64,000 nucleotides of DNA from an uncultured OCS116 cluster bacterium (GTDB taxonomy: Bacteria; Pseudomonadota; Alphaproteobacteria; Rhizobiales; TMED25): positions 1 to 64,000 of the forward strand of contig CACPHU010000001.1 of NCBI GenBank assembly GCA_902633855.1. Direction: 5' to 3'. This document shows positions 1 through 64,000 of the stretch, in pieces (position 1 is the first letter of the stretch; every line of letters starts with the position of its first letter). A model generated the notes under the pieces. That model searched no databases, was not told where the DNA came from, and saw only the letters and a list, made by a program, of their open reading frames with translations. The position numbers and the translations under genes were made by a program.

Positions 1-1
1 A

Positions 2-505
2 GTAATCAATTTAAAGCATGAAAAGAACTACGAGGAAGCCCTAACGATTCTTGAGTCAATTGCGACAGATAACTCTGATAATATTGATGTCATATTCGAA
101 ATAGCTGATTGTTACCTGCAAATGGGAAAATTTGATTTCGCAAATGACTTTCTTGCAAACTTATCTCCACAAATATTAAATAATGAGAAAATAAGGCAGC
201 TAAAATCAACAATTGAATTATCCCAGAGTGAACCTGTTGATGATGCCAATATATCGGATCTTAAAGATAAGATAGAGAAAAATCCAAGCGACCATCAATC
301 GAGAATTGATTTATCACTTTACTATAATTCCGTTGGTGAAAAATCTTTAGCTGCAGATTTATTAATAAAATCTATTCATATAGATAGAGAGTGGAATGAA
401 AAAGCAGCTCAGTCGCAGTTACTAAAATATTTTGAAGCCTGGGGCTTCACAGATCCTGTCACTGTTGAAAAAAGAAAAGATTTATCAGCAATTTTGTTTT
501 CCTAG
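2..505 (+). CDS. YbbN/CnoX-type thioredoxin-fold co-chaperone, C-terminal TPR part (5' end outside window)
   Basis: The open frame runs in from the window edge, since codons upstream of the first ATG (122) remain open back to base 2, so this is the 3' part of a longer gene. What is visible is helical and TPR-like, with a repeat around NPSDHQSRIDLSLYYNSVGE, and it ends in the family's typical tail (LLKYFEAWGFTDP...RKDLSAILFS). Proteins of this kind have an N-terminal thioredoxin domain followed by TPRs and act as redox-linked holdases. The thioredoxin domain is not in the window, so the call rests on the C-terminal tail. The next gene starts 8 bp downstream. Confidence 0.72.
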   Translation, partial: VINLKHEKNYEEALTILESIATDNSDNIDVIFEIADCYLQMGKFDFANDFLANLSPQILNNEKIRQLKSTIELSQSEPVDDANISDLKDKIEKNPSDHQSRIDLSLYYNSVGEKSLAADLLIKSIHIDREWNEKAAQSQLLKYFEAWGFTDPVTVEKRKDLSAILFS

Positions 506-513
506 GAGTACAC

Positions 514-1167
514 ATGAACCAAGAAACTGATATTAGAGATTTACCAGAAGTTATTCCAATTTTTCCACTTGATAAGTGTGTTCTGTTGCCAAAAGCAATA
601 TTGCCTCTAAACATATTTGAGCCAAGATATTTAGAAATGATCGATGATGCTATGAAAAAAAATAAGCACATTGGAATTATTCAGCCCTCTATATCTCAGA
701 GAAAAAACAGTGACACAGAGCGTGTTGGATGCCTTGGAAAGATCTCCACTTATGTTGAAAATGATGATGGTACACTAATAATTAAATTAACAGGTATCTG
801 CAGATTTAATACCATCGAAGAGATAGAAAATAACGCTCCTTATCGAGAAATGAAGGTAACATACCATGCTTTTAATGATGACCTTTTAGTCGAAGATAAT
901 ACAGACACAATTGACAGAGAAAAGTTGCTAAATGTCATCTCTGACTACTTAAATGTTAATGACTTAACAACCGACTGGTCTGTAATAACCGATACGGATA
1001 CTGAAATTTTAATAAATGCCTTTGCAATGCTCAGCCCATTTACAGCAAAAGAAAAGCAGGCACTACTTGAAGCAACAAATATAGAAAATAGATCTGAGAT
1101 CCTAATAGCATTAAGTGAAATTTCAATAGCATCCAGAAATAATAAAAAAAGTAATTTCATTCAGTAA
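514..1167 (+). CDS. Lon substrate-binding (LON N-terminal) domain protein
   Basis: A 217-residue stand-alone LON-SB domain protein (PF02190 type). The opening [20 protein letters not shown] and [17 protein letters not shown] are the strand and helix signature of the Lon N-terminal domain, and no AAA+ or protease domain follows. Stand-alone versions are widespread in alphaproteobacteria, where their role is unclear; binding of protein substrates is inferred from the fold. The ATG is preceded by TAGGAG. The gene sits between the YbbN-like gene and a Trm112-like gene, only 1 bp before the latter, which suggests one transcript. Confidence 0.88.
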
Positions 1168-1168
1168 A

Positions 1169-1351
1169 ATGACAGATAATTTTGACCAGAAACTATTGGA
1201 TGTTTTGATTTGTCCTGTTAGTGCAGGCCCACTGGATTATGATGAAGAAAATCAAGAGCTTATATCTGATAACGCTGGCTTGGCATACCCTGTAAGAAAT
1301 GGTATTCCAATAATGCTTCCTTCTGAGGCAAGAAGGTTACCACAGAAATAG
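1169..1351 (+). CDS. Trm112/UPF0434 (YcaR)-like small protein
   Basis: A 60-residue protein matching the Trm112p-like family in length and pattern: [17 protein letters not shown], then [20 protein letters not shown]. In many members a CPxC-type zinc knuckle is present; here only one cysteine (C15) remains, as in several proteobacterial homologues, so zinc binding is doubtful. Eukaryotic Trm112 activates methyltransferases; the bacterial role is unknown. The gene lies 1 bp after the LON-domain gene and is followed by a convergent UbiH-family gene. Confidence 0.85.
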
Positions 1352-1363
1352 TCATCGCTCCAC

Positions 1364-1390
1364 GCGCTCAACTAAGCTGAGCATTTAATA
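1364..1390. terminator. Possible weak bidirectional terminator
   Basis: In the 33-bp gap between two convergent genes, GCTCA (1366-1370) can pair with TGAGC (1378-1382) across a 7-base loop, followed by a T-rich stretch. The stem is only 5 bp and the T-run is interrupted, so this is weak evidence resting mainly on position. Confidence 0.3.
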
Positions 1391-2587
1391 TTTTATAGAT
1401 ATACCGGATCCTCCTCTAACAAGAGTCTTTTTGAGGATGGGAATGCTATCTGCCAAATTAATTACAAAGTCTTTTAAGGGATTCAGGCCACTAATATTAT
1501 TTGAATATAACCTATTTATTCCGTCATATGCTAGCGCTGACGTCAAGATATCAGGCATTCTTTTTCTTTGGTATTCTTGAAGATTATTTATCGAACCAAT
1601 ATCTAATCCATACTTAAAGGCTTCAATGATCCTATCAGATAAACAAATGATGTCACGCAATCCTAAGTTAGTCCCCTGTCCAGCAAGGGGATGAATCGAA
1701 TGAGCTGCATCGCCAATTATAGCGCATCTCTTGAAGTATAATTTTTGTACAACAGAGAAGTTGAGGTCAAAAAAACCAGAGTTATCTAATTTAATAATTT
1801 CACCGATATAATTTTTAAATTGTTTTTCTATATTCAATTTTAAGTCACTGTTACTTATTTTTTTTATTTGGTCGATATTATCTTTATTTACCGACCAAAT
1901 GACGGAGGACGTACCTTTACCCATTGGGAGTAAAGCAATTGGACCCGTCTGTAGAAAATTTTCAACTGCAATATTCTCATTATTTTTTGAATGCTCAATT
2001 AGACAAGATAGTGCAAGTTGATTATAGTCCCACGATACTGATTTAATGTTGAGTTGTTTTTTTACGATTGATTTTCTTCCATCAGCCGCAACAAGTAACT
2101 TCGATGTTAATATTTGATTCTGAACTTTCACACTGACCTGATCAGTCTCCAACTTAATATCACCAATATTAGCGTAAATTAAGTCTATGTTACTAAGTTT
2201 TGCTGTTTGTTCAAAAACTATCTTTCTAAACACCTTCTCATCAATTATATACGATGCAACCTCGTCATTAACCCTATTATCTAGATTTAAAAAACTTCGT
2301 TTTTCTTTGTTCGATGCTGAGTGACTTATAAATATTCTAGATACTGGGTGTGTTTGTGGTTCTATGGATTTCCAGATACCAAGTGACTTACACAGGTTGA
2401 TTGTCGATAGCGATAAGGAAAGAGCTCTAACATATTCCTTATGACCAGGATCTTTTCTCTCTTTATCAATGATGGTTATTCTTATCCTGCCGCCCAATAT
2501 CTTTGATAATCTAAGTGCAAAAAATTGTGAAGTTATTCCATTACCTACAATGATTATATCCGAATGTGAAGATTTTAGCTGTGTCAT
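1385..2587 (-). CDS. UbiH/UbiF/COQ6-family FAD-dependent hydroxylase (ubiquinone biosynthesis)
   Basis: A 400-residue flavoprotein monooxygenase of the ubiquinone ring-hydroxylase family. It has the N-terminal dinucleotide-binding strand DIIIVGNGITS (residues 10-20) and the second FAD motif GDAAHSIHPLAGQGTNLGL at about residue 292, which is diagnostic for the UbiH/COQ6 group. The third glycine of the usual GxGxxG is a serine (S20). Which ring carbon is hydroxylated cannot be told from sequence. It probably acts at the inner membrane with ubiE and ubiB, which lie 50 kb away in this window. It is divergent from tesB. Confidence 0.88.
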   Translation of the reverse strand: MTQLKSSHSDIIIVGNGITSQFFALRLSKILGGRIRITIIDKERKDPGHKEYVRALSLSLSTINLCKSLGIWKSIEPQTHPVSRIFISHSASNKEKRSFLNLDNRVNDEVASYIIDEKVFRKIVFEQTAKLSNIDLIYANIGDIKLETDQVSVKVQNQILTSKLLVAADGRKSIVKKQLNIKSVSWDYNQLALSCLIEHSKNNENIAVENFLQTGPIALLPMGKGTSSVIWSVNKDNIDQIKKISNSDLKLNIEKQFKNYIGEIIKLDNSGFFDLNFSVVQKLYFKRCAIIGDAAHSIHPLAGQGTNLGLRDIICLSDRIIEAFKYGLDIGSINNLQEYQRKRMPDILTSALAYDGINRLYSNNISGLNPLKDFVINLADSIPILKKTLVRGGSGISIKY

Positions 2588-2653
2588 TTTTTTCTTGTTA
2601 TGTAGTCTTTAAAATATAAATATATAACTTAATTAAATAATTTCTATTTTATT

Positions 2654-3520
2654 ATGAGTGCGATTAAAAATCTTAAGAACTTACTCAACATTGAGAAGAT
2701 ATCAGATAACAGGTTCAGAGCTTCAGTAAATGAGTTTGGTTGGACTAGGGTTTTTGGAGGCCTTATCGTTGCACAATCAATCATTGCCTCCTGCAGGACT
2801 GTTAAAGATAAAAATTTGCACTCATTACACTCATATTTTCTTCGTGCCGGTGATCCTGATATCATAATGAATTACGAGGTGAGTACTCTTCGTGAGGGCA
2901 GAAGTTTTGCTCAAAGAATTGTATCCGCGTACCAGAATGACAAGTTAGTATTTTATATGATTGCGTCATTTCAAAAAAAAGAGAAAGGGCTTGAACATCA
3001 AGAAAAAATGCCTCGTGGCATCGTTACTCCCGAAAACCTGAAAACGGAAATGGAAATACTTGATGATGTCTTTAAAAATAAACCAGACAATATTAAAGAT
3101 ACACGACATAGGGGTAGAGCCATAGAATATAGGCCAATAAAACCAAGAGACATTACTATGCTGAAAAATGAAGACCCTTTGCAACGGATTTGGTTAAAAA
3201 CCTCGGCAAAAACAGATCTAGACCCAATAATGAACCAAGCTCTATTGGCGTATGCGAGTGACTATACAATTCTAGATACAGCTCTGATGCCTCATGGTAT
3301 TTCAATTTTCCAAAAAGATATTCAAGTTGCAAGCCTAGATCACTCAATTTGGTTTCATGATAACAATTTCGATATTAATGATTGGACCCTTTATAGCCAA
3401 AAAAGCCCAAAAACCAGTGGTAATAGAGGTTTTGCTGAAGGAATGCTATATTCCCGTGAAGGAAATCTAATTGCAACTGTGGCCCAGGAGGGCATGATTC
3501 GAAAAATGCCTATTATTTAA
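2654..3520 (+). CDS. tesB: Acyl-CoA thioesterase II
   Basis: A 288-residue double-hotdog thioesterase hydrolysing acyl-CoA to free fatty acid and CoA. Recognisable blocks are FGGLIVAQSIIAS and LHSLHSYFLRAGDP in the first hotdog, then YASDYTILDTALMPHG and LDHSIWFHDNNFDINDW in the second, ending in VAQEGMIRK. The active-site Asp (in ASDY) and Gln (in VAQEG) of the TesB triad are present; the Thr position lies in KSPKTSGNRG. It is divergent from the UbiH-family gene with a 66-bp gap, and lies upstream of glnK-amtB. Confidence 0.93.
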   Translation: MSAIKNLKNLLNIEKISDNRFRASVNEFGWTRVFGGLIVAQSIIASCRTVKDKNLHSLHSYFLRAGDPDIIMNYEVSTLREGRSFAQRIVSAYQNDKLVFYMIASFQKKEKGLEHQEKMPRGIVTPENLKTEMEILDDVFKNKPDNIKDTRHRGRAIEYRPIKPRDITMLKNEDPLQRIWLKTSAKTDLDPIMNQALLAYASDYTILDTALMPHGISIFQKDIQVASLDHSIWFHDNNFDINDWTLYSQKSPKTSGNRGFAEGMLYSREGNLIATVAQEGMIRKMPII

Positions 3521-3534
3521 TCATATATTAAATA
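3514..3534. repeat. AT-only inverted repeat overlapping the tesB stop codon
   Basis: TATTTAAT and ATTAAATA (8-bp perfect arms, 5-base loop) flank the tesB stop codon. No T-run follows, so a terminator role is uncertain. It may simply destabilise the duplex or protect the mRNA 3' end. Confidence 0.3.
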
Positions 3535-3637
3535 GTGCATAATTTTTAATCTTATTACTTTTATCCAAACAGCAAAAGGTTTTCTTAGAAAAAAATTCTT
3601 ATTATATAACAATAGTTTATAAGAAAATTTCAAAACT

Positions 3638-3653
3638 TGGCACACTTTTTGCA
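3638..3653 (+). promoter_or_regulatory. Sigma-54 (RpoN) promoter of glnK-amtB
   Basis: The sequence TGGCACACTTTTTGCA has the invariant GG (3639-3640) and GC (3651-3652) separated by exactly 10 bases, the -24/-12 geometry of sigma-54 promoters. Transcription would begin near 3664, leaving a leader of about 26 bases with AAAGGAGA just before the glnK start. This predicts activation by an NtrC-type enhancer protein under nitrogen limitation. I saw no convincing NtrC palindrome upstream. Confidence 0.85.
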
Positions 3654-3689
3654 CTAAATATACCAAACGATTTTAAAAGGAGAAATTCG

Positions 3690-4028
3690 ATGAAATTAAT
3701 TACAGCAATCATTAAGCCATTCAAGCTTGATGACGTAAGAAAAGCTCTCGTTGATCTTGGGATTGAAGGGATGACCGTTACTGAAGTAAAAGGTTTTGGT
3801 CGCCAAAAAGGACATACCGAAGTTTATCGAGGCGCTGAATATGAGGTGAATTTCATCCCAAAGATCCAGATTGATCTTGTATTAAAGGATGATTTACTCG
3901 ACTCAGCAACAAGCGCAATTGTTGAGGCAGCAAAAACAGATAAAGTCGGTGACGGTAAAATATTTGTATTTGATGTTCAAGGCGCAATTAGAATTAGGAC
4001 TGGCGAAAAAGACGCTGAGGCCCTTTAG
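3690..4028 (+). CDS. glnK: Nitrogen regulatory protein P-II (GlnK type)
   Basis: A 112-residue PII signalling protein. It opens with MKLITAIIKPFKLDDVRKAL, carries the T-loop with the uridylylation tyrosine Y51 (RGAEY), and has GDGKIFVFDVQGAIRIRTGE for the B- and C-loops. PII trimers sense ATP/ADP and 2-oxoglutarate and, as GlnK, plug the AmtB ammonium channel when nitrogen is sufficient. The immediate downstream amtB (17-bp gap) and the sigma-54 promoter make glnK the likelier name over glnB. Confidence 0.95.
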   Translation: MKLITAIIKPFKLDDVRKALVDLGIEGMTVTEVKGFGRQKGHTEVYRGAEYEVNFIPKIQIDLVLKDDLLDSATSAIVEAAKTDKVGDGKIFVFDVQGAIRIRTGEKDAEAL

Positions 4029-4045
4029 AAAACTAGGAGAAAAAA

Positions 4046-5335
4046 ATGTTAAAAAAATTATTATTATCAGTAATTGGTCTCGGAGTTATTACTCTGTCCA
4101 TGACTGAACCAGCCAACGCTGCGGGTGAAGATACAGCATACGTATTTAATACATTATTATTCTTGATCGGTGGTTTTTTGGTTATGTGGATGGCAGCTGG
4201 CTTTGCAATGCTAGAGGCTGGTATGGTACGTTCTAGAAGCGTTGCCATGCAATGTACAAAAAATATAGCTCTTTATTCGATAGCTGGTATAGCTTTTTGG
4301 GTACTTGGTTATAATTTAATGTATGATGGTGTTGATGGTGGATATTTTGGAAGCTTCACAGCTTTTAGTGTTCCTGACCCATCAGTTGATACAGGAGACT
4401 ACTCTGCAGCTTCAGACTGGTTTTTCCAAATGGTATTCTGTGCAACAGCAGCTTCCATAGTATCTGGTACACTCGCTGAGCGTATCAAACTTATTCCATT
4501 TCTAATATTCGTTGTAATACTATGTGGTATTATTTATCCAATCCAAGGCGCGTGGCAATGGGGCGGTGGTTTCCTCTCCGAACTAGGTTTCAGTGATTTC
4601 GCTGGGTCTACAATAGTTCACTCAACAGGTGGATGGGCAGCTCTTATGGGTGCTCTAATACTTGGCTCACGAGCTGGCAGATATAATGAAGATGGTACAG
4701 TTAATGCTATGCCAGGATCATCCATGCCGTTAGCAACACTAGGTACTTTCATCCTATGGCTTGGTTGGTTTGGATTTAATGGTGGCTCACAGCTTGCACT
4801 TGGTTCATTAGAAGATGCATCATCTGTATCCAAGATATTTATGAATACAAACCTTGCTGCTGCCGGTGGTGTTGTTGCCGCGATTATATTATCACAAGTG
4901 CTGTATAAAAAGGTTGATCTAACTATGGCCCTAAACGGCGCTCTAGCAGGTCTTGTATCTATCACAGCAGAACCTCTAATGCCTTCACCACTTCTATCAA
5001 TAATCATTGGTGGTATTGGTGGTATTATAGTTGTGCTTGCTGTACCGATGCTTGATAAATTTAAAATCGACGATGTTGTTGGAGCTATTCCTGTGCATCT
5101 ACTCGCAGGTATTTGGGGAACATTAGTTGTTCCACTATCTAATGACGGAACGAGTGTTGTAACCCAGTTCATTGGTGTTATTTCAATTGGTGTCTTCGTA
5201 AGTATTGTAAGTGCAATTGTATGGTTCGTAATGAAATCAACAATTGGTATACGCATCAGCGAAGAAGCCGAACTATCCGGTGTAGATAAAACTGAATTAG
5301 GTATGGATGCTTATCCAGACTTCTCTAAGTCATAA
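4046..5335 (+). CDS. amtB: Ammonium transporter
   Basis: A 429-residue inner-membrane Amt/MEP/Rh protein with a cleavable signal peptide (residues 1-25, ending ANA) and about 11 hydrophobic spans. The pore's twin histidines are present as H192 (STIVHSTGGW) and H351 (AIPVHLLAG). It conducts ammonium across the inner membrane and is gated by GlnK, encoded just upstream in the same unit. A clear hairpin terminator follows. Both genes should be induced by nitrogen limitation through the sigma-54 promoter at 3638. Confidence 0.96.
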   Translation: MLKKLLLSVIGLGVITLSMTEPANAAGEDTAYVFNTLLFLIGGFLVMWMAAGFAMLEAGMVRSRSVAMQCTKNIALYSIAGIAFWVLGYNLMYDGVDGGYFGSFTAFSVPDPSVDTGDYSAASDWFFQMVFCATAASIVSGTLAERIKLIPFLIFVVILCGIIYPIQGAWQWGGGFLSELGFSDFAGSTIVHSTGGWAALMGALILGSRAGRYNEDGTVNAMPGSSMPLATLGTFILWLGWFGFNGGSQLALGSLEDASSVSKIFMNTNLAAAGGVVAAIILSQVLYKKVDLTMALNGALAGLVSITAEPLMPSPLLSIIIGGIGGIIVVLAVPMLDKFKIDDVVGAIPVHLLAGIWGTLVVPLSNDGTSVVTQFIGVISIGVFVSIVSAIVWFVMKSTIGIRISEEAELSGVDKTELGMDAYPDFSKS

Positions 5336-5360
5336 TATTTACACTGTTATATTCTCCCAT

Positions 5361-5395
5361 AAAAAAGGTGGTCTCAATGGCCACCTTTTTTGTTA
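5361..5395 (+). terminator. Rho-independent terminator after amtB
   Basis: AAAAAAGGTGG (5361-5371) pairs perfectly with CCACCTTTTTT (5381-5391) over a 9-base loop, giving an 11-bp stem ending in a T-run. It sits 26 bp after the amtB stop and closes the glnK-amtB unit. Confidence 0.88.
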
Positions 5396-5456
5396 GTTAT
5401 TAACACACGTTTAACCAGATAATTCTATAATAAAATATTGTTTATTATGAGGATTA

Positions 5457-6608
5457 ATGGTATCTCTCTCACCATTTCAGCGAACACGCGAACTACTCAG
5501 TAACTATCCGGAGAAAGATGGTTGGATTGATATGTCTATTGGTTCTCCAAAACATGAAATGCCATCATTTATAAAAGAAATTATTTATGATAATTTTGCA
5601 GAATTCCAAAATTATCCTTCGGCAAATTCAAACCCAAATTTTGGCATGAATATATCCAAATGGATTTCCCGCCGGCACAATCTTAAAACAGATGTCCATA
5701 CTAGTAATATTTTACCGATATCTGGATCGAGGGAGGGGCTTTTTTTTGGCAGCCTTCTAGCTAAAAAATTACAGGATAATAAATCGATATTTATTCTACC
5801 AAACCCGTTTTACCCCGTATATGCAACAACAGGATATTATGCAGACAGAGAAAATCTTACTATTAATGTGTCAGAAGAGGATAATTTTTTTATTAATTTA
5901 GGCATGGTTGATACTAATACGTGGTCTCAGACTATAGCATTCTATTTGTGCTCTCCATCAAACCCACAAGGATCAATTGCAAGCAAAGAATACTTAGAGA
6001 AACTCTATGAGATGTCACTTCGATATAATTTTATTATAATAGCCGATGAGTGCTATTCTGAAATTTATCGCGACGAAGCACCACATAGCATTATCGAAGT
6101 TGCAGAAAAAAATAAATTCAAAAATATTTTATCTTTCAACTCATTATCAAAGAGGTCAAATGCACCTGGACTGAGATCGGGGTTTGTATTTGGTGAAAAA
6201 AACCTAATTGATAAATTCTTTGATCTACGGAATGTTTCGGCACCAACTGTTCCTACACCAATCCAAATAGCCTCAGAAGCACTCTGGGGTGACGAAAATC
6301 ATGTGATTGAAAATCGGAAGTTATACAATCAAAAATTTGAATTATTCCAAAATAATATCGATAAAAAGTTCAATTTTAATACACCAAAAGGTGGTTTTTT
6401 TGCATGGTTAAAAATATCAGAGTTTGGTTCCGATGAAGAAGTAACAATAAGGCTGTGGTCTGCAGGTTTAAAAGTAATACCGGGGTCATATTTGTCGTTA
6501 AATACAACTGATTCTTCATCAGCAGATGACTATATTAGAATTGCTTTAGTTGGAAGCAATAGTGATGTTGAGCAGGCAGTTGCGATTATAAATAAGGTCC
6601 TAAATTGA
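5457..6608 (+). CDS. dapC: PLP-dependent aminotransferase, succinyldiaminopimelate transaminase (DapC)-like
   Basis: A 383-residue fold-type I aminotransferase. The PLP lysine lies in LSKRSNAPGLRSGF (K near residue 231), a block characteristic of DapC-type enzymes, and CSPSNPQGS and DECYSEIYRDE form the cofactor pocket. The likely reaction is transamination of N-succinyl-2-amino-6-oxopimelate in lysine and peptidoglycan synthesis; dapB is elsewhere in this window. Substrate is inferred from family resemblance only. The ATG follows a GAGG. It abuts ftsK by 1 bp, a common alphaproteobacterial order. Confidence 0.82.
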   Translation: MVSLSPFQRTRELLSNYPEKDGWIDMSIGSPKHEMPSFIKEIIYDNFAEFQNYPSANSNPNFGMNISKWISRRHNLKTDVHTSNILPISGSREGLFFGSLLAKKLQDNKSIFILPNPFYPVYATTGYYADRENLTINVSEEDNFFINLGMVDTNTWSQTIAFYLCSPSNPQGSIASKEYLEKLYEMSLRYNFIIIADECYSEIYRDEAPHSIIEVAEKNKFKNILSFNSLSKRSNAPGLRSGFVFGEKNLIDKFFDLRNVSAPTVPTPIQIASEALWGDENHVIENRKLYNQKFELFQNNIDKKFNFNTPKGGFFAWLKISEFGSDEEVTIRLWSAGLKVIPGSYLSLNTTDSSSADDYIRIALVGSNSDVEQAVAIINKVLN

Positions 6609-6609
6609 A

Positions 6610-9057
6610 ATGAAATTATCGAGTTTAAATTTTATTGAGAGCGTACTACCCTCTGGCTTTAGATTATTTATGAGAAAACAAGCTAAAAGGCTTTTTGGTT
6701 TATTATTGTTCTCTCTTGCGATCTACTTAATTACATCTCTCATTTCGTGGACACCCTACGATCCAAATTTAAATAATTATAATGCAAATAGCATAAGTAA
6801 TATCTTAGGTGCATCAGGGGCAATAATTTCAGATTTAATGTTACAATTTATAGGTCTTGGCTCATTTATTCTAATTTCGATTATGCTAATTATAAGCCTT
6901 GATATGATAATTCAATCAAAAAGAATGGCCGGCATCCCAGGATATATAAAATATCCGATATACTTCCTGGCTTGGATAACACTGCTGTCAAATATTGGTA
7001 TTACTGACAGTAGTTTCTTTAAATCGGTGACTAACTGGTCCTATCTGGTCGGCGCCGGTGGACTACTTGGTGACTCTCTCTCACTTTTAATAAGAGAAAT
7101 TATTATAGGCAATTTTGAAACTATTTCGGATAATAACTCTAAGCGGGTCATCTTCATTATTTCTGCATTAACAATCGTGGTTACGTTCTGTCTGAATAGA
7201 CTAGTACTGGGGTTGAAGAGAAAAAGAAATATTAAATTACTAGAGTCAGATCAGACACATCAACAGGTCTCCCTAAAGAAATCAAATCCTTTAGCACTAG
7301 TTCTCAAAATCATTCTAAAAATGTTTGTGAATATCTTATTACGTCTGAAATCACTATTGCAATATAGAAAATACGAAGAAAAAAGCTTTGAAGAGATCAG
7401 GGACAGTCATGATAATCAAATTGGAGATGAGAGTATCATCATCGGCGAGAGTATCAAGCCACACATTGACCTAAACATATCTGAGAGACCAAAAAAAACT
7501 TACAAGAAAAAATTGAAGGTTAATAATAAAAAGGAAAATTTAGATCTATTTGAGCAGAATGAATTTTCTCTACCATCGGTCAGTCTTTTAAAAATAAACC
7601 CTGAAAAAAATTATGAAAAAATAGTCAACCAAGGAGAGCTTGAAGCGATATCTCAAAAATTATCAAACGTTTTACTGAATTATAAAGTGAACGGAGAGAT
7701 TACAGATATCAAACCTGGTCCTGTTGTTACACTTTTTGAATTAGAGCCATCTCTTGGAACAAAGTCGACAAGGGTTGTTGGATTAGCAGAAGATATTGCC
7801 ATGTCTATGTCTGCGCAGTCCGCAAGAATTGCAATTATTCCAGGACAAAATAAAATTGGTATCGAACTCCCTATCGCTGAGAGGAGCACTGTATATTTGA
7901 GTGACCTTATACAGTCAGATGAATTTGAAAAATCATCTTATAAGCTTGCGATTGCTCTTGGTAAAAATATCGGGGGTAAAACTGTTGTAGTTGATTTAGC
8001 GTCAATGCCACATCTATTAATTGCGGGGACAACAGGCTCAGGTAAATCTGTTGGCATAAACACGATGATACTATCATTGTTGTACAAGTATTCGCCAGAG
8101 GATTGTAAACTGATAATGATAGACCCAAAAATGCTCGAACTTTCTCTTTATGAGGGAATACCCCATCTTCTTACACCGGTTGTTACAGAGCCAAAAAAAG
8201 CTGTTGTTGCGTTGAAGTGGATTGTTAGAGAAATGGAGAAAAGATATAAGAATATGTCAAAAATTGGGGTTAGAGATTTAGAAGGTTACAATAAAAAAAT
8301 AGAGAGAGAAGGCGGTACTATTAAGCAGAAGATCCGGATTGGTTTTGATGAAAAAACTGGTAAACCAAATTATCATGATGAGGAAATTACATTAAAGAAA
8401 ATGCCATTTATAGTGGTTATAGTAGACGAAATGGCAGATCTAATGGCTGTTGCCGGTAAGGAGATAGATCATTCTGTTTCAAGACTTGGAGCTATGGCAA
8501 GATCTGCTGGCATTCATCTCATCATGGCGACACAAAGACCGTCAACTGATGTCATAAGCGGCGTTATCAAGGCCAACTTTCCAGCAAGAGTTAGCTTTAA
8601 GGTTAGTTCAAAAATTGACAGTCGCGTAGTTTTAGGTGAAGGAGGCGCTGAGCAACTTCTTGGGAAAGGTGATATGCTTTATGTTGCAGATGGCAACAGA
8701 ACAACCAGAATACACGGGGCTTTTGTTGATGATAAAGAAGTAGCTGATATTGTTAATTACCTTAAGAAGCAAGCAACCCCTGATTTCATTGATGAAATCT
8801 TAGAAGAGCCAGAAGAAGCAAACAAGGATCCGGGTGAATATAATAATATAGACCCACAATTGTTTCAAAAAGCCATAGAAGTAATCATTAGTGGTAAAAA
8901 GGCCTCTACAAGTTATGTCCAAAGAAGACTTGGTATAGGCTACAATAAAGCAGCAAATATTATCGAAAAAATGGAAAATGATGGAATAATCTCTGAGGCT
9001 GATAGTTATGGACGCAGAGAAATATTGTTGAACGAACAAAATTTTGACAATATTTAA
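6610..9057 (+). CDS. ftsK: DNA translocase FtsK
   Basis: An 815-residue FtsK/SpoIIIE protein. The N-terminal 200 residues hold about four membrane spans anchoring it at the septum; a charged linker follows; the motor has Walker A GTTGSGKS near residues 472-479 and Walker B VVIVDEMADL near 601. The C-terminal winged-helix gamma domain (about 745-815, STSYVQRRLGIGYNKAA) recognises KOPS-type sites. It pumps chromosome ends through the closing septum and activates XerCD. The neighbouring lolA and xthA match the usual alphaproteobacterial order. Confidence 0.96.
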   Translation: MKLSSLNFIESVLPSGFRLFMRKQAKRLFGLLLFSLAIYLITSLISWTPYDPNLNNYNANSISNILGASGAIISDLMLQFIGLGSFILISIMLIISLDMIIQSKRMAGIPGYIKYPIYFLAWITLLSNIGITDSSFFKSVTNWSYLVGAGGLLGDSLSLLIREIIIGNFETISDNNSKRVIFIISALTIVVTFCLNRLVLGLKRKRNIKLLESDQTHQQVSLKKSNPLALVLKIILKMFVNILLRLKSLLQYRKYEEKSFEEIRDSHDNQIGDESIIIGESIKPHIDLNISERPKKTYKKKLKVNNKKENLDLFEQNEFSLPSVSLLKINPEKNYEKIVNQGELEAISQKLSNVLLNYKVNGEITDIKPGPVVTLFELEPSLGTKSTRVVGLAEDIAMSMSAQSARIAIIPGQNKIGIELPIAERSTVYLSDLIQSDEFEKSSYKLAIALGKNIGGKTVVVDLASMPHLLIAGTTGSGKSVGINTMILSLLYKYSPEDCKLIMIDPKMLELSLYEGIPHLLTPVVTEPKKAVVALKWIVREMEKRYKNMSKIGVRDLEGYNKKIEREGGTIKQKIRIGFDEKTGKPNYHDEEITLKKMPFIVVIVDEMADLMAVAGKEIDHSVSRLGAMARSAGIHLIMATQRPSTDVISGVIKANFPARVSFKVSSKIDSRVVLGEGGAEQLLGKGDMLYVADGNRTTRIHGAFVDDKEVADIVNYLKKQATPDFIDEILEEPEEANKDPGEYNNIDPQLFQKAIEVIISGKKASTSYVQRRLGIGYNKAANIIEKMENDGIISEADSYGRREILLNEQNFDNI

Positions 9058-9063
9058 CGCTAA

Positions 9064-9720
9064 ATGTCATATATTATTGTACAGAAAATCAACGAATATA
9101 TGTTCAGAATAATTATCACATCATTAGCTCTTTTATTAATACAAGTCACTCCTTCGAAATCGAGTTTCTTAGACCCTATTCAACTTGAAGCGGTAAATGC
9201 TGTTAATATGTATCTTAATAATATAGAACATATGGAAGGTGACTTCATCCAAATAAATCCAGACTCCACAATTTCAGAAGGTAGATTTTATATAAGGAGG
9301 CCTGGTCGGTTCCGATTTGATTACACTAAACCGGACTCACTTCTTGTTGTTTCTGATAGTGTCTGGTTAGGTATAATAGACAGAGAGCTGGATACGCTTG
9401 ACCGCTACCCTATCAGGTATTCCCCTCATTATGTATTATTTAAGGATAATGTTAATCTACTTGAAGACGCAAGAATCTTGGGTATTGATTTTTATGATAA
9501 ATTTCTTGTGTTATCCATTGAGGGCCTTACAGATGAAGAGATTGGTGAAATTACCCTTCATTTTCATGTTCGAGATAATATAACAGAGTCAAATACAAAC
9601 CTTGAACTATACGAGTGGTACATAATTGATGCTCAAGGTTTTGAAACTAATGTGAAGCTGAACAATGTCGTGCATGGAAAAATTGCTGAAAATAGTTATT
9701 TTCTAGTCAAAAAAAATTAG
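9064..9720 (+). CDS. lolA: Outer-membrane lipoprotein carrier protein LolA
   Basis: A 218-residue periplasmic LolA-type beta-fold protein: YLNNIEHMEGDFIQINPDST, EGRFYIRRPGRFRFDY and SVWLGIIDRELDTLDRYP follow the family pattern. It ferries lipoproteins from LolCDE to the outer membrane. An internal ATG at 9100 would give a more ordinary signal peptide (MFRIIITSLALLLIQ...) and may be the true start; neither ATG has a clear ribosome site. It lies 6 bp after ftsK and 2 bp before xthA. Candidate lipoprotein clients here are the DUF3576 protein and LptE. Confidence 0.85.
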   Translation: MSYIIVQKINEYMFRIIITSLALLLIQVTPSKSSFLDPIQLEAVNAVNMYLNNIEHMEGDFIQINPDSTISEGRFYIRRPGRFRFDYTKPDSLLVVSDSVWLGIIDRELDTLDRYPIRYSPHYVLFKDNVNLLEDARILGIDFYDKFLVLSIEGLTDEEIGEITLHFHVRDNITESNTNLELYEWYIIDAQGFETNVKLNNVVHGKIAENSYFLVKKN

Positions 9721-9722
9721 TA

Positions 9723-10553
9723 ATGAAGAAAAATCTCAAAGTCATTAGTTGGAATATTAATAGTATCCGCATAAGACTTGAGCAATTAAAAAAAATTGTT
9801 GAGGAATTAAATCCAGACATAATTTGTTTGCAAGAAACTAAATGCGAAAATGATAAATTTCCTTTAGCCTCAGTTCAAGAACTGGGTTACAAGTATATAG
9901 CACATAAGGGTCAAGCATCTTATAATGGCGTTGCAATAATTTCTAGAATTAGGTTCAAAAATCTAATACATAAGGATTTTTGTGATAAGAATGATTGCCG
10001 TTACATTGGTGCAGAATTTAATTTGGGTACAAAAAATAAAAGTCTAAAATTACATAACTTTTACGTACCAGCGGGCGGTGACGAACCTGATATTAATGTA
10101 AATCCAAAATTTAAGCATAAACTTGATTTTTTAGATGAAATGCATCATCACCTGAAAGATCAGGTCATTGATAAGCAATATCATATTATTGTTGGTGATA
10201 TGAATATTGCACCCCATGTAAATGATGTATGGTCACATAAACAGCTTATAAATGTGGTCAGCCATACTGATATTGAAAGATCCAAGATATCAGAGATTAT
10301 CAATACACAAAAATTTTGCGACGTTCTTAGACACTTTGCTAATGAAGGCGAGAAAGTCTATTCATGGTGGAGCTACCGCAATCGAGATTGGAAGAAGTCA
10401 AATCGTGGACGGCGCTTAGATCATATATGGATAACAGATAATTTATTGAAATATTATATGGAACACAACATTTTTCAAATGGCTAGGGATTTTGAAAGAC
10501 CTTCAGACCATGTTCCTATATCTGCAACCTTCCAGCTTGGCAGTATTACTTAA
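9723..10553 (+). CDS. xthA: Exodeoxyribonuclease III
   Basis: A 276-residue endonuclease/exonuclease/phosphatase-fold enzyme cleaving abasic sites and removing 3' blocks in base excision repair. The catalytic pattern is complete: WNINSIR, LQETK (E38), GDMNIAP for metal and catalysis, RLDHIW, and the terminal SDHVPI. It works with the formamidopyrimidine glycosylase MutM also in this window. It follows lolA by 2 bp and converges on the cNMP-binding gene with only a 1-bp gap. Confidence 0.94.
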   Translation: MKKNLKVISWNINSIRIRLEQLKKIVEELNPDIICLQETKCENDKFPLASVQELGYKYIAHKGQASYNGVAIISRIRFKNLIHKDFCDKNDCRYIGAEFNLGTKNKSLKLHNFYVPAGGDEPDINVNPKFKHKLDFLDEMHHHLKDQVIDKQYHIIVGDMNIAPHVNDVWSHKQLINVVSHTDIERSKISEIINTQKFCDVLRHFANEGEKVYSWWSYRNRDWKKSNRGRRLDHIWITDNLLKYYMEHNIFQMARDFERPSDHVPISATFQLGSIT

Positions 10554-10554
10554 C

Positions 10555-10986
10555 TTATTGATCCATAGTCGCTTTCAGGCTAATAACCTTGTTATTTAAG
10601 TCACTAATTAGCTTGGATTTCAAATTCTTATTAAAATCTGGAAATTCATGTGATAGCTTTTCGAACAATTCTTTGCTTATCGACAATGCCAATCCTTTGG
10701 TGCCGGCGATTAGTGTGTTCTTTGGGCTACTACCATTTATTAATGACAGTAGACCAATCACAGAACCGGCCTTGAGCTCTATCGGACTCATTTTTTTTTG
10801 GACATATGCTTTACCTTCAAGAATAACAACGCATTTTACATCTTTTTCACCTGACTTAATGATTAAGTCACCAGTAGAATATTCTACCTTTTCTGCGGTA
10901 AAAGCCAATGTATTCAATAAACTATCCGTTTGCATACCAAAGCTCTCTGTTTTTTTTAAAATTTTAATAATTTGATTTATATTCAT
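10555..10986 (-). CDS. Cyclic nucleotide-binding domain protein, stand-alone
   Basis: A 143-residue protein that is almost entirely a CRP-type beta-roll: YSTGDLIIKSGEKDVKCVVILEGKAYVQKK, then ELKAGSVIGLLSLINGS for the phosphate-binding cassette, then a C-helix. No DNA-binding helix-turn-helix or other output domain follows. The canonical PBC arginine is not evident, so cAMP binding is uncertain. Its ATG overlaps the yggS stop (ATGA), so the two are translationally coupled. Function unknown. Confidence 0.8.
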   Translation of the reverse strand: MNINQIIKILKKTESFGMQTDSLLNTLAFTAEKVEYSTGDLIIKSGEKDVKCVVILEGKAYVQKKMSPIELKAGSVIGLLSLINGSSPKNTLIAGTKGLALSISKELFEKLSHEFPDFNKNLKSKLISDLNNKVISLKATMDQ

Positions 10987-11675
10987 GTTCGTGAACCAAA
11001 AATTTCGCTTCCAACCCTTACATGGGTAGCACCAAATTGAATAGCCTTTTCAAAATCTGAGCTCATTCCCATGGAAAGGTATTTCATACCAAATTTATTA
11101 GCGATTTTATTTAATAGTGCAAAATATGGTGAAGGCTCTTCATCAAATGGAGGAATACACATTAACCCATTTATACCGATTTTTTCTATTTGTGTCCGGT
11201 CTTCTAACAATATTGGTATTTCGTCTTGGGATAATCCGTATTTTTGTGGTTCATCACCTAAATTTATCTCAATAAAAAACTCTTTGGTAACAGACGATGG
11301 CTTATTAATATTTTTTGCGATTTCAGTGATTATTTTTTTTGAGTCCAACGTATGAATAGAGTCAAATATGCCAAGAGCTGCTCTAGCTTTATTTGTCTGC
11401 AAATGGCCAATCAAATGTAAATTAATTTCTGGATTATTTATCTTAACATCAGCCCACTTTTGCTGTGCTTCTTGAACCCTATTCTCACCATAATCAATGT
11501 GTCCGCACTCAACTATTGGAAGAATTTCCTTCATATCGAAAGTTTTTGTTACCACAATAAGCGTTATATCAGCCGCACTTCTCCCAACGCTCTCAGCAGC
11601 GAGCTTGATACGTTCTTTCACATCATTAAAGTTATCGACGATATGGTCGTGAGAAAATTGTGATTTGGTGTACAT
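10983..11675 (-). CDS. YggS/PROSC-family PLP homeostasis protein
   Basis: A 230-residue alanine-racemase-fold protein binding pyridoxal phosphate. The PLP lysine is in LIVVTKTFDM, followed by the family block DYGENRVQEAQQKW, then LHLIGHLQTNKARAAL, MCIPPF and LSMGMSSDFEKAI. The family (YggS, YlmE, PROSC) buffers PLP and affects amino-acid metabolism; no enzymatic reaction is established. It starts just after the porin terminator and overlaps the downstream cNMP-binding gene by 4 bp. Confidence 0.92.
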   Translation of the reverse strand: MYTKSQFSHDHIVDNFNDVKERIKLAAESVGRSAADITLIVVTKTFDMKEILPIVECGHIDYGENRVQEAQQKWADVKINNPEINLHLIGHLQTNKARAALGIFDSIHTLDSKKIITEIAKNINKPSSVTKEFFIEINLGDEPQKYGLSQDEIPILLEDRTQIEKIGINGLMCIPPFDEEPSPYFALLNKIANKFGMKYLSMGMSSDFEKAIQFGATHVRVGSEIFGSRT

Positions 11676-11706
11676 TGTATAATTTTATTTCATAATAAAT
11701 ATTTTT

Positions 11707-11738
11707 ACAAAAAAAAGGGTGGCCGAAACCACCCTTCT
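11707..11738 (-). terminator. Rho-independent terminator after the first porin
   Basis: On the minus strand AAGGGTGG and CCACCCTT pair (plus-strand arms 11715-11722 and 11729-11736, 6-base loop), followed by a run of eight T. It lies 29 bp past the porin stop and separates it from yggS. Confidence 0.88.
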
Positions 11739-11766
11739 TTATAGAAAGTCTTATTTCTAAATTAAA

Positions 11767-13005
11767 TTAGAAACCGACTGCTAGTTTCATTTCAGCAAAT
11801 GTTGTTGTGAATTCACCACCGTGACCTCCACCATTTGCTTCTGAAGCGATTGCAATATCATTTGATGATACATCTAATGATAGGTCAACGCCATCACCTA
11901 GAGCAGTTGATAGACCAATGTGTACTACATTTTGCTCATCTGAAACTGGACCGAAGTCATTTTCTGATGTTGTGTAGTCTACAGCTACGTCAATATCACT
12001 AAGTGTTGTTGCAACACCGAATGATACACTTGTTTGATCTGCTTCACCTGTATCTAGTTCAGAATAAGCTGCGCTGAATGTCATATCACCCATTGCATAT
12101 TCTGCACCGACAGCGATTAGGTCTTGGTCACCGCAATGCTCTGTACCGTATACATCGTCAAACAATGCAGCAGCTGTAATTGCAGCGTCAGCAAGTACTA
12201 GAGTAGCCGCTAGATCACAAGCGTTGTTTTCTGATGTTGCACTTTCAATACCACCACCTACTGTTAGGTCGCCTGATGAAAATGTCATACCGATTGAGAA
12301 TGTGTCTAGATATTCAGCTGTGTCATCACCTGTATCACCTGAGTTAGGAGCATAACCAACGTATAGGTCTAAAGCACCCATTGTTGGAGCTTGGTATAGG
12401 ATACCTGTTCCATCTGTACCAGATGTAGCTAATATGTGACCACCTAGGTCAAGAGCACCAGTTACGTCAGCACCTGATGTATCACCAACCATAGCAGCAT
12501 CAACAGCTGAGTCAGCACCGTCTTTGAATGTTAGTGTACCGAAAGCACCACCAAGTGATAGTTCGAATGCACCTTCTTCGCCGTCAACATCTGCTAGATC
12601 TAGTGTGTCTGAGAATGATACTTCCAGACCGTTAGCTAGTGTACCTCCAGCGCTAATGCTGATTTCTTTACCAAATCCTAGGACTGGGTTGTCTTCATCA
12701 TTACCACCACAAGGGTCAGCAGCATATGATACGATACCTGCAACAGCACCGTCGGCGTCAGTATGTTCTGAAACAGTTGCGTCATCAGCTTCAGCGTTAG
12801 CAACGCCATCACCGATATCTGCATCAGCAAGAGCTGTGTTTAGTGAGTCAGCAGCTTGAGCAGTAAAACAATTATCATTCATTGTTGCTGTCAGGCTAGC
12901 TTCACCGCCTAGCTCTAATGAGATGCTTGCAGATGCTGGAGTAGCATACATGCTACCTGCCATTAGTAGAGCAGCTGCACCACCTAATAGAATTTTTTTA
13001 TCCAT
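11767..13005 (-). CDS. Outer-membrane porin, extremely acidic, four-cysteine
   Basis: A 412-residue Gram-negative porin with a signal peptide ending ASA (about residue 26), repeated amphipathic strands and a C-terminal phenylalanine after an alternating strand. I count 69 Asp/Glu in the mature protein against 3 Lys and no Arg, which is remarkable since porin eyelets usually carry arginines. Cysteines at 46, 99, 263 and 291 probably form two disulfides. Start: an upstream in-frame ATG (13018-13020) sits on the AAAGGA that serves the ATG at 13005, so the latter is preferred. Codon use is more GC-rich and biased than its neighbours, suggesting high expression. Solute specificity is unknown. Confidence 0.85.
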   Translation of the reverse strand: MDKKILLGGAAALLMAGSMYATPASASISLELGGEASLTATMNDNCFTAQAADSLNTALADADIGDGVANAEADDATVSEHTDADGAVAGIVSYAADPCGGNDEDNPVLGFGKEISISAGGTLANGLEVSFSDTLDLADVDGEEGAFELSLGGAFGTLTFKDGADSAVDAAMVGDTSGADVTGALDLGGHILATSGTDGTGILYQAPTMGALDLYVGYAPNSGDTGDDTAEYLDTFSIGMTFSSGDLTVGGGIESATSENNACDLAATLVLADAAITAAALFDDVYGTEHCGDQDLIAVGAEYAMGDMTFSAAYSELDTGEADQTSVSFGVATTLSDIDVAVDYTTSENDFGPVSDEQNVVHIGLSTALGDGVDLSLDVSSNDIAIASEANGGGHGGEFTTTFAEMKLAVGF

Positions 13006-13071
13006 GATTTTTCCTTTCATAATAAAAAAAGTTAATAAAAAAAGTTATTTTATATAAAATAACGCACACAA

Positions 13072-13089
13072 TGCACGTAGCATCGTGCA
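13072..13089 (-). promoter_or_regulatory. Inverted repeat in the porin leader (possible operator or 5' UTR hairpin)
   Basis: TGCACG (13072-13077) and CGTGCA (13084-13089) form a perfect 6-bp inverted repeat with a 6-base spacer, 66-84 bp upstream of the porin start. A possible minus-strand promoter (TTGCTT, 17 bases, TGTTAA) lies just upstream, so the repeat would fall at the start of the transcript. It could be an operator or an mRNA-stabilising hairpin. Confidence 0.4.
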
Positions 13090-13302
13090 CATGTGATCAA
13101 TTTAACAAATTTTCGTTTGGTATCAAGCAAGAAACACACATTTTTTTTACTTTATTTATATGTGTGACATAAATACAACATCGATTAATCTATTGTTAAT
13201 TTTTTGTTGGTTTGCCTTTGTTTGCTAACTATTTTGATAGTTTTCTATGTGATAGATTTGAAGAAAAATCTGTTTGATGTATAACAATATTAGTTTGTCA
13301 AT

Positions 13303-14622
13303 TTAGAACCCTAAAGTAACTGATACACCAGCTCTCCAGGCGTCTTGTGGTCCATTTCCAAGTTCTTCGGAGGCCCTATCGATTTCCGCGTTAGAAATAT
13401 TAAGTCCAAGATCTAAGCCTTCACCAAGTGGTTTTACTGCCTCGAGCATCATAATCTTTGATACATCTTGAACATCATCGCCGTTCACCTTATCCCGTGC
13501 ATAATTGAGTGTTTCTTCTGAATAACCAACCGTATAGTCAATGTCATTGATTGTTCGACCTATGCCAAGTGACCAAACATTAGTATCACTGCCTTCAGAT
13601 GAATCAAGAGATGAATATGCTGAAGATAATGTGTATTCACTGACCGAAAAATCAGCGCCAATTGCGGTTAGTGTCTCATCGCCACATTTTGAAGAGCCAT
13701 ACAAACCTTCAAAAAAATCTCCTGCATCGGATGCCGCATCTGCAGTAGCGAGATCAGTTGTCAAACAATTTGCTGGAGTGTCAATGTCACTATGCGCTTT
13801 TTCAATACCTCCGCCGAGCGAAATTACAACGTCGCCAATATATGTTTCATAACCAAAACCTATCGATATAGTGTCTTTAAATTCAGAGTCATCCAAACCA
13901 TTAGCATCCGTATTTTGATTGTAGCCAAAAGCTAAATCTAGACCTGCTAATGAGGGTGTAAAATAAATAACACTGAGTGACCCTGATCCGCCATCAGTCC
14001 CTGAAGTCGCTGTCTCATGACCACCTGAAACTTCATATGGATGATTTGTAAGTGTAATATCATCGAACGCGGTCTTGGCACCGGATCCCGCCGTACCAGT
14101 CAGCATTTTATCTACTGCGTTGGCATTGTCTTGGAATAGAATTCTCCCAAACGCTCCGCCAAGTGATAGTTCAAAAGAACCCTCTTCTGCATCTGTATTA
14201 GTCAAGTCAAGTGTATCATTGAAGCTAACCTCTAATCCATTTGCAAGTTTTCCAGTAACATTAAAATAAAGCTCCTTCTCAAATTCAAAATGAGGCGATT
14301 TCTCACTTACACCAGCGTTTCTGCAAAAACTCTGAGCCATGCCCATTTGAGCTACATCCCCAATTGAAGAACCTGCGGCAAACCCCAATGTTTCAAGGTC
14401 ATTGTTTATTGAAGTTTGATTTGTTGTATTTAATTCATTACTAAAGACATCTGCAGGATCTGCTTCATCTAAGCATTTGCCATTTATTGAAATACCTTCG
14501 AGCACCACTTGACCACCAATATTCAAACTCAGGCCATCTGTTTCAATACCTACTGGCGCATCACCCGCGTTAGCAAATGTCGATAAAAGTATTGTTGAAC
14601 ATATAAGGGGGATTTTTTTCAT
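13303..14622 (-). CDS. Outer-membrane porin, paralogue of the neighbouring porin
   Basis: A 439-residue porin with a short signal peptide ending ANA (residue 19) and a terminal phenylalanine. It shares long blocks with the adjacent porin (LANGLEVSF.DTLDL, EEG.FELSLGGAFG, ATSGTDG, CGD.TL), pointing to tandem duplication. The four mature cysteines at 50, 100, 286 and 313 have nearly the same spacing as in the neighbour. Unlike that neighbour it contains an ordinary number of Lys and Arg. The 282-bp gap between them suggests independent promoters. Substrate is unknown. Confidence 0.85.
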   Translation of the reverse strand: MKKIPLICSTILLSTFANAGDAPVGIETDGLSLNIGGQVVLEGISINGKCLDEADPADVFSNELNTTNQTSINNDLETLGFAAGSSIGDVAQMGMAQSFCRNAGVSEKSPHFEFEKELYFNVTGKLANGLEVSFNDTLDLTNTDAEEGSFELSLGGAFGRILFQDNANAVDKMLTGTAGSGAKTAFDDITLTNHPYEVSGGHETATSGTDGGSGSLSVIYFTPSLAGLDLAFGYNQNTDANGLDDSEFKDTISIGFGYETYIGDVVISLGGGIEKAHSDIDTPANCLTTDLATADAASDAGDFFEGLYGSSKCGDETLTAIGADFSVSEYTLSSAYSSLDSSEGSDTNVWSLGIGRTINDIDYTVGYSEETLNYARDKVNGDDVQDVSKIMMLEAVKPLGEGLDLGLNISNAEIDRASEELGNGPQDAWRAGVSVTLGF

Positions 14623-14779
14623 CTAAAATAATGACCGCTTTTATTAATTAATTAACGTTATTTTTTATAATATAATTATGTTTAAGTTAGTCAACGCATA
14701 ACTTAGGACTAAGGATTATAATAATATTTTATGTTGTTTATATGATACAGTTGTTAATAGTTTGTTAAATGTTATTTTG

Positions 14780-14808
14780 TTGACATTGGAATGGCTTTAT
14801 TTTTTACT
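14780..14808 (+). promoter_or_regulatory. Candidate housekeeping promoter of the lipoprotein-leuS-lptE-holA unit
   Basis: A perfect -35 hexamer TTGACA (14780-14785) is followed after 17 bp by TTTACT (14803-14808), matching four of six -10 positions. The predicted start would be near 14815, about 22 bases ahead of the ATG at 14837. It lies in the divergent gap with the second porin. Confidence 0.55.
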
Positions 14809-14836
14809 GCCAATTAGTTGATATTTACGGTTTTTT

Positions 14837-15400
14837 ATGAATAATTTTTTAAATAATCCAAAAAATAAAATATTGAGAATAGATCCACTTAAGAAATCAA
14901 TACTCATTTTTTTAATTAGCGTCATCCTTTCAGGGTGCTCAACATCTTTCAACATGCCAGATTGGATGGATGCTGATTTATCTCGAGAAAGGCACGCAGA
15001 AAGGCAAGCCCAGCGGGATGGTGGACCGAAAGGAAAGATTCAAGATAACTTTAAGTTATTTGGCAGCGACATTAAGGACACTGGTGCTACTATCGGTGTC
15101 AATTCCCTATTGTGGCGAGCGTCTTTGGATACAATATCATTTATGCCTCTAGAAAACGCCGATCCATATGGAGGTATTATTATGACTGAGTGGTATAATA
15201 ATCCCAATAATCCCAATGAAAGATATAAAATAACAATATATATTCTTGATACCCGACTCAGAGCCGATGCCGTGCGTGTTTCGCTATTCATGCAGCAGTA
15301 TTTGAACGGCGAATGGGTAAATACTTCAACAAGTGACGAGACGCGTTTACAGCTAGAAAACAGTATTCTCACAAAAGCCCGCCAGATGAAACAAGAGTAA
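14837..15400 (+). CDS. DUF3576 lipoprotein
   Basis: A 187-residue predicted lipoprotein. After an unusually long n-region (about 18 residues, positively charged) there is a hydrophobic core and the lipobox LSGC (C34). The body matches DUF3576 proteins seen upstream of leuS in alphaproteobacteria: [31 protein letters not shown] and a [13 protein letters not shown] strand. The family's function is unknown; the constant neighbourhood with lptE hints at outer-membrane assembly, which is inference. leuS starts 11 bp later. Confidence 0.85.
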
Positions 15401-15411
15401 TCCGTCACACC

Positions 15412-18012
15412 ATGGAACGATATAACCACAGAGAAGTAGAAGAGAAATGGCAGAATAAGTGGGATTCCGAAAAGGTATTTCTGGCTAGCGAAGATTATTC
15501 AAAACAAAAATATTATGTTTTAGAAATGTTTCCTTATCCTTCAGGAAAGATCCATATGGGGCATGTTCGTAACTACACGATGGGTGATGTAGTGGCCAGA
15601 TACAAAAGAGCACGTGGGTTTAATGTTTTACATCCAATGGGATGGGACGCCTTTGGAATGCCCGCGGAGAATGCCGCCATGCAAAATAATATCCACCCAG
15701 CAAAATGGACTTACCAAAATATTTCAAACATGCGTGAACAGTTAAAGCTGCTAGGTTTATCAATAGATTGGTCCCGTGAAATAGCAACATGTGACCCTGA
15801 ATATTACCAGCATGAGCAAAGATTATTTTTAGATTTCTACAGAAAAGGTCTCGTTGGAAGAAAAAAATCAAAAGTAAACTGGGACCCGGTAGACAATACC
15901 GTTCTTGCCAATGAACAGGTCATTGATGGAAAAGGTTGGAGATCAGGTGCAGAAGTTGAAACAAAAGAGCTGACTCAATGGTTTTTCAATATAACAAATT
16001 ATGCAAATGATTTACTGAGTAAACTCGACAAACTCAGTAAATGGCCCGAAAAAGTCAAAACTATGCAAAATAATTGGATAGGAAAGTCAACTGGCTTGCA
16101 ATTTAAGTTTGAGATTGTAATTGCTCCTGATGATGATTGTAAAACAATTGAAGTTTTTACTACGAGACCTGATACACTTTTTGGCGCAAGCTTCGTTGCG
16201 GTTGCCGCGGACCATCCAATAGTCAAAAAGCTTGAAAAAAATAATCGTGAAATTAATAGTTTCATCAAGGAGTGCAGATCAAAAGGAACAACCTTAGCCG
16301 AAATAGAGAAAGCTGAGAAAATAGGGTTTAATACTGGTGTTAAAGTTAAGCACCCATTCATAAAAGATAAAAATCTGGATGTCTATATCGCAAATTTTGT
16401 CTTAATGGAGTATGGAACAGGAGCAATATTTGGGTGTCCTGCACATGATCAAAGAGACTTGGATTTCGCGCGTAAATATGACTTAGATGTCATACCTGTA
16501 GTGTTACCTGAAGATATAGAAAAAGGGAAATTTATCATAGAAAATGAAGCTTACACTGGAAATGGAACAATTTTTAATTCAGATTTCCTCGATGGAAAAA
16601 CAATTGAAGAAGCAAAAGATACTATAGTAGAGAGAATATCAAAAAATTTGATTGATGGGTCACCCCAAGGTCAAAAGAAAATTACATATCGCTTACGTGA
16701 TTGGGGTGTTTCAAGACAGAGATATTGGGGCTGCCCAATACCAATTATCCATTGTGGCGATTGTGGTGTTCAGGAAGTACCTGATGATGATCTGCCTGTA
16801 AGATTACCCGATGATGTTGACTTTAGTGTCCCTGGAAATCCACTTGAGAAGCATCCAACATGGAAAAAAGTAAAGTGCCCAAATTGTCAAAAAGATGCAG
16901 TAAGAGAAACAGATACATTTGATACATTTGTAGACTCTTCTTGGTATTTTGCAAGATTTTGCAGTCCAAAGGCCAATCAGCCTGTCAATAGAGAGTCAGT
17001 TGACTATTGGTTGCCTGTGGATCAATATATTGGTGGCGTAGAGCATGCTATTCTTCATCTTCTATATTCAAGATTTTTTACGCGTGCAATGAAAGAAACA
17101 GATCATCTATCCTTGGATGAGCCTTTTTCAGGGTTATTTACGCAGGGAATGGTAACGCATGAAACTTATAAAGACTCTTCAGGTAATTGGCTATTTCCCG
17201 AAGAAGTCATGCTAGATGGAAGCAATCCGGTACATATCAAAACTGGTGATGCTGTAACAATTGGGCCTATAGAGTCTATGTCAAAATCGAAAAAGAATAT
17301 CATTGACCCCCAATCCATTGTAGAGACCTTTGGTGCTGATACAGCAAGATGGTTTATTTTATCTGACACCCCCCCAGAGAGAGACATTCAGTGGACAGAT
17401 AAAGGGGCCGAAGCCTCATCTCGTTTTATTCAAAGGATTTGGAAAATTGTTAATGATGGAATGTCCATAATTTCTGGGAATACTATTGATGAACCAAAGG
17501 AGTTTACGGAAAACTCACTCAACATAAGAAAAATAACTCATAAGGCTATAAAAGACATCACTGACGCTCTTGAAAACTTGCGGTTTAATAGGGCGATTGC
17601 ACATATTTACGAGCTCTCTAATGAGATGCAGAGCATAATAAATAAAAATAAAAAACTCAATGATATCAGTGAGTTATATGCATTTAGAGAGCTTCTAGAG
17701 ACGTACTGCCAACTTTTTGCCCCAATGGCACCACATTTGGCAGAAGAATGTTGGAAAATAATTGGTTGTAATGGTATAATTTCTCAAAGAGAATGGCCAC
17801 AATTGATTGAAAAATATATTCAGGAAGATACCGTTCTTATTGTAGTGCAGGTAAATGGTAAAAAAAGAGGTGAAATTGAAGTAGCTAAAGGCTTATCAAA
17901 AAATGAGGTTGAAGCTGCGGCTATGAAAATCGATAATGTCAGTAAATCAATCAATTCTAAGATTAGAAAAATCATATATGTCCCAAATAGGATTCTAAAT
18001 GTTGTTATCTAA
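15412..18012 (+). CDS. leuS: Leucyl-tRNA synthetase
   Basis: An 866-residue class I aminoacyl-tRNA synthetase. The HIGH-type motif is HMGH near residue 49 within [18 protein letters not shown], the KMSKS motif is MSKSKKN near 622, and an editing (CP1) domain with [20 protein letters not shown] lies between them. Cysteine pairs (HCGDCG and CPNCQ) form the zinc region. Length is standard. The stop overlaps the start of lptE by 14 bp, an order conserved in alphaproteobacteria. Confidence 0.97.
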
Positions 18013-18508
18013 AATTAAAAATTTGTATTTTATAATTATGTTTCTACCAATTATCGCCGGATGCTCCTTTTCGCCAATGTATGGAGTCAATAGTAATTCT
18101 CAACTCATCATGAGCGAAATCTATATTAATGACGCGACAGATAGAAACCATCAGATTATTAGAAATGAAATCTTGAAGTACATGGGACAGAATGCTGAAC
18201 GAGGTAAATCTGAACTTGAGATGGATTTTAAAATCAGCATTGAAAAAAATCCACTTTTAATCGACTCATCTGGTGAAGCAAAACGCATGCAATTAGAAGT
18301 TGAAGTTGAATATAAAATATTTAGGATCACTGAATTCAGAGAAATGGTATTTTCAAACACAGCTCGTGTCTACAATACTTTCACACTGTCATCTTCAGAA
18401 TATAATAATGCTCAGGCAGAAATATCTACATATAACTTAATAGCAAAAGAAGTCGCATCCGTCATAAATAAGCAAATATCTCTAAATCATCCAAAATTGA
18501 TGAATTAA
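17999..18508 (+). CDS. lptE: LPS-assembly lipoprotein LptE
   Basis: A 169-residue lipoprotein with a lipobox ending in C22 (PIIAGCSF) and the compact alpha-beta pattern of LptE: SPMYGVNS, a central [14 protein letters not shown] helix and strands such as [10 protein letters not shown]. LptE plugs the LptD barrel that inserts LPS in the outer leaflet. Identification rests mainly on size, lipobox and the fixed leuS-lptE-holA order, since the family diverges fast. It overlaps leuS by 14 bp. Confidence 0.8.
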
Positions 18509-18532
18509 TAATCTAAAGCTGGTAATTAGACA

Positions 18533-19546
18533 GTGATCCTACGCAACAAACAAGCTGATGATTTCATAAAAAACCCTAGTGATGACATACAAGGTATACT
18601 GCTGTATGGTCAAGATAGTGGGCTGATAAACCATAGAACAAAAGCTCTTGTAAGTCACTATATCCCAAACAAAAATGATCCTTTTTTATTATCAACAATA
18701 AATAGTTCTCAGATAAATGATGACCCAGGATTACTTGCTGATGAACTGGATACTTTCGCACTTACCAATGATAAAAGGGTTATATTACTAGATTTGTCAT
18801 CTGATCTAAAAAAAGAGCAAGTCGACTGCATAATTGAATCAAAGAGTCAGTCAATCCTGATAATTAATGCAGGCGATTTGAAGACAAGCTCACCCTCAAG
18901 AAAGGCATTTGAAAGTGATAAGAATTTTATCGTGATCCCATGCTACAATAGTTCAAATATTGATATAATGGCTCTACTTAATAACAAACTCATAGATAGA
19001 GATCTTACCATGCATAAAGATGCGAAAGATTTAATTGTAGCATCACTGGGTAATGACTACGGCAATACAACATCAGAAATCGAGAAAATTTTAAACCACC
19101 ATCAAAGCGGCGATGAGATAAGTAAATCAGAAGTGGAGTCTATAATCGTCTCTTCATCAAATATAATTGTTACCGATTTAGTAGACACAGTGTTTGAAAA
19201 AAAAACAAAAAGCATAAGCCGCCTTTATCATTCAGTCTTAGATGAATTCAACCCTGCGCAAATACTTATTATTACATTGAATCATGTCATAAAATTAATG
19301 GAATTATTGGCGGAAAAAGATGACTTGAATATATCGAATAAACAAGTGATTGAAAATACAAAACCACCCATCTTTTTCAAAAGACACCCATCTTTGCAGA
19401 GGCAGCTCAATACCTGGAATAGAGGTACCCTAGGTGATATAATCGAGATTTTGTCAGTAACAACAATTGACACAAGGAAGAATAGCGATTTATCTGTCGA
19501 GTTGACGGAAAGATGTCTCTTAAAGATCTCTTCACTGAAGAATTAA
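18533..19546 (+). CDS. holA: DNA polymerase III subunit delta
   Basis: A 337-residue clamp-loader subunit opening the beta clamp (dnaN also in this window). It has ILLYGQDSGLINHR near the N-terminus, the AAA+-like first domains without a functional P-loop, and the HPSLQRQLNTW helix towards the C-terminus. Start is a GTG with no clear Shine-Dalgarno; no ATG is nearby in frame. Its stop codon overlaps the parB stop on the other strand, TTAA being shared by both. Confidence 0.85.
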   Translation: MILRNKQADDFIKNPSDDIQGILLYGQDSGLINHRTKALVSHYIPNKNDPFLLSTINSSQINDDPGLLADELDTFALTNDKRVILLDLSSDLKKEQVDCIIESKSQSILIINAGDLKTSSPSRKAFESDKNFIVIPCYNSSNIDIMALLNNKLIDRDLTMHKDAKDLIVASLGNDYGNTTSEIEKILNHHQSGDEISKSEVESIIVSSSNIIVTDLVDTVFEKKTKSISRLYHSVLDEFNPAQILIITLNHVIKLMELLAEKDDLNISNKQVIENTKPPIFFKRHPSLQRQLNTWNRGTLGDIIEILSVTTIDTRKNSDLSVELTERCLLKISSLKN

Positions 19547-20424
19547 CCTAATAATTTATTTTTTATAAGCTCCAGATGCTGATCACTTGTATAGTTTATA
19601 ACAACTTTTCCTGGTTTGGCATCTTTGGCATGGATTTGAACTTTAAGGCCAATTGCGTCTGTCATTAACTGTTCAAGTGAGCTTATATTCTTATCCTTCA
19701 TTGATGATCTATTGCTTTTTTTCTGAGCTCCTAATGAGTTTTTAACTAGCTGTTCTATTTGCCTAACACTTAAGCCCTTTGATACGATCATGTCAGCAAG
19801 ATTTTCAGCATTATCCAGAGATATCAATGCCCTTGCGTGACCTATTGTTAACAGTCCTTCGGACAAATAGTCTTTTACTTTCGTCGGTAAATTATTTAGG
19901 CGTAGTATATTAGCGATATAGCTTCTACTTTTTCCAATTACCTGCGCTAAATCTTCCTGAGTGTAATTATAGATGTCAATTAATCTCTGATACCCAGCTG
20001 CCTCATCTACCGGACTCAAATTGCTTCTTTGCACATTTTCTATAATAGCAATTTCTAATGCATCATCGTCAGATAATGTTTTTATTATTGCAGGTATATT
20101 ATCTAGCTGAGCGATTTGTGCAGCTCTCCATCGCCTCTCTCCAGCAATAACTTCATATGATCCAGCACTATCAATTTCTCTTACGATAATCGGTTGAACA
20201 ATACCTTTTTCTCTTATTGAGTTAGCTAAGTCTACAAGTTCATCTTCGGAAAATATACTACGCGGATTTTGTTTATTTGCCTGAATTTTTTCTATTGGAA
20301 GCCTAGCAACATTGAGTTCCAGTTCACTTTCGCCGGGTGCAACTTCTCGTGGGACATCTCCGATTAGTGAGGCCAAGCCTCTGCCAAGTCTTGAAGTCGA
20401 TGCGTTTGTATGTTGCTCTGCCAC
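19543..20424 (-). CDS. parB: Chromosome partitioning protein ParB
   Basis: A 293-residue CTP-dependent DNA clamp that loads at parS. The N-terminus has GRGLASLIGD for ParA contact, then NPRSIFSEDELVDLANSI and the nucleotide-binding blocks EVIAGERRWRAAQ and ENVQRSNLSP; a central HTH (QEDLAQVIGKSRSYIANILRL) binds parS and a C-terminal domain dimerises. A perfect parS is 1.4 kb upstream in rsmG. It follows parA by 16 bp and converges on holA. Confidence 0.96.
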   Translation of the reverse strand: MAEQHTNASTSRLGRGLASLIGDVPREVAPGESELELNVARLPIEKIQANKQNPRSIFSEDELVDLANSIREKGIVQPIIVREIDSAGSYEVIAGERRWRAAQIAQLDNIPAIIKTLSDDDALEIAIIENVQRSNLSPVDEAAGYQRLIDIYNYTQEDLAQVIGKSRSYIANILRLNNLPTKVKDYLSEGLLTIGHARALISLDNAENLADMIVSKGLSVRQIEQLVKNSLGAQKKSNRSSMKDKNISSLEQLMTDAIGLKVQIHAKDAKPGKVVINYTSDQHLELIKNKLLG

Positions 20425-20440
20425 TGTAGGTCCCCTGTTT

Positions 20441-21265
20441 TTATAAATTACTGTTTAATGCGATCTTATCTTTTTTTAAAACTTCTGCTGCTAAGTTCAT
20501 ATAGGCCTGAGAGCCCTGACATTTATAATCATACAAGATAACTGGCTTTCCATATGATGGTGCCTCAGAAACCCTTACATTCCTTGGAATTACTGTTTTG
20601 TATACTTTATCACCAAGAAAGTCTCTAACATCTTTTGCAACTTGACCTGAAAGATTATTTCTTTCGTCAAACATAGTCAAAAGTACACCGTGTATTAACA
20701 GATCTTTATTCAAGGTTGCGCGAACATGTTCGACAGTTTCTAATAGTTGACCTAGGCCTTCAAGCGCGTAGAATTCACATTGTAATGGCACAATGAGGGC
20801 ATCTGCAGCAGCTAGAGCATTTATGGTTAATAAATTTAACGATGGTGGACAATCTATAAGAATATAATCATATTCATTTTTACTTTGTGCCTCAAGCTCT
20901 TCAACAGCCAGCTTTAACTTATATGACTTTTCATTATCTTCAGCCAAAACCGCCTCTAAACCCAGCAGGTCGAGTGTTGATGGTACAATATCAAGATTTT
21001 GCACAAGGGTTTCAAACTTTATGTCTATAATAGTTTGTTCACTGGTTAAAATATCATACGTAGAGAACTTCCTGTCATCTTTGTTAATGCCTAAACCGGT
21101 AGATGCATTTCCTTGGGGATCCAAATCAATGATTAGCACTTTCTCCCCCGCACCAGCAATTGCACAACCTAAATTGATTGCTGTTGTAGTCTTTCCTACA
21201 CCACCCTTTTGGTTGGCGAATGCGAATATTTTGGCTTTGTTGTTATTTTTCTTTAATCCAAACAT
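20441..21265 (-). CDS. parA: Chromosome partitioning ATPase ParA
   Basis: A 274-residue deviant-Walker ATPase, with KGGVGKTT at residues 20-27, the Walker A' loop DLDPQGNASTGLGI and YDYILIDCPPSL as Walker B. It forms the nucleoid-bound gradient that moves ParB-parS complexes. The start abuts the rsmG end, sharing one base, so rsmG-parA-parB are very likely one transcript, as in Caulobacter and many relatives. Confidence 0.96.
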   Translation of the reverse strand: MFGLKKNNNKAKIFAFANQKGGVGKTTTAINLGCAIAGAGEKVLIIDLDPQGNASTGLGINKDDRKFSTYDILTSEQTIIDIKFETLVQNLDIVPSTLDLLGLEAVLAEDNEKSYKLKLAVEELEAQSKNEYDYILIDCPPSLNLLTINALAAADALIVPLQCEFYALEGLGQLLETVEHVRATLNKDLLIHGVLLTMFDERNNLSGQVAKDVRDFLGDKVYKTVIPRNVRVSEAPSYGKPVILYDYKCQGSQAYMNLAAEVLKKDKIALNSNL

Positions 21266-21894
21266 TATTTTCGTTCAATATTAAGAATATATGAGTTTTC
21301 TTGTGTTACACTATCTATAAACTCTACTCTTAATTTTGATGAAATTTTTGCGTTGGTCAACTCACTTTTTGCATTAACACCCTTTTGTAACAGGTATTTT
21401 GTTTTTTTATGCGCATATGGTCTGGATAAAGACATTATATTGTCGATACTTGCAAATGCCCTTGCTGTGATAACATCTACTTTGAATAAGTCCTTCACTG
21501 CCAGATCTTGAAGTCTCTCTGCATATATTTTAACATCCACATCGCATCTCGTGGCAACATGGTCTAAAAACGAACATTTCTTTTTATTTGAGTCTACTAG
21601 GTATATATCCTTACCTATTTGGTTATAATAAATTGCTAGTATAAACCCTGGCAGTCCTGCGCCAGTACCAATATCCATTAAACTCTGAAAATCCTCAGGT
21701 ATTATGCTCACAAGCTGGATAGAGTCTAATATGTGCCTGTGCCATATAGAATTTATTGTAGATTTACCAATAAGATTGAACTTACTTTGCCACTCAATCA
21801 AACACTCAGCATAAATTTCGAGTTTACTGATTGTTTCACGTGAAACATTGTAGTCTCTCTCAATTAAATTTATGACTGATGTTCTATCTGTCAC
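21265..21894 (-). CDS. rsmG: 16S rRNA (guanine-N7) methyltransferase RsmG (GidB)
   Basis: A 209-residue SAM-dependent methyltransferase acting on G527 of 16S rRNA. The SAM motif is DIGTGAGLPGFILAIY, preceded by WHRHILDSIQL. Its N-terminus encodes YNVSRETISKLE; the codons for NVSRET form the parS palindrome, a well-known dual use of this sequence. It lies 3 bp after mnmG and shares a base with parA. Confidence 0.95.
   Translation of the reverse strand: MTDRTSVINLIERDYNVSRETISKLEIYAECLIEWQSKFNLIGKSTINSIWHRHILDSIQLVSIIPEDFQSLMDIGTGAGLPGFILAIYYNQIGKDIYLVDSNKKKCSFLDHVATRCDVDVKIYAERLQDLAVKDLFKVDVITARAFASIDNIMSLSRPYAHKKTKYLLQKGVNAKSELTNAKISSKLRVEFIDSVTQENSYILNIERK
21832..21847. other. parS: parS centromere site inside rsmG
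   Basis: The 16-mer TGTTTCACGTGAAACA is a perfect palindrome identical to the universal bacterial parS consensus. It lies near the 5' end of rsmG, about 1.4 kb from parB and 8.4 kb from the candidate origin at 30.25-30.6 kb, a typical ori-proximal placing. I saw no second perfect copy in the window. Confidence 0.95.
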
Positions 21895-21897
21895 GAT

Positions 21898-23769
21898 CTA
21901 TGCTGACATTTCTGAGATTTTACGATGGGCCTTTATATATGACAATATCTTGAGAACAGTAGAGGGATCAATACCCTCCATTCTTGATAATTGTCCAACT
22001 GTGGCAGGCTTCATTTTCGACACACGATCCCGGGCTTCGTTTGATAGTCCCTTTACATCATTAAAGTCTATATCGACTGGTATAACCAAAGACTCATCCT
22101 TCTTAAAAGATACAATCTCGAGCCTTTGCCTCTCTAAATACTTCGAGTAGATTGCGTTAGACTCTATCTGTGCTGACACTGACTTATCAATTCTACTTAA
22201 TTCGGGCCATATGGGATATAAATCTGTTAAATTTATGTTTGGGTATGAAATCAAATCTAAAACTGACCTCTTTTTGCCATCTTGATTAATTTTCAAGCCA
22301 TACTGCTTGGCTCTATTTGGAGTGATTGTTAGATTTGTGACAAGGTTCATGGCATCATGGATTTCACTTAATTTAGCGTTGAAAGAAGCTTCTCTATTTT
22401 TTTTAACAATTCCAAGATCAATACCTTTTTGAGTCAGTCGTTGATCTGCATTATCAATGCGCAGAGAGAGACGATATTCTGCTCTTGATGTGAACATACG
22501 ATATGGCTCAGTCACACCTTTTGTCACAAGATCATCAATCATTACACCAATATATGCGTCAGAGCGATCTAGAATGAATTCTTGGTTTCCAACACAATTG
22601 ATTGCAGCATTTACTCCTGCAATTAATCCTTGCGCAGAAGCCTCTTCATATCCAGTTGTTCCATTAATTTGACCTGCTAAGAATAAGTTTCTAATTTTTT
22701 TGGTCTCAAGCGTTAGTTTTAATTCTCTTGGATCAATATAATCATATTCAATAGCATAACCAGGTCTTTCTATTTTAACATTTTCAAGGCCCTTGATGGA
22801 ACGTACCATAATTTCTTGGATTTTCTCGTCAATCGAGGTGGAAATGCCGTTTGGATATACAGTATGACTATCTAAGCCCTCTGGCTCTAAAAAAATTTGG
22901 TGTCCATTACGTTCACCGAAGCGAACAACCTTATCTTCGATAGATGGACAGTAGCGTGGACCTGTTGACTCTATTTGGCCAGAGTAAAGTGGAGCATTAT
23001 CGAGGTTACTCATAATTATGTTATGTGTCTTATCATTTGTTCTGGTTATGAAACATGAGATTTGTTCTTGCTGGATGCAATCAGTGAGATAGGACATATA
23101 AATTGGTTCTTGATCTGGTTGCTGCTCCTCAAGGGTTGCCCAATCTATTGTTCTTCCGTCAAGTCTTGGAGGTGTTCCCGTTTTTAATCTACCTAATTGA
23201 AAGCCAAACTTCTGAAAAACATCCGACAAGTGAAGTGATGGCTTATCTCCAACTCTTCCTGCTGGATAAGTTTTCTTTCCGATGTGAATCAAGCCATTAA
23301 GAAATGTTCCTGTTGTTATCACTACAGCTTTTGCATATATTTCATCACTGTTAAGTGTTTGCACACCACAACAAGCGCCCTCATCAATAAGAAGACCAAT
23401 GCATTCATTTTCTAGTACTGTTAGGTTTTTGTATTGGCTCAAAATACGTTGCATTGCCTTTTTATATATTTTCCTGTCAGCTTGTACTCGCGGAGCCCTT
23501 ACAGCAGGTCCTTTTCTCTGATTTAGCACCCTATACTGTATGGCAGCTTCATCAGAAGCAATACCGATTACTCCGTCTAGAGCGTCCACCTCTCGTACAA
23601 GATGACTTTTGCCCAGGCCCCCAAACGCAGGGTTACACGACATTTCACCTATAGTAGATTTTTTATGAGTAATGAGAAGAGAGTTTGCGCCATATCTTGC
23701 AGCTGCTGCAGCTGCCTCGCAGCCGGCGTGACCACCTCCAATAATAATAACGTCATAATCAAACTTCAT
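21898..23769 (-). CDS. mnmG: tRNA uridine-5-carboxymethylaminomethyl modification enzyme MnmG (GidA)
   Basis: A 623-residue FAD enzyme which with MnmE modifies U34 of certain tRNAs. It has the Rossmann motif GGGHAG (residues 11-16), ARYGANSLLITH, the conserved CNPAFGGLGKSHLVREVDALDG stretch (starting near residue 45), FLNGLIHIGKKTYPAGR, and the C-terminal helical domain for MnmE binding (PATVGQLSRMEGIDPSTV). It lies between mnmE and rsmG in the usual order. Confidence 0.97.
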   Translation of the reverse strand: MKFDYDVIIIGGGHAGCEAAAAAARYGANSLLITHKKSTIGEMSCNPAFGGLGKSHLVREVDALDGVIGIASDEAAIQYRVLNQRKGPAVRAPRVQADRKIYKKAMQRILSQYKNLTVLENECIGLLIDEGACCGVQTLNSDEIYAKAVVITTGTFLNGLIHIGKKTYPAGRVGDKPSLHLSDVFQKFGFQLGRLKTGTPPRLDGRTIDWATLEEQQPDQEPIYMSYLTDCIQQEQISCFITRTNDKTHNIIMSNLDNAPLYSGQIESTGPRYCPSIEDKVVRFGERNGHQIFLEPEGLDSHTVYPNGISTSIDEKIQEIMVRSIKGLENVKIERPGYAIEYDYIDPRELKLTLETKKIRNLFLAGQINGTTGYEEASAQGLIAGVNAAINCVGNQEFILDRSDAYIGVMIDDLVTKGVTEPYRMFTSRAEYRLSLRIDNADQRLTQKGIDLGIVKKNREASFNAKLSEIHDAMNLVTNLTITPNRAKQYGLKINQDGKKRSVLDLISYPNINLTDLYPIWPELSRIDKSVSAQIESNAIYSKYLERQRLEIVSFKKDESLVIPVDIDFNDVKGLSNEARDRVSKMKPATVGQLSRMEGIDPSTVLKILSYIKAHRKISEMSA

Positions 23770-23804
23770 GTAATACTCCTATGTGATATATATTGTATTC
23801 TGTT

Positions 23805-25124
23805 CTATTTACCAATACAAAAATCTTTAAAAATTATATCCAATAGGTCTTCAACATCAACATGCCCAGTAATTCGAGCTAATGAGTTTACTGCTGACCT
23901 TAACTCTTCTACTATTACTTCAACATCCAAAAGATCATTTTTAGCAATCATTGATAAATGGTTTTTAGTTTTTTCCAATGCATCACGATGACGTGATCTT
24001 GTAATAAATGACCCTTCTGTTCTGCAGCCCTTCTCAACAAATTTTCCAATAATATCAATGAGTTGTGTAATTCCTTGATCTTTTTTAGTTGAAATAATAA
24101 TATCTTTATTTTCATGGATAGAAATATCGGATTTCGTCCACACCTCGATAGATTTATCCTTTATATTATGCGGGATACCATCGTTTTTATTGATACTTGA
24201 GTCCATCAGCCACAAAACAAGATCTGCCTCCTTCATCTTTGTTTGAGATTTTTTTACTCCAATATTTTCTACTTCTGTTTTTGCTTTCCTTATCCCAGCC
24301 GTATCAGTTATAATCACGGGGAATCCATTTATATCAAGATAAGCATCCAAACTATCTCTTGTTGTTCCCGCTTCATCGGATACAATTGCAATATCTCGGT
24401 TTGATAGATGGTTAAGAAGGCTTGACTTACCTGTGTTTGGAGAACCAGCAATTATTATATGAAATCCATCCCTCAATCTTTCTCCTTTATTTGAGTCATT
24501 CAGATGAGCATCCAATTCGCTCAGAACAACTCTGATGTCTTTTATTTGAGACCCCGCGATCTCTGGTGATATCTCCTCTTCGACAAAGTCGATTGTTGCT
24601 TCGAGATATGATAGGTTTTTTACTAATTGCCCCTTCCATTTCGTATATAAGTTTGATAATTTACCCTCCATTTGATCAAACGCCTGTTTTCGCTGAAATT
24701 CTGTCTCAGCGTTTATTAAATCAGCCAAACCTTCAACTTCGACTAAATCCAATTTACCATTTAAAAAGGCTCTCCTAGTAAATTCACCAGGCTCGGCATA
24801 ACTAAAATTTTCTTCTGCTGCTAAAATACTAAAAATCAGATCTTTAATAGCTTTACCACCATGAATTGATAGTTCGACCATATTCTCTCCCGTAAAACTA
24901 TTTGGTGACTTAAAAAATGTTATCAGTGCTTTGTCTATAAAATCACCGTTATGTGGATGAACTAATTTTGCAATTTGAACTTTTTTGGGATCAGGTAAAT
25001 CAATGTTAAATAGATTCCCAATTTTTTTCGCTTCAGGGCCAGAAACTCTTATTACAGCAATGCCTGATTTTCCAGGTGCTGATGATAAAGCATAGATTGT
25101 TTTTGAGTTGATAGTATTATACAT
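23805..25124 (-). CDS. mnmE: tRNA modification GTPase MnmE (TrmE)
   Basis: A 439-residue GTPase partner of MnmG. The N-terminal folate-binding domain (IYALSSAPGKSGIAVIRVSGP) leads into a helical domain holding the G domain, with P-loop GSPNTGKSS near residue 224 and switch region GTTRD. It ends in the catalytic FCIGK, whose cysteine is essential. The start lies about 106 bp from the divergent lyase-like gene. In many relatives rho is directly upstream; here two extra genes intervene. Confidence 0.97.
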   Translation of the reverse strand: MYNTINSKTIYALSSAPGKSGIAVIRVSGPEAKKIGNLFNIDLPDPKKVQIAKLVHPHNGDFIDKALITFFKSPNSFTGENMVELSIHGGKAIKDLIFSILAAEENFSYAEPGEFTRRAFLNGKLDLVEVEGLADLINAETEFQRKQAFDQMEGKLSNLYTKWKGQLVKNLSYLEATIDFVEEEISPEIAGSQIKDIRVVLSELDAHLNDSNKGERLRDGFHIIIAGSPNTGKSSLLNHLSNRDIAIVSDEAGTTRDSLDAYLDINGFPVIITDTAGIRKAKTEVENIGVKKSQTKMKEADLVLWLMDSSINKNDGIPHNIKDKSIEVWTKSDISIHENKDIIISTKKDQGITQLIDIIGKFVEKGCRTEGSFITRSRHRDALEKTKNHLSMIAKNDLLDVEVIVEELRSAVNSLARITGHVDVEDLLDIIFKDFCIGK

Positions 25125-25230
25125 ATTTCTGATTACTTAATTAACAGTTATTATTACAACAAAAAAAGCTCCCATTCCATTTTATTTATTAGGATTCCCT
25201 ATTCAATTCTATATATGATATTATTGGCGT

Positions 25231-26309
25231 ATGAAATCTCATCATAATTTGGTCAAAATAGTTTTAATTTTATTTATTACGTTTTTTACTCCCATAATTG
25301 ATGAAAATTCGTTACAAGCAAGTGATCTCTATAAAAAGAATTTAGTATAGCGACCTGGGCAAACGATACGACTTTATCTGGTTGGCAAAATAATCTTGGA
25401 TGGAAAACTCACTCTAAACAATATATGAAAAAATATGAAATAGAAAATAATATAAAACTATTTCAAGTTGTTTCAGAGCCAACCAGATATGGTAACACCT
25501 CATTCTTTATCCAAGCACCAGGTGATGGATGCTACAACAGGCCCAGTGACTGCAATCGGACTAATGGTGAGAGGCAAAAAAGAGTAGAGGCAAAATATAA
25601 TAAGAGTTTTATAGGTATGGTTTGGGTTTCATACTCATTCATGATACCAAACTCATATGAATTGAATGATACCAGGAAAGCAATAGTTCAGTTCCACAGT
25701 GACTATGATTACTGTGGTCCTATGTTTCTTTTACAACTTGAAGATGATGGTTTGATTTGGACACATGAATCAGGGGCTGGGCACGTCATTATACCTGAGG
25801 GTACCGACGACTGTGCCGCTGGTTCAGACAAAAAAAACACACACAAAAGAAAATACTGTGAAGCAAGGATGGATTCATATCAATTGATTGCAGGCGAACA
25901 GTTAGAGAGAAATGTATGGTATGACCTTGTGTTCAACATCAACTTCGACAACAAGAAACTAGACAGAGCATTTCACAAGATATGGATCAATGGTGAGTTG
26001 GTGCATGAAAGACACAATCAAACTTTGTGGGAATACCAGAGTGGTTTGCCAAAGGAATTTATGAAAGCAACATTCAATTTCGGTATATATGGTTCAACTA
26101 AAGACAAGTCATATCAAGCCATATATGCTGATGAAGTCCACTTTGGTAGAACTTGTGATAAATTATTACTTGATATGTTAGGCTATGATTGTGAGCAAAT
26201 TCAAGCGCAAGAAATAAACGAGTCAGAGCCTTTTGTCATAGAAGATAGGGCAGCATATCACACAACTGGAAAAGTCAAATATATCAAGGAAAGTCCATCT
26301 TGGAGGTAA
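25231..26309 (+). pseudogene. Secreted polysaccharide-lyase-like protein, disrupted by a -1 frameshift
   Basis: An ATG at 25231 opens a reading frame coding a clear signal peptide (hydrophobic residues 8-22, then an LQA-type cleavage site) that stops at 25348-25350. The rest continues one base back in the other frame, from about 25335 to 26309, with AAAAA at 25333-25337 as the likely slip point. The body resembles the heparin-lyase-I-like superfamily (PF14099-like): a basic stretch with GERQKRVEA, IVQFHSDYD, and WYDLVFNINF followed by KIWINGELVHE. Restoring one A gives one secreted protein of about 360 residues. An isolated ATG at 25425 would lack a signal peptide. It may be a pseudogene, a sequencing or assembly error, or a slippage-controlled gene. 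Confidence 0.62.
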
Positions 26310-26432
26310 TTGATCATTAATGTAATGTGCTTTTGTCAGGAGATGTTCGACATCAATTCCATTTTACATTGATTTCAGGGATTATTATGCTAAAGACTAA
26401 GAGGTAACTATTATTTACTCAAGGGGAAGCCA

Positions 26433-27404
26433 ATGAAGAAAATTATTTTAAATAACTTTGGTAGTGAAGAAGAGATGAAAATTGTTGAAGAAGAGCAGCA
26501 AAAACCAATCGACAATCAAGTTCTGATAAAACACATGGCTATTGGAGTAAATTTCATTGATATTTATCAAAGAACTGGATTGTACCCCCTAAATCTTCCA
26601 TCAAGACTGGGTTTAGAGGCATCAGGTGTTGTTGAAGCAGTTGGAGATAAGGTAGAGGAATTTAAAAAAGGGGATAGAGTTTGTTACTGCAACGGTCCGC
26701 TTGGAGCTTATGCGACCCATAACATTGTCCCCGAAAACCTTTTGTTACATTTACCGGATGAAATTGAATTCGAAACTGTTGCAAGCTCGCTCTTAAAGGG
26801 AGTAACCGCATACTTTCTCATGCATGACATTTATAAAGTAGGGAAAGAGGACACGATAATATTTCATGCCGCTGCTGGCGGCGTTGGCTCGATAGCATCA
26901 GGCTGGGCAAAGTCACTTGGAGCGACTGTCATTGGCACAGTTGGATCTGACGAAAAGATTGATTACGCAAAGTCAAATGGCTGTGATCATGTTGTAAACA
27001 TAAGCAAAGAATCTTTTAAAGATGCGGCCCTTAAAATTACTGATAATGAAGGTGTCTCTGTTGTTTATGACTCCATAGGCAAAGATACGTTAATTGACTC
27101 CATGGACTCATTAAGAAAAAGGGGGCTGCTTGTAAGTTTTGGAAATGCATCGGGTGTACCCGATCCGATAAATATTCTTGATCTAATGAAAAAAGGGTCC
27201 TTATTTATTACACGGCCAACATTATTTGACTATGTCAAAACACGAGAACAACTTATCAACGCGTCTGAAAAATATTTTGATGTGTTAAAAAGTGGACATG
27301 TTCAGATCGATGTCCAACAAAAGTTTACGCTTGAAGAAGTCGGTAAAGCACATGCGGCGATGTCAAATAGAAAAACGGTTGGCACAACAGTTTTAGTGCC
27401 GTAA
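26433..27404 (+). CDS. Quinone oxidoreductase (zeta-crystallin-type, NADPH-dependent MDR)
   Basis: A 323-residue zinc-free medium-chain dehydrogenase/reductase of the QOR group. GVNFIDIYQRTGLYPL and GLEASGVVEAVGD mark the catalytic domain, and HAAAGGVGSIASGWAKSLGATVIG the NADPH-binding Rossmann fold. It reduces quinones or related enones; the physiological substrate is unknown. A good ribosome site (AAGGGGAAG) precedes the ATG. Its stop is directly next to the rho stop on the opposite strand, with no gap and no visible terminator. Confidence 0.9.
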   Translation: MKKIILNNFGSEEEMKIVEEEQQKPIDNQVLIKHMAIGVNFIDIYQRTGLYPLNLPSRLGLEASGVVEAVGDKVEEFKKGDRVCYCNGPLGAYATHNIVPENLLLHLPDEIEFETVASSLLKGVTAYFLMHDIYKVGKEDTIIFHAAAGGVGSIASGWAKSLGATVIGTVGSDEKIDYAKSNGCDHVVNISKESFKDAALKITDNEGVSVVYDSIGKDTLIDSMDSLRKRGLLVSFGNASGVPDPINILDLMKKGSLFITRPTLFDYVKTREQLINASEKYFDVLKSGHVQIDVQQKFTLEEVGKAHAAMSNRKTVGTTVLVP

Positions 27405-28697
27405 TCAGGTGTTCATAGAGTCATAAAACTCGTTGTTATCTTTTGTCTGTGAAATTTTATCTAAGAGAAATTCCATCGCATCAACGGTGCCCATAGGATT
27501 TAAAATACGGCGGAGCACAAACATTTTTTTAAGTGTCCCATCACCAATTAAAAGCTCTTCTTTTCTTGTACCGGAACGTAGAATATCCATCGATGGAAAT
27601 ACACGTTTGTCGGAGACCTTTCTATCAAGAATTATCTCTGAATTACCTGTTCCTTTAAATTCTTCAAAGATGACTTCATCCATTCTGCTACCGGTATCTA
27701 TTAATGCTGTTGATATGATGGTCAGCGAACCGCCCTCCTCAATATTACGCGCAGCACCAAAAAATCTTTTTGGTCTTTGAAGGGCATTTGCGTCGACACC
27801 ACCAGTTAAAACCTTCCCGGATGAAGGTACTACCGTGTTATAAGCTCGTCCAAGTCTTGTGATAGAGTCTAGAAGTATGATAACATCACGCCCATGTTCT
27901 ACAAGTCTTTTGGCCTTCTCAATAACCATTTCTGCCACTTGAACGTGTCTTGCAGCCGGCTCATCGAAGGTCGATGAAACAACTTCACCATTCACTGATC
28001 TTTGCATATCAGTAACCTCTTCAGGTCTCTCATCGATAAGGAGAACTATAAGATAACACTCGGGATGATTAGTCGTAATTGAATGAGCAATATTTTGGAG
28101 TAATACTGTTTTACCGGTTCTCGGAGGCGCAACAATTAGACCCCTTTGGCCTTTTCCAAGCGGCGCCACGATATCAATTATACGGCCACTTTTATCCTTT
28201 AATGAGGGGTCCAAAACTTCCATTGTAAGAGACTGATCTGGATACAAGGGTGTTAAATTATCAAAGTTAATCTTGTGACGCCCCTTTTCGGGATCTTCAA
28301 AATTTATTGTATTTACTTTGAGTAAAGCAAAATACCTTTCCCCTTCTTTCGGGCTTCTGATCTCGCCTTCTATGCTATCGCCTGTTCTTAAGGTAAATCT
28401 TCTTATTTGGCTTGGGCTTACATATATGTCATCAGGACCGGGAAGATAATTTGCATCTGGAGAACGAATGAAGCCAAACCCATCCTGCAAGACCTCTACA
28501 ACACCGTCACCAATTATTGTTATATCTTTTTCAGCTAGCCGCTTTAATATCGCAAAAAGCAACTCTTGCTTCCTGAGTGTGCTTGCATTTTCAATTTCGT
28601 GCTCTTCAGCAATGCCTAATAATTCAACTGGCTTCTTTTCCTTTAAATCTGCAAGTCGCACTTGATTGCTGTTAGTTTTTTTTTGTTTTTCGGTCAT
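27405..28697 (-). CDS. rho: Transcription termination factor Rho
   Basis: A 430-residue hexameric RNA helicase. The N-terminal cold-shock-like RNA domain has [23 protein letters not shown] as its core (split here only by coordinates), Walker A is APPRTGKT near residue 189 and the R-loop region is [19 protein letters not shown]. Length is normal for alphaproteobacteria. It faces left from the candidate origin. Upstream of its start is an inverted repeat at 28741-28766. Confidence 0.97.
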
Positions 28698-28740
28698 TAT
28701 TGAGAATTTTGTATAGAATATACTAGATGAAATTATTAAT

Positions 28741-28766
28741 TGATTTATATCACATAAAATAAATCA
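28741..28766. repeat. Inverted repeat between hemJ and rho
   Basis: TGATTTAT (28741-28748) and ATAAATCA (28759-28766) are perfect 8-bp arms around a 10-base loop, in the 83-bp gap between the hemJ stop and the rho start. It could form a hairpin in the rho leader or act as an operator; no T-run follows in the leftward direction. Confidence 0.35.
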
Positions 28767-28780
28767 TATCAAAAGAAAAA

Positions 28781-29224
28781 TTAAGGTCTTAAAATGACCA
28801 AAAATACAATTAGTATAATTAAAACTGTTGGAATTTCGTTAATTACGCGAAAAAATCTATGTGTTTTTACATTCTTATCTTGTTGAAATTTTTTCATATA
28901 CCCAATCAATAAACCATGATATGCAGATAAAATTACCACCAATAAAAACTTTGAATGAAACCAAAAATCTTGGGAAAAATCTATCACATCAAAATAAAAA
29001 ATTAATAAAAGACCAAACACCCAAGATACTATCATCGCAGGAGACATGATATATCTTCCTAATCGATACTCCATAGTCTTCAGTAATTCCGAAGCTTCAC
29101 TACCTGCTTGTAAATCAGAGTGATATACAAATAACCTTGGTAAATAAAGGAGAGCAGCAGACCAAGCAATTACAGATATTATATGTAACGATTTAACTAT
29201 TAAGTATAAGTTACCATCATCCAT
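28781..29224 (-). CDS. hemJ: Protoporphyrinogen IX oxidase HemJ
   Basis: A 147-residue four-span membrane protein of the HemJ (formerly UPF0093) family that oxidises protoporphyrinogen IX. The first span has VKSLHIISVIAWSAALLYLPRLFVYH with the conserved haem-binding histidine H14, and the third span holds WFHSKFLLVVILSAYHG. It starts on the base next to the hemE stop, so hemE-hemJ are one haem-synthesis unit. Confidence 0.92.
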   Translation of the reverse strand: MDDGNLYLIVKSLHIISVIAWSAALLYLPRLFVYHSDLQAGSEASELLKTMEYRLGRYIMSPAMIVSWVFGLLLIFYFDVIDFSQDFWFHSKFLLVVILSAYHGLLIGYMKKFQQDKNVKTHRFFRVINEIPTVLIILIVFLVILRP

Positions 29225-30250
29225 TTAACTGAGGCTCCTAACAAATTGTACAAGATCTAGCACATGCTGAGGTGGTGTATTTTTCAGGATACCATGACCA
29301 AGTCCAAGAATAAAGGGTTGATCACGAAACTTGTTAATATTTAACTCAATGTCTTTCTTGAGTTCTGCTCCGCCTCTAAGTAAAATATTAGGTGAGATAT
29401 TACCTTGAACTATAAATTTTTTCTGGAGAATATTCCTAACGTAATCTCTGTCTAGTTCACTATCGACGGCTATTATATTTAACCCTGTTTCCAAGGCATA
29501 TTTTTCATAAAATTTATGAGCGCCCTTGGGGAAACCAATTATAGGAGTTTTTGGGAAAACATCTTTTACTTTTGCGATAATTTTACTCGTTGGCTTGATT
29601 ACCCAATTATTAAATTGACTTTCATTCAGAACACCTGCCCATGAATCAAAAATTTTTACAATGTCAGCCCCTGCTTGAATCTGTAAAATTAAGTAAGCAG
29701 CAGATAGATCGACCAGTACATCAATGATATCATTTGCTAATGATTGGTTGTCCTCCATCCATTTAACGGATTGAGATAGATCTTTTTTTGATCGACCATT
29801 AATCATATAAGTCATTACAGTCCAGGGTGCACCACAAAACCCTATCAAACTCTTCTCTCTTGGTAACTTATTTCTAGTTAAATTAATCGCCTCACCAACG
29901 TTTACTAATTTTGATTTTTCGACTTCAGTGATAACATTCAAAACAGGGTTTTCTATAAGAGGTTTTTCTAAGACAGGACCAATCTTCTCCTCAAATTTTA
30001 TACCCATACCAAAGTTTTGTAAGATTAATAAAATATCTGCAAAAATAATAGCCGCGTCCAAGTCAAATCTACTTATTGGCTGTAAAGTTACCTCGGATGC
30101 ATAATCTGGTTTGTAACACAAGTCTAAAAAACTACCGGCTTTATTTCTGATAACATTGTATTCAGGTAAATACCGACCAGCTTGTCTCATGAGCCATATG
30201 GGAGGTGGCCATATTTTATCCCCATCGTTTAATTTACACAGAATAGTCAT
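29225..30250 (-). CDS. hemE: Uroporphyrinogen decarboxylase
   Basis: A 341-residue cytoplasmic enzyme that removes four carboxyl groups from uroporphyrinogen III. It opens with the signature PPIWLMRQAGRYLPEY, whose arginines bind substrate, followed by DLDAAIIFADIL and FCGAPWTVMTYMI. In Caulobacter and other alphaproteobacteria hemE borders the replication origin; here its upstream side is the 366-bp DnaA-box-bearing gap. Confidence 0.96.
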   Translation of the reverse strand: MTILCKLNDGDKIWPPPIWLMRQAGRYLPEYNVIRNKAGSFLDLCYKPDYASEVTLQPISRFDLDAAIIFADILLILQNFGMGIKFEEKIGPVLEKPLIENPVLNVITEVEKSKLVNVGEAINLTRNKLPREKSLIGFCGAPWTVMTYMINGRSKKDLSQSVKWMEDNQSLANDIIDVLVDLSAAYLILQIQAGADIVKIFDSWAGVLNESQFNNWVIKPTSKIIAKVKDVFPKTPIIGFPKGAHKFYEKYALETGLNIIAVDSELDRDYVRNILQKKFIVQGNISPNILLRGGAELKKDIELNINKFRDQPFILGLGHGILKNTPPQHVLDLVQFVRSLS

Positions 30251-30616
30251 TATATATTATTAAATAGTTTTTGTTGTTGTTACCGTGTGGAAATTGGTAA
30301 TTATTTTTAATGCACAAAATATCCACATTTTAAATATTAACAGGGTAAGCATATAACTTTAATAGCAAAGTTTGAATATCTAACTTTAAATTTAAATAAT
30401 CATTCATTGATCGGATCTTTTATCTGTGTCGCTCTCTTACAAATTCTGTTAGCAATTTGTGTATAACTTGTACATAAGTTTTACTAAAAATATATGTTAG
30501 TAAAGTTTGTGGGTTATTAACTGCAACTATGATGTTAATAAATTCCGGGAAATATGTATAAAATTAGATATTTTTTCTGTATTTTAGAGATATACACATT
30601 ATTGGAGTACTTATAA
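30251..30616. other. oriC: Candidate chromosomal replication origin (oriC)
   Basis: A 366-bp AT-rich non-coding gap between divergent hemE and ppsR, the conserved origin location in Caulobacter and other alphaproteobacteria. DnaA-box-like 9-mers: TGTGTATAA at 30458-30466 (exact reverse of TTATACACA), TGTACATAA at 30469-30477, ATATCCACA at 30319-30327, ATATACACA at 30590-30598, and weaker TGTGGAAAT at 30286 and TGTGGGTTA at 30508. Flanking gene sets point away from it on both sides (hemE-hemJ-rho left, ppsR-maf-coaE-dnaQ right). dnaA itself is 19 kb to the right, parS 8.4 kb to the left. Function is inferred from context and boxes, not shown. Confidence 0.75.
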
Positions 30617-31447
30617 ATGGTGCCTGTTGAAAATAAAATTTCTTATAATATACATTTGGTAAGTGACTCAACTGGTGAAACACTTAGTACAATAGCGAAA
30701 GCTGTACTAGTTCAATACAAGAACCTGAACTTTGAACAACATATACATTCTCTTGTTAGGAGCAAAAAACAAATTGAAACTGTATATGAAGAGATAAAAG
30801 AGAAACCGGGGATAATTCTGTGCACTCTATATGACATTGAGTTAAAGAAGATACTTCAGACTTTGTGCGATGAGCTAAGCATACCACTTATTGATCCACT
30901 TGATACAATTCATCAGTCGCTGACGTCAGTTTATGGAATAAAAGGCAGCCCAATAGTTGGTGGACAACACCAGTTAAATACTGAGTATTTTGAAAGAATT
31001 GATGCGATGAATTATACGCTCGCACATGACGACGGTATTATTTCTGGAGATTTAAATGCAGCAGACATTATACTCATCGGCGTCAGTCGAACATCAAAAA
31101 CTCCCACAAGCATCTATTTAGCAAATAGGGGTATAAAAACTGCGAATATACCTTTTGTGAATAACATTCCTTTGCCACCCGAATTGGATACGGTAAAACA
31201 TCCTATGATTGTAGGACTTGTAGCAACACCTGAGCGAATAATACAAATTAGAAAAAATAGACTGATGGCCTTAAATGCAAAAGATGATAGCAACTATGTG
31301 GATAAGAGGCTTGTTAGTGAAGAAATTCTAAAAGCAAAAAAACTTTTTGAAAATAATAATTGGCCCGTTATTGATGTAACTAGAAAATCTATTGAAGAGA
31401 CTGCTGCGGAGATAATGCTTTTGCTCAGGGGAAGGCATACTGCATAA
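30617..31447 (+). CDS. ppsR: Pyruvate,phosphate dikinase / PEP synthase regulatory protein
   Basis: A 276-residue bifunctional kinase/pyrophosphorylase (DUF299 family) that switches PPDK or PEP synthase off and on by threonine phosphorylation. It has HLVSDSTGETLSTIAKA at the N-terminus and the P-loop-like GVSRTSKTPTSIYLANRG at about residue 154. Whether the target here is PPDK or PEP synthase cannot be told. It is the first gene right of the candidate origin; its stop overlaps the maf start by one base. Confidence 0.93.
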   Translation: MVPVENKISYNIHLVSDSTGETLSTIAKAVLVQYKNLNFEQHIHSLVRSKKQIETVYEEIKEKPGIILCTLYDIELKKILQTLCDELSIPLIDPLDTIHQSLTSVYGIKGSPIVGGQHQLNTEYFERIDAMNYTLAHDDGIISGDLNAADIILIGVSRTSKTPTSIYLANRGIKTANIPFVNNIPLPPELDTVKHPMIVGLVATPERIIQIRKNRLMALNAKDDSNYVDKRLVSEEILKAKKLFENNNWPVIDVTRKSIEETAAEIMLLLRGRHTA

Positions 31448-32052
31448 TGGAATATGATATAATATTAGCAACTCAGAGTGAAATAAGAAGAAATTTACTC
31501 AAGAAAACAGGCATTAGGTTCAAGGCCATTAAATCAGATTTTGATGAGACACAATTACAAGATTCCCTTAATGGCAAAATATGCTCATTGAAAGATGCCC
31601 AAGATCTGGTAAAGAAACTCTCTTTCGAGAAAGCCAAAAATATTTCTGGTAGATATGGTAAAGATTTGATTATTGGTTGTGATCAAACACTCTACTTTAA
31701 AAAAAGAATTTTAAATAAACCAGTAAATTATGAAGAATCTATCGAGCAACTTAGGGGCTTAAGTGGTGAAAATCATAAGCTTATTACAGCCACTACTTGT
31801 GTCATGAAATCTAAACAGATCTGGTCTTACATATCGGTGCAAGATATGCAGATGAGGACACTTAGTGATGAATACATAAAAAACTACATAAGGGAGATTG
31901 GCGATAAAGTACTCAATATACTCGGCGCCTATGAGATTGAAGGTAAAGGAATTAACTTGTTTGAGAGTATTGGAGATGACCTATTCTCAATTCAAGGTAT
32001 TTCAATATTACAACTTACAAAATTTCTAAGAAAAGCAGGGTATATTGAATGA
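31447..32052 (+). CDS. maf: Maf-family nucleotide pyrophosphatase
   Basis: A 201-residue Maf/HAM1-type protein hydrolysing non-canonical nucleoside triphosphates. Visible motifs are ILATQSEIRRNLLKKTGI, SDFDET, and IIGCDQTLYFKKRILNKP with the catalytic aspartate. The usual SxSxxR of the N-terminus is TQSEIRR, and the ending IQGISILQLTKFLR fits the family. It overlaps ppsR by 1 bp and coaE by 4 bp, so the three are translationally coupled. Confidence 0.85.
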   Translation: MEYDIILATQSEIRRNLLKKTGIRFKAIKSDFDETQLQDSLNGKICSLKDAQDLVKKLSFEKAKNISGRYGKDLIIGCDQTLYFKKRILNKPVNYEESIEQLRGLSGENHKLITATTCVMKSKQIWSYISVQDMQMRTLSDEYIKNYIREIGDKVLNILGAYEIEGKGINLFESIGDDLFSIQGISILQLTKFLRKAGYIE

Positions 32053-32642
32053 TCAAAATTGGCTTAACGGGTTCAATAGCTGTTGGGAAATCATTTGTTT
32101 TAAGCATATTTAAGACTGAATATAATATACCTGTATTTAGTTCTGATGAATGTGTAAGAGGGATTTATAGACATAATGTTGATTTAAATAATTTTATAAA
32201 AGATGAGATACTTGTTAGTGATAATGAGTTTAGTAACGAAGATATCGCGAATATTGTGTTTAAAGATAGTATAAAACTAGAAAAATTGGAGAATTATATT
32301 CATCCTCTTGTTAAGATAGAAAGAGATAATTTTATAAATCAAGAGCTTAGTAAAAAATCTAAATTTGTGGTTATAGAGGTACCGTTACTTTTTGAAAAAA
32401 ACTTGGAGCATGAGTTCGATAAAATTATACTCGTAGATGTGACGGAAAACATTCAAGAAAAAAGGGCCTTATTAAGAAAAAATATGAGCAAAGAGAAGTA
32501 TTTAGCGATAAAAGCAAACCAAATACCAAATAGTGAAAAGATTAATAGATCAGATTTCATAATTAATAATCATGACGAAGCGAAAACAAGAGATCATATA
32601 GAAAAAATCGTAAAAGAGTTAAATAAGCTGATGAGTATTTAA
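32049..32642 (+). CDS. coaE: Dephospho-CoA kinase
   Basis: A 197-residue P-loop kinase catalysing the last step of CoA synthesis. The P-loop is GLTGSIAVGKS at residues 5-15, followed by SSDECVRGIY (the Asp of the family's DAD region), an HPLVKIE block and VVIEVPLLFE. The ATG overlaps the maf stop (ATGA). coaA and coaBC elsewhere in the window supply earlier steps. Confidence 0.92.
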   Translation: MIKIGLTGSIAVGKSFVLSIFKTEYNIPVFSSDECVRGIYRHNVDLNNFIKDEILVSDNEFSNEDIANIVFKDSIKLEKLENYIHPLVKIERDNFINQELSKKSKFVVIEVPLLFEKNLEHEFDKIILVDVTENIQEKRALLRKNMSKEKYLAIKANQIPNSEKINRSDFIINNHDEAKTRDHIEKIVKELNKLMSI

Positions 32643-32643
32643 A

Positions 32644-33333
32644 ATGAGAGAGATTGTTGTTGATATAGAGACAACTGGTTTAGACCCAAAAAAAGGTGAT
32701 AAAATTATTGAGATTGCTTGCCTGGAGTTAATTAATCATATTCCAACAGATAAATATTTTCATGAGTACGTGAACCCGCAAGGAAAAGAAATTTCCGAAG
32801 GGGCTTTTAAAGTACATGGCATATCAAATGATTTTTTAAATGAAAAGCCAATTTTTGATGAAGTTGCAGATAATTTTCTTGAGTTTATCGGTGACTCAGC
32901 TGTTTTAGCGCATAATGCATCTTTTGATGTTGGCTTTCTAAATCATGAATTATCTCTTGAGAGCAAAAAACTAATTGCAGATGATAAGGTTATTGATACT
33001 CTTGCTATTGCAAGGGCAAAACATCCTGGTATGCCAAATAACCTAGATGCGTTATGTAAACGATATAACATAGCTGAGCAAAAAAGAGGTCTGCATGATG
33101 CAAAATCTGACTGCGAATTATTGGCACAAGTTTATATAGAATTAATCGGTGGTCGCCAAAGTAATCTCGAATTACACAAAGATGATACTAATAAAAGTCT
33201 ACTTGATGATAATGTAAGTAGAGTTCTGCGTGAGAGACGGCCAGCACAGGAGCTTACACCTGAAGAGCTTGATAAACATCGTGAATTTACCAAGAATTTT
33301 GTAAAAAAAGCATTGTGGTCTAAAAAAGACTAA
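32644..33333 (+). CDS. dnaQ: DNA polymerase III subunit epsilon
   Basis: A 229-residue DEDDh 3'-5' proofreading exonuclease. Exo I is VDIETTGLDP, Exo II LAHNASFDVGFLNHEL, and Exo III HDAKSDCELLA with the catalytic histidine. It is followed by a short tail (REFTKNFVKKALW), as in polymerase epsilon subunits. It starts 1 bp after coaE and converges on secB with 2 bp between the stops. Confidence 0.93.
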   Translation: MREIVVDIETTGLDPKKGDKIIEIACLELINHIPTDKYFHEYVNPQGKEISEGAFKVHGISNDFLNEKPIFDEVADNFLEFIGDSAVLAHNASFDVGFLNHELSLESKKLIADDKVIDTLAIARAKHPGMPNNLDALCKRYNIAEQKRGLHDAKSDCELLAQVYIELIGGRQSNLELHKDDTNKSLLDDNVSRVLRERRPAQELTPEELDKHREFTKNFVKKALWSKKD

Positions 33334-33335
33334 AA

Positions 33336-33773
33336 TTAATTTTTCCGCATATTTTTTTCAAAAAGCTTTAAAAAATCTATGGGCTCAATATAAAGTGGAG
33401 GGAATCCACCATCTCTTACACTATCAGCAATTATTCTTCTCACAAATGGAAAGAGCATTCTTGGGATTTCAACAAGTATGACAAATGACTTGTTATTTTG
33501 TTCAATATTATTGAGCTGAACAACGCATGCATAAGACAAATCAATAATAAAACATGGCTCATCTTCAATTGTAGATGTAGCCTTGGTACTAATTTCGACC
33601 TCATAAATGCTATTTTCTTTATCTAAAGTTGCTGCATTCACGTTAACGCTGACATTTATATCTGGCTTTGCCATCATATGGGGAAGTTTTCTTGGGACTT
33701 TTGGGTTCTCGAAAGAGAGATCCTTCACATATTGGCTCAGAAATTTAAACCCACTTTTTAATTCTTCATTCAT
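33336..33773 (-). CDS. secB: Protein-export chaperone SecB
   Basis: A 145-residue homotetrameric cytoplasmic chaperone that keeps preproteins unfolded and passes them to SecA. Diagnostic blocks are QYVKDLSFENP near the start, VLVEIPRMLFPFVRRIIADSVRDGGFPPLYIEPIDF split across the last strand and helix, and YEVEISTKAT. It is divergent from the Tim44-like gene, the normal alphaproteobacterial arrangement. Confidence 0.95.
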   Translation of the reverse strand: MNEELKSGFKFLSQYVKDLSFENPKVPRKLPHMMAKPDINVSVNVNAATLDKENSIYEVEISTKATSTIEDEPCFIIDLSYACVVQLNNIEQNNKSFVILVEIPRMLFPFVRRIIADSVRDGGFPPLYIEPIDFLKLFEKNMRKN

Positions 33774-33912
33774 AGCAATAAATAAAAACTTGATAATTAT
33801 ATCATAGCAGATAGTGGCTTTCGGTCAATTATTTGAAAAATCTGATAAAATATTTTCAATTATTTCTGTAATACATATATATTATAGGTAAATAAAAACT
33901 TTTGATTCCAAT

Positions 33913-34566
33913 ATGTTTGATATCATAAATTTAATACTGCTCATAATTGTAATATTTATATTGATAATGTTACGCTCTGTTCTTGGTAGAAGAACTGGTC
34001 TAGAAAAACCAGTTGTCATAGACTTTGATGAGCATAAAAGTAAAGCTGCTGGAAAAACTCATGAAGGTGACGTTAGCAGCCCACAAGAGATTAATGAAGA
34101 TGAAAAAAATATTAGCAGTTTTCTTGGTGAATTAAAGTATCTTGAGAAGTCATTGAATGGTTTTAGCCTTGAATATTTCAAGGAAGGAGCAATTAAAGCA
34201 TACGAAATGATTCTGATTGGGCACTCTGAAGAAGATCACAAGACTTTGAACTCACTTTTGGGAAAAGAACTCTATGAGGATTTTAAGGCTTCCATTGACG
34301 CAAGAAATGAAGCTGCACAAAAACTTGAATATAGTATTATTAAAGTTAGCGAATTGCAGATTGATGACATAAAAATAGAGAAAAATATAGCGAGTATAAC
34401 CTGTAGTATTAATGCTGAGACGAGCTCAACCATTAGTGAGTTGAAGGATGATGAAAAATCTACAAAAAGAAATAGTGCAAAGACTAAGGAAGTTTGGACG
34501 TTTAGCAAAAATTTAAAGTCGAAAGATCCGAATTGGAAAGTAATAGCAATACGTCGGCTTAATTAA
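33913..34566 (+). CDS. timA: Tim44/TimA-like membrane-anchored protein
   Basis: A 217-residue protein with a single N-terminal membrane span (residues 4-20) and a C-terminal Tim44-like domain: FKEGAIKAYEMILIGHSEED, then LYEDFKASIDARNEAAQKLEY, ending KDPNWKVIAIRRLN. In mitochondria Tim44 tethers Hsp70 to the import channel; the bacterial version is periplasmic-facing or cytoplasmic and its role is not settled. It always sits between secB and mltA in relatives. mltA starts 12 bp later. Confidence 0.88.
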   Translation: MFDIINLILLIIVIFILIMLRSVLGRRTGLEKPVVIDFDEHKSKAAGKTHEGDVSSPQEINEDEKNISSFLGELKYLEKSLNGFSLEYFKEGAIKAYEMILIGHSEEDHKTLNSLLGKELYEDFKASIDARNEAAQKLEYSIIKVSELQIDDIKIEKNIASITCSINAETSSTISELKDDEKSTKRNSAKTKEVWTFSKNLKSKDPNWKVIAIRRLN

Positions 34567-34578
34567 CCAAAGCAAATA

Positions 34579-35520
34579 ATGATTAATAAAATAAATACAA
34601 AGCAACTTCAAAAAGTTTCTTTTGAAGATATAAAAGGTTGGGTACATGATAATCATTTGGATGCATTTACGGTTCTAAATAAGAGCACGAAGTACGACTT
34701 ATTAGACAAAAAAATGCAAAATAATAATATGGCACGGAGATATTTTGAAAAGAATTATCAGCCGTATAGAGTTTTAAGAAAACAAAATATGGCAAGTCTT
34801 TACACAGGATACTATGAACCATCCTTAAACGCGTCATCTGATAAAACAGGGGAATATCAATACCCTTTGTATGGATCTCCAAAAAATAAATCAGATAAAT
34901 TTGTAAATTTAACCAGAAGAGAACTCGAAGAAAAAATATATTGGGACCTTCCAATTTTAGCATGGCTATCAAATCCCGTTGGCTTATATTTCATGCACAT
35001 TCAAGGCTCTGGTACCTTAAAATTTGAAAATGGAACAGAGCGAAGATTTGTATTTAATAGCAAGAATAATTATGAATACACATCAATAGGGAGGTACTTA
35101 ACAGATAATAACTATATAAAAAAAACCCAAATATCAATGGGTTCGATAAAAAAATGGATGAGTTCAAGCCCAGAAAATTTAGCCAAAAAGTACATAAATA
35201 AATCATTTATTTTCTTTAAAGAAGACTTGAAGGATGAGGTAAATGTTCATCCATTGGGTCAACTTGGTATAAGGTTAACACCTTTCAGATCACTTGCTGT
35301 TGACATGTCAATATACAATGCTAATACCCCTATCTGGCTTGATACAAAAATCCCAATCAAGGACTCAAAAAAGTTTAAGCGACTCCAGAGACTAATGTTT
35401 GCGCAAGACAAAGGATCGGCAATAAAAGGTCTACATAGAGGGGATATTTTTTTTGGCAACGATGAAAATGCTGGAAATATGAAATCCCAGGGTGATATAA
35501 TTATATTTGATAGACTATGA
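34579..35520 (+). CDS. mltA: MltA-type lytic transglycosylase without a recognisable signal peptide
   Basis: A 313-residue murein lytic transglycosylase A homologue with LYTGYYEPSL, AWLSNPVGLYFMHIQGSG and the C-terminal 3D-domain block AQDKGSAIKG with the catalytic aspartate near D277. Known members cleave peptidoglycan in the periplasm and carry signal or lipoprotein peptides; here the first residues MINKINTKQLQKVSFEDIKG are hydrophilic and the in-frame upstream sequence hits the preceding gene's stop. Export is therefore unexplained. It overlaps the Smr gene by 4 bp. Confidence 0.85.
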   Translation: MINKINTKQLQKVSFEDIKGWVHDNHLDAFTVLNKSTKYDLLDKKMQNNNMARRYFEKNYQPYRVLRKQNMASLYTGYYEPSLNASSDKTGEYQYPLYGSPKNKSDKFVNLTRRELEEKIYWDLPILAWLSNPVGLYFMHIQGSGTLKFENGTERRFVFNSKNNYEYTSIGRYLTDNNYIKKTQISMGSIKKWMSSSPENLAKKYINKSFIFFKEDLKDEVNVHPLGQLGIRLTPFRSLAVDMSIYNANTPIWLDTKIPIKDSKKFKRLQRLMFAQDKGSAIKGLHRGDIFFGNDENAGNMKSQGDIIIFDRL

Positions 35521-36128
35521 AAAAAAATAATAAGAAAATATCAAGTAGTGATTTGAAATTATGGAACCAGATATTAGATAAGGTTGAGCCGATAAAAAAA
35601 TCTGGTAGATCTAAAGTTACACATCAGCAAGAAAGTATTATTAAAGATAACATAATAATATCAAGAGATATCAGTGAGCAAAGTACTGTCAAAAAAAGGG
35701 TCAAACGAAAAAAAATCATAAATGAAGACTTACCTAATATAATTTTAAACAATAACTCTGATGAAAAAGCTGAGTTCACAGGGATCCACCGAAGATTAGA
35801 ACAAAAAATGTCAAGGGGTCAAATCAAAATCGACTCAACTTTGGATTTGCATGGTATGAACCAGGAAGAAGCAAAAGATGCTACTATTAATTTTGTGAGG
35901 ATGGCAAAAAAGAATAACTTGAGTATTATTTTAATCATTACCGGTAAGGGTATATCAAAAGATAATGCTAATGATGGATATCGCACTAGATTTGCACGCG
36001 GTGTTTTAAATCAGAATCTTCCAAATTGGCTAAAGCTACCACAAATCCGAAATTACATAAATGGTTATAGGTACGCTAATTTAAAGCATGGTGGCGAAGG
36101 CGCCTATTACATACTTTTGAAAACTTAA
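35517..36128 (+). CDS. Smr-domain protein
   Basis: A 203-residue protein with a basic, disordered N-terminal half and a C-terminal Smr (MutS2-like) domain: LDLHGMNQEEAKDATINF and the TGKG loop, followed by PNWLKLPQIRNYINGYRYA and HGGEGAYYI. Smr domains are nicking endonucleases on DNA or RNA; the target is unknown. The ATG overlaps the mltA stop by 4 bp, and its stop abuts the hslU stop on the other strand. Confidence 0.9.
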   Translation: MKKNNKKISSSDLKLWNQILDKVEPIKKSGRSKVTHQQESIIKDNIIISRDISEQSTVKKRVKRKKIINEDLPNIILNNNSDEKAEFTGIHRRLEQKMSRGQIKIDSTLDLHGMNQEEAKDATINFVRMAKKNNLSIILIITGKGISKDNANDGYRTRFARGVLNQNLPNWLKLPQIRNYINGYRYANLKHGGEGAYYILLKT

Positions 36129-37436
36129 TTATAAAATAAACTTTGAAAGATCTGCATTATTCGCGAGATCTTCTATGTGATTTGATACATAATCTTGATC
36201 AATTTTTATATTTTTTTCATCAAGATCAGGCGCTGTGAAACTTATATCATCGAGAACTCTCTCCAGAACCGTATGAAGTCTCCTGGCACCAATATTCTCA
36301 ACATTTGAATTTACACTTACTGCAATGTCTGCAATTTTTTCTATTGCGTCTTTTGAAAATTCTAATTTAAGACCTTCTGTATCCATAAGCGCTATATATT
36401 GTTTAATCAGGCTTGCTTCTGTATCTGATAATATACTTACAAAATCTTCTTTTGATAAAGCCCCAAGCTCAACCCGTATAGGCAGTCTACCTTGTAGTTC
36501 AGGAAGAAGATCTGACGGTTTTGCAAGGTGAAATGCACCTGAAGTAATAAACAATATATGGTCTGTTTTTACAATGCCATGTTTTGTTGATACTGACGTA
36601 CCTTCAATTAGGGGAAGCAAATCTCTTTGAACTCCTTCACGACTTACATCTGCTCCTTGTCGATTTTCACGAGCGCAGATTTTATCTATCTCATCAATAA
36701 AAACAATACCATGATTCTGAACACTTTTTAGTGCCTCTTGGATAATTGTGTCGTGGTCAAGTAAATTATCAGACTCTTCTTGTAGTAGAATTTCATAGCT
36801 ATCTTTTACAAGCATCTTTTTTGATTTATACTTATCACCCATTGCTTTTCCGAGCATGTCACCAATATTCAACATACCCATTTGAGCGCCCGGCATCCCC
36901 GGTAATTCAAATGAGGTCATGTTTGATGCTGAGTCTTTTATTTTTAGATCTATTTCTTTATCATCTAAATCGCCATCTCTTAATTTTTTTCTAAATGACT
37001 CTTTAGTTGACTCTGATGCATTCTCGCCAACAAGGGCGTTGATAACTCTTTCTTCTGATAATAGGTGAGCTTTAGCTTCAACTTCTTTTCGTTTTTTCTC
37101 TTTTATCATTGCTATGGCCGTCTCAACTAAATCACGTATGATTTGTTCAACGTCACGCCCAACATAACCAACTTCAGTAAATTTTGTGGCTTCAACTTTT
37201 ATAAATGGCGCATCAGCCAATTTTGCAAGCCTACGTGAAATTTCTGTCTTGCCAACGCCTGTTGGCCCAATCATGAGTATATTTTTAGGTAATATCTCAT
37301 CTTTTAATGGACCGGTTAATTGCTGGCGACGCCATTGGTTTCGTAGAGCTATTGCACACGCTCTCTTTGCTTTATTTTGACCAATAATAAATCTATCTAG
37401 TTCGGATACAATTTCTCGTGGCGAAAAGTCTGACAT
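36129..37436 (-). CDS. hslU: ATP-dependent protease ATPase subunit HslU
   Basis: A 435-residue AAA+ unfoldase that feeds HslV. Walker A GPTGVGKT is at residues 57-64 and Walker [12 protein letters not shown], with the sensor block [21 protein letters not shown] near the C-terminus; the central I-domain is present. The pore motif [12 protein letters not shown] is intact. It follows hslV by 1 bp. Both would be expected under heat-shock control, but I found no convincing RpoH promoter upstream of hslV. Confidence 0.96.
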
Positions 37437-37437
37437 A

Positions 37438-37998
37438 TCACTCCTTTATCTTGATGCTTTCAATAACCAAATTATCGTTTGTATAGACACAAATTTCTGA
37501 TGCTATTTTCATAGATTTTTCTGCAATTTCTTGTGCGCTTGTATCAGTGTTAAATAATGCTTTTGCTGCTGCTAAAGCGTAATTCCCACCTGATCCGATC
37601 GCAATTACGCCGTCTTCAGGTTCAAGTACATCTCCATTACCCGTCAGTACGAAGCTACAATCATTATCAGCTACCAGCATCATCGCTTCCAGCCTACGTA
37701 GATATCTATCAAGTCTCCAGTCTTTAGCTAATTCAACAGCAGCTCTTGTCAGCTGGGTCGGGTATTGCTCAAGTTTTGCTTCTAATCTATCAAATAAAGT
37801 AAGGGCATCGGCTGTTGAACCAGCGAATCCAGCAATAACTTCTTGCTTAGGGCCAAGCCTTCTTACCTTTTTTGCATTATTTTTGATAATTGTTTGCCCC
37901 AAGCTAACTTGGCCATCACCTGCAATCACAACATTATCATCTTTTCGTACCATGATGATAGTCGTACCAACCATATTTTTTTCGTTATGCTCGATCAT
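37438..37998 (-). CDS. hslV: ATP-dependent protease peptidase subunit HslV
   Basis: A 186-residue proteasome-like threonine peptidase. The active N-terminal threonine is reached only after an 11-residue leader: the mature enzyme should begin [19 protein letters not shown] at T12. Later blocks [16 protein letters not shown] and [14 protein letters not shown] are typical. E. coli HslV needs only Met removal, but longer propeptides occur in alphaproteobacteria. It is translated with hslU (1-bp gap) and diverges from hisB. Confidence 0.93.
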
Positions 37999-38042
37999 TT
38001 AATCCCTATAATTCTAGTCACATGACTACTTTTGTCATATTT

Positions 38043-38060
38043 AACATATATTAATATGTT
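38043..38060. repeat. Inverted repeat in the hslV-hisB divergent gap
   Basis: AACATAT (38043-38049) and ATATGTT (38054-38060) form a perfect 7-4-7 inverted repeat in the 125-bp gap between divergent hslV and hisB. Position suits an operator, but the region is AT-rich and such repeats arise easily by chance. Confidence 0.3.
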
Positions 38061-38123
38061 TATTATAATATATATGTCGATTGTGATATATATATTCAAG
38101 ATTTTAACCAATGGAAATTGATA

Positions 38124-38726
38124 ATGGGTGATAACAAGAAAAGGGAAGCTCTTGTAGAGAGAAAAACAAAAGAAACAAGTATTTCCTGTAAATTGCTGTT
38201 AGATGGTACCGGAAAATCAAAGATTAATACAGGGATTGGATTCCTTGATCACATGTTAGAGCAGGTGGCAAGACACGGCTTACTTGATATTGAACTGAAA
38301 GCTGAAGGAGACTTACATATTGATATGCATCACACCACAGAAGATATTGGGATCGTAATGGGAACGGCAATAAAACAGGCACTGGGAGACAAAGCAGGAA
38401 TAAGAAGATTTTCGCATATAATCATTCCAATGGATGAGGCCTTAACTCAAATCTCATTAGATATTTCAGGCAGACCTTATCTGAGGTGGGCAGTGAGTTT
38501 AAAATCACCGAAGATTGGGGAGATGGACTCAGAGCTTTTTAAGGAGTGGTTCTACGCATTTGCACATAATAGCGACATGACATTACACATAGAGAACTTG
38601 CATGGGAGTAACGCGCATCACATCATAGAGTCTTGTTATAAGGGTCTTGCTAGATGCATTAGAGAAGCAATCGCAATTGATCCACTCACAACAGGGTCAA
38701 TTCCAACTACAAAAGGGATTCTATAA
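38124..38726 (+). CDS. hisB: Imidazoleglycerol-phosphate dehydratase
   Basis: A 200-residue dehydratase for the sixth histidine step. The metal-binding motifs are [14 protein letters not shown] and [20 protein letters not shown], with [13 protein letters not shown] near the N-terminus. The ATG at 38124 is preferred to a TTG two codons earlier because GGAA lies 7 bases before it. It starts the his cluster: hisB, DUF2628, hisH, hisA, hisF, hisE. Confidence 0.95.
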
Positions 38727-38739
38727 TTTATTTTTCATT

Positions 38740-39189
38740 ATGGCCTTATTTGAAATATATACAAAAAAAAGGGGTTTTGACGATAACAACGAGCATATCT
38801 TGATTTATCGGGATAAAATCTCGTACACAGCGTTAATTTGTCCACCATTGTGGTTTTTATTGAATAAAAATTTCTTTTTAGTTCCTTTTTATATTGCAAC
38901 AATATTCCTATTATATGCTATCTCTATTTATTTTGGATCTGCAATAATGATATTTGGTATCATATTCATTCATCTTTTTTTCGGGTTTCAATCTAATCTT
39001 ATAAGAGAATGGCTGTTGAATTTAAGAGATTATAAGTTAGAGATGATTGTTAATTCAGAAAGTCAAATTAGTGCTTACAATACATACAGAAATAACAAAG
39101 AAAATGAAGTCATACTAAGCGATAATTCCACCCAAAATAAATCCGGAACTGGTGGCGGTGATGAAGAGGCAATTCTTAATATATTTTAA
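38740..39189 (+). CDS. DUF2628-like small membrane protein
   Basis: A 149-residue protein with a hydrophilic N-terminus (MALFEIYTKKRGFDDN), then three hydrophobic segments, WFLLNKNFFLVPFYIATIF among them, and a hydrophilic tail. It matches the DUF2628 pattern and the slot between hisB and hisH that such proteins occupy in alphaproteobacteria. No enzymatic role is known. The reading frame extends upstream into hisB, but the ATG at 38740 is the start that gives the family's N-terminus. Confidence 0.75.
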   Translation: MALFEIYTKKRGFDDNNEHILIYRDKISYTALICPPLWFLLNKNFFLVPFYIATIFLLYAISIYFGSAIMIFGIIFIHLFFGFQSNLIREWLLNLRDYKLEMIVNSESQISAYNTYRNNKENEVILSDNSTQNKSGTGGGDEEAILNIF

Positions 39190-39198
39190 TAGCTTTGT

Positions 39199-39855
39199 GT
39201 GAAAGGTATGGAAATAATTGGCATTATTGATTACGGATCAGGAAATATCCATTCTGCAACAAAAGCCTTTGAAAACGTCGCAAAAGATCTCAAAAAAGAG
39301 ATAAAAATTCTGCGCATACACAATGCAGCCGATATAAAGCCCTGTGATCGTATTGTGCTTCCCGGGGTTGGAGCATTTAAAGATTGTAAAGCTGGACTCA
39401 TTAATATAGACGGTCTGGTTCCAACCCTAGAAAAAAAAATTTTAGATGAAGGAGCACCTTTTTTGGGGATCTGTGTTGGGATGCAATTACTTGCTGATAT
39501 TGGGTTTGAGGGTGAAACGACACCAGGTTTTGGATGGATTCCAGGGGTAGTCGACAAAATACCAGCCACAGCAAGCCTTAAAATTCCCCACATGGGTTGG
39601 AATAATATTAAATTTAATAGGGCTCACAGCATTTTTAATGGATTAGAGAATAAAGAGGAAACAATAGTATATTTTGTTCATTCTTATTATTTTCAAGTAA
39701 AAAAAATGGAAGATTTATTAGGAGTCTGCGACTATGGCAGTGAAATTACCGCTGTAATTGGCAAAGATAATATCATTGGATGTCAATTCCATCCTGAGAA
39801 AAGTCAGAAAATAGGTCTGAAATTTATTAAAAATTTTATAAATTGGAGTCCTTAA
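39199..39855 (+). CDS. hisH: Imidazole glycerol phosphate synthase subunit HisH
   Basis: A 218-residue class I glutamine amidotransferase that passes ammonia to HisF. The core is GIIDYGSGNIHSA, the nucleophile cysteine FLGICVGMQLL, and the catalytic His-Glu FHPEKSQ. Start is uncertain: GTG at 39199 or ATG at 39208, the latter giving the usual MEIIGIIDYG opening but sitting only one base after its AAAGG. The stop overlaps the hisA start (TAATG). Confidence 0.93.
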   Translation: MKGMEIIGIIDYGSGNIHSATKAFENVAKDLKKEIKILRIHNAADIKPCDRIVLPGVGAFKDCKAGLINIDGLVPTLEKKILDEGAPFLGICVGMQLLADIGFEGETTPGFGWIPGVVDKIPATASLKIPHMGWNNIKFNRAHSIFNGLENKEETIVYFVHSYYFQVKKMEDLLGVCDYGSEITAVIGKDNIIGCQFHPEKSQKIGLKFIKNFINWSP

Positions 39856-40589
39856 TGATCTTATTTCCAGCTATTGATATTAAAAATGGTGAATGTGTCC
39901 GGCTTCGACTTGGAGAAATGTGGGACTCAAAGATTTATAATAGTAATCCACTTTCGCAAGCAATAAAATTCCAAGAAATGGGCTTTGACTGGGTCCATAT
40001 TGTTGATCTTGATGCCGCCGTAAATGGTAAAAGTGAAAACAAACCTATAATTGAGGAGATAATAAAAAAAACAAAATTAAAGGTCCAGCTTGGTGGTGGG
40101 ATCAGAACAACGGAGATGATTGACTATTGGTTATCACTCGGAGTCGAAAAATTAGTCCTTGGCACAATGAGCATTACTAATATTAGTTTGGTGAAGGAAG
40201 TCGCAAATAAATACCCCCAAAAAATTGTTTTAGCGCTTGATAGCAAAGATGAATTTATATGTATAGAGGGGTGGAAGAAACAAACGGAGGTTAATATTTT
40301 TGATTTAATTAAGGAGTATGAGAACACTGAAATTGACTCGATCCTACACACAGATATAAACAGGGATGGGATGCTCGAGGGATTGAATTTTAGGGGCTCC
40401 AAAAAGTTAGCCATGGCAACTAATATATCGGTGATATTAAGTGGGGGCTTAAACTCTATTGAAGATATTAAAAAATTAAAGACAAATGAAAATTCGATTT
40501 TTAAAGGTGCAATAATCGGTAAAGCGCTATACGAAAAAAAAATAGATCCGATAGAAGCTCTTAAAATTATCGATAGTGAGGGTTTATAA
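39855..40589 (+). CDS. hisA: ProFAR isomerase HisA
   Basis: A 244-residue TIM barrel that isomerises ProFAR to PRFAR. Signature blocks are FPAIDIKNGECVRLRLG, HIVDLDAAVNG, VQLGGGIRTTEMID and LHTDINRDGMLEG with the two phosphate-binding glycine loops. The ATG at 39855 follows GGAG by 6 bases and overlaps the hisH stop, so it is chosen over an upstream TTG. hisF follows with no gap. Confidence 0.95.
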   Translation: MILFPAIDIKNGECVRLRLGEMWDSKIYNSNPLSQAIKFQEMGFDWVHIVDLDAAVNGKSENKPIIEEIIKKTKLKVQLGGGIRTTEMIDYWLSLGVEKLVLGTMSITNISLVKEVANKYPQKIVLALDSKDEFICIEGWKKQTEVNIFDLIKEYENTEIDSILHTDINRDGMLEGLNFRGSKKLAMATNISVILSGGLNSIEDIKKLKTNENSIFKGAIIGKALYEKKIDPIEALKIIDSEGL

Positions 40590-41348
40590 TTGTTAAAGTC
40601 AAGAATAATACCATGCTTGGATGTCAACAAAGGGCGAGTAGTAAAAGGCACAAATTTTGTAAATCTGAGAGATGCTGGAGACCCGGTTGAAGTTGCTAAA
40701 ATCTATGACGAGCAAGGTGCCGATGAGGTGTGTTTTTTAGATATTACCGCAAGCCACGAGAACAGAGACACGATCTATGACATTGTAAGAAAGACTGCTG
40801 AGGTATGTTTTATGCCATTAACAGTTGGTGGTGGAGTAAGTAAAATAGAACATATACGAACATTATTGCTATCTGGAGCTGATAAAGTGTCGGTTAATTC
40901 AGCAGCAGTCAAAGATAATAATTTTGTACGGTACGCTGCAGATAAGTATGGCTCTCAATGTATCGTGGTTGCTGTAGACGCAAAAAAAAATGATGCACAG
41001 AATAAGTGGGAAGTTTATACTCATGGAGGTAGAATTAATACTGAGATTGATGTGTTGCATTATGTCGAAAGAATTGTATCATTGGGTGCGGGTGAGCTCT
41101 TAATAACATCAATGGATAAAGATGGAACAAGATCTGGATTTGACAATACACTGATTAAACAAATTACAGATATTGTGAATGTTCCAGTTATTGCAAGCGG
41201 CGGGGTTGGCAACCTTCAACACCTAGTTGATGGTATAAAGTTGGGACATGCCGACGCTGTTTTAGCGGCCTCCATTTTTCATTTTGGGGAATACACAATT
41301 AATGAAGCCAAACAATACATGAAGGAACGAGGCATCAACGTCAGATAG
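40590..41348 (+). CDS. hisF: Imidazole glycerol phosphate synthase subunit HisF
   Basis: A 252-residue TIM-barrel cyclase that uses HisH-derived ammonia to form IGP and AICAR. The start is a TTG, supported by GAGGG seven bases upstream and by the normal N-terminus [19 protein letters not shown] with D11. Further marks are [21 protein letters not shown], the catalytic Asp in [12 protein letters not shown] and [12 protein letters not shown]. It follows hisA without a gap. Confidence 0.95.
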
Positions 41349-41356
41349 GGGGATCT

Positions 41357-41689
41357 ATGTCTGAAAACTCGATGAAAAATATAGATTATTTAGAAAAGCT
41401 TACGGAAACAATAAAGAATAACGCTTTTAAGGATGCAGAATTTTCATATACTGCAAAATTAATCGGTGACATTGAGTATTTATCTAAAAAAATTGGTGAA
41501 GAAGCATCTGAAGTAATAATTGCAGCGCTGTCAAAGGATAGAGAAAACCTTAAAAAAGAGGCTGCAGATCTGATTTATCATTTAATGGTATTGCTCGAGC
41601 AAGGTGATTTAAGTATTGACGATGTTTGTGGCGAACTTATGCGAAGAAGGGGTATATCAGGTCATGAAGAAAAAAAATCTAGAAAATAG
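41357..41689 (+). CDS. hisE: Phosphoribosyl-ATP pyrophosphatase HisE
   Basis: A 110-residue all-helical MazG-fold enzyme hydrolysing PR-ATP in the second histidine step. The metal cluster is KKIGEEASEVIIAALS plus KKEAADLIYHLMVLLEQ. It has a strong AGGGGG ribosome site, 8 bp after hisF. HisI is not in the window, so HisE is separate rather than fused. Confidence 0.93.
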   Translation: MSENSMKNIDYLEKLTETIKNNAFKDAEFSYTAKLIGDIEYLSKKIGEEASEVIIAALSKDRENLKKEAADLIYHLMVLLEQGDLSIDDVCGELMRRRGISGHEEKKSRK

Positions 41690-41701
41690 TAATTTTATCA
41701 C

Positions 41702-42652
41702 ATGCATCAATCAAAAAATCAAAATTCACCTTACATAATTTTTTCAAAAGAAGAATGGGCTGATTTGGGTTTTGGCGCTACTTTAAATCTAACTGAAAAT
41801 GAAATAGTAGAGCTAAGGGGCTTAAATGAACCTATGTCAATAGATGAGGTAAGAGATGTATATTTACCAATCTCTCGTCTCTTAAATTTATATATATCTG
41901 GCACGGAAAAATTATTTGAAGCAACTAATTTATTTTTAGGAAAAAAAAATTTTAAAGTACCATTCATCATTGGTATCGGAGGTTCTGTTGCAGTTGGAAA
42001 AAGCACAACATCAAGAATTCTTCAAGCTTTGTTATCTAAATGGTCAGATAATATAACGGTATCACTTGTCAATACAGATGGTTTTTTGATGAGTAATAAC
42101 AATCTTGAAAAGAGATCTTTGATGGAGCGTAAGGGATTTCCTGAGAGCTACAACCTAACACTATTACTTGATTTTTTAAATTCCGTTAAATCCGGAAAAT
42201 CAAATGTTAAAGCGCCTGTTTATTCGCATTTGCTCTATGATAATGTTCCCGGTGAATTTATTCACGTAAATAAACCCGATATACTAATTATCGAGGGCTT
42301 AAATGTGCTTCAACCGGCCCCACTCCCAAGAGATGGCAACGCAATTCCGTACGTATCTGATTTTTTTGATTTTTCAATATTTGTTGATGCAGATGAAAAG
42401 AATATAAAAAATTGGTACATTCAGAGATTTTTAAAACTGAAGGCGACTGCCTTTAAAGAGGAAAAATCGTATTTTAATAAATATTCATATTTATCAGACG
42501 AAGACGCAGTAAATGTTGCAACGTCGCTTTGGGAAAAAATAAATCACGTTAATTTGATAGAAAATATTTTGCCAACTAGGCAAAGAGCTAACTTAATACT
42601 TAGAAAGTCAGAAAATCATTCCGTAAATCAAATCTCATTGAGAAAGCTATAA
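41702..42652 (+). CDS. coaA: Type I pantothenate kinase
   Basis: A 316-residue P-loop kinase phosphorylating pantothenate, the committed step to CoA. The P-loop is GSVAVGKS at residues 94-101, followed by LVNTDGFLM and the KGFPESYNLTLLLDFL block; the ending LRKSENHSVNQISLRK is typical. Its place after hisE is conserved in many alphaproteobacteria. It overlaps the 3' end of the pfkB gene on the other strand by 6 bp. Confidence 0.93.
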   Translation: MHQSKNQNSPYIIFSKEEWADLGFGATLNLTENEIVELRGLNEPMSIDEVRDVYLPISRLLNLYISGTEKLFEATNLFLGKKNFKVPFIIGIGGSVAVGKSTTSRILQALLSKWSDNITVSLVNTDGFLMSNNNLEKRSLMERKGFPESYNLTLLLDFLNSVKSGKSNVKAPVYSHLLYDNVPGEFIHVNKPDILIIEGLNVLQPAPLPRDGNAIPYVSDFFDFSIFVDADEKNIKNWYIQRFLKLKATAFKEEKSYFNKYSYLSDEDAVNVATSLWEKINHVNLIENILPTRQRANLILRKSENHSVNQISLRKL

Positions 42653-43645
42653 GATATATCTATGGATATTGTTTTTTATTTCTCTGTAATCAGAAAAATC
42701 TAATTTACCGCCATCTCTCTTTAAAATTTTTGAGGCGACAAAGTTACCAGCTTTCAAACAGTCAATTGGACTAGATTTATTTAGGTATGCTTTCAGGTAC
42801 CCAGAGACAAATAAATCACCAGCCCCTGTTGTATCTATGCAATTTTCTACATCGTTTGTTGAAGCATCAATAAGCACACCCTTTTCGATGGATAATGAGC
42901 CATTTTTACCCGATGTCATGATTAATCTTTCTACAAACCTTGAAAGCTCTTTCATTTTTTTAATAAGATCCATTTCTGTCTTAACCTCCAAGAGACTCAT
43001 CATCTCCATTTTATTACCAAAAATAAGATTGATTTCATTGGACTTAATTAGATTTAAAAAATGAACTCTATATCTATCAACACAATCCACATCTGATAGA
43101 GAAATTGCTGTAAAGCCCTTATTCGTTATGACACTGCTGATTGACTTGGATATAAGTTCGAGTCCATGGGGCGAGTATAGAATGTACCCTTCTATAAAAA
43201 TACCAGAAATCCCACTAAAAGTAGCTTTTGGTATATCTGATGTATCAAGCTCTGCAGAGGCCCCAGGAAAAGTATTCATAGTTCTTTCCCCGCCCGGTGT
43301 TACATAAACAAGTGAAAGTCCTGTTGTAGATTTATTATCGACTACTATAAGGCCTGTTTCTACATTATGCGCTTTGTTCTGATCAAGATAGACTTTCCCA
43401 TAGTGATCATTGCCGATTTTTCCAATGAAACATACTTCTTCCTCGAGCATTGCTAGGCCGCATGCACTATTATTTGCACTCCCACCCGGAACTATTTTTT
43501 TATTTGATAAAACCTTAATTTTATCATTGATCTCTTTTTGAGAGATAATTTGCATTTTACCAATAAAATTAGGGTCAAGTTGATTTATCTCATCCAAATG
43601 AGAGATTACATCGATAATTGCATTACCAATAAAAAGTACATTCAT
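42647..43645 (-). CDS. PfkB-family carbohydrate kinase (adenosine-kinase-like)
   Basis: A 332-residue ribokinase-fold enzyme. The N-terminal signature is PGGSANNSACGLAML, and the C-terminal signature has DTTGAGDLFVSGYLKAY with the catalytic aspartate near residue 277. The alphaproteobacterial proteins in this branch are annotated as adenosine or sugar kinases; substrate cannot be fixed from sequence. It lies 15 bp downstream of gpmA and overlaps coaA by 6 bp at the 3' ends. Confidence 0.85.
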   Translation of the reverse strand: MNVLFIGNAIIDVISHLDEINQLDPNFIGKMQIISQKEINDKIKVLSNKKIVPGGSANNSACGLAMLEEEVCFIGKIGNDHYGKVYLDQNKAHNVETGLIVVDNKSTTGLSLVYVTPGGERTMNTFPGASAELDTSDIPKATFSGISGIFIEGYILYSPHGLELISKSISSVITNKGFTAISLSDVDCVDRYRVHFLNLIKSNEINLIFGNKMEMMSLLEVKTEMDLIKKMKELSRFVERLIMTSGKNGSLSIEKGVLIDASTNDVENCIDTTGAGDLFVSGYLKAYLNKSSPIDCLKAGNFVASKILKRDGGKLDFSDYREIKNNIHRYIL

Positions 43646-43660
43646 ATTATGATTTGGTTT

Positions 43661-44281
43661 CTAATATCTTTTTACAAATAACTCAGTTTTTTTGATAATT
43701 TTCTTATTTTCATATTCATAAACAATTGGTATCCCAGTTGTTATTTCAACATTCACAATCGCCTCCTCACTTAAATCCTCCACATGCATTATTATGGATC
43801 TAAGTGAGTTACCATGAGCGGTAATAATGACATTTTCACCATCATGTAATTTGGGAAGTATATTTTTCTTGAAGTACGGGATAGTACGGTTGCATGTATC
43901 TTTCAGACTTTCCCCATTTTCTGGGGCAATATCATAGGAACGTCTCCATAGCTTAACTTGTTCATCACCCCATTTATTTCGAGCTTCATCTTTGTTCATG
44001 CCAGTTAAGCTGCCATAGTTTCTTTCATTTAACGCTTGGTCTGATATTATTGGAATATCTTTTTTTAATACATAAAGAACAATTTCTAGTGTCTTGCTGG
44101 CCCTCTTCAGTGCGCTCGTATAGGCGTGATTCACATCAACTCTTAAATTCTGGATCGCAAATGCAGCTAATTTCGCTTCTACTTTACCCTGATCAGTAAG
44201 ATTCACATCTTCCCATCCAGTAAATAGGTTTAGTTTGTTCCACTCGCTTTCACCGTGTCTTAATATAATTAACTTTGACAT
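43661..44281 (-). CDS. gpmA: 2,3-bisphosphoglycerate-dependent phosphoglycerate mutase
   Basis: A 206-residue dPGM-type glycolytic mutase. The phosphorylated histidine is in LILRHGESEWN, followed by NLFTGWEDVNLTDQGK, YTSALKRASKT, LNERNYGSLTG and the second histidine in IITAHGNSLRSI. The length is slightly shorter than E. coli GpmA, as usual in alphaproteobacteria. It is 8 bp after dapB. Confidence 0.94.
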   Translation of the reverse strand: MSKLIILRHGESEWNKLNLFTGWEDVNLTDQGKVEAKLAAFAIQNLRVDVNHAYTSALKRASKTLEIVLYVLKKDIPIISDQALNERNYGSLTGMNKDEARNKWGDEQVKLWRRSYDIAPENGESLKDTCNRTIPYFKKNILPKLHDGENVIITAHGNSLRSIIMHVEDLSEEAIVNVEITTGIPIVYEYENKKIIKKTELFVKRY

Positions 44282-44289
44282 GTAATTTC

Positions 44290-45090
44290 CTACTTTTCTA
44301 TATTTAGAACATCATCCATACTGTAATAACCAGGATCCTTGCCTAGCGACCATCGTGCAGCTTGCATTGCCCCTTTTACAAATATTTTACGACTTAACGC
44401 TGAATGAGATAAGGTTATCACCTCACTGTCACCGGCAAATATAACAGAGTGTTCACCAACAATACTTCCACCCCTGATTGATGAAAAGCCAATTGTATTT
44501 TTGTCTCTGCGACCTGTATTGCCATGTCTTTCATAAACAGCATTATCTTCTAAATTTAATGATCTTCCTTTTGCCGCTGACTCTCCAAGTAATAATGCTG
44601 TTCCGGATGGTGCATCTAGTTTTTGATTATGATGTATTTCAGTAATTTCAATATCAAAATCTGATAATGCTCTAGCAATCTTTTCAGTCATTTGAGATAG
44701 TATATTTATGCCCAGGCTCATATTACCCGATTGAACAAGAACAGCGTGATTTCCTGCTTTCTTTAGACTCTCAATTTCTTCATTTTGAAAACCAGTCGTA
44801 CCAATTATATGAGAGATTCTGGCTTGTGCAGCTAGTACAGCATTTGCAAGTGTTGTTTCAGGATTGGTAAAGTCAATGATAACGTCAGCAGATTTAATAA
44901 GTTCTAAAATATCAGAGGTAATTTTGATATTCATATTTGCTTCACCAATTACTTCACCAATATCCTTTCCAATCCAATCTGAACCGGATGCTTCTGATGC
45001 TCCAATAATATCAATATCAGAATCTTGATGGGCATATTTTAATAATTCACGACCCATTCGTCCTGCTGCGCCTGAAATAATCACTTTCAT
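44290..45090 (-). CDS. dapB: 4-hydroxy-tetrahydrodipicolinate reductase
   Basis: A 266-residue NAD(P)H reductase in lysine and diaminopimelate synthesis. The dinucleotide motif is GAAGRMGRELL at residues 7-17, and the catalytic block is EIHHNQKLDAPSGTALLLGE, with HSVIFAGDSEVITLSHSALS near the C-terminus. It lies between dnaJ and gpmA in a leftward series, a frequent neighbour of dnaKJ in alphaproteobacteria. Confidence 0.95.
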   Translation of the reverse strand: MKVIISGAAGRMGRELLKYAHQDSDIDIIGASEASGSDWIGKDIGEVIGEANMNIKITSDILELIKSADVIIDFTNPETTLANAVLAAQARISHIIGTTGFQNEEIESLKKAGNHAVLVQSGNMSLGINILSQMTEKIARALSDFDIEITEIHHNQKLDAPSGTALLLGESAAKGRSLNLEDNAVYERHGNTGRRDKNTIGFSSIRGGSIVGEHSVIFAGDSEVITLSHSALSRKIFVKGAMQAARWSLGKDPGYYSMDDVLNIEK

Positions 45091-45163
45091 GATAGCACCA
45101 TATTATTTTAATTATAATTATGTGATCATCTTACGATGAAATATCTCTTAATGCAAAAAATCT

Positions 45164-46285
45164 CTAAAAAAAATCTTTAAATTTTTTAAAAAAACTGCTG
45201 CTGAGAGGATTTGTTTTTTCATTCGATATTTTTTCGAATTCAGCTAGTAATTCTTTTTGTTTTTTTGTAAGGTTAATTGGTGTTTCCACGGTAATTTGCA
45301 AGTGAAGGTCTCCAAAATTACTTCTTCTAATAACTGGCATCCCCTTACCCCTTAATCTTAAACGTTTATTATTTTGGGAGCCTTCGGGTAAACTAACACT
45401 AAGTTTTCCACCATCGATTGTAGGAATATCAATCTGACCACCCAGGGTAGCTTTTACCATTGATACAGGAATATTTAGGTATAGATCTGACCCATCCCTC
45501 TGGAAGAGCTTGTGGGGCTTGATTGAGACAAATATATATAAATCTCCAGTTCTGCCGCCTCTAATTCCAGCCTCTCCTTGACCACTAAGTCTGATCCTAT
45601 TGCCATCTTCAACGCCAGCTGGAATATTGACGTTTAATTTCTTAGGTTTTTTTACTCTTCCTTCACCACTACATGATTTACATGGATTTACGATAATCTG
45701 CCCCCTACCTTGGCAAGACGTACAGGTTCTCTCTATTGTAAAAAAACCTTGGCTTGCCCGTGTTTTGCCTGATCCCTGACAATTCGGACAAATAATCGGC
45801 GCTTCGCCTTTTTCACTGCCATTACCGTTACAGTTTGTACAAACGGAATTCATGGGGACATTGACAGTATCAGATTTTCCACGGTATGCATCTTCAAGAG
45901 TTATTTCCATGTTGTATCTTAAATCAGAACCTCGATTCGAGGTTTCTTGCGATCTTGATGTTGATGAAAAGTCACCAAAAAAATCATTAAATATATCAGA
46001 AAATGCTGAGGAGAAATTACCGTCAAACCCACCTGAGGAAGGGCCTCTTCCACCCGAACCATCAAATGCTGCATGTCCGTATCTGTCATAGGCGGCTCTG
46101 CTTTCCGGGTTTTTTAGTCGTTCATACGCTTCTGATATTTCTTTGAATTTTGCTTCAGACTCAGGATTACCGGCATTGTGGTCAGGGTGGTATTCTTTTG
46201 CGAGTTTTCTGAAAGCGCTTTTTAGTGACTTATCATCACAATCTTTTTCGACTCCTAATACGTCATAGTAATCTTTTTTAGCCAT
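45164..46285 (-). CDS. dnaJ: Chaperone protein DnaJ
   Basis: A 373-residue type I Hsp40. The J domain has YHPDHN, then a Gly/Phe-rich linker with GRGPSSGGFDGNF, and a zinc domain with four CxxCxGxG repeats (CTNCNGNG, CPNCQGSG, CTSCQGRG, CKSCSGEG) before the two substrate-binding beta domains. It stimulates DnaK ATPase. It lies 32 bp after dnaK and should be co-transcribed from the RpoH promoter at 48283-48310. Confidence 0.97.
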   Translation of the reverse strand: MAKKDYYDVLGVEKDCDDKSLKSAFRKLAKEYHPDHNAGNPESEAKFKEISEAYERLKNPESRAAYDRYGHAAFDGSGGRGPSSGGFDGNFSSAFSDIFNDFFGDFSSTSRSQETSNRGSDLRYNMEITLEDAYRGKSDTVNVPMNSVCTNCNGNGSEKGEAPIICPNCQGSGKTRASQGFFTIERTCTSCQGRGQIIVNPCKSCSGEGRVKKPKKLNVNIPAGVEDGNRIRLSGQGEAGIRGGRTGDLYIFVSIKPHKLFQRDGSDLYLNIPVSMVKATLGGQIDIPTIDGGKLSVSLPEGSQNNKRLRLRGKGMPVIRRSNFGDLHLQITVETPINLTKKQKELLAEFEKISNEKTNPLSSSFFKKFKDFF

Positions 46286-46317
46286 ATCAGTCTTCCTTTG
46301 ATTAGGAGAGCTATTGA

Positions 46318-48219
46318 TTATGTATTTTTATCTTCATCAACTTCTTCAAAATCAGCATCTACGATTGTACTATCTTCGGGTTCGGGGTTCTCAGTTTCAT
46401 TATTTTGAGTATCTTGTTGCGCTTTGTAGATAGCCTCCCCTAGCTTCATAGCTTCTTGAGTTAGTGCTTCGAGATCACTAGTTATTTTCGCGGCGTCATC
46501 ACTTTCCAAGGATATTTTCAGTTGACTAATGGCGTCTTCGATTGATTTTTTATCATCTTCATTAATTTTATCACTATTTTCTGTGAGACTTTTTTCCGTT
46601 CCATGTATTAATGACTCTGCCTGATTTTTTGTCTCTATAAGCTCTTTTTTAGCCTTATCCTCTTCCGCATGCTCTTCCGCATCTTTTACCATTTTTTCAA
46701 TATCATCATCAGATAGGCCACCAGAGGCTTGAATCTTGATCGATTGTTCTTTATTCGTAGCTTTGTCAACTGCTTTCACATTTACAATTCCATTTGCATC
46801 AATATCGAATGTTACTTCGATTTGTGGAATACCACGTGGTGCTGGTGATATACCAACAAGATCGAAATTCCCCAGTAATTTATTATCGGCTGCCATTTCT
46901 CTCTCACCTTGGAAAACTCTTATCGTAACAGCGGACTGGTTATCTTCAGCGGTTGAAAAAGTCTGGCTTTTTTTTGTAGGAATTGTTGTATTTCTATCAA
47001 TCAGTCTGGTAAATACACCACCCAATGTTTCAATGCCAAGTGATAGTGGTGTTACGTCTAGGAGAAGAACATCCTTCACATCACCCTGTAGGACGCCCGC
47101 TTGGATGGCGGCACCAATTGCAACGACTTCGTCAGGGTTAACCCCTCTATGAGGTTCTTTTCCAAAGAAATTTTGCACTTTTTCGAGGACTTTTGGCATC
47201 CTTGACATTCCGCCAACCATTACAACCTCGTCAATTTCGCCAGCTTTCAGTCCAGCATCTTTGAGTGCTTTTTGACATGGCGTGATTGTATTTTCAATCA
47301 GATCTGCAACAAGTGTTTCAAATTTTGCCCTTGTTAGCTTTATATTTAGATGTTTGGGTCCTGATTGATCAGCAGTAATGAATGGCAGATTTATTTCAGT
47401 TTGAGTAGTTGAGGATAGCTCTATTTTAGCTTTTTCTGCAGCTTCTTTTAGTCTTTGAAGAGCGAGCTTATCTTTCAGTAAATCTACGGCCTGATCTTTT
47501 TTGAATTCATCCGCAAGGTAATTTACAAGCCTTGTGTCAAAATCCTCACCTCCGAGGAATGTATCCCCATTTGTAGATTTTACTTCAAATACTCCATCCC
47601 CAATCTCTAGAATTGATATATCAAATGTACCCCCACCAAGATCGTACACCGCTATTGTCTGTCCGTCTTTACGGTCAAGACCGTAGGCTAACGCCGCCGC
47701 AGTGGGTTCATTTATAATTCTCAAGACTTCAAGACCTGCAATCTTTCCTGCATCTTTTGTGGCTTGTCTTTGTGCATCGTTGAAATATGCAGGAACTGTA
47801 ATAACTGCTTGTGTAACATCCTCGGATAAGTAGCTTTCGGCTGTTTCTTTCATTTTTTGGAGTATAAATGCAGATATTTGTGAGGGTGAGTATTTCTCCG
47901 AGCGAGCCTCTACCCATGCATCTCCATTATCAGCTTTAGATATCTTGAACGGGACAATGTCTTTATCTTTTTTAACAAGGGGATCGTCAAATCTTCTACC
48001 CATAAGTCTTTTTACAGCAAAAAGTGTATTTTCGGGGTTTGTAACGGCTTGACGTTTTGCTGGGAGTCCTGTTATGCGTTCGGAGTCTTCACCAAATGCA
48101 ACCATTGATGGTGTAGTCCTCGCACCTTCAGAATTTTCAATAACTTTTGGATCCTTACCGTCCATTACTGCGACGCAAGAATTCGTTGTTCCCAAATCAA
48201 TGCCTATAATTTTAGCCAT
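46318..48219 (-). CDS. dnaK: Chaperone protein DnaK (Hsp70)
   Basis: A 633-residue Hsp70. It opens [17 protein letters not shown], with [19 protein letters not shown] and [10 protein letters not shown] as the actin-fold ATP-binding blocks, then the linker [19 protein letters not shown] and the beta-sandwich substrate domain, ending in an acidic tail ([20 protein letters not shown]). It starts 119 bp after the dnaN stop, in a gap that contains a heat-shock promoter. Confidence 0.98.
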
Positions 48220-48282
48220 TTTTTATACTCCTTAATTATTAAAAAAGTAATGAATATAATAAATATAATCCCTATAAGAGTT

Positions 48283-48310
48283 ATATAAGGCTAAAAATTA
48301 TTCCTACAAG
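48283..48310 (-). promoter_or_regulatory. RpoH (sigma-32) heat-shock promoter of dnaK-dnaJ
   Basis: On the minus strand CTTG (plus 48307-48310) is followed after 17 bp by CTTATAT (plus 48283-48289), matching the alphaproteobacterial sigma-32 pattern CTTG-N17/18-CYTAT. The predicted start near 48276 leaves a leader of about 56 bases before dnaK. The gap between dnaN and dnaK holds nothing else recognisable. Confidence 0.75.
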
Positions 48311-48338
48311 ATATTTACTAATTTTTTTTATTAAATTT

Positions 48339-49466
48339 CTAGACACGCATTGGCATCAAGACGTAAAGCGTCGCCTCATCATTTGGATCTAGAACTAAAC
48401 AAGGAGAATTTGGTTCAGAAAATAAAAGCTTTACGGAATCACCGCTTAATTGCGATAAAATATCTAACAAATATTTTGAATTGAAGCCAATCTCAAAATC
48501 ATCACCCTTAAAATCTACTGATATTTCTTCAATTGCAGTTCCAGCTTCAGGGCTAGTAACCGACAAGGTAAGACTGTTATTATTCAAAGACAATTTAACT
48601 GCTCGCCCGCGTTCGCTCGATAACGTTGCCACTCTATCTACGGCGTTGGTAAGTATACTTGTTTTCACTGACATTGCTTTATCATTTTGGAATGGTATCA
48701 CCCGTTGATAATCTGGAAATGTTCCATCTATTACTTTAGAAGTTACTTCAATATTATTAAAAACAAACTTTAATTTATTTTCGGAAATCTTAACCTCAAC
48801 ATCTCCATCATTTTCAAGCGTCAACTTTTGTATTTCAGCGATTGTTTTTCTTGGGATAATGATCCCTGGCATACCTAATGCTCCTTCAGGTAAAGTTAAT
48901 TCCGCCTGTGCTAGGCGATGACCGTCAGTGGATACAGTTCTTAGGGTTGAAATTTTATCTCCATTTATTGGCTTTGACTCATGAAAGTAAATACCATTCA
49001 GGTAGTACCGTGTTTCTTCATTTGAAATAGCAAATCTTGTTTTCTCAATCAATCTGTTCAATTCACCACTTACAATTGTGAAAGCATGAGAAAATTCATT
49101 ATCTGATATTTCTGGGAAGTCTGATCGTGGAAGTGTTTGAAGTTTGAAGTTTGATTTACCTGACTTTATTGTTAAATGATCTTGACTGTCGTCTTTTGAC
49201 AGAGTTATTTCAGATGAGTCAGGTAATTTTCTAATTATATCATAAACAAGGTGGGCCGGAGCAGTTAAGCTCCCACCTTTTTCAATTTTTGCATCAATTT
49301 CTTCAATTAGTTCGATGTCTAGATCTGTTGCGATTAATTTCAAACCAACACCTTCTGCAATAATTAGAATATTTGCAAGTATCGGTATTGTGTTCCTTCT
49401 TTCAACAACATTTTGTACATGAGTGAGTGCTTTTAGGAACTGATTTTTTTGAAGTATTGCTTCCAT
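48339..49466 (-). CDS. dnaN: DNA polymerase III beta sliding clamp
   Basis: A 375-residue clamp that tethers the replicase to DNA. Three repeated domains can be traced, from FLKALTHVQNVVERRNTIPILANIL to the C-terminal SPCLVLDPNDEATLYVLMPMRV, the hydrophobic pocket that binds replication proteins. It follows dnaA by 99 bp, the classic dnaA-dnaN order, in a gap that could hold its own promoter. Confidence 0.97.
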   Translation of the reverse strand: MEAILQKNQFLKALTHVQNVVERRNTIPILANILIIAEGVGLKLIATDLDIELIEEIDAKIEKGGSLTAPAHLVYDIIRKLPDSSEITLSKDDSQDHLTIKSGKSNFKLQTLPRSDFPEISDNEFSHAFTIVSGELNRLIEKTRFAISNEETRYYLNGIYFHESKPINGDKISTLRTVSTDGHRLAQAELTLPEGALGMPGIIIPRKTIAEIQKLTLENDGDVEVKISENKLKFVFNNIEVTSKVIDGTFPDYQRVIPFQNDKAMSVKTSILTNAVDRVATLSSERGRAVKLSLNNNSLTLSVTSPEAGTAIEEISVDFKGDDFEIGFNSKYLLDILSQLSGDSVKLLFSEPNSPCLVLDPNDEATLYVLMPMRV

Positions 49467-49565
49467 CAGAGTTTTCGATTAATTACTTATAATATGCTAA
49501 GAATATAAAAATATTAGCTTACATACCAATATTTATTGCAATAATTGACAGAAAATATTATTCAG

Positions 49566-50993
49566 TCACTCTTTAAGGGAGTTTTCAAGTGTGGTAATAG
49601 ATTCCCTAATACTTGGATTTGTTTTTATCAGTTTTTCAATTTTTCTGACTGCGTGAAGCACAGTGGTGTGATCTCTGCCTCCAAATTTTCTTCCAATCTC
49701 AGGAAGAGAGCGAGTAGTTAGGACTTTCGCTAAATACATTCCAATTTGTCTTGGGTAGACTATTGTTTTATGTCGTCGGGATGATAAAATGTCCTGTTTT
49801 GTTACGTTAAAATGTCCACTAATTGTCCTTAACACATCTTCGATCATAATTTGCCTATTTTGTTCTTCGCTAATTAGGTCTTGGATCGATAGGGCAGCCT
49901 CTTCAACTGTAATTGGTCTTTTATTAAGGCTGTGAGCCGCAATAATTCTATTCATCGCCCCCTCAAGCTCCCTCCCGGAGCTTTGAATCCTGCGCGCGAG
50001 AAAATCTAGTACAGATGGTGATATTTCGATACGCGTGTTGCCGCGTAATGTTTGAGAGAGTTTTTTTTCAAGGATGCCCCGTCTTATATCGAAATCAGTA
50101 GGACCTATTTGTGCAACCAATCCACCTGATAATCTTGATCTCATTCTATCGTCTAACATTTCAAGTTTTGAAGGGGCTGAGTCACCAGCAATTACAATCT
50201 GATGCTTAGAAGTGTCAAGTGCATTGAATATGTGACAGAATTCTTGTTGAACGGATTTACCTTGTAGAAATTGCATATCATCGATTAGGAGTAAATCAAC
50301 ATCTGCAAATAGTTTTTTAAAACTGATAGTATCTTTTGATTTTACTGCTTCCACAAACGAACTCATGAACCTGACGGCGGATAAGAATAAAACCTTTCTC
50401 TCAGGGTGTCTGGCTCTAGACTCCCATGCTATTGCATTCAATAAGTGCGTTTTTCCAGTTCCAACTGGTCCGTGTATGTATAAAGGATTAAATTCTACAG
50501 GTATATTTTTTTGGGGCTGAGAAACCCGCATTGATGCTGCATGGGCGAGTGCATTCGACCTACCAACAACATAATTGCTAAAAGTATATCTTCTATCTAG
50601 AGGCGAACTTGTGTTTATAAGGGAGTTTTCATCTGTATTATCAAGCATTATTGTATTCTGCAAACCAGGTAATGAGCCATCATTATCATTTGCAGAGCTT
50701 TTTGTTTTTTCACCATGAGTACGGACTCTTAATTCAATATGATTTAAATCTGAAATTTCTTGTTTCCAGATTTCGGTTAGTTTTTCAGAGTATCTTGATT
50801 TGATCCAACTTTTTAAAAACAGTGTTGGTAATGACAATGTTAAAGTTCCATTTTCAAAGCCATGAACTTCCATTCTAGCAAACCAACTGTTATATAGATC
50901 GTCTCCTATTTGAATGCGTAAATTATTACTCACCTTATTCCAGCTATCATCGATATTGATTTTTTTATTGGGGGTGTTTATTGTTGTATCCAT
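49566..50993 (-). CDS. dnaA: Chromosomal replication initiator DnaA
   Basis: A 475-residue AAA+ initiator. Walker A is GPVGTGKT at residues 175-182, Walker B LLIDDMQFL, and the DNA-binding signature GGRDHTTVLHAVRKIE is at the C-terminus. The ATG at 50993 is chosen because GAGGGG lies five bases before it; a longer frame starting 21 bases upstream would open with MEIRGVA and has no support. It overlaps the 3' end of the rhodanese gene by 16 bp. The gene lies 19 kb from the candidate origin, as is normal in alphaproteobacteria. Confidence 0.97.
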   Translation of the reverse strand: MDTTINTPNKKINIDDSWNKVSNNLRIQIGDDLYNSWFARMEVHGFENGTLTLSLPTLFLKSWIKSRYSEKLTEIWKQEISDLNHIELRVRTHGEKTKSSANDNDGSLPGLQNTIMLDNTDENSLINTSSPLDRRYTFSNYVVGRSNALAHAASMRVSQPQKNIPVEFNPLYIHGPVGTGKTHLLNAIAWESRARHPERKVLFLSAVRFMSSFVEAVKSKDTISFKKLFADVDLLLIDDMQFLQGKSVQQEFCHIFNALDTSKHQIVIAGDSAPSKLEMLDDRMRSRLSGGLVAQIGPTDFDIRRGILEKKLSQTLRGNTRIEISPSVLDFLARRIQSSGRELEGAMNRIIAAHSLNKRPITVEEAALSIQDLISEEQNRQIMIEDVLRTISGHFNVTKQDILSSRRHKTIVYPRQIGMYLAKVLTTRSLPEIGRKFGGRDHTTVLHAVRKIEKLIKTNPSIRESITTLENSLKE

Positions 50994-51433
50994 GGCAACC
51001 CCTCGAATTTCCATCCATTCACATTAGCCCGATGATGAGACTCGTCGGGATCACCTTCAAACCCTGAAGCGATATTATAGCAATTGATCCATCCGTATTG
51101 TGCCATCAATGTCGCGGCTCTCGCGCTTCTGGCGCCGGAGCGACATAAAAAAACTACATGACGTTCTTTATTAGGAGAGTCTTTAATTATGACCTCTTCA
51201 AGCTCAGCGACGAAATTCTCATTCAAATTACCGCCAGGAAAAAACTGCTGTTCAATGTTGATAAACGTTTTTTTTAGTGATGAGAGGTCTGGGTAACCAA
51301 CATAATTTAATTCAGCTTTGGTTCGAACATCAACAAGTAAACTCTCATTATAATTCTCAAGTATGGACCAAGCAGTCTTTGGATCAATGTCCCCCGCGTA
51401 TTCTACAGTATTATTGAATGTATCGATGTGCAT
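50978..51433 (-). CDS. Rhodanese-domain protein
   Basis: A 151-residue single-domain sulfurtransferase-like protein. It has the start AWSILENYNESLLVDVRT, the active-site loop VFLCRSGARSARAA with the catalytic cysteine, and the ending GWKFEGLPWIQQ. The rhodanese CxxxxRS loop suggests persulfide chemistry, but the sulfur acceptor is unknown. It ends 16 bp inside dnaA, so the two are translated from the same transcript. Confidence 0.9.
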   Translation of the reverse strand: MHIDTFNNTVEYAGDIDPKTAWSILENYNESLLVDVRTKAELNYVGYPDLSSLKKTFINIEQQFFPGGNLNENFVAELEEVIIKDSPNKERHVVFLCRSGARSARAATLMAQYGWINCYNIASGFEGDPDESHHRANVNGWKFEGLPWIQQ

Positions 51434-51543
51434 TTGACTTTTGATCCCTATCTAGAATGGTGTTTTTGGTTATAACACTCGGATAATCCTTTGAAATTAT
51501 CATGATTACTATATGTAAATATAAATTTATTGGAAAGACTATT

Positions 51544-51573
51544 TTTATATATTCAGTATACTGAATATATAAA
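51544..51573 (-). promoter_or_regulatory. Perfect 30-bp palindrome overlapping a candidate promoter of rhodanese-dnaA
   Basis: Fifteen bases on each side of the centre at 51558/51559 are exactly complementary, with core TTCAGTATACTGAA. Its right end overlaps the candidate -10 hexamer (51566-51571), the position expected of a repressor operator. The binding protein is not known. Transcription would run left into rhodanese and dnaA. Confidence 0.5.
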
Positions 51574-51821
51574 TTTTATAAAATAAAGTTATCAACCAAT
51601 ATTTATAAATACTGACAACTGACTGTAGAACAATAATAAATTTAAATTATGATTTGCGTAGGTTTAATTGGAAATTTTATTTAAAATTTTACATTTTTTT
51701 TTTTCAAAAAATGAATAATCTCCATACCTTTTTTATGACTTTGACACTTTAATTATAAGTTATTGAAATAGAATAATAATTTAGAAGCATCAAAAAAAGT
51801 TGAAATATTAATGGATGCTTC

Positions 51822-51861
51822 AAAAAAAAATTTACAACTTTGCCAGTTTAATAATTGCAAA
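51822..51861 (-). terminator. Possible terminator after rpsT
   Basis: On the minus strand TTTGCAA and TTGTAAA (plus 51855-51861 and 51831-51837) can form a 7-bp stem with one G-U pair and a 17-base loop, followed at once by nine T. The loop is long and the stem AU-rich, so strength is doubtful. Confidence 0.4.
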
Positions 51862-51872
51862 TTAGATATTTT

Positions 51873-52133
51873 TTATGAGTTTATGAGTTTTTTTGTGAGA
51901 CGTGATATCTTTCTTGAGGCCATTTTTTTGTTAAATGCTCCTTTTTGTGCACCTCTCATGAGTTGCTTCTCAGCATTCAGGAGAGCTTCCTTAGCATTTT
52001 TCTTATCACCAGCCTCGATACTTGCTTCTGCTTTTTTGACAAATGTGCGAACTGAACTTCTTCTCATCTTATTGATGAGGGTGCGTCTTTCAATCTTACG
52101 CACCATTTTTTTTGCTGATTTTGTATTTGCCAA
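51873..52133 (-). CDS. rpsT: 30S ribosomal protein S20
   Basis: An 86-residue, very basic helical protein that binds 16S rRNA. MANTKSAKKMVRKIERRTL and the MRRSSVRTFVKKAEASIEAG helix match S20. Its place near dnaA and mutM is usual in alphaproteobacteria. An inverted repeat of CTGAATAT/ATATTCAG lies 25-54 bp upstream of the start. Confidence 0.95.
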   Translation of the reverse strand: MANTKSAKKMVRKIERRTLINKMRRSSVRTFVKKAEASIEAGDKKNAKEALLNAEKQLMRGAQKGAFNKKMASRKISRLTKKLINS

Positions 52134-52157
52134 CTTTACATTCCTTTTGATTAATAT

Positions 52158-52187
52158 CTGAATATATAGAGATTGAATGATATTCAG
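52158..52187 (-). repeat. Inverted repeat upstream of rpsT
   Basis: CTGAATAT (52158-52165) and ATATTCAG (52180-52187) are perfect arms separated by 14 bases. The same 8-mer forms the inner arms of the palindrome at 51544-51573, in the opposite order. It lies in the promoter or leader region of rpsT. Confidence 0.35.
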
Positions 52188-52203
52188 TCAACTCAATAAT
52201 GCA

Positions 52204-52950
52204 TTAATCTTTGAATTGAGGCTTCCTTCTTTCAAGAAAAGCGTTCATCCCTTCAATACCGTTGGCACCTTTCAATAATCTCATGAATTCATTTTTTTCA
52301 GCAATTAGTCCCACTGACAGATTATCACAAGAATCCTTAATTAATTTTTTTGTTGAAATTATTGCCTCGATTGGATTTAAGGATATTCTATCAGCAAGCT
52401 GGAGTGCATTTTTTATTAATTCACCAGTGTCGTAGGTGTGATTAATAAGACCAATATCTTTTGCCTCCTCCGCTGTAATAGAATTTCCTGTCAAACACAT
52501 CTCCATTGCGATGCCCTTCCCAATCTTCCATGGCAGCCGCTGTGTTCCACCACCTCCACAAATAAGTCCCAAGCTAATTTCAGGTTGCGCAAATTTCGCC
52601 TCTTTTGATGCTAGGATAATATCACACATTAGTAGTAATTCATTACCACCGCCAAAAGCTATACCGCTTACTGCAGCAATTATTGGTTTTTTTACAGTAT
52701 CAATGAACTCCCATGACCTAATGAATTCTGGATTAGAAGCAAGTTCATTTATGTCAGCGCCTGCACTAAAGTTTTCCGATCCAGAAATTACGATGCACTT
52801 GATTAATTCTGATTGATCGCATTGTTTCAGCGCATCTATAAGTTCATCAGTTAGTTCAGAGTTTAGCGCGTTATATTTATTTTTCCTGTTGAGGATTATG
52901 TGCATCACACAATCATTATACTTCTCAATTAAAATATTTTTATATTTCAT
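52204..52950 (-). CDS. Enoyl-CoA hydratase/isomerase family protein
   Basis: A 248-residue crotonase-fold protein. SENFSAGADINELA and GIAFGGGNELLLMCDIILAS form the oxyanion hole, and AQPEISLGLICGGGGTQRLP contains the glutamate that activates water, so hydratase activity is plausible. The exact acyl substrate is not clear. It overlaps mutM by 4 bp, an order common beside mutM-ubiE in alphaproteobacteria. Confidence 0.9.
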   Translation of the reverse strand: MKYKNILIEKYNDCVMHIILNRKNKYNALNSELTDELIDALKQCDQSELIKCIVISGSENFSAGADINELASNPEFIRSWEFIDTVKKPIIAAVSGIAFGGGNELLLMCDIILASKEAKFAQPEISLGLICGGGGTQRLPWKIGKGIAMEMCLTGNSITAEEAKDIGLINHTYDTGELIKNALQLADRISLNPIEAIISTKKLIKDSCDNLSVGLIAEKNEFMRLLKGANGIEGMNAFLERRKPQFKD

Positions 52951-53798
52951 CTATTTCTCATTTTTTGGCATTTCGTGCAATAAAAAGTGGATCTCCCTGT
53001 CTGAACAATTTTTTTTATTTTTGCGCTACAATTTTGACTGTTGCATGTCATATTTTCTCTATTATATACATTAAACTTATATTGGAAATAGCCACTCTCA
53101 CCTTTCACGTTCTTATGGTCCCTTATCGTTGAACCGCCGACCTTAATAGCATCATGCAATATAAATTTAATGGAAGAAATTAGATCGCCAGTTTTTATTT
53201 TATTTTTCACCACTTTTCCTGACTCCATCATTGGCGATATTTTTGCTCTAAATAATGCTTCAGATGCATAGATATTTCCTATACCACCCACGATCTTCTG
53301 ATTTAATAGTGCGCTTTTAATATTGGTAACCCTATTTTTGAGGGACTCTTGTAAATATTTTATATCAAATTCATCACTTAAGGCGTCGGGACCTAATTCT
53401 GCTTTGAGTTTTTTAATTTCAACTTTCTGAGGGTTTACAAGTTTAAAAAATCCAAACTTCCTTATATCAATGTAGTCAATTTCTGATTGATCAGACATTT
53501 TGAACCTCAATCGTACATGTTTGTTGTCGCTGTGACCCATTTTTTGAGCATCTATTAAAAAATTCCCAGTCATTCCGAGGTGAATTAGTAAAGAATAATT
53601 ATTTTCAAGGTCAACAATAATATATTTTGCAATTCTGCTTATATTAGTGACTCGTTGATTTTTTATACTCTCTGCTAAATTATGTGGTATTTTATATCTG
53701 AGTTTGTTGGTAAAGACTTCTATAGAATGGAAAGTTTTATCTATTAAGTAATCTGATAGATTATTTTTAATTATTTCCACTTCAGGTAATTCCGGCAT
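52947..53798 (-). CDS. mutM: Formamidopyrimidine-DNA glycosylase
   Basis: A 283-residue Fpg/Nei glycosylase-lyase excising oxidised purines. The true N-terminus is MPELPEVEIIKNNL, with Pro2 and Glu3 catalytic; the frame extends five codons further but that would bury the proline. HLGMTGNFLID, the H2TH helix region GGIGNIYASEALFRAKISP and the zinc finger C-x5-C-x16-C-x2-C (CNSQNC, YCTKCQ) are all present. It diverges from ubiE. Confidence 0.95.
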   Translation of the reverse strand: MPELPEVEIIKNNLSDYLIDKTFHSIEVFTNKLRYKIPHNLAESIKNQRVTNISRIAKYIIVDLENNYSLLIHLGMTGNFLIDAQKMGHSDNKHVRLRFKMSDQSEIDYIDIRKFGFFKLVNPQKVEIKKLKAELGPDALSDEFDIKYLQESLKNRVTNIKSALLNQKIVGGIGNIYASEALFRAKISPMMESGKVVKNKIKTGDLISSIKFILHDAIKVGGSTIRDHKNVKGESGYFQYKFNVYNRENMTCNSQNCSAKIKKIVQTGRSTFYCTKCQKMRNR

Positions 53799-53860
53799 TT
53801 TATCAATAATCAAATATTTTTAGTATTTCACTTTTATAAACAAAGCACTAAATAATAGAT

Positions 53861-54622
53861 ATGGCAAATAATAAAAAATACTTTTTTGGGGATACCGAAG
53901 TATCGAAGGAAGATAAAGTAAAAAAGGTTAACGAAGTCTTCGATTCTGTCGCAAAAAGATACGATATCATGAATGATATATTATCATTTGGTGCGCATCG
54001 TCTCTGGAAGGCAATTCTAGTTAATTCAATCTCAAATATAATATCTTCCAGAAGAGAATTTCGTTATCTAGACTTGGCTTGTGGAACAGGTGATATAGGG
54101 TACAAGTTATTAGATAAGAAATTAAAAAATATTAATGTATTAATGATGGATATTAATGAAAAAATGCTCGAGCAGGCAACAAAAAGAAAAGAATACCTTG
54201 AGCACAAGAAAAGCATAGATTTTATAGTTTCAGACGCAGAAAATATACCGCTTGCCAGCAACTCAATTGATTGTATAGCAATTGCTTTTGGTATAAGGAA
54301 CGTTGCATCAATAGAAAACGCTTTATTCGAAATAAATAGGGTTTTAAAGTGCGGGGGAAAATTTCTTTGTTTAGAATTCTCCAATGTAGAAGTTCCATTA
54401 TTAAAAAAATTTTATGGCTTCTACTCAAAAAATATAATTCCGCAGATTGGAAGCTATATAGTGAAAGATCGAAGATCATATCAATACCTCGTTGAGAGTA
54501 TTGAACGATTTCCAAAGCAAGATGAGTTAACTGACTTATTTACAAAGTCAGGATTTATTAATTCTAAATATATAAACTTATCTGGAGGTATTGCATGCAT
54601 CCACTCAGGATGGAAAATGTAA
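53861..54622 (+). CDS. ubiE: Ubiquinone/menaquinone biosynthesis C-methyltransferase UbiE
   Basis: A 253-residue SAM-dependent methyltransferase for the quinone ring. It has KVNEVFDSVAKRYDIMNDIL, the SAM loop YLDLACGTGDIGYKLL, DAENIPLASNSIDCIAIAFG and the CLEFSNVEVPLLKKFYGFY block. ubiB follows by 10 bp. With ubiB and the UbiH-family gene this points to ubiquinone synthesis. Confidence 0.95.
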   Translation: MANNKKYFFGDTEVSKEDKVKKVNEVFDSVAKRYDIMNDILSFGAHRLWKAILVNSISNIISSRREFRYLDLACGTGDIGYKLLDKKLKNINVLMMDINEKMLEQATKRKEYLEHKKSIDFIVSDAENIPLASNSIDCIAIAFGIRNVASIENALFEINRVLKCGGKFLCLEFSNVEVPLLKKFYGFYSKNIIPQIGSYIVKDRRSYQYLVESIERFPKQDELTDLFTKSGFINSKYINLSGGIACIHSGWKM

Positions 54623-54632
54623 GAAAAAATTT

Positions 54633-56144
54633 ATGCGTTATTTCACTCACTTATTTCAGATCATAAAAGTTGGTTATTTGTTCACCAGATGTGAGCTTCC
54701 AGATAACTTCCTTCCCAAAAACAACAAGTCTTTACTAAATAAACTATTGAATTATAATAAAAAAAAGAAGAAAACATTCAGTAGTACTCTTGAAAGCTTG
54801 GGGCCAGCCTATATTAAACTCGGACAATTTCTTGCTACAAGACCAGATATAATTGGTTCAAAATTTGCTAAGGAATTAGCAAATCTTCAGGATGATCTTC
54901 CAAAGTTTGATAAAAAAATTTCAGAAGAGATTATCGAGTCGGAGTTTAATACAAACATCCATAATGTCTTTGCTGAATTTGATGCGCCAATAGCGGCTGC
55001 ATCAATAGCTCAAGTCCATACTGGAAAATTATCAGATAACCAAAAAGTTGCTGTGAAAATCGTGAGACCAAATATTGAAGAAAAGTTCGATAAGGATTTT
55101 GACTTCTTTTACTTTCTTGCCGACTTTATGGAAAGCTTTAATCCGGATCTTAAAAGACTGAGATTTAAAGAGTCAATACAAACAATGCAGAGGTCGGTTC
55201 AAATGGAGATGGATCTGAGGTATGAGGCCGCTGCAATCTCCGAGATAAATACAAATATGAATGAAAATGATGAGTATGTTGTACCAAGAATATTTTGGGA
55301 GAAAACCACAAAAAAAATACTTACTATTGAATGGGTAGACGGAATATCAGTTAGAGATAGGGAAAAATTAATTGAAAAAAAATATGATCCAAAAGATTTG
55401 GCAAGAATAATAATTCAGTCATTTTTAACTCAAGCTTTAAGAAATGGATTTTTCCATGCAGATATGCATCAGGGCAATCTCTTGATTAACGAAGCAGGCA
55501 AACTCGTCATATTAGATTTTGGTATAATGGGAAGATTAGGTGAAAAAGAACAAAATTTTCTAGCCGAGATTTTGTGGGGTCTTATCACAAAAAACTACAA
55601 AAGAGCAGCAGAGGTCCACTTCGAGGCTGGTTATGTACCCGATGATCAAAAGCTTGACGAATTTAGCCAAGCATTGAGAGCAATTGGTGAGCCATTATCT
55701 GGGAAGAATGCAAATGATATTTCCATGGCAAATGTATTAACTCAATTATTTGAAGTTACCGAACAATTTAATATGGAAACAAGACCAGAGCTTTTACTGC
55801 TACAAAAAACAATGGTAGTTACAGAGGGTGTTGCAAGGGATCTGGATCCCGAGCTTAATATGTGGGATATTGCTGAGCCCATTGTAAAAAAATGGATGGA
55901 AAATAAAATATCACCCGATACGAAAATAAAGCAGGGGATTGAGGGTTTATCGAGGTTTGGTATTGCTATCAGCGAGCTCCCCAACTTTTTAAATGATGCT
56001 AGGAAAACGAACGAGACTTTTAACAGGTTTCTTGAAGAAAGCCAATCTAGAAGTAGACAGAGTCAAAATTACTTTAAGAGAAATAGTTTTTGGATTATAA
56101 CAGTTGTAGCTTTGATCTTGTTGGTAATTTTGATCACTGGATAA
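54633..56144 (+). CDS. ubiB: Ubiquinone biosynthesis atypical kinase/ATPase UbiB
   Basis: A 503-residue ABC1/ADCK-family protein. It has the family's inhibitory KxGQ-type motif (IKLGQFLATRPD), PIAAASIAQVHTGKL as the modified P-loop, HADMHQGNLLI and LDFGIMGRL, and a C-terminal membrane span (FWIITVVALILLVILIT). The ATG at 54633 gives the normal MRYFTHLFQIIKVG start; an upstream TTG overlapping ubiE is less likely. It precedes coaBC by 5 bp. Confidence 0.93.
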   Translation: MRYFTHLFQIIKVGYLFTRCELPDNFLPKNNKSLLNKLLNYNKKKKKTFSSTLESLGPAYIKLGQFLATRPDIIGSKFAKELANLQDDLPKFDKKISEEIIESEFNTNIHNVFAEFDAPIAAASIAQVHTGKLSDNQKVAVKIVRPNIEEKFDKDFDFFYFLADFMESFNPDLKRLRFKESIQTMQRSVQMEMDLRYEAAAISEINTNMNENDEYVVPRIFWEKTTKKILTIEWVDGISVRDREKLIEKKYDPKDLARIIIQSFLTQALRNGFFHADMHQGNLLINEAGKLVILDFGIMGRLGEKEQNFLAEILWGLITKNYKRAAEVHFEAGYVPDDQKLDEFSQALRAIGEPLSGKNANDISMANVLTQLFEVTEQFNMETRPELLLLQKTMVVTEGVARDLDPELNMWDIAEPIVKKWMENKISPDTKIKQGIEGLSRFGIAISELPNFLNDARKTNETFNRFLEESQSRSRQSQNYFKRNSFWIITVVALILLVILITG

Positions 56145-56149
56145 AAAAA

Positions 56150-57349
56150 ATGCAAGAGCTAAAAAACAAAAAAATACTTTTAATAATTGGCGGAGGCATC
56201 GCCGCCTATAAGAGTCTTGAATTGATTAGATCCCTAAAAAAGTATGGATCACAATTAGAAGTTATACTCACAAGTTCTGGCAGGAAGTTTGTTACTGAGT
56301 TGAGTGTTTCACAACTTGCGGAGCGAGAAGTTCATACAGATTTATTTGATCTTAAGAGTGAACTTAAAATGGGACATATAAACCTGTCGAGAAATGCTGA
56401 CATAATAGTTGTTGCACCTGCAACTGCCAATTTGATATCACGTCTGGCACATGGGATGGCAGATGAACTAGCCACCGCTACACTGCTCGCATCAAATAAA
56501 CCAATAATCATAGTTCCCGCTATGAATCCACAAATGTGGAATAATCCAGCAACGCAAAAAAACCTCATGAGTATAAAAAAATTTGGCTACCACTTTTGTG
56601 GACCTGAAATTGGTGAGACTGCTTGTGGAGAAAATGGAATGGGTAGAATGGAGGAGCCATCGTCGATTGTTCACTATATTAATGAGTATTTTTCAAAAAA
56701 AAATAAACTCAAGAATAAAAAAGCTTTCGTAACAGCCGGTCCAACTATTGAGCCAATTGATCCTGTGAGATACATATCAAATAATTCTTCGGGAAAACAG
56801 GGATACGCAATAGCTTCTGCGCTATCGAAATACGGAGCCAACACAACTTTAATCAGCGGACCCTCATTTGAGAAAGCTCCAGAAGGAGTCGAGTTAATTA
56901 AAGTTAAAACTGCAATGGAGATGTTAGATGCTGTAAAAAGCTGCTCTCCTGCGGATATTGGTATCTTTGCGGCTGCAGTCGTTGACTGGAAGATCAAAGA
57001 ATACAAAGATCACAAAATAAAAAAAAATGGATATGATAGAATGCTGGAGCTTATTGAAAATGTTAGTGTTATTCAGGGTGTTGTGAAAAATAATAGCCTC
57101 AAGCCAGAATTATCCATTGGATTTGCTGCCGAAACAGAGAATATTTACGAAAATGCTAAAGAAAAACACTCAAAAAATGATTTAGATTGGCTTCTTGCAA
57201 ATGATGTTTCAGAAGATCAAGATGTTTTTAATGGTGACTATAATAGTATAGTTTTTTTTGATAGATCAGGGTCAGAGACATGGCAGAGGATGCCAAAAGT
57301 TGACGTTGCAGAAAAGTTAGTGAACAAAATTAGTGAATATTTTCAATAA
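56150..57349 (+). CDS. coaBC: Bifunctional phosphopantothenoylcysteine decarboxylase/synthetase
   Basis: A 399-residue flavoprotein making 4'-phosphopantetheine. The CoaC half has LLIIGGGIAAYKSLELIRSL, GHINLSRNADIIVVAPATAN with the catalytic histidine, PAMNPQMWNNPA and GETACGENGMGRM with the substrate clamp cysteine; the CoaB half has TAGPTIEPIDPVRYISNNSS. The ATG at 56150 is favoured over an upstream TTG overlapping ubiB. dut follows by 5 bp, a widespread bacterial pair. Confidence 0.95.
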   Translation: MQELKNKKILLIIGGGIAAYKSLELIRSLKKYGSQLEVILTSSGRKFVTELSVSQLAEREVHTDLFDLKSELKMGHINLSRNADIIVVAPATANLISRLAHGMADELATATLLASNKPIIIVPAMNPQMWNNPATQKNLMSIKKFGYHFCGPEIGETACGENGMGRMEEPSSIVHYINEYFSKKNKLKNKKAFVTAGPTIEPIDPVRYISNNSSGKQGYAIASALSKYGANTTLISGPSFEKAPEGVELIKVKTAMEMLDAVKSCSPADIGIFAAAVVDWKIKEYKDHKIKKNGYDRMLELIENVSVIQGVVKNNSLKPELSIGFAAETENIYENAKEKHSKNDLDWLLANDVSEDQDVFNGDYNSIVFFDRSGSETWQRMPKVDVAEKLVNKISEYFQ

Positions 57350-57354
57350 CTATT

Positions 57355-57816
57355 ATGGAAAAGAAGATTGAGATTAACTTTTTGGATGTTTCAAAGTTCG
57401 GCTGTGAAGAGCTTCCCAAGTATCAGACGATAGGTTCATCCGGTCTTGACCTTGCCGCGAGTTCAGACATAGGCGAGAGTGGAATAGAAATCAAGCCAGG
57501 TGAGTGGGATTTAATACCTACAGGGATAGCAATCGAACTTCCAGAGGGTCTTGAGGCACAAATTAGGCCACGATCGAGCATCGCATTTAAAAATGGGGTA
57601 ACTATATTAAATTCACCGGGTACTATTGACAGTGACTATCGAGGTGAGATTAAAATCATCCTTATAAACCACGGTCAGGAAACATTCACAGTCAAACCAG
57701 GTGATAGAATTGCACAAATGGTAATTACAAGGATCGAGCGTGTGAATTTAGAGAAGAGTGAGTTCATAACTAAAACAATTCGCGGCAGTGGCGGTTTTGG
57801 ATCTACAGGGATTTGA
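57355..57816 (+). CDS. dut: Deoxyuridine 5'-triphosphate nucleotidohydrolase
   Basis: A 153-residue trimeric dUTPase. The five motifs are present: SSGLDLAAS, RPRSSIAFKNG, GTIDSDYRGEIKIILIN, GDRIAQMVI and the P-loop-like tail GSGGFGSTG. It keeps uracil out of DNA and provides dUMP for thymidylate. The downstream ThiF-like gene starts 1 bp after the stop. Confidence 0.96.
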   Translation: MEKKIEINFLDVSKFGCEELPKYQTIGSSGLDLAASSDIGESGIEIKPGEWDLIPTGIAIELPEGLEAQIRPRSSIAFKNGVTILNSPGTIDSDYRGEIKIILINHGQETFTVKPGDRIAQMVITRIERVNLEKSEFITKTIRGSGGFGSTGI

Positions 57817-57817
57817 A

Positions 57818-58570
57818 ATGCTAGGTAATATTGAGCACACGCAAATGAGCGGACAAGAATTGGAGAGGTATTCAAAACAAATTCTTATAAAAAATATCGG
57901 TGGTGTTGGTCAAAAGAAGCTCAAATCATCAAAGGTCCTTGTGATTGGTTTAGGAGGACTCGGGTCGCCTGTGGTCACCCATCTCTCCAGTTCAGGTATT
58001 GGGGAGATAGGGCTTGTTGACAATGATAAAGTTGATTTATCGAATTTACAAAGGCAATTCATTCACAGTGTGGATACAATTGGCCTAAATAAAACAGAAA
58101 GCGCAAAAATTTTTATTGATAGACTTAATCCGAATTCGATAATCTACAATTATTCAACTGACGCAAAAACAGCAGAGATTATAGAGATTATTTCACAATA
58201 TGATGTTGTCATCGATTGCACGGATAACTACAAAACAAGGTTCAAAGTTGCTGATGCTTGTCAGAAATATACGAAGCCTTATATATTGGGAACAGTGAGA
58301 GCATTTGAGGGGCAAGTAACAACTATTCTTCCATCAAAATCAAAAATAAAAAATCCTAAAATACGAGACTTATTTGATGAGGAAAATATTTCTAATACCG
58401 GGGATGATTGCTCAGACATTGGAGTTTTATCTGTAACTACAACTCTTGTTGGAACAATTATGGCTTCTGAGTGCTTAAAACTAATACTAAATATGGATGA
58501 AGTCTTAGTTGGTAAACTGCTAATGGTTGATTTGCTTAATTTGAAATTTGAAACTATAAAATACAAATAA
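57818..58570 (+). CDS. ThiF/MoeB-family adenylyltransferase lacking the zinc cysteines
   Basis: A 250-residue E1-like enzyme. The ATP-binding block is VIGLGGLGSPVVTHLSSSGI, then LVDNDKVDLSNLQRQFIHS with the catalytic arginine, and VIDCTDNYKTRFKVADAC. Members activate small sulfur carriers (ThiS, MoaD) by C-terminal adenylation. The two CxxC zinc pairs of most MoeB/ThiF proteins are missing, and the protein ends before the second. The ATG at 57818 is preferred because AGGG lies 7 bases before it; an upstream GTG overlapping dut is possible. Confidence 0.85.
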   Translation: MLGNIEHTQMSGQELERYSKQILIKNIGGVGQKKLKSSKVLVIGLGGLGSPVVTHLSSSGIGEIGLVDNDKVDLSNLQRQFIHSVDTIGLNKTESAKIFIDRLNPNSIIYNYSTDAKTAEIIEIISQYDVVIDCTDNYKTRFKVADACQKYTKPYILGTVRAFEGQVTTILPSKSKIKNPKIRDLFDEENISNTGDDCSDIGVLSVTTTLVGTIMASECLKLILNMDEVLVGKLLMVDLLNLKFETIKYK

Positions 58571-58571
58571 T

Positions 58572-59153
58572 ATGATCGTAAAATTACTCTCAAAAAGGTT
58601 TCTTATTTTTATTTTAATTGCTATATTTCTAGCATTTGTTTCTTACAAAGTTTTTAAGAGTGCCTTTCAAGAATTTGAGGACACAATTGTAGACAGTTCA
58701 GCTTACACGACTCGTGATAGCAATTATAAATTTAAAAGCTTAAGATCCGGTAAGACTAATGTAAGAATTGGTCCATCTTTAGAACATAATATTCTCTGGA
58801 CGTATCAGAAAAAAGGTCTTCCAATAGAAATATTGGAAGATATACAGGGGTGGAGTAAAATTAGAGATTATCAAGCTAAATCAGGATGGATAAAAAATAC
58901 GTTAATTACCACAAATAGAACCGGTATCATCTCCCCATGGAGAATTACAGAAAATAATCCAAATTTTGAGAATTTATATAAACATTCCGATAAAAAAGAA
59001 ATAAATATAAAGCTCGAGTCCGGTGTTCTCGTGAATATTCTTAGCTGTGATGGTGAGCAATGCCTCATAAAAATACAAGATAAAGAGGGCTGGATAGAGC
59101 AGGACCTTATATTTGGTGTTTATATCGACGAGGTGATAGCATTAAGAGAGTAA
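58572..59153 (+). CDS. Membrane-anchored protein with bacterial SH3-like domains
   Basis: A 193-residue protein with one N-terminal membrane span (residues 10-25) and two SH3-like repeats facing the periplasm: TNVRIGPSLEHNILWTYQKK with GWSKIRDYQAKSGWIKNTLI, then KLESGVLVNILSCDGEQCLI and DKEGWIEQDLIFG. Such domains bind peptidoglycan or proteins; the partner here is unknown. It begins 1 bp after the ThiF-like gene and converges on irr. Confidence 0.82.
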   Translation: MIVKLLSKRFLIFILIAIFLAFVSYKVFKSAFQEFEDTIVDSSAYTTRDSNYKFKSLRSGKTNVRIGPSLEHNILWTYQKKGLPIEILEDIQGWSKIRDYQAKSGWIKNTLITTNRTGIISPWRITENNPNFENLYKHSDKKEINIKLESGVLVNILSCDGEQCLIKIQDKEGWIEQDLIFGVYIDEVIALRE

Positions 59154-59161
59154 TCCAAATT

Positions 59162-59596
59162 TCATTCATCACATAGGTTAATAATTAAATCTATGGATTT
59201 TATCTTTTTTCCTGCGGGAATTTTTGAGGGTGATAGCGCTATCTTCACATCTTCCGCAGCTATATCCTCAATTTTATTCTGGCTCTTGATATGATAATGA
59301 TGAGCAGTATTTCTATCAAAGAATGTTTTTTGGTTATCTACTTGAAGAGTTTTGATTAGTCCGTTCTGTGAAAAGTGATTTAGTGTATTGTAAACAGTTG
59401 CAAGAGACACTTTTAAATCACCCTGTTTTGTCTCATCATGCAATTCTTCGGCAGTGAAATGTCCTTGTTTTAGATTAAATAATATTCCTGCTAGATAAAC
59501 GCGTTGTCTGGTTATTTTTATGTCGGCTTTTCGCAGCATGCCCATAATACAAACTTTATTCACGTGCATTTCTGTATCTTTTGTTAAGTTTTGCAT
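59162..59596 (-). CDS. irr: Fur-family iron response regulator Irr
   Basis: A 144-residue Fur-superfamily repressor of the Irr group. It has MLRKADIKITRQRVYLAGILF, the recognition helix region LKVSLATVYNTLNHFSQNGL and FFDRNTAHHYHI, whose histidines match the haem-binding HxH of Irr. The N-terminal haem regulatory motif of rhizobial Irr (GCPWHD) is not intact: a lone Cys (CIMGM) remains. Irr represses iron-using genes when iron is low and is degraded or released by haem. The divergent fabA pairing is the same as in many alphaproteobacteria. Confidence 0.85.
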   Translation of the reverse strand: MQNLTKDTEMHVNKVCIMGMLRKADIKITRQRVYLAGILFNLKQGHFTAEELHDETKQGDLKVSLATVYNTLNHFSQNGLIKTLQVDNQKTFFDRNTAHHYHIKSQNKIEDIAAEDVKIALSPSKIPAGKKIKSIDLIINLCDE

Positions 59597-59607
59597 AATA
59601 GTTAATC

Positions 59608-59641
59608 TTGATATATATTAGGGTAACTTTTGTTATCCTAA
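59608..59641 (+). promoter_or_regulatory. Candidate fabA promoter with overlapping operator-like inverted repeat
   Basis: TTAGGGTAAC (59618-59627) and GTTATCCTAA (59632-59641) form a 10-4-10 inverted repeat with one mismatch in the 89-bp gap between irr and fabA. It sits between and over a possible promoter, TTGATA at 59608-59613 and TGTTAT at 59631-59636 (17-bp spacing). A repressor bound here could control both irr and the fab genes. Confidence 0.45.
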
Positions 59642-59685
59642 ATTTATAATAAATTTAAATAAATGTAAATTATTGAATAGAGTAT

Positions 59686-60192
59686 ATGTCAAATTTTGAT
59701 AAAGATGCCTTTACATATGAAGACCTAATAGCATGTGCGGAAGGTAAGTTATTTGGTGCTGGTAATGCCCAACTGCCTATGCCACCTATGCTAATGTTTA
59801 ATAAGATATCAAAAATTGACACAGAGAGCGGCTTGTACTCTAAGGGCCAAGTAATCGCTGAAATGAGTATATCAAAGGATAGTTGGTTTTTTGACTGTCA
59901 TTTCAGAGGTGACCCAGTCATGCCGGGATGCTTGGGCCTTGATGCACTATGGCAGCTGCTTGGATTTTATCTGGGCTGGCTCGGTCAACCGGGAAAAGGA
60001 AGGGCGCTGGGAGTCGGGGAGGTAAAATTCTTTGGAATGATTACTCCAAAAATTAAAAGACTTGAATATATCATAAATATTAAAAAACTGATTACAAGAA
60101 ATCTCACGTTGGGCGTTGCTGATGGTGACCTTTATGCCGATGGAGAGAAAGTTTATTCTGCGGAAAATCTAAAAGTTGGCTTATTTGAATAG
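59686..60192 (+). CDS. fabA: 3-hydroxydecanoyl-ACP dehydratase/isomerase FabA
   Basis: A 168-residue hotdog enzyme that dehydrates 3-hydroxydecanoyl-ACP and isomerises the product to the cis-3 form, the entry to unsaturated fatty acids. The active-site His72 and Asp86 lie in FDCHFRGDPVMPGCLGLDAL, with ALGVGEVKFFGMI following. It precedes fabB by 13 bp; fabA-fabB-fabI run in one direction from a probable shared promoter. Confidence 0.97.
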   Translation: MSNFDKDAFTYEDLIACAEGKLFGAGNAQLPMPPMLMFNKISKIDTESGLYSKGQVIAEMSISKDSWFFDCHFRGDPVMPGCLGLDALWQLLGFYLGWLGQPGKGRALGVGEVKFFGMITPKIKRLEYIINIKKLITRNLTLGVADGDLYADGEKVYSAENLKVGLFE

Positions 60193-60205
60193 TTTTGAGG
60201 GGTCT

Positions 60206-61417
60206 ATGCGTCGAGTTGTTATTACAGGAATTGGTATTGTATCAAGTATTGGAAGCAATACTGAGGAAGTTAAAAAATCATTGTTCGATTGTACACCAGG
60301 CATTTCAAGAGCTATTGGGTATGATAATCTAGGATTTAGGTCACAAGTCTATGGCAGCCCAAACATTGATTTAGAGGAAAATATTGACAGAAAAAAATTG
60401 AGGTTTCTCGCAGACGGTTCCGCATGGGCATACATCGCAGCTGAGCAGGCAATCGCCGACGCGGAGCTGGACGAGGGCGATGTCTCTAATGAAAGAACAG
60501 GTCTAATTGTTGGGACTGGTGGGCCATCTACACGCGCTATCGTCAAGGCCGCCGACCAAACAAGAGATAGAGGCGCTAAGCATGTTGGACCTTTTGTTGT
60601 GCCAAAGGCAATGTGCTCCATGGCTTCTGCAACATTATCAACATATCTTGGTATCAAGGGAGTTAATTATTCGATATCATCGGCATGTGCAACTTCAAAT
60701 AACTGTATTGGGAGTTCCTACGAGCTTATTAAATGGGGCAGTCAAGATATAATGATAGCAGGCGGTGGGGAGGAACTGGACTGGTCTTTGTCTGTACTGT
60801 TTGATGGCATGGGGGCTATGTCATCTAATTTTAATGATGATCCAAAAAAAGCCAGTCGAGCATATGATTTGAATAGGGACGGCTTTGTGATTGCAGGCGG
60901 CGCAGGGATATTAATATTAGAAGAATATAATCGCGCAATCTCAAGAGGAGCAAAAATATATGCTGAGATTATTGGTTATGGCTCAACATCGGATGGTAAT
61001 GATATGGTACTGTTATCTGGTGACGGTGCAGAGAGAGCTATGCGACTTGCGGCAGCAGGTTTGGAATCAGAAATTGATTATATAAACCCACATGCAACCT
61101 CAACACCACAAGGTGATATAATTGAAGCGAATGCGATACGTAATGTTTTTGGTGATAAAGTTCCAACAATATCAGCGACAAAGTCACTTAGCGGGCATTC
61201 TCTTGGTGCCGCCGGGGCACATGAGGCAATATTTTCTTTGATTATGATGCAGAATAACTTCATTACAAAATCATGTAATATAGATGAATTGGATCCAAAT
61301 TTTAATGACTTGCCTATAGCGCTTGAACGTAAAGATGATATTGAAGTTAATACAGCAATGTCTAATGCATTCGGTTTCGGTGGAACAAATGCTTGCCTTG
61401 TTTTTAGGAAGATATAA
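60206..61417 (+). CDS. fabB: 3-oxoacyl-ACP synthase I (FabB)
   Basis: A 403-residue thiolase-fold condensing enzyme. The catalytic triad is Cys161 (SISSACATSNNCIG), His296 (INPHATSTPQGD) and His331 (SGHSLGAAGAHE). The FabA neighbour and the sequence support FabB, the enzyme that elongates the cis-3-decenoyl intermediate. The ATG at 60206, after GAGGGG, gives MRRVVITGIG and is preferred over an upstream overlapping start. fabI follows by 2 bp. Confidence 0.95.
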   Translation: MRRVVITGIGIVSSIGSNTEEVKKSLFDCTPGISRAIGYDNLGFRSQVYGSPNIDLEENIDRKKLRFLADGSAWAYIAAEQAIADAELDEGDVSNERTGLIVGTGGPSTRAIVKAADQTRDRGAKHVGPFVVPKAMCSMASATLSTYLGIKGVNYSISSACATSNNCIGSSYELIKWGSQDIMIAGGGEELDWSLSVLFDGMGAMSSNFNDDPKKASRAYDLNRDGFVIAGGAGILILEEYNRAISRGAKIYAEIIGYGSTSDGNDMVLLSGDGAERAMRLAAAGLESEIDYINPHATSTPQGDIIEANAIRNVFGDKVPTISATKSLSGHSLGAAGAHEAIFSLIMMQNNFITKSCNIDELDPNFNDLPIALERKDDIEVNTAMSNAFGFGGTNACLVFRKI

Positions 61418-61419
61418 TT

Positions 61420-62259
61420 ATGTCAGATCCCAATAATATAAATTTAGCTCTGATGAAAGGCAAAAAAGGAGTGATCATGGGTGTTGCAAATGATCATTCA
61501 ATAGCATGGGGTATTGCCCAGTCATTATCAGCAGCTGGAGCTGAGCTTGCATTTTCTTATCAGTCTGAGACTTTAAAAAAAAGGGTTGAGCCACTAGCAA
61601 AAATGTTAGGTTCAGATTTGATTTATCCTTGTGATGTTGAGTCAAGTGAGGACATTGAAATATTTTTCAATTTAATTAAAAATAAATGGGAAAGCATTGA
61701 TTTTCTTGTACATGCAATTGCATTTTCAGATAAAAATGAGCTAAAGGGACCATACTACAATACAACAAAAGAAAATTTTATTAAAACAATGCTCATATCA
61801 TGTTTTTCTTTTACAGAAGTTGTTAAAGAAGCTCAAAAAATTATGATTAGTGGTGGCTCAATTATTACTCTTACATTTGAGGGGGCGAATAGGGTGATGC
61901 CAAATTATAATGTTATGGGGATAGCAAAAGCAGGGCTTGAGTCTTCAGTTAGGTATTTGGCTGCAGACTTTGGAACAAGGGGCATTAGAGTAAATGCAAT
62001 ATCAGCAGGGCCAATGAGGACACTAGCGGGAGGCGGTATTGCTGATGCGCGAGCAATGTTTAACTTTCAGAAAAGACATTCACCATTGCAAAAGACAGTA
62101 ACATTATCGGACATTGGTGGATCTGCGATTTATTTGTTATCTGATTTATCCGCAGGTGTGACGGGTGAGGTGCATTATGTTGATTCAGGCTACAACATAA
62201 TCTCAACACCAAGACCTGAAATGTTGCAAGATGAAACTATTTACGACAACAAAGATTGA
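61420..62259 (+). CDS. fabI: Enoyl-ACP reductase (NADH) FabI
   Basis: A 279-residue short-chain-dehydrogenase-type reductase completing each elongation cycle. It has the atypical nucleotide-binding start GVANDHSIAWGIAQSL, and the catalytic pair Y163 and K170 in PNYNVMGIAKAGLE. The position of E. coli Tyr146 is Phe153 here (ITLTFEGANRVMP), a notable change near the active site. It converges on pnp with 21 bp between stops. Confidence 0.92.
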   Translation: MSDPNNINLALMKGKKGVIMGVANDHSIAWGIAQSLSAAGAELAFSYQSETLKKRVEPLAKMLGSDLIYPCDVESSEDIEIFFNLIKNKWESIDFLVHAIAFSDKNELKGPYYNTTKENFIKTMLISCFSFTEVVKEAQKIMISGGSIITLTFEGANRVMPNYNVMGIAKAGLESSVRYLAADFGTRGIRVNAISAGPMRTLAGGGIADARAMFNFQKRHSPLQKTVTLSDIGGSAIYLLSDLSAGVTGEVHYVDSGYNIISTPRPEMLQDETIYDNKD

Positions 62260-62280
62260 GTCTAAAGAATACAGATATTT

Positions 62281-64000
62281 TTAGTCTTTCTTTTTTCGTC
62301 TTTGTTTATTTTTTTCAGGCTTACTGCTGGAATCGCTTGACCCGCCCTCTTCAAGGCCACTTTCTTGATTTATACCTTTCATTGATAATTTTGATTTTCC
62401 CCTATCATCAAAACCGATCAATTTTACAAATACATCGTCATTTTCATTTACTACATCTGTGACTTGCGAGGTCCGCTCATTACTTAATTGGGATATATGG
62501 ACTAGGCCGTCCCTAGGACCAAAGAAGTTCACGAAAGCACCAAAATCTACAACTTTTACAATTTTACCTTTATATATTTCTCCAACCTCAGGTTCATCAA
62601 CGATTTGATGTATTCTAACTTTTGCAGCTTCGATTGCGTCCTTATCAGAAGATGCTATTGTTATGGTTCCTGAATCTTCAACGCTTATTTTTGCACCGGT
62701 TTGTTCAACCATCTCTTTTATTACCTTCCCTCCTGATCCAATCACATCTTTTATTTTATCAGTTGGGATATTCATAGTTACAATTCTCGGAGCAGTGTCG
62801 GCAACATCGTCTCTTGATGCCTTTATTGCTTTCTCCATCTCTGATAGAATATGTTTTCTGCCGGCTTTGGCTTGATCTAGGGCTTTTTTCATAATCTCTT
62901 TGGTTATTCCTGCAATTTTAATATCCATTTGAAGTGTTGTAATCCCTTTGCTTGTACCCGCAACCTTAAAGTCCATATCACCAAGATGGTCTTCATCCCC
63001 AATAATATCAGACAGGACAGCATAGTCCTTTCCTTCAAGAATTAGACCCATTGCAATTCCTGCAATTGGCTCACGAATTGGGACACCCGCATCCATGAGG
63101 GCTAATGATGTTCCGCAGACAGTTGCCATTGATGATGAACCATTTGACTCTGTTATCTCGGACACCACTCTAATGGTGTATGGGAAATCTTCTTTGCTTG
63201 GGAGTAATGGATGTACGGCACGCCACGCTAATTTTCCATGACCAATTTCCCTTCTTCCGGTTGCCCCGACTCTACCGACCTCACCAACTGAGAAGGGGGG
63301 AAAGTTGTAGTGGAGCATGAAGTTTTGTTTCTTTGTTCCATCTAATGAGTCTATATACTGTTCATCCTCGACAGTTCCAAGTGTTGTCACAACTATCGCC
63401 TGAGTTTCGCCTCTAGTGAATAGAGAGGAGCCGTGTGTTTTTGGTAGTAGACCTACTTCAACGGAAATTGGGCGAATATCAGATAATCCTCTTCCATCTA
63501 TTCTTTTTGAGTCTTTCAGAATTGAGTTTCTGACAATGCTACTCTCAATATCTTTAAATACTCCTGACGCTTCGATTTCATCATAATTATCATCAAATTT
63601 CTCGTTGAGCTTTTCAATCATCTCATCTTTGATAGTTTCAACTTGATTATAGCGTTCCTGCTTATCTGTAATTTGAAAAGCTTTCTCAAGCTTTGATCTT
63701 ACCTCACCATCTATAAAGCTTTTAATATCAGCATTATCCTTTTCTTCTATAATCATTGGGTCTTTAGCACATTTCCTTGCAAGATTAATTATCATTTCAA
63801 TTACTTCTTGCATAGATTCATGGGCAAACATTACAGCCTCCAGCATCATTTTCTCACTTAACTCGGATGCCTCTGACTCAATCATCAAGATTGCGTTCTT
63901 TGTACCTGCTACGACAAGTTCAAGTTGAGAATTTTCAATATCTTCAACTTTCGGGTTTAAAATCATTTCATTCTCAATCAATCCAATTTTTGCTGCTCCA
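62281..64000 (-). CDS. pnp: Polyribonucleotide nucleotidyltransferase (5' part outside window)
   Basis: The 3' part of PNPase, about 573 codons; the coding frame continues past base 64000 through [15 protein letters not shown], so the start lies outside. Visible parts are the second RNase-PH core ([33 protein letters not shown]), the KH domain ([20 protein letters not shown]) and the S1 domain ([21 protein letters not shown]). It degrades RNA by phosphorolysis as part of the degradosome. The C-terminal tail is short and basic. Confidence 0.96.

Follow-up and report, generated by a model that had tools for sequence, protein, structure and literature searches.

A predicted chromosomal replication origin of the hemE/ppsR kind in an OCS116-cluster alphaproteobacterium

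Does the AT-rich gap between hemE and ppsR serve as the chromosomal replication origin of an OCS116-cluster alphaproteobacterium, or is it simply the shared upstream region of two divergent genes? The hemE/COG1806 location of the origin is proven in Caulobacter crescentus and predicted in Rickettsia prowazekii (PMC1914354), and a gap of the same kind is found in the window analyzed here, a stretch of DNA covering positions 1 to 64,000 of a 189-kb contig from an assembly of 1.17 Mb (26 contigs, 73% complete). The HemE protein is 77–100% identical to those of the closest named relatives, which are marine genomes of the OCS116 cluster and of the “Rhodobiaceae”. To the left of the gap lie hemJ, rho, mnmE, mnmG, rsmG, parA, parB, and a holA-like gene, and to the right maf, coaE, dnaQ, and secB. 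In its hemE/COG1806 boundaries, the context rho-hemJ-hemE/ppsR-maf-coaE-dnaQ agrees with the proven origin of C. crescentus and the predicted one of R. prowazekii (PMC1914354). The parallel originally drawn with Caulobacter, in which hemE adjoins the origin, holds. Since hemE/ppsR is the usual place of the origin in Alphaproteobacteria, the find is sound but ordinary. The coordinates of the features are collected in Table 1.

Table 1. Features of the hemE/ppsR gap and its surroundings, in window coordinates
Feature	Coordinates	Strand	Remarks
Putative oriC, hemE/ppsR intergenic region	30251..30616		366 bp, 24% GC, densest DnaA-box cluster, skew switch point
hemE, uroporphyrinogen decarboxylase	29225..30250	-	left boundary gene; NCBIfam TIGR01464
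ppsR (COG1806/DUF299)	30617..31447	+	right boundary gene; NCBIfam NF003742
dnaA	49566..51014	-	then dnaN 48339-49466; ~19 kb right of the hemE/ppsR gap
parS TGTTTCACGTGAAACA	21832..21847	+	inside rsmG, in the rsmG-parA-parB operon; 8.4 kb from the gap
parB (19543-20424) and parA (20441-21265)	19543..21265	-	Pfam
DnaA box TAATGCACA	30308..30316	+	exact TTATNCACA in three relatives (G010, G001, G006)
DnaA box ATATCCACA	30319..30327	+	TTATCCACA in three relatives; 11 bp from the 30308 box
Recurrent motif TATTAACAGGG	30335..30345	+	recurs in other hemE/ppsR gaps
DnaA box TTATACACA/TGTGTATAA	30458..30466	-	exact to TTATNCACA; TTATCCACA in two relatives
DnaA box TTATGTACA	30469..30477	-	11 bp from the 30458 box
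DnaA box TTATTAACA	30533..30541	-	TTATTCACA in one relative
DnaA box-like TTATACATA	30553..30561	-	retained in the genus
DnaA box ATATACACA	30590..30598	+	TTATTCACA in one relative
Candidate unwinding element	30552..30601		50-bp segment of lowest stability in the gap; 99.5th percentile window-wide

The length of the gap was confirmed, and its GC content is below the 31–41% found in the 2-kb bins of the window. The AT-richness stressed in the original prediction is therefore real, but it is not distinctive by itself, as the window has several other gaps that melt more readily; likewise, the candidate unwinding element lies at the 99.5% level of the window, yet other stretches are less stable. 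The proposed co-directional divergence of genes from the gap was borne out for approximately 3 kb on each side, where rho-hemJ-hemE runs leftward and ppsR-maf-coaE-dnaQ runs rightward, but not at longer range: over 30 kb, 46% of the coding bases on the left side are leftward and 56% of those on the right side are rightward. In one sampled genome, L025 (G047, a single contig of 8.0 Mb), no hemE was detected in the 1.5 kb upstream of ppsR, and the origin neighborhood there appears to be rearranged. The segregation genes lie nearby, and the perfect parS is indeed present, and no other site in the whole assembly comes within two mismatches of parS; for comparison, parS of Caulobacter is located within 8 kb of Cori, the chromosomal origin (PMC4468827).

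DnaA boxes were counted as sites that differ from TTATNCACA at no more than one position, and the expectation was taken from 1000 dinucleotide shuffles. The gap contains seven boxes, against a mean of 1.09 in the shuffles, none of which reached seven. These include the exact box at 30458 and the one-mismatch boxes at 30319, 30469, and 30590 that had been picked out from the sequence, together with three further one-mismatch boxes at 30308, 30533, and 30553. A single exact TTATNCACA box would arise in a gap so rich in AT with p=0.05 according to the shuffles; what is remarkable is the box array, not the lone exact box. The equivalent gap in nine relatives from the genus and family carries six to nine boxes (1.1–1.6 in shuffles). 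Within the genus, most box positions are retained at aligned sites though the bases vary, and in a neighboring genus, represented by two genomes, the array is present while its boxes mostly cannot be aligned one by one. Across eight species, boxes on the same strand are spaced 11 bp apart 12 times and never 9, 10, or 12 bp apart. TTATCCACA, the strongest box, is present in 10 of the 26 gaps sampled from the order, compared with 0.09 for permuted 9-mers, and the recurrent motif TATTAACAGGG, counted as TTAACAGG, is found in eight of these 26 (permuted 8-mers: mean 0.24, best 5). In G012 (L010), the TATTAACAGGG motif is present as an inverted pair that forms the palindrome CCCTGTTAATAAAGATATTAACAGGG. 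A reading of the exact boxes at 30458, 31156, and 31297, which lie within 850 bp, as one cluster was dropped, as the two inside ppsR are unconserved.

Boxes of this kind may also serve transcription, and the gap could be a mere divergent promoter region for hemE and ppsR at which DnaA acts as a transcriptional regulator while initiation takes place elsewhere. DnaA does regulate promoters in Caulobacter (PMC4468827), and a TTGTTGTTGTTAC block near the start of hemE (30271-30283), which is found with small changes in all ten genomes of the genus and family, is possibly the promoter or leader of hemE. This explanation is nevertheless very unlikely, because the density of boxes is not a general property of gaps: among the 23 gaps of the 189-kb contig, the second-ranking one has two boxes, and three exact-box clusters elsewhere in the assembly (contigs C8, C4, and C12), considered as rival origins, reach just three sites per 366 bp. 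In all seven contigs that carry the origin region, the densest 400 bp is the hemE/ppsR gap, with 7–10 sites against 4–5 in the runner-up. Moreover, the point at which the replication-strand skew switches coincides with the gap.

The location of that switch point depends on how the skew is computed. The check by cumulative GC skew suggested with the original prediction fails in its raw form, in which the minimum of the contig lies 61 kb from the gap; in all three long contigs, the raw minimum is found 61–64 kb to the right. Between 30 and 60 kb right of the gap, the minus strand carries 93% of the coding bases, and the minimum falls at +61 kb because this 30-kb block of leftward genes ends there. 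The raw minimum is thus a transcription artifact. The third-position GC skew of each gene was therefore modeled as the sum of a gene-strand term and a replication term that flips at a position x0. For the three long contigs, plain least squares gave a switch between −17.5 and −20 kb, a position that was discarded since it could largely be traced to one gene with extreme codon bias. This gene, a porin (Pfam Porin_4) at 11767-13020 on the minus strand, approximately −18 kb from the gap, has 18 G and 73 C at its third positions, an extreme bias relative to its neighbors, and the five relatives with contigs that span the gene show the same C bias. When a Huber fit was applied to seven genomes pooled, the optimum was at 0 kb whether the porin was included or excluded. 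With the porin excluded, the pooled log-likelihood relative to 0 kb was −41 at −20 kb, −61 at dnaA, and −96 at +60 kb, values that are upper bounds on the precision, as the seven genomes are related. With gene strand accounted for, the sign of the replication-strand GC3 skew flips at the gap.

These fits also bear on the idea that replication starts elsewhere nearby, namely 19–20 kb to the left around xth, yggS, and the porin gene, at dnaA (+19 kb), or where the raw skew has its minimum (+61 kb). Besides the raw minimum and the plain least-squares switch, the robust fit without the porin speaks for the left-hand site in two genomes, with an optimum at −19 kb clearly in G003 (0 kb lower by 2.6 log units) and in G001 (0 kb lower by 0.2 log units). 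By contrast, in the more divergent G008, G012, and G013 the switch falls no more than 3 kb from the gap. In G008, a switch at −20 kb is rejected by 9 to 11 log units. The contigs of G012 and G013 start at −16 and −17 kb, and these two genomes require a switch near 0 kb, within the stretch covered, which improves the fit by 13 to 16 log units compared with no switch. In every one of the seven genomes, dnaA is rejected by 5 to 17 log units, and the +61 kb minimum is produced by the strand bias of the genes alone. No box cluster was found at −20 kb, at dnaA, or at +61 kb, and the scan of contig gaps found no DnaA box in the 373 bp upstream of dnaA. An origin at any of these sites is hence extremely improbable. 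Since the assembly is 73% complete, a rival locus could lie outside the assembled part. Based on the box arrays of the relatives, the densest cluster in its contig, the corrected GC3 switch, the parS/parAB linkage, and the gene neighborhood, the hemE/ppsR gap is predicted with high confidence to be the chromosomal replication origin, and its location, box array, and parS linkage make it a member of the hemE/COG1806 kind.

The predicted origin resembles Cori of C. crescentus in its boundary genes, its several mostly weak boxes, its AT-richness, and a parS approximately 8 kb away. Cori, however, contains five CtrA sites and an IHF site (PMC1914354, PMC4468827), whereas exact-match searches of the gap in the window found neither the CtrA site TTAA-N7-TTAA nor the IHF consensus WATCAANNNNTTR, and no GANTC is present; CtrA sites with one mismatch number one against 2.0 expected, which is not above chance. 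The boxes also seem to differ in type, being TTATNCACA-like in the OCS116 gap in contrast to the G-box/W-box set of Caulobacter. Judged by its sequence, the gap is not a CtrA-gated origin like Cori. The predicted origin of R. prowazekii shares the boundary genes and the small AT-rich genome, but CtrA and IHF sites are reported for it, as far as the reference list of one review (PMC4468827) and PMC1914354 indicate, and the OCS116 gap has no exact site of either type. An Rfam search of the gap for origin-linked RNA returned nothing above chance. The Caulobacter origin has an ncRNA, CcnA (PMC8959179).

The genome itself encodes CtrA (NF045991), GcrA, and a CcrM-like methylase that carries a RAMA domain. 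In locus L091, a 209-aa protein encoded at 1761-2390 on the minus strand, convergent with ctrA, resembles the phosphotransferase ChpT by eye and has no NCBIfam match. The hemE/ppsR gaps of 36 other families of the order, each represented by one genome, were surveyed for the corresponding sites. They share the neighborhood and the TTATCCACA boxes with the window, and exact TTAA-N7-TTAA sites occur in 14 of the 36 (L014, L016, L017, L021-L024, L026, L027, L132, L140, L141, L147, and L148) against 0.8 in shuffles, while other spacers from 3 to 11 between the TTAA halves occur zero or one time each. GANTC is enriched approximately twofold in these gaps (105 vs 56). Unlike those families, the family of the window has exact CtrA-type sites in two of ten genomes and almost no GANTC. 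A 2015 review described CtrA sites as unseen in origins beyond Caulobacter and possibly Rickettsia (PMC4468827), and CtrA of Brucella was reported not to bind the origin (PMC2877005). The survey points to CtrA marking of origins more widely than the review allows, and to its loss or absence in the window's family; the TTAA-N7-TTAA site could instead serve the hemE or ppsR promoter, and the survey is best taken as a lead.

A possible course of initiation can be proposed from this arrangement. DnaA, encoded 19 kb away, may bind the approximately seven boxes, which are probably mostly moderate or weak, two of them pointing rightward near hemE and the others, four leftward and one rightward, lying towards ppsR. 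The 11-bp spacing of the close pairs would keep them in helical phase. Bound DnaA could then melt adjacent AT-rich DNA, probably on the ppsR side at the candidate unwinding element, and two forks would depart in opposite directions. ParB bound to the single parS may subsequently segregate the new origins.

The predicted origin is an ordinary, well-placed oriC of the hemE/ppsR kind in a new lineage. For origin calling, the locus illustrates how uncorrected cumulative GC skew is off by 61 kb, how correction for gene strand repairs the placement, and how a porin with extreme third-position C bias distorts skew-based calls. With its probable origin placed, this uncultured marine lineage becomes accessible to growth-rate estimates from read depth and to replichore analysis.
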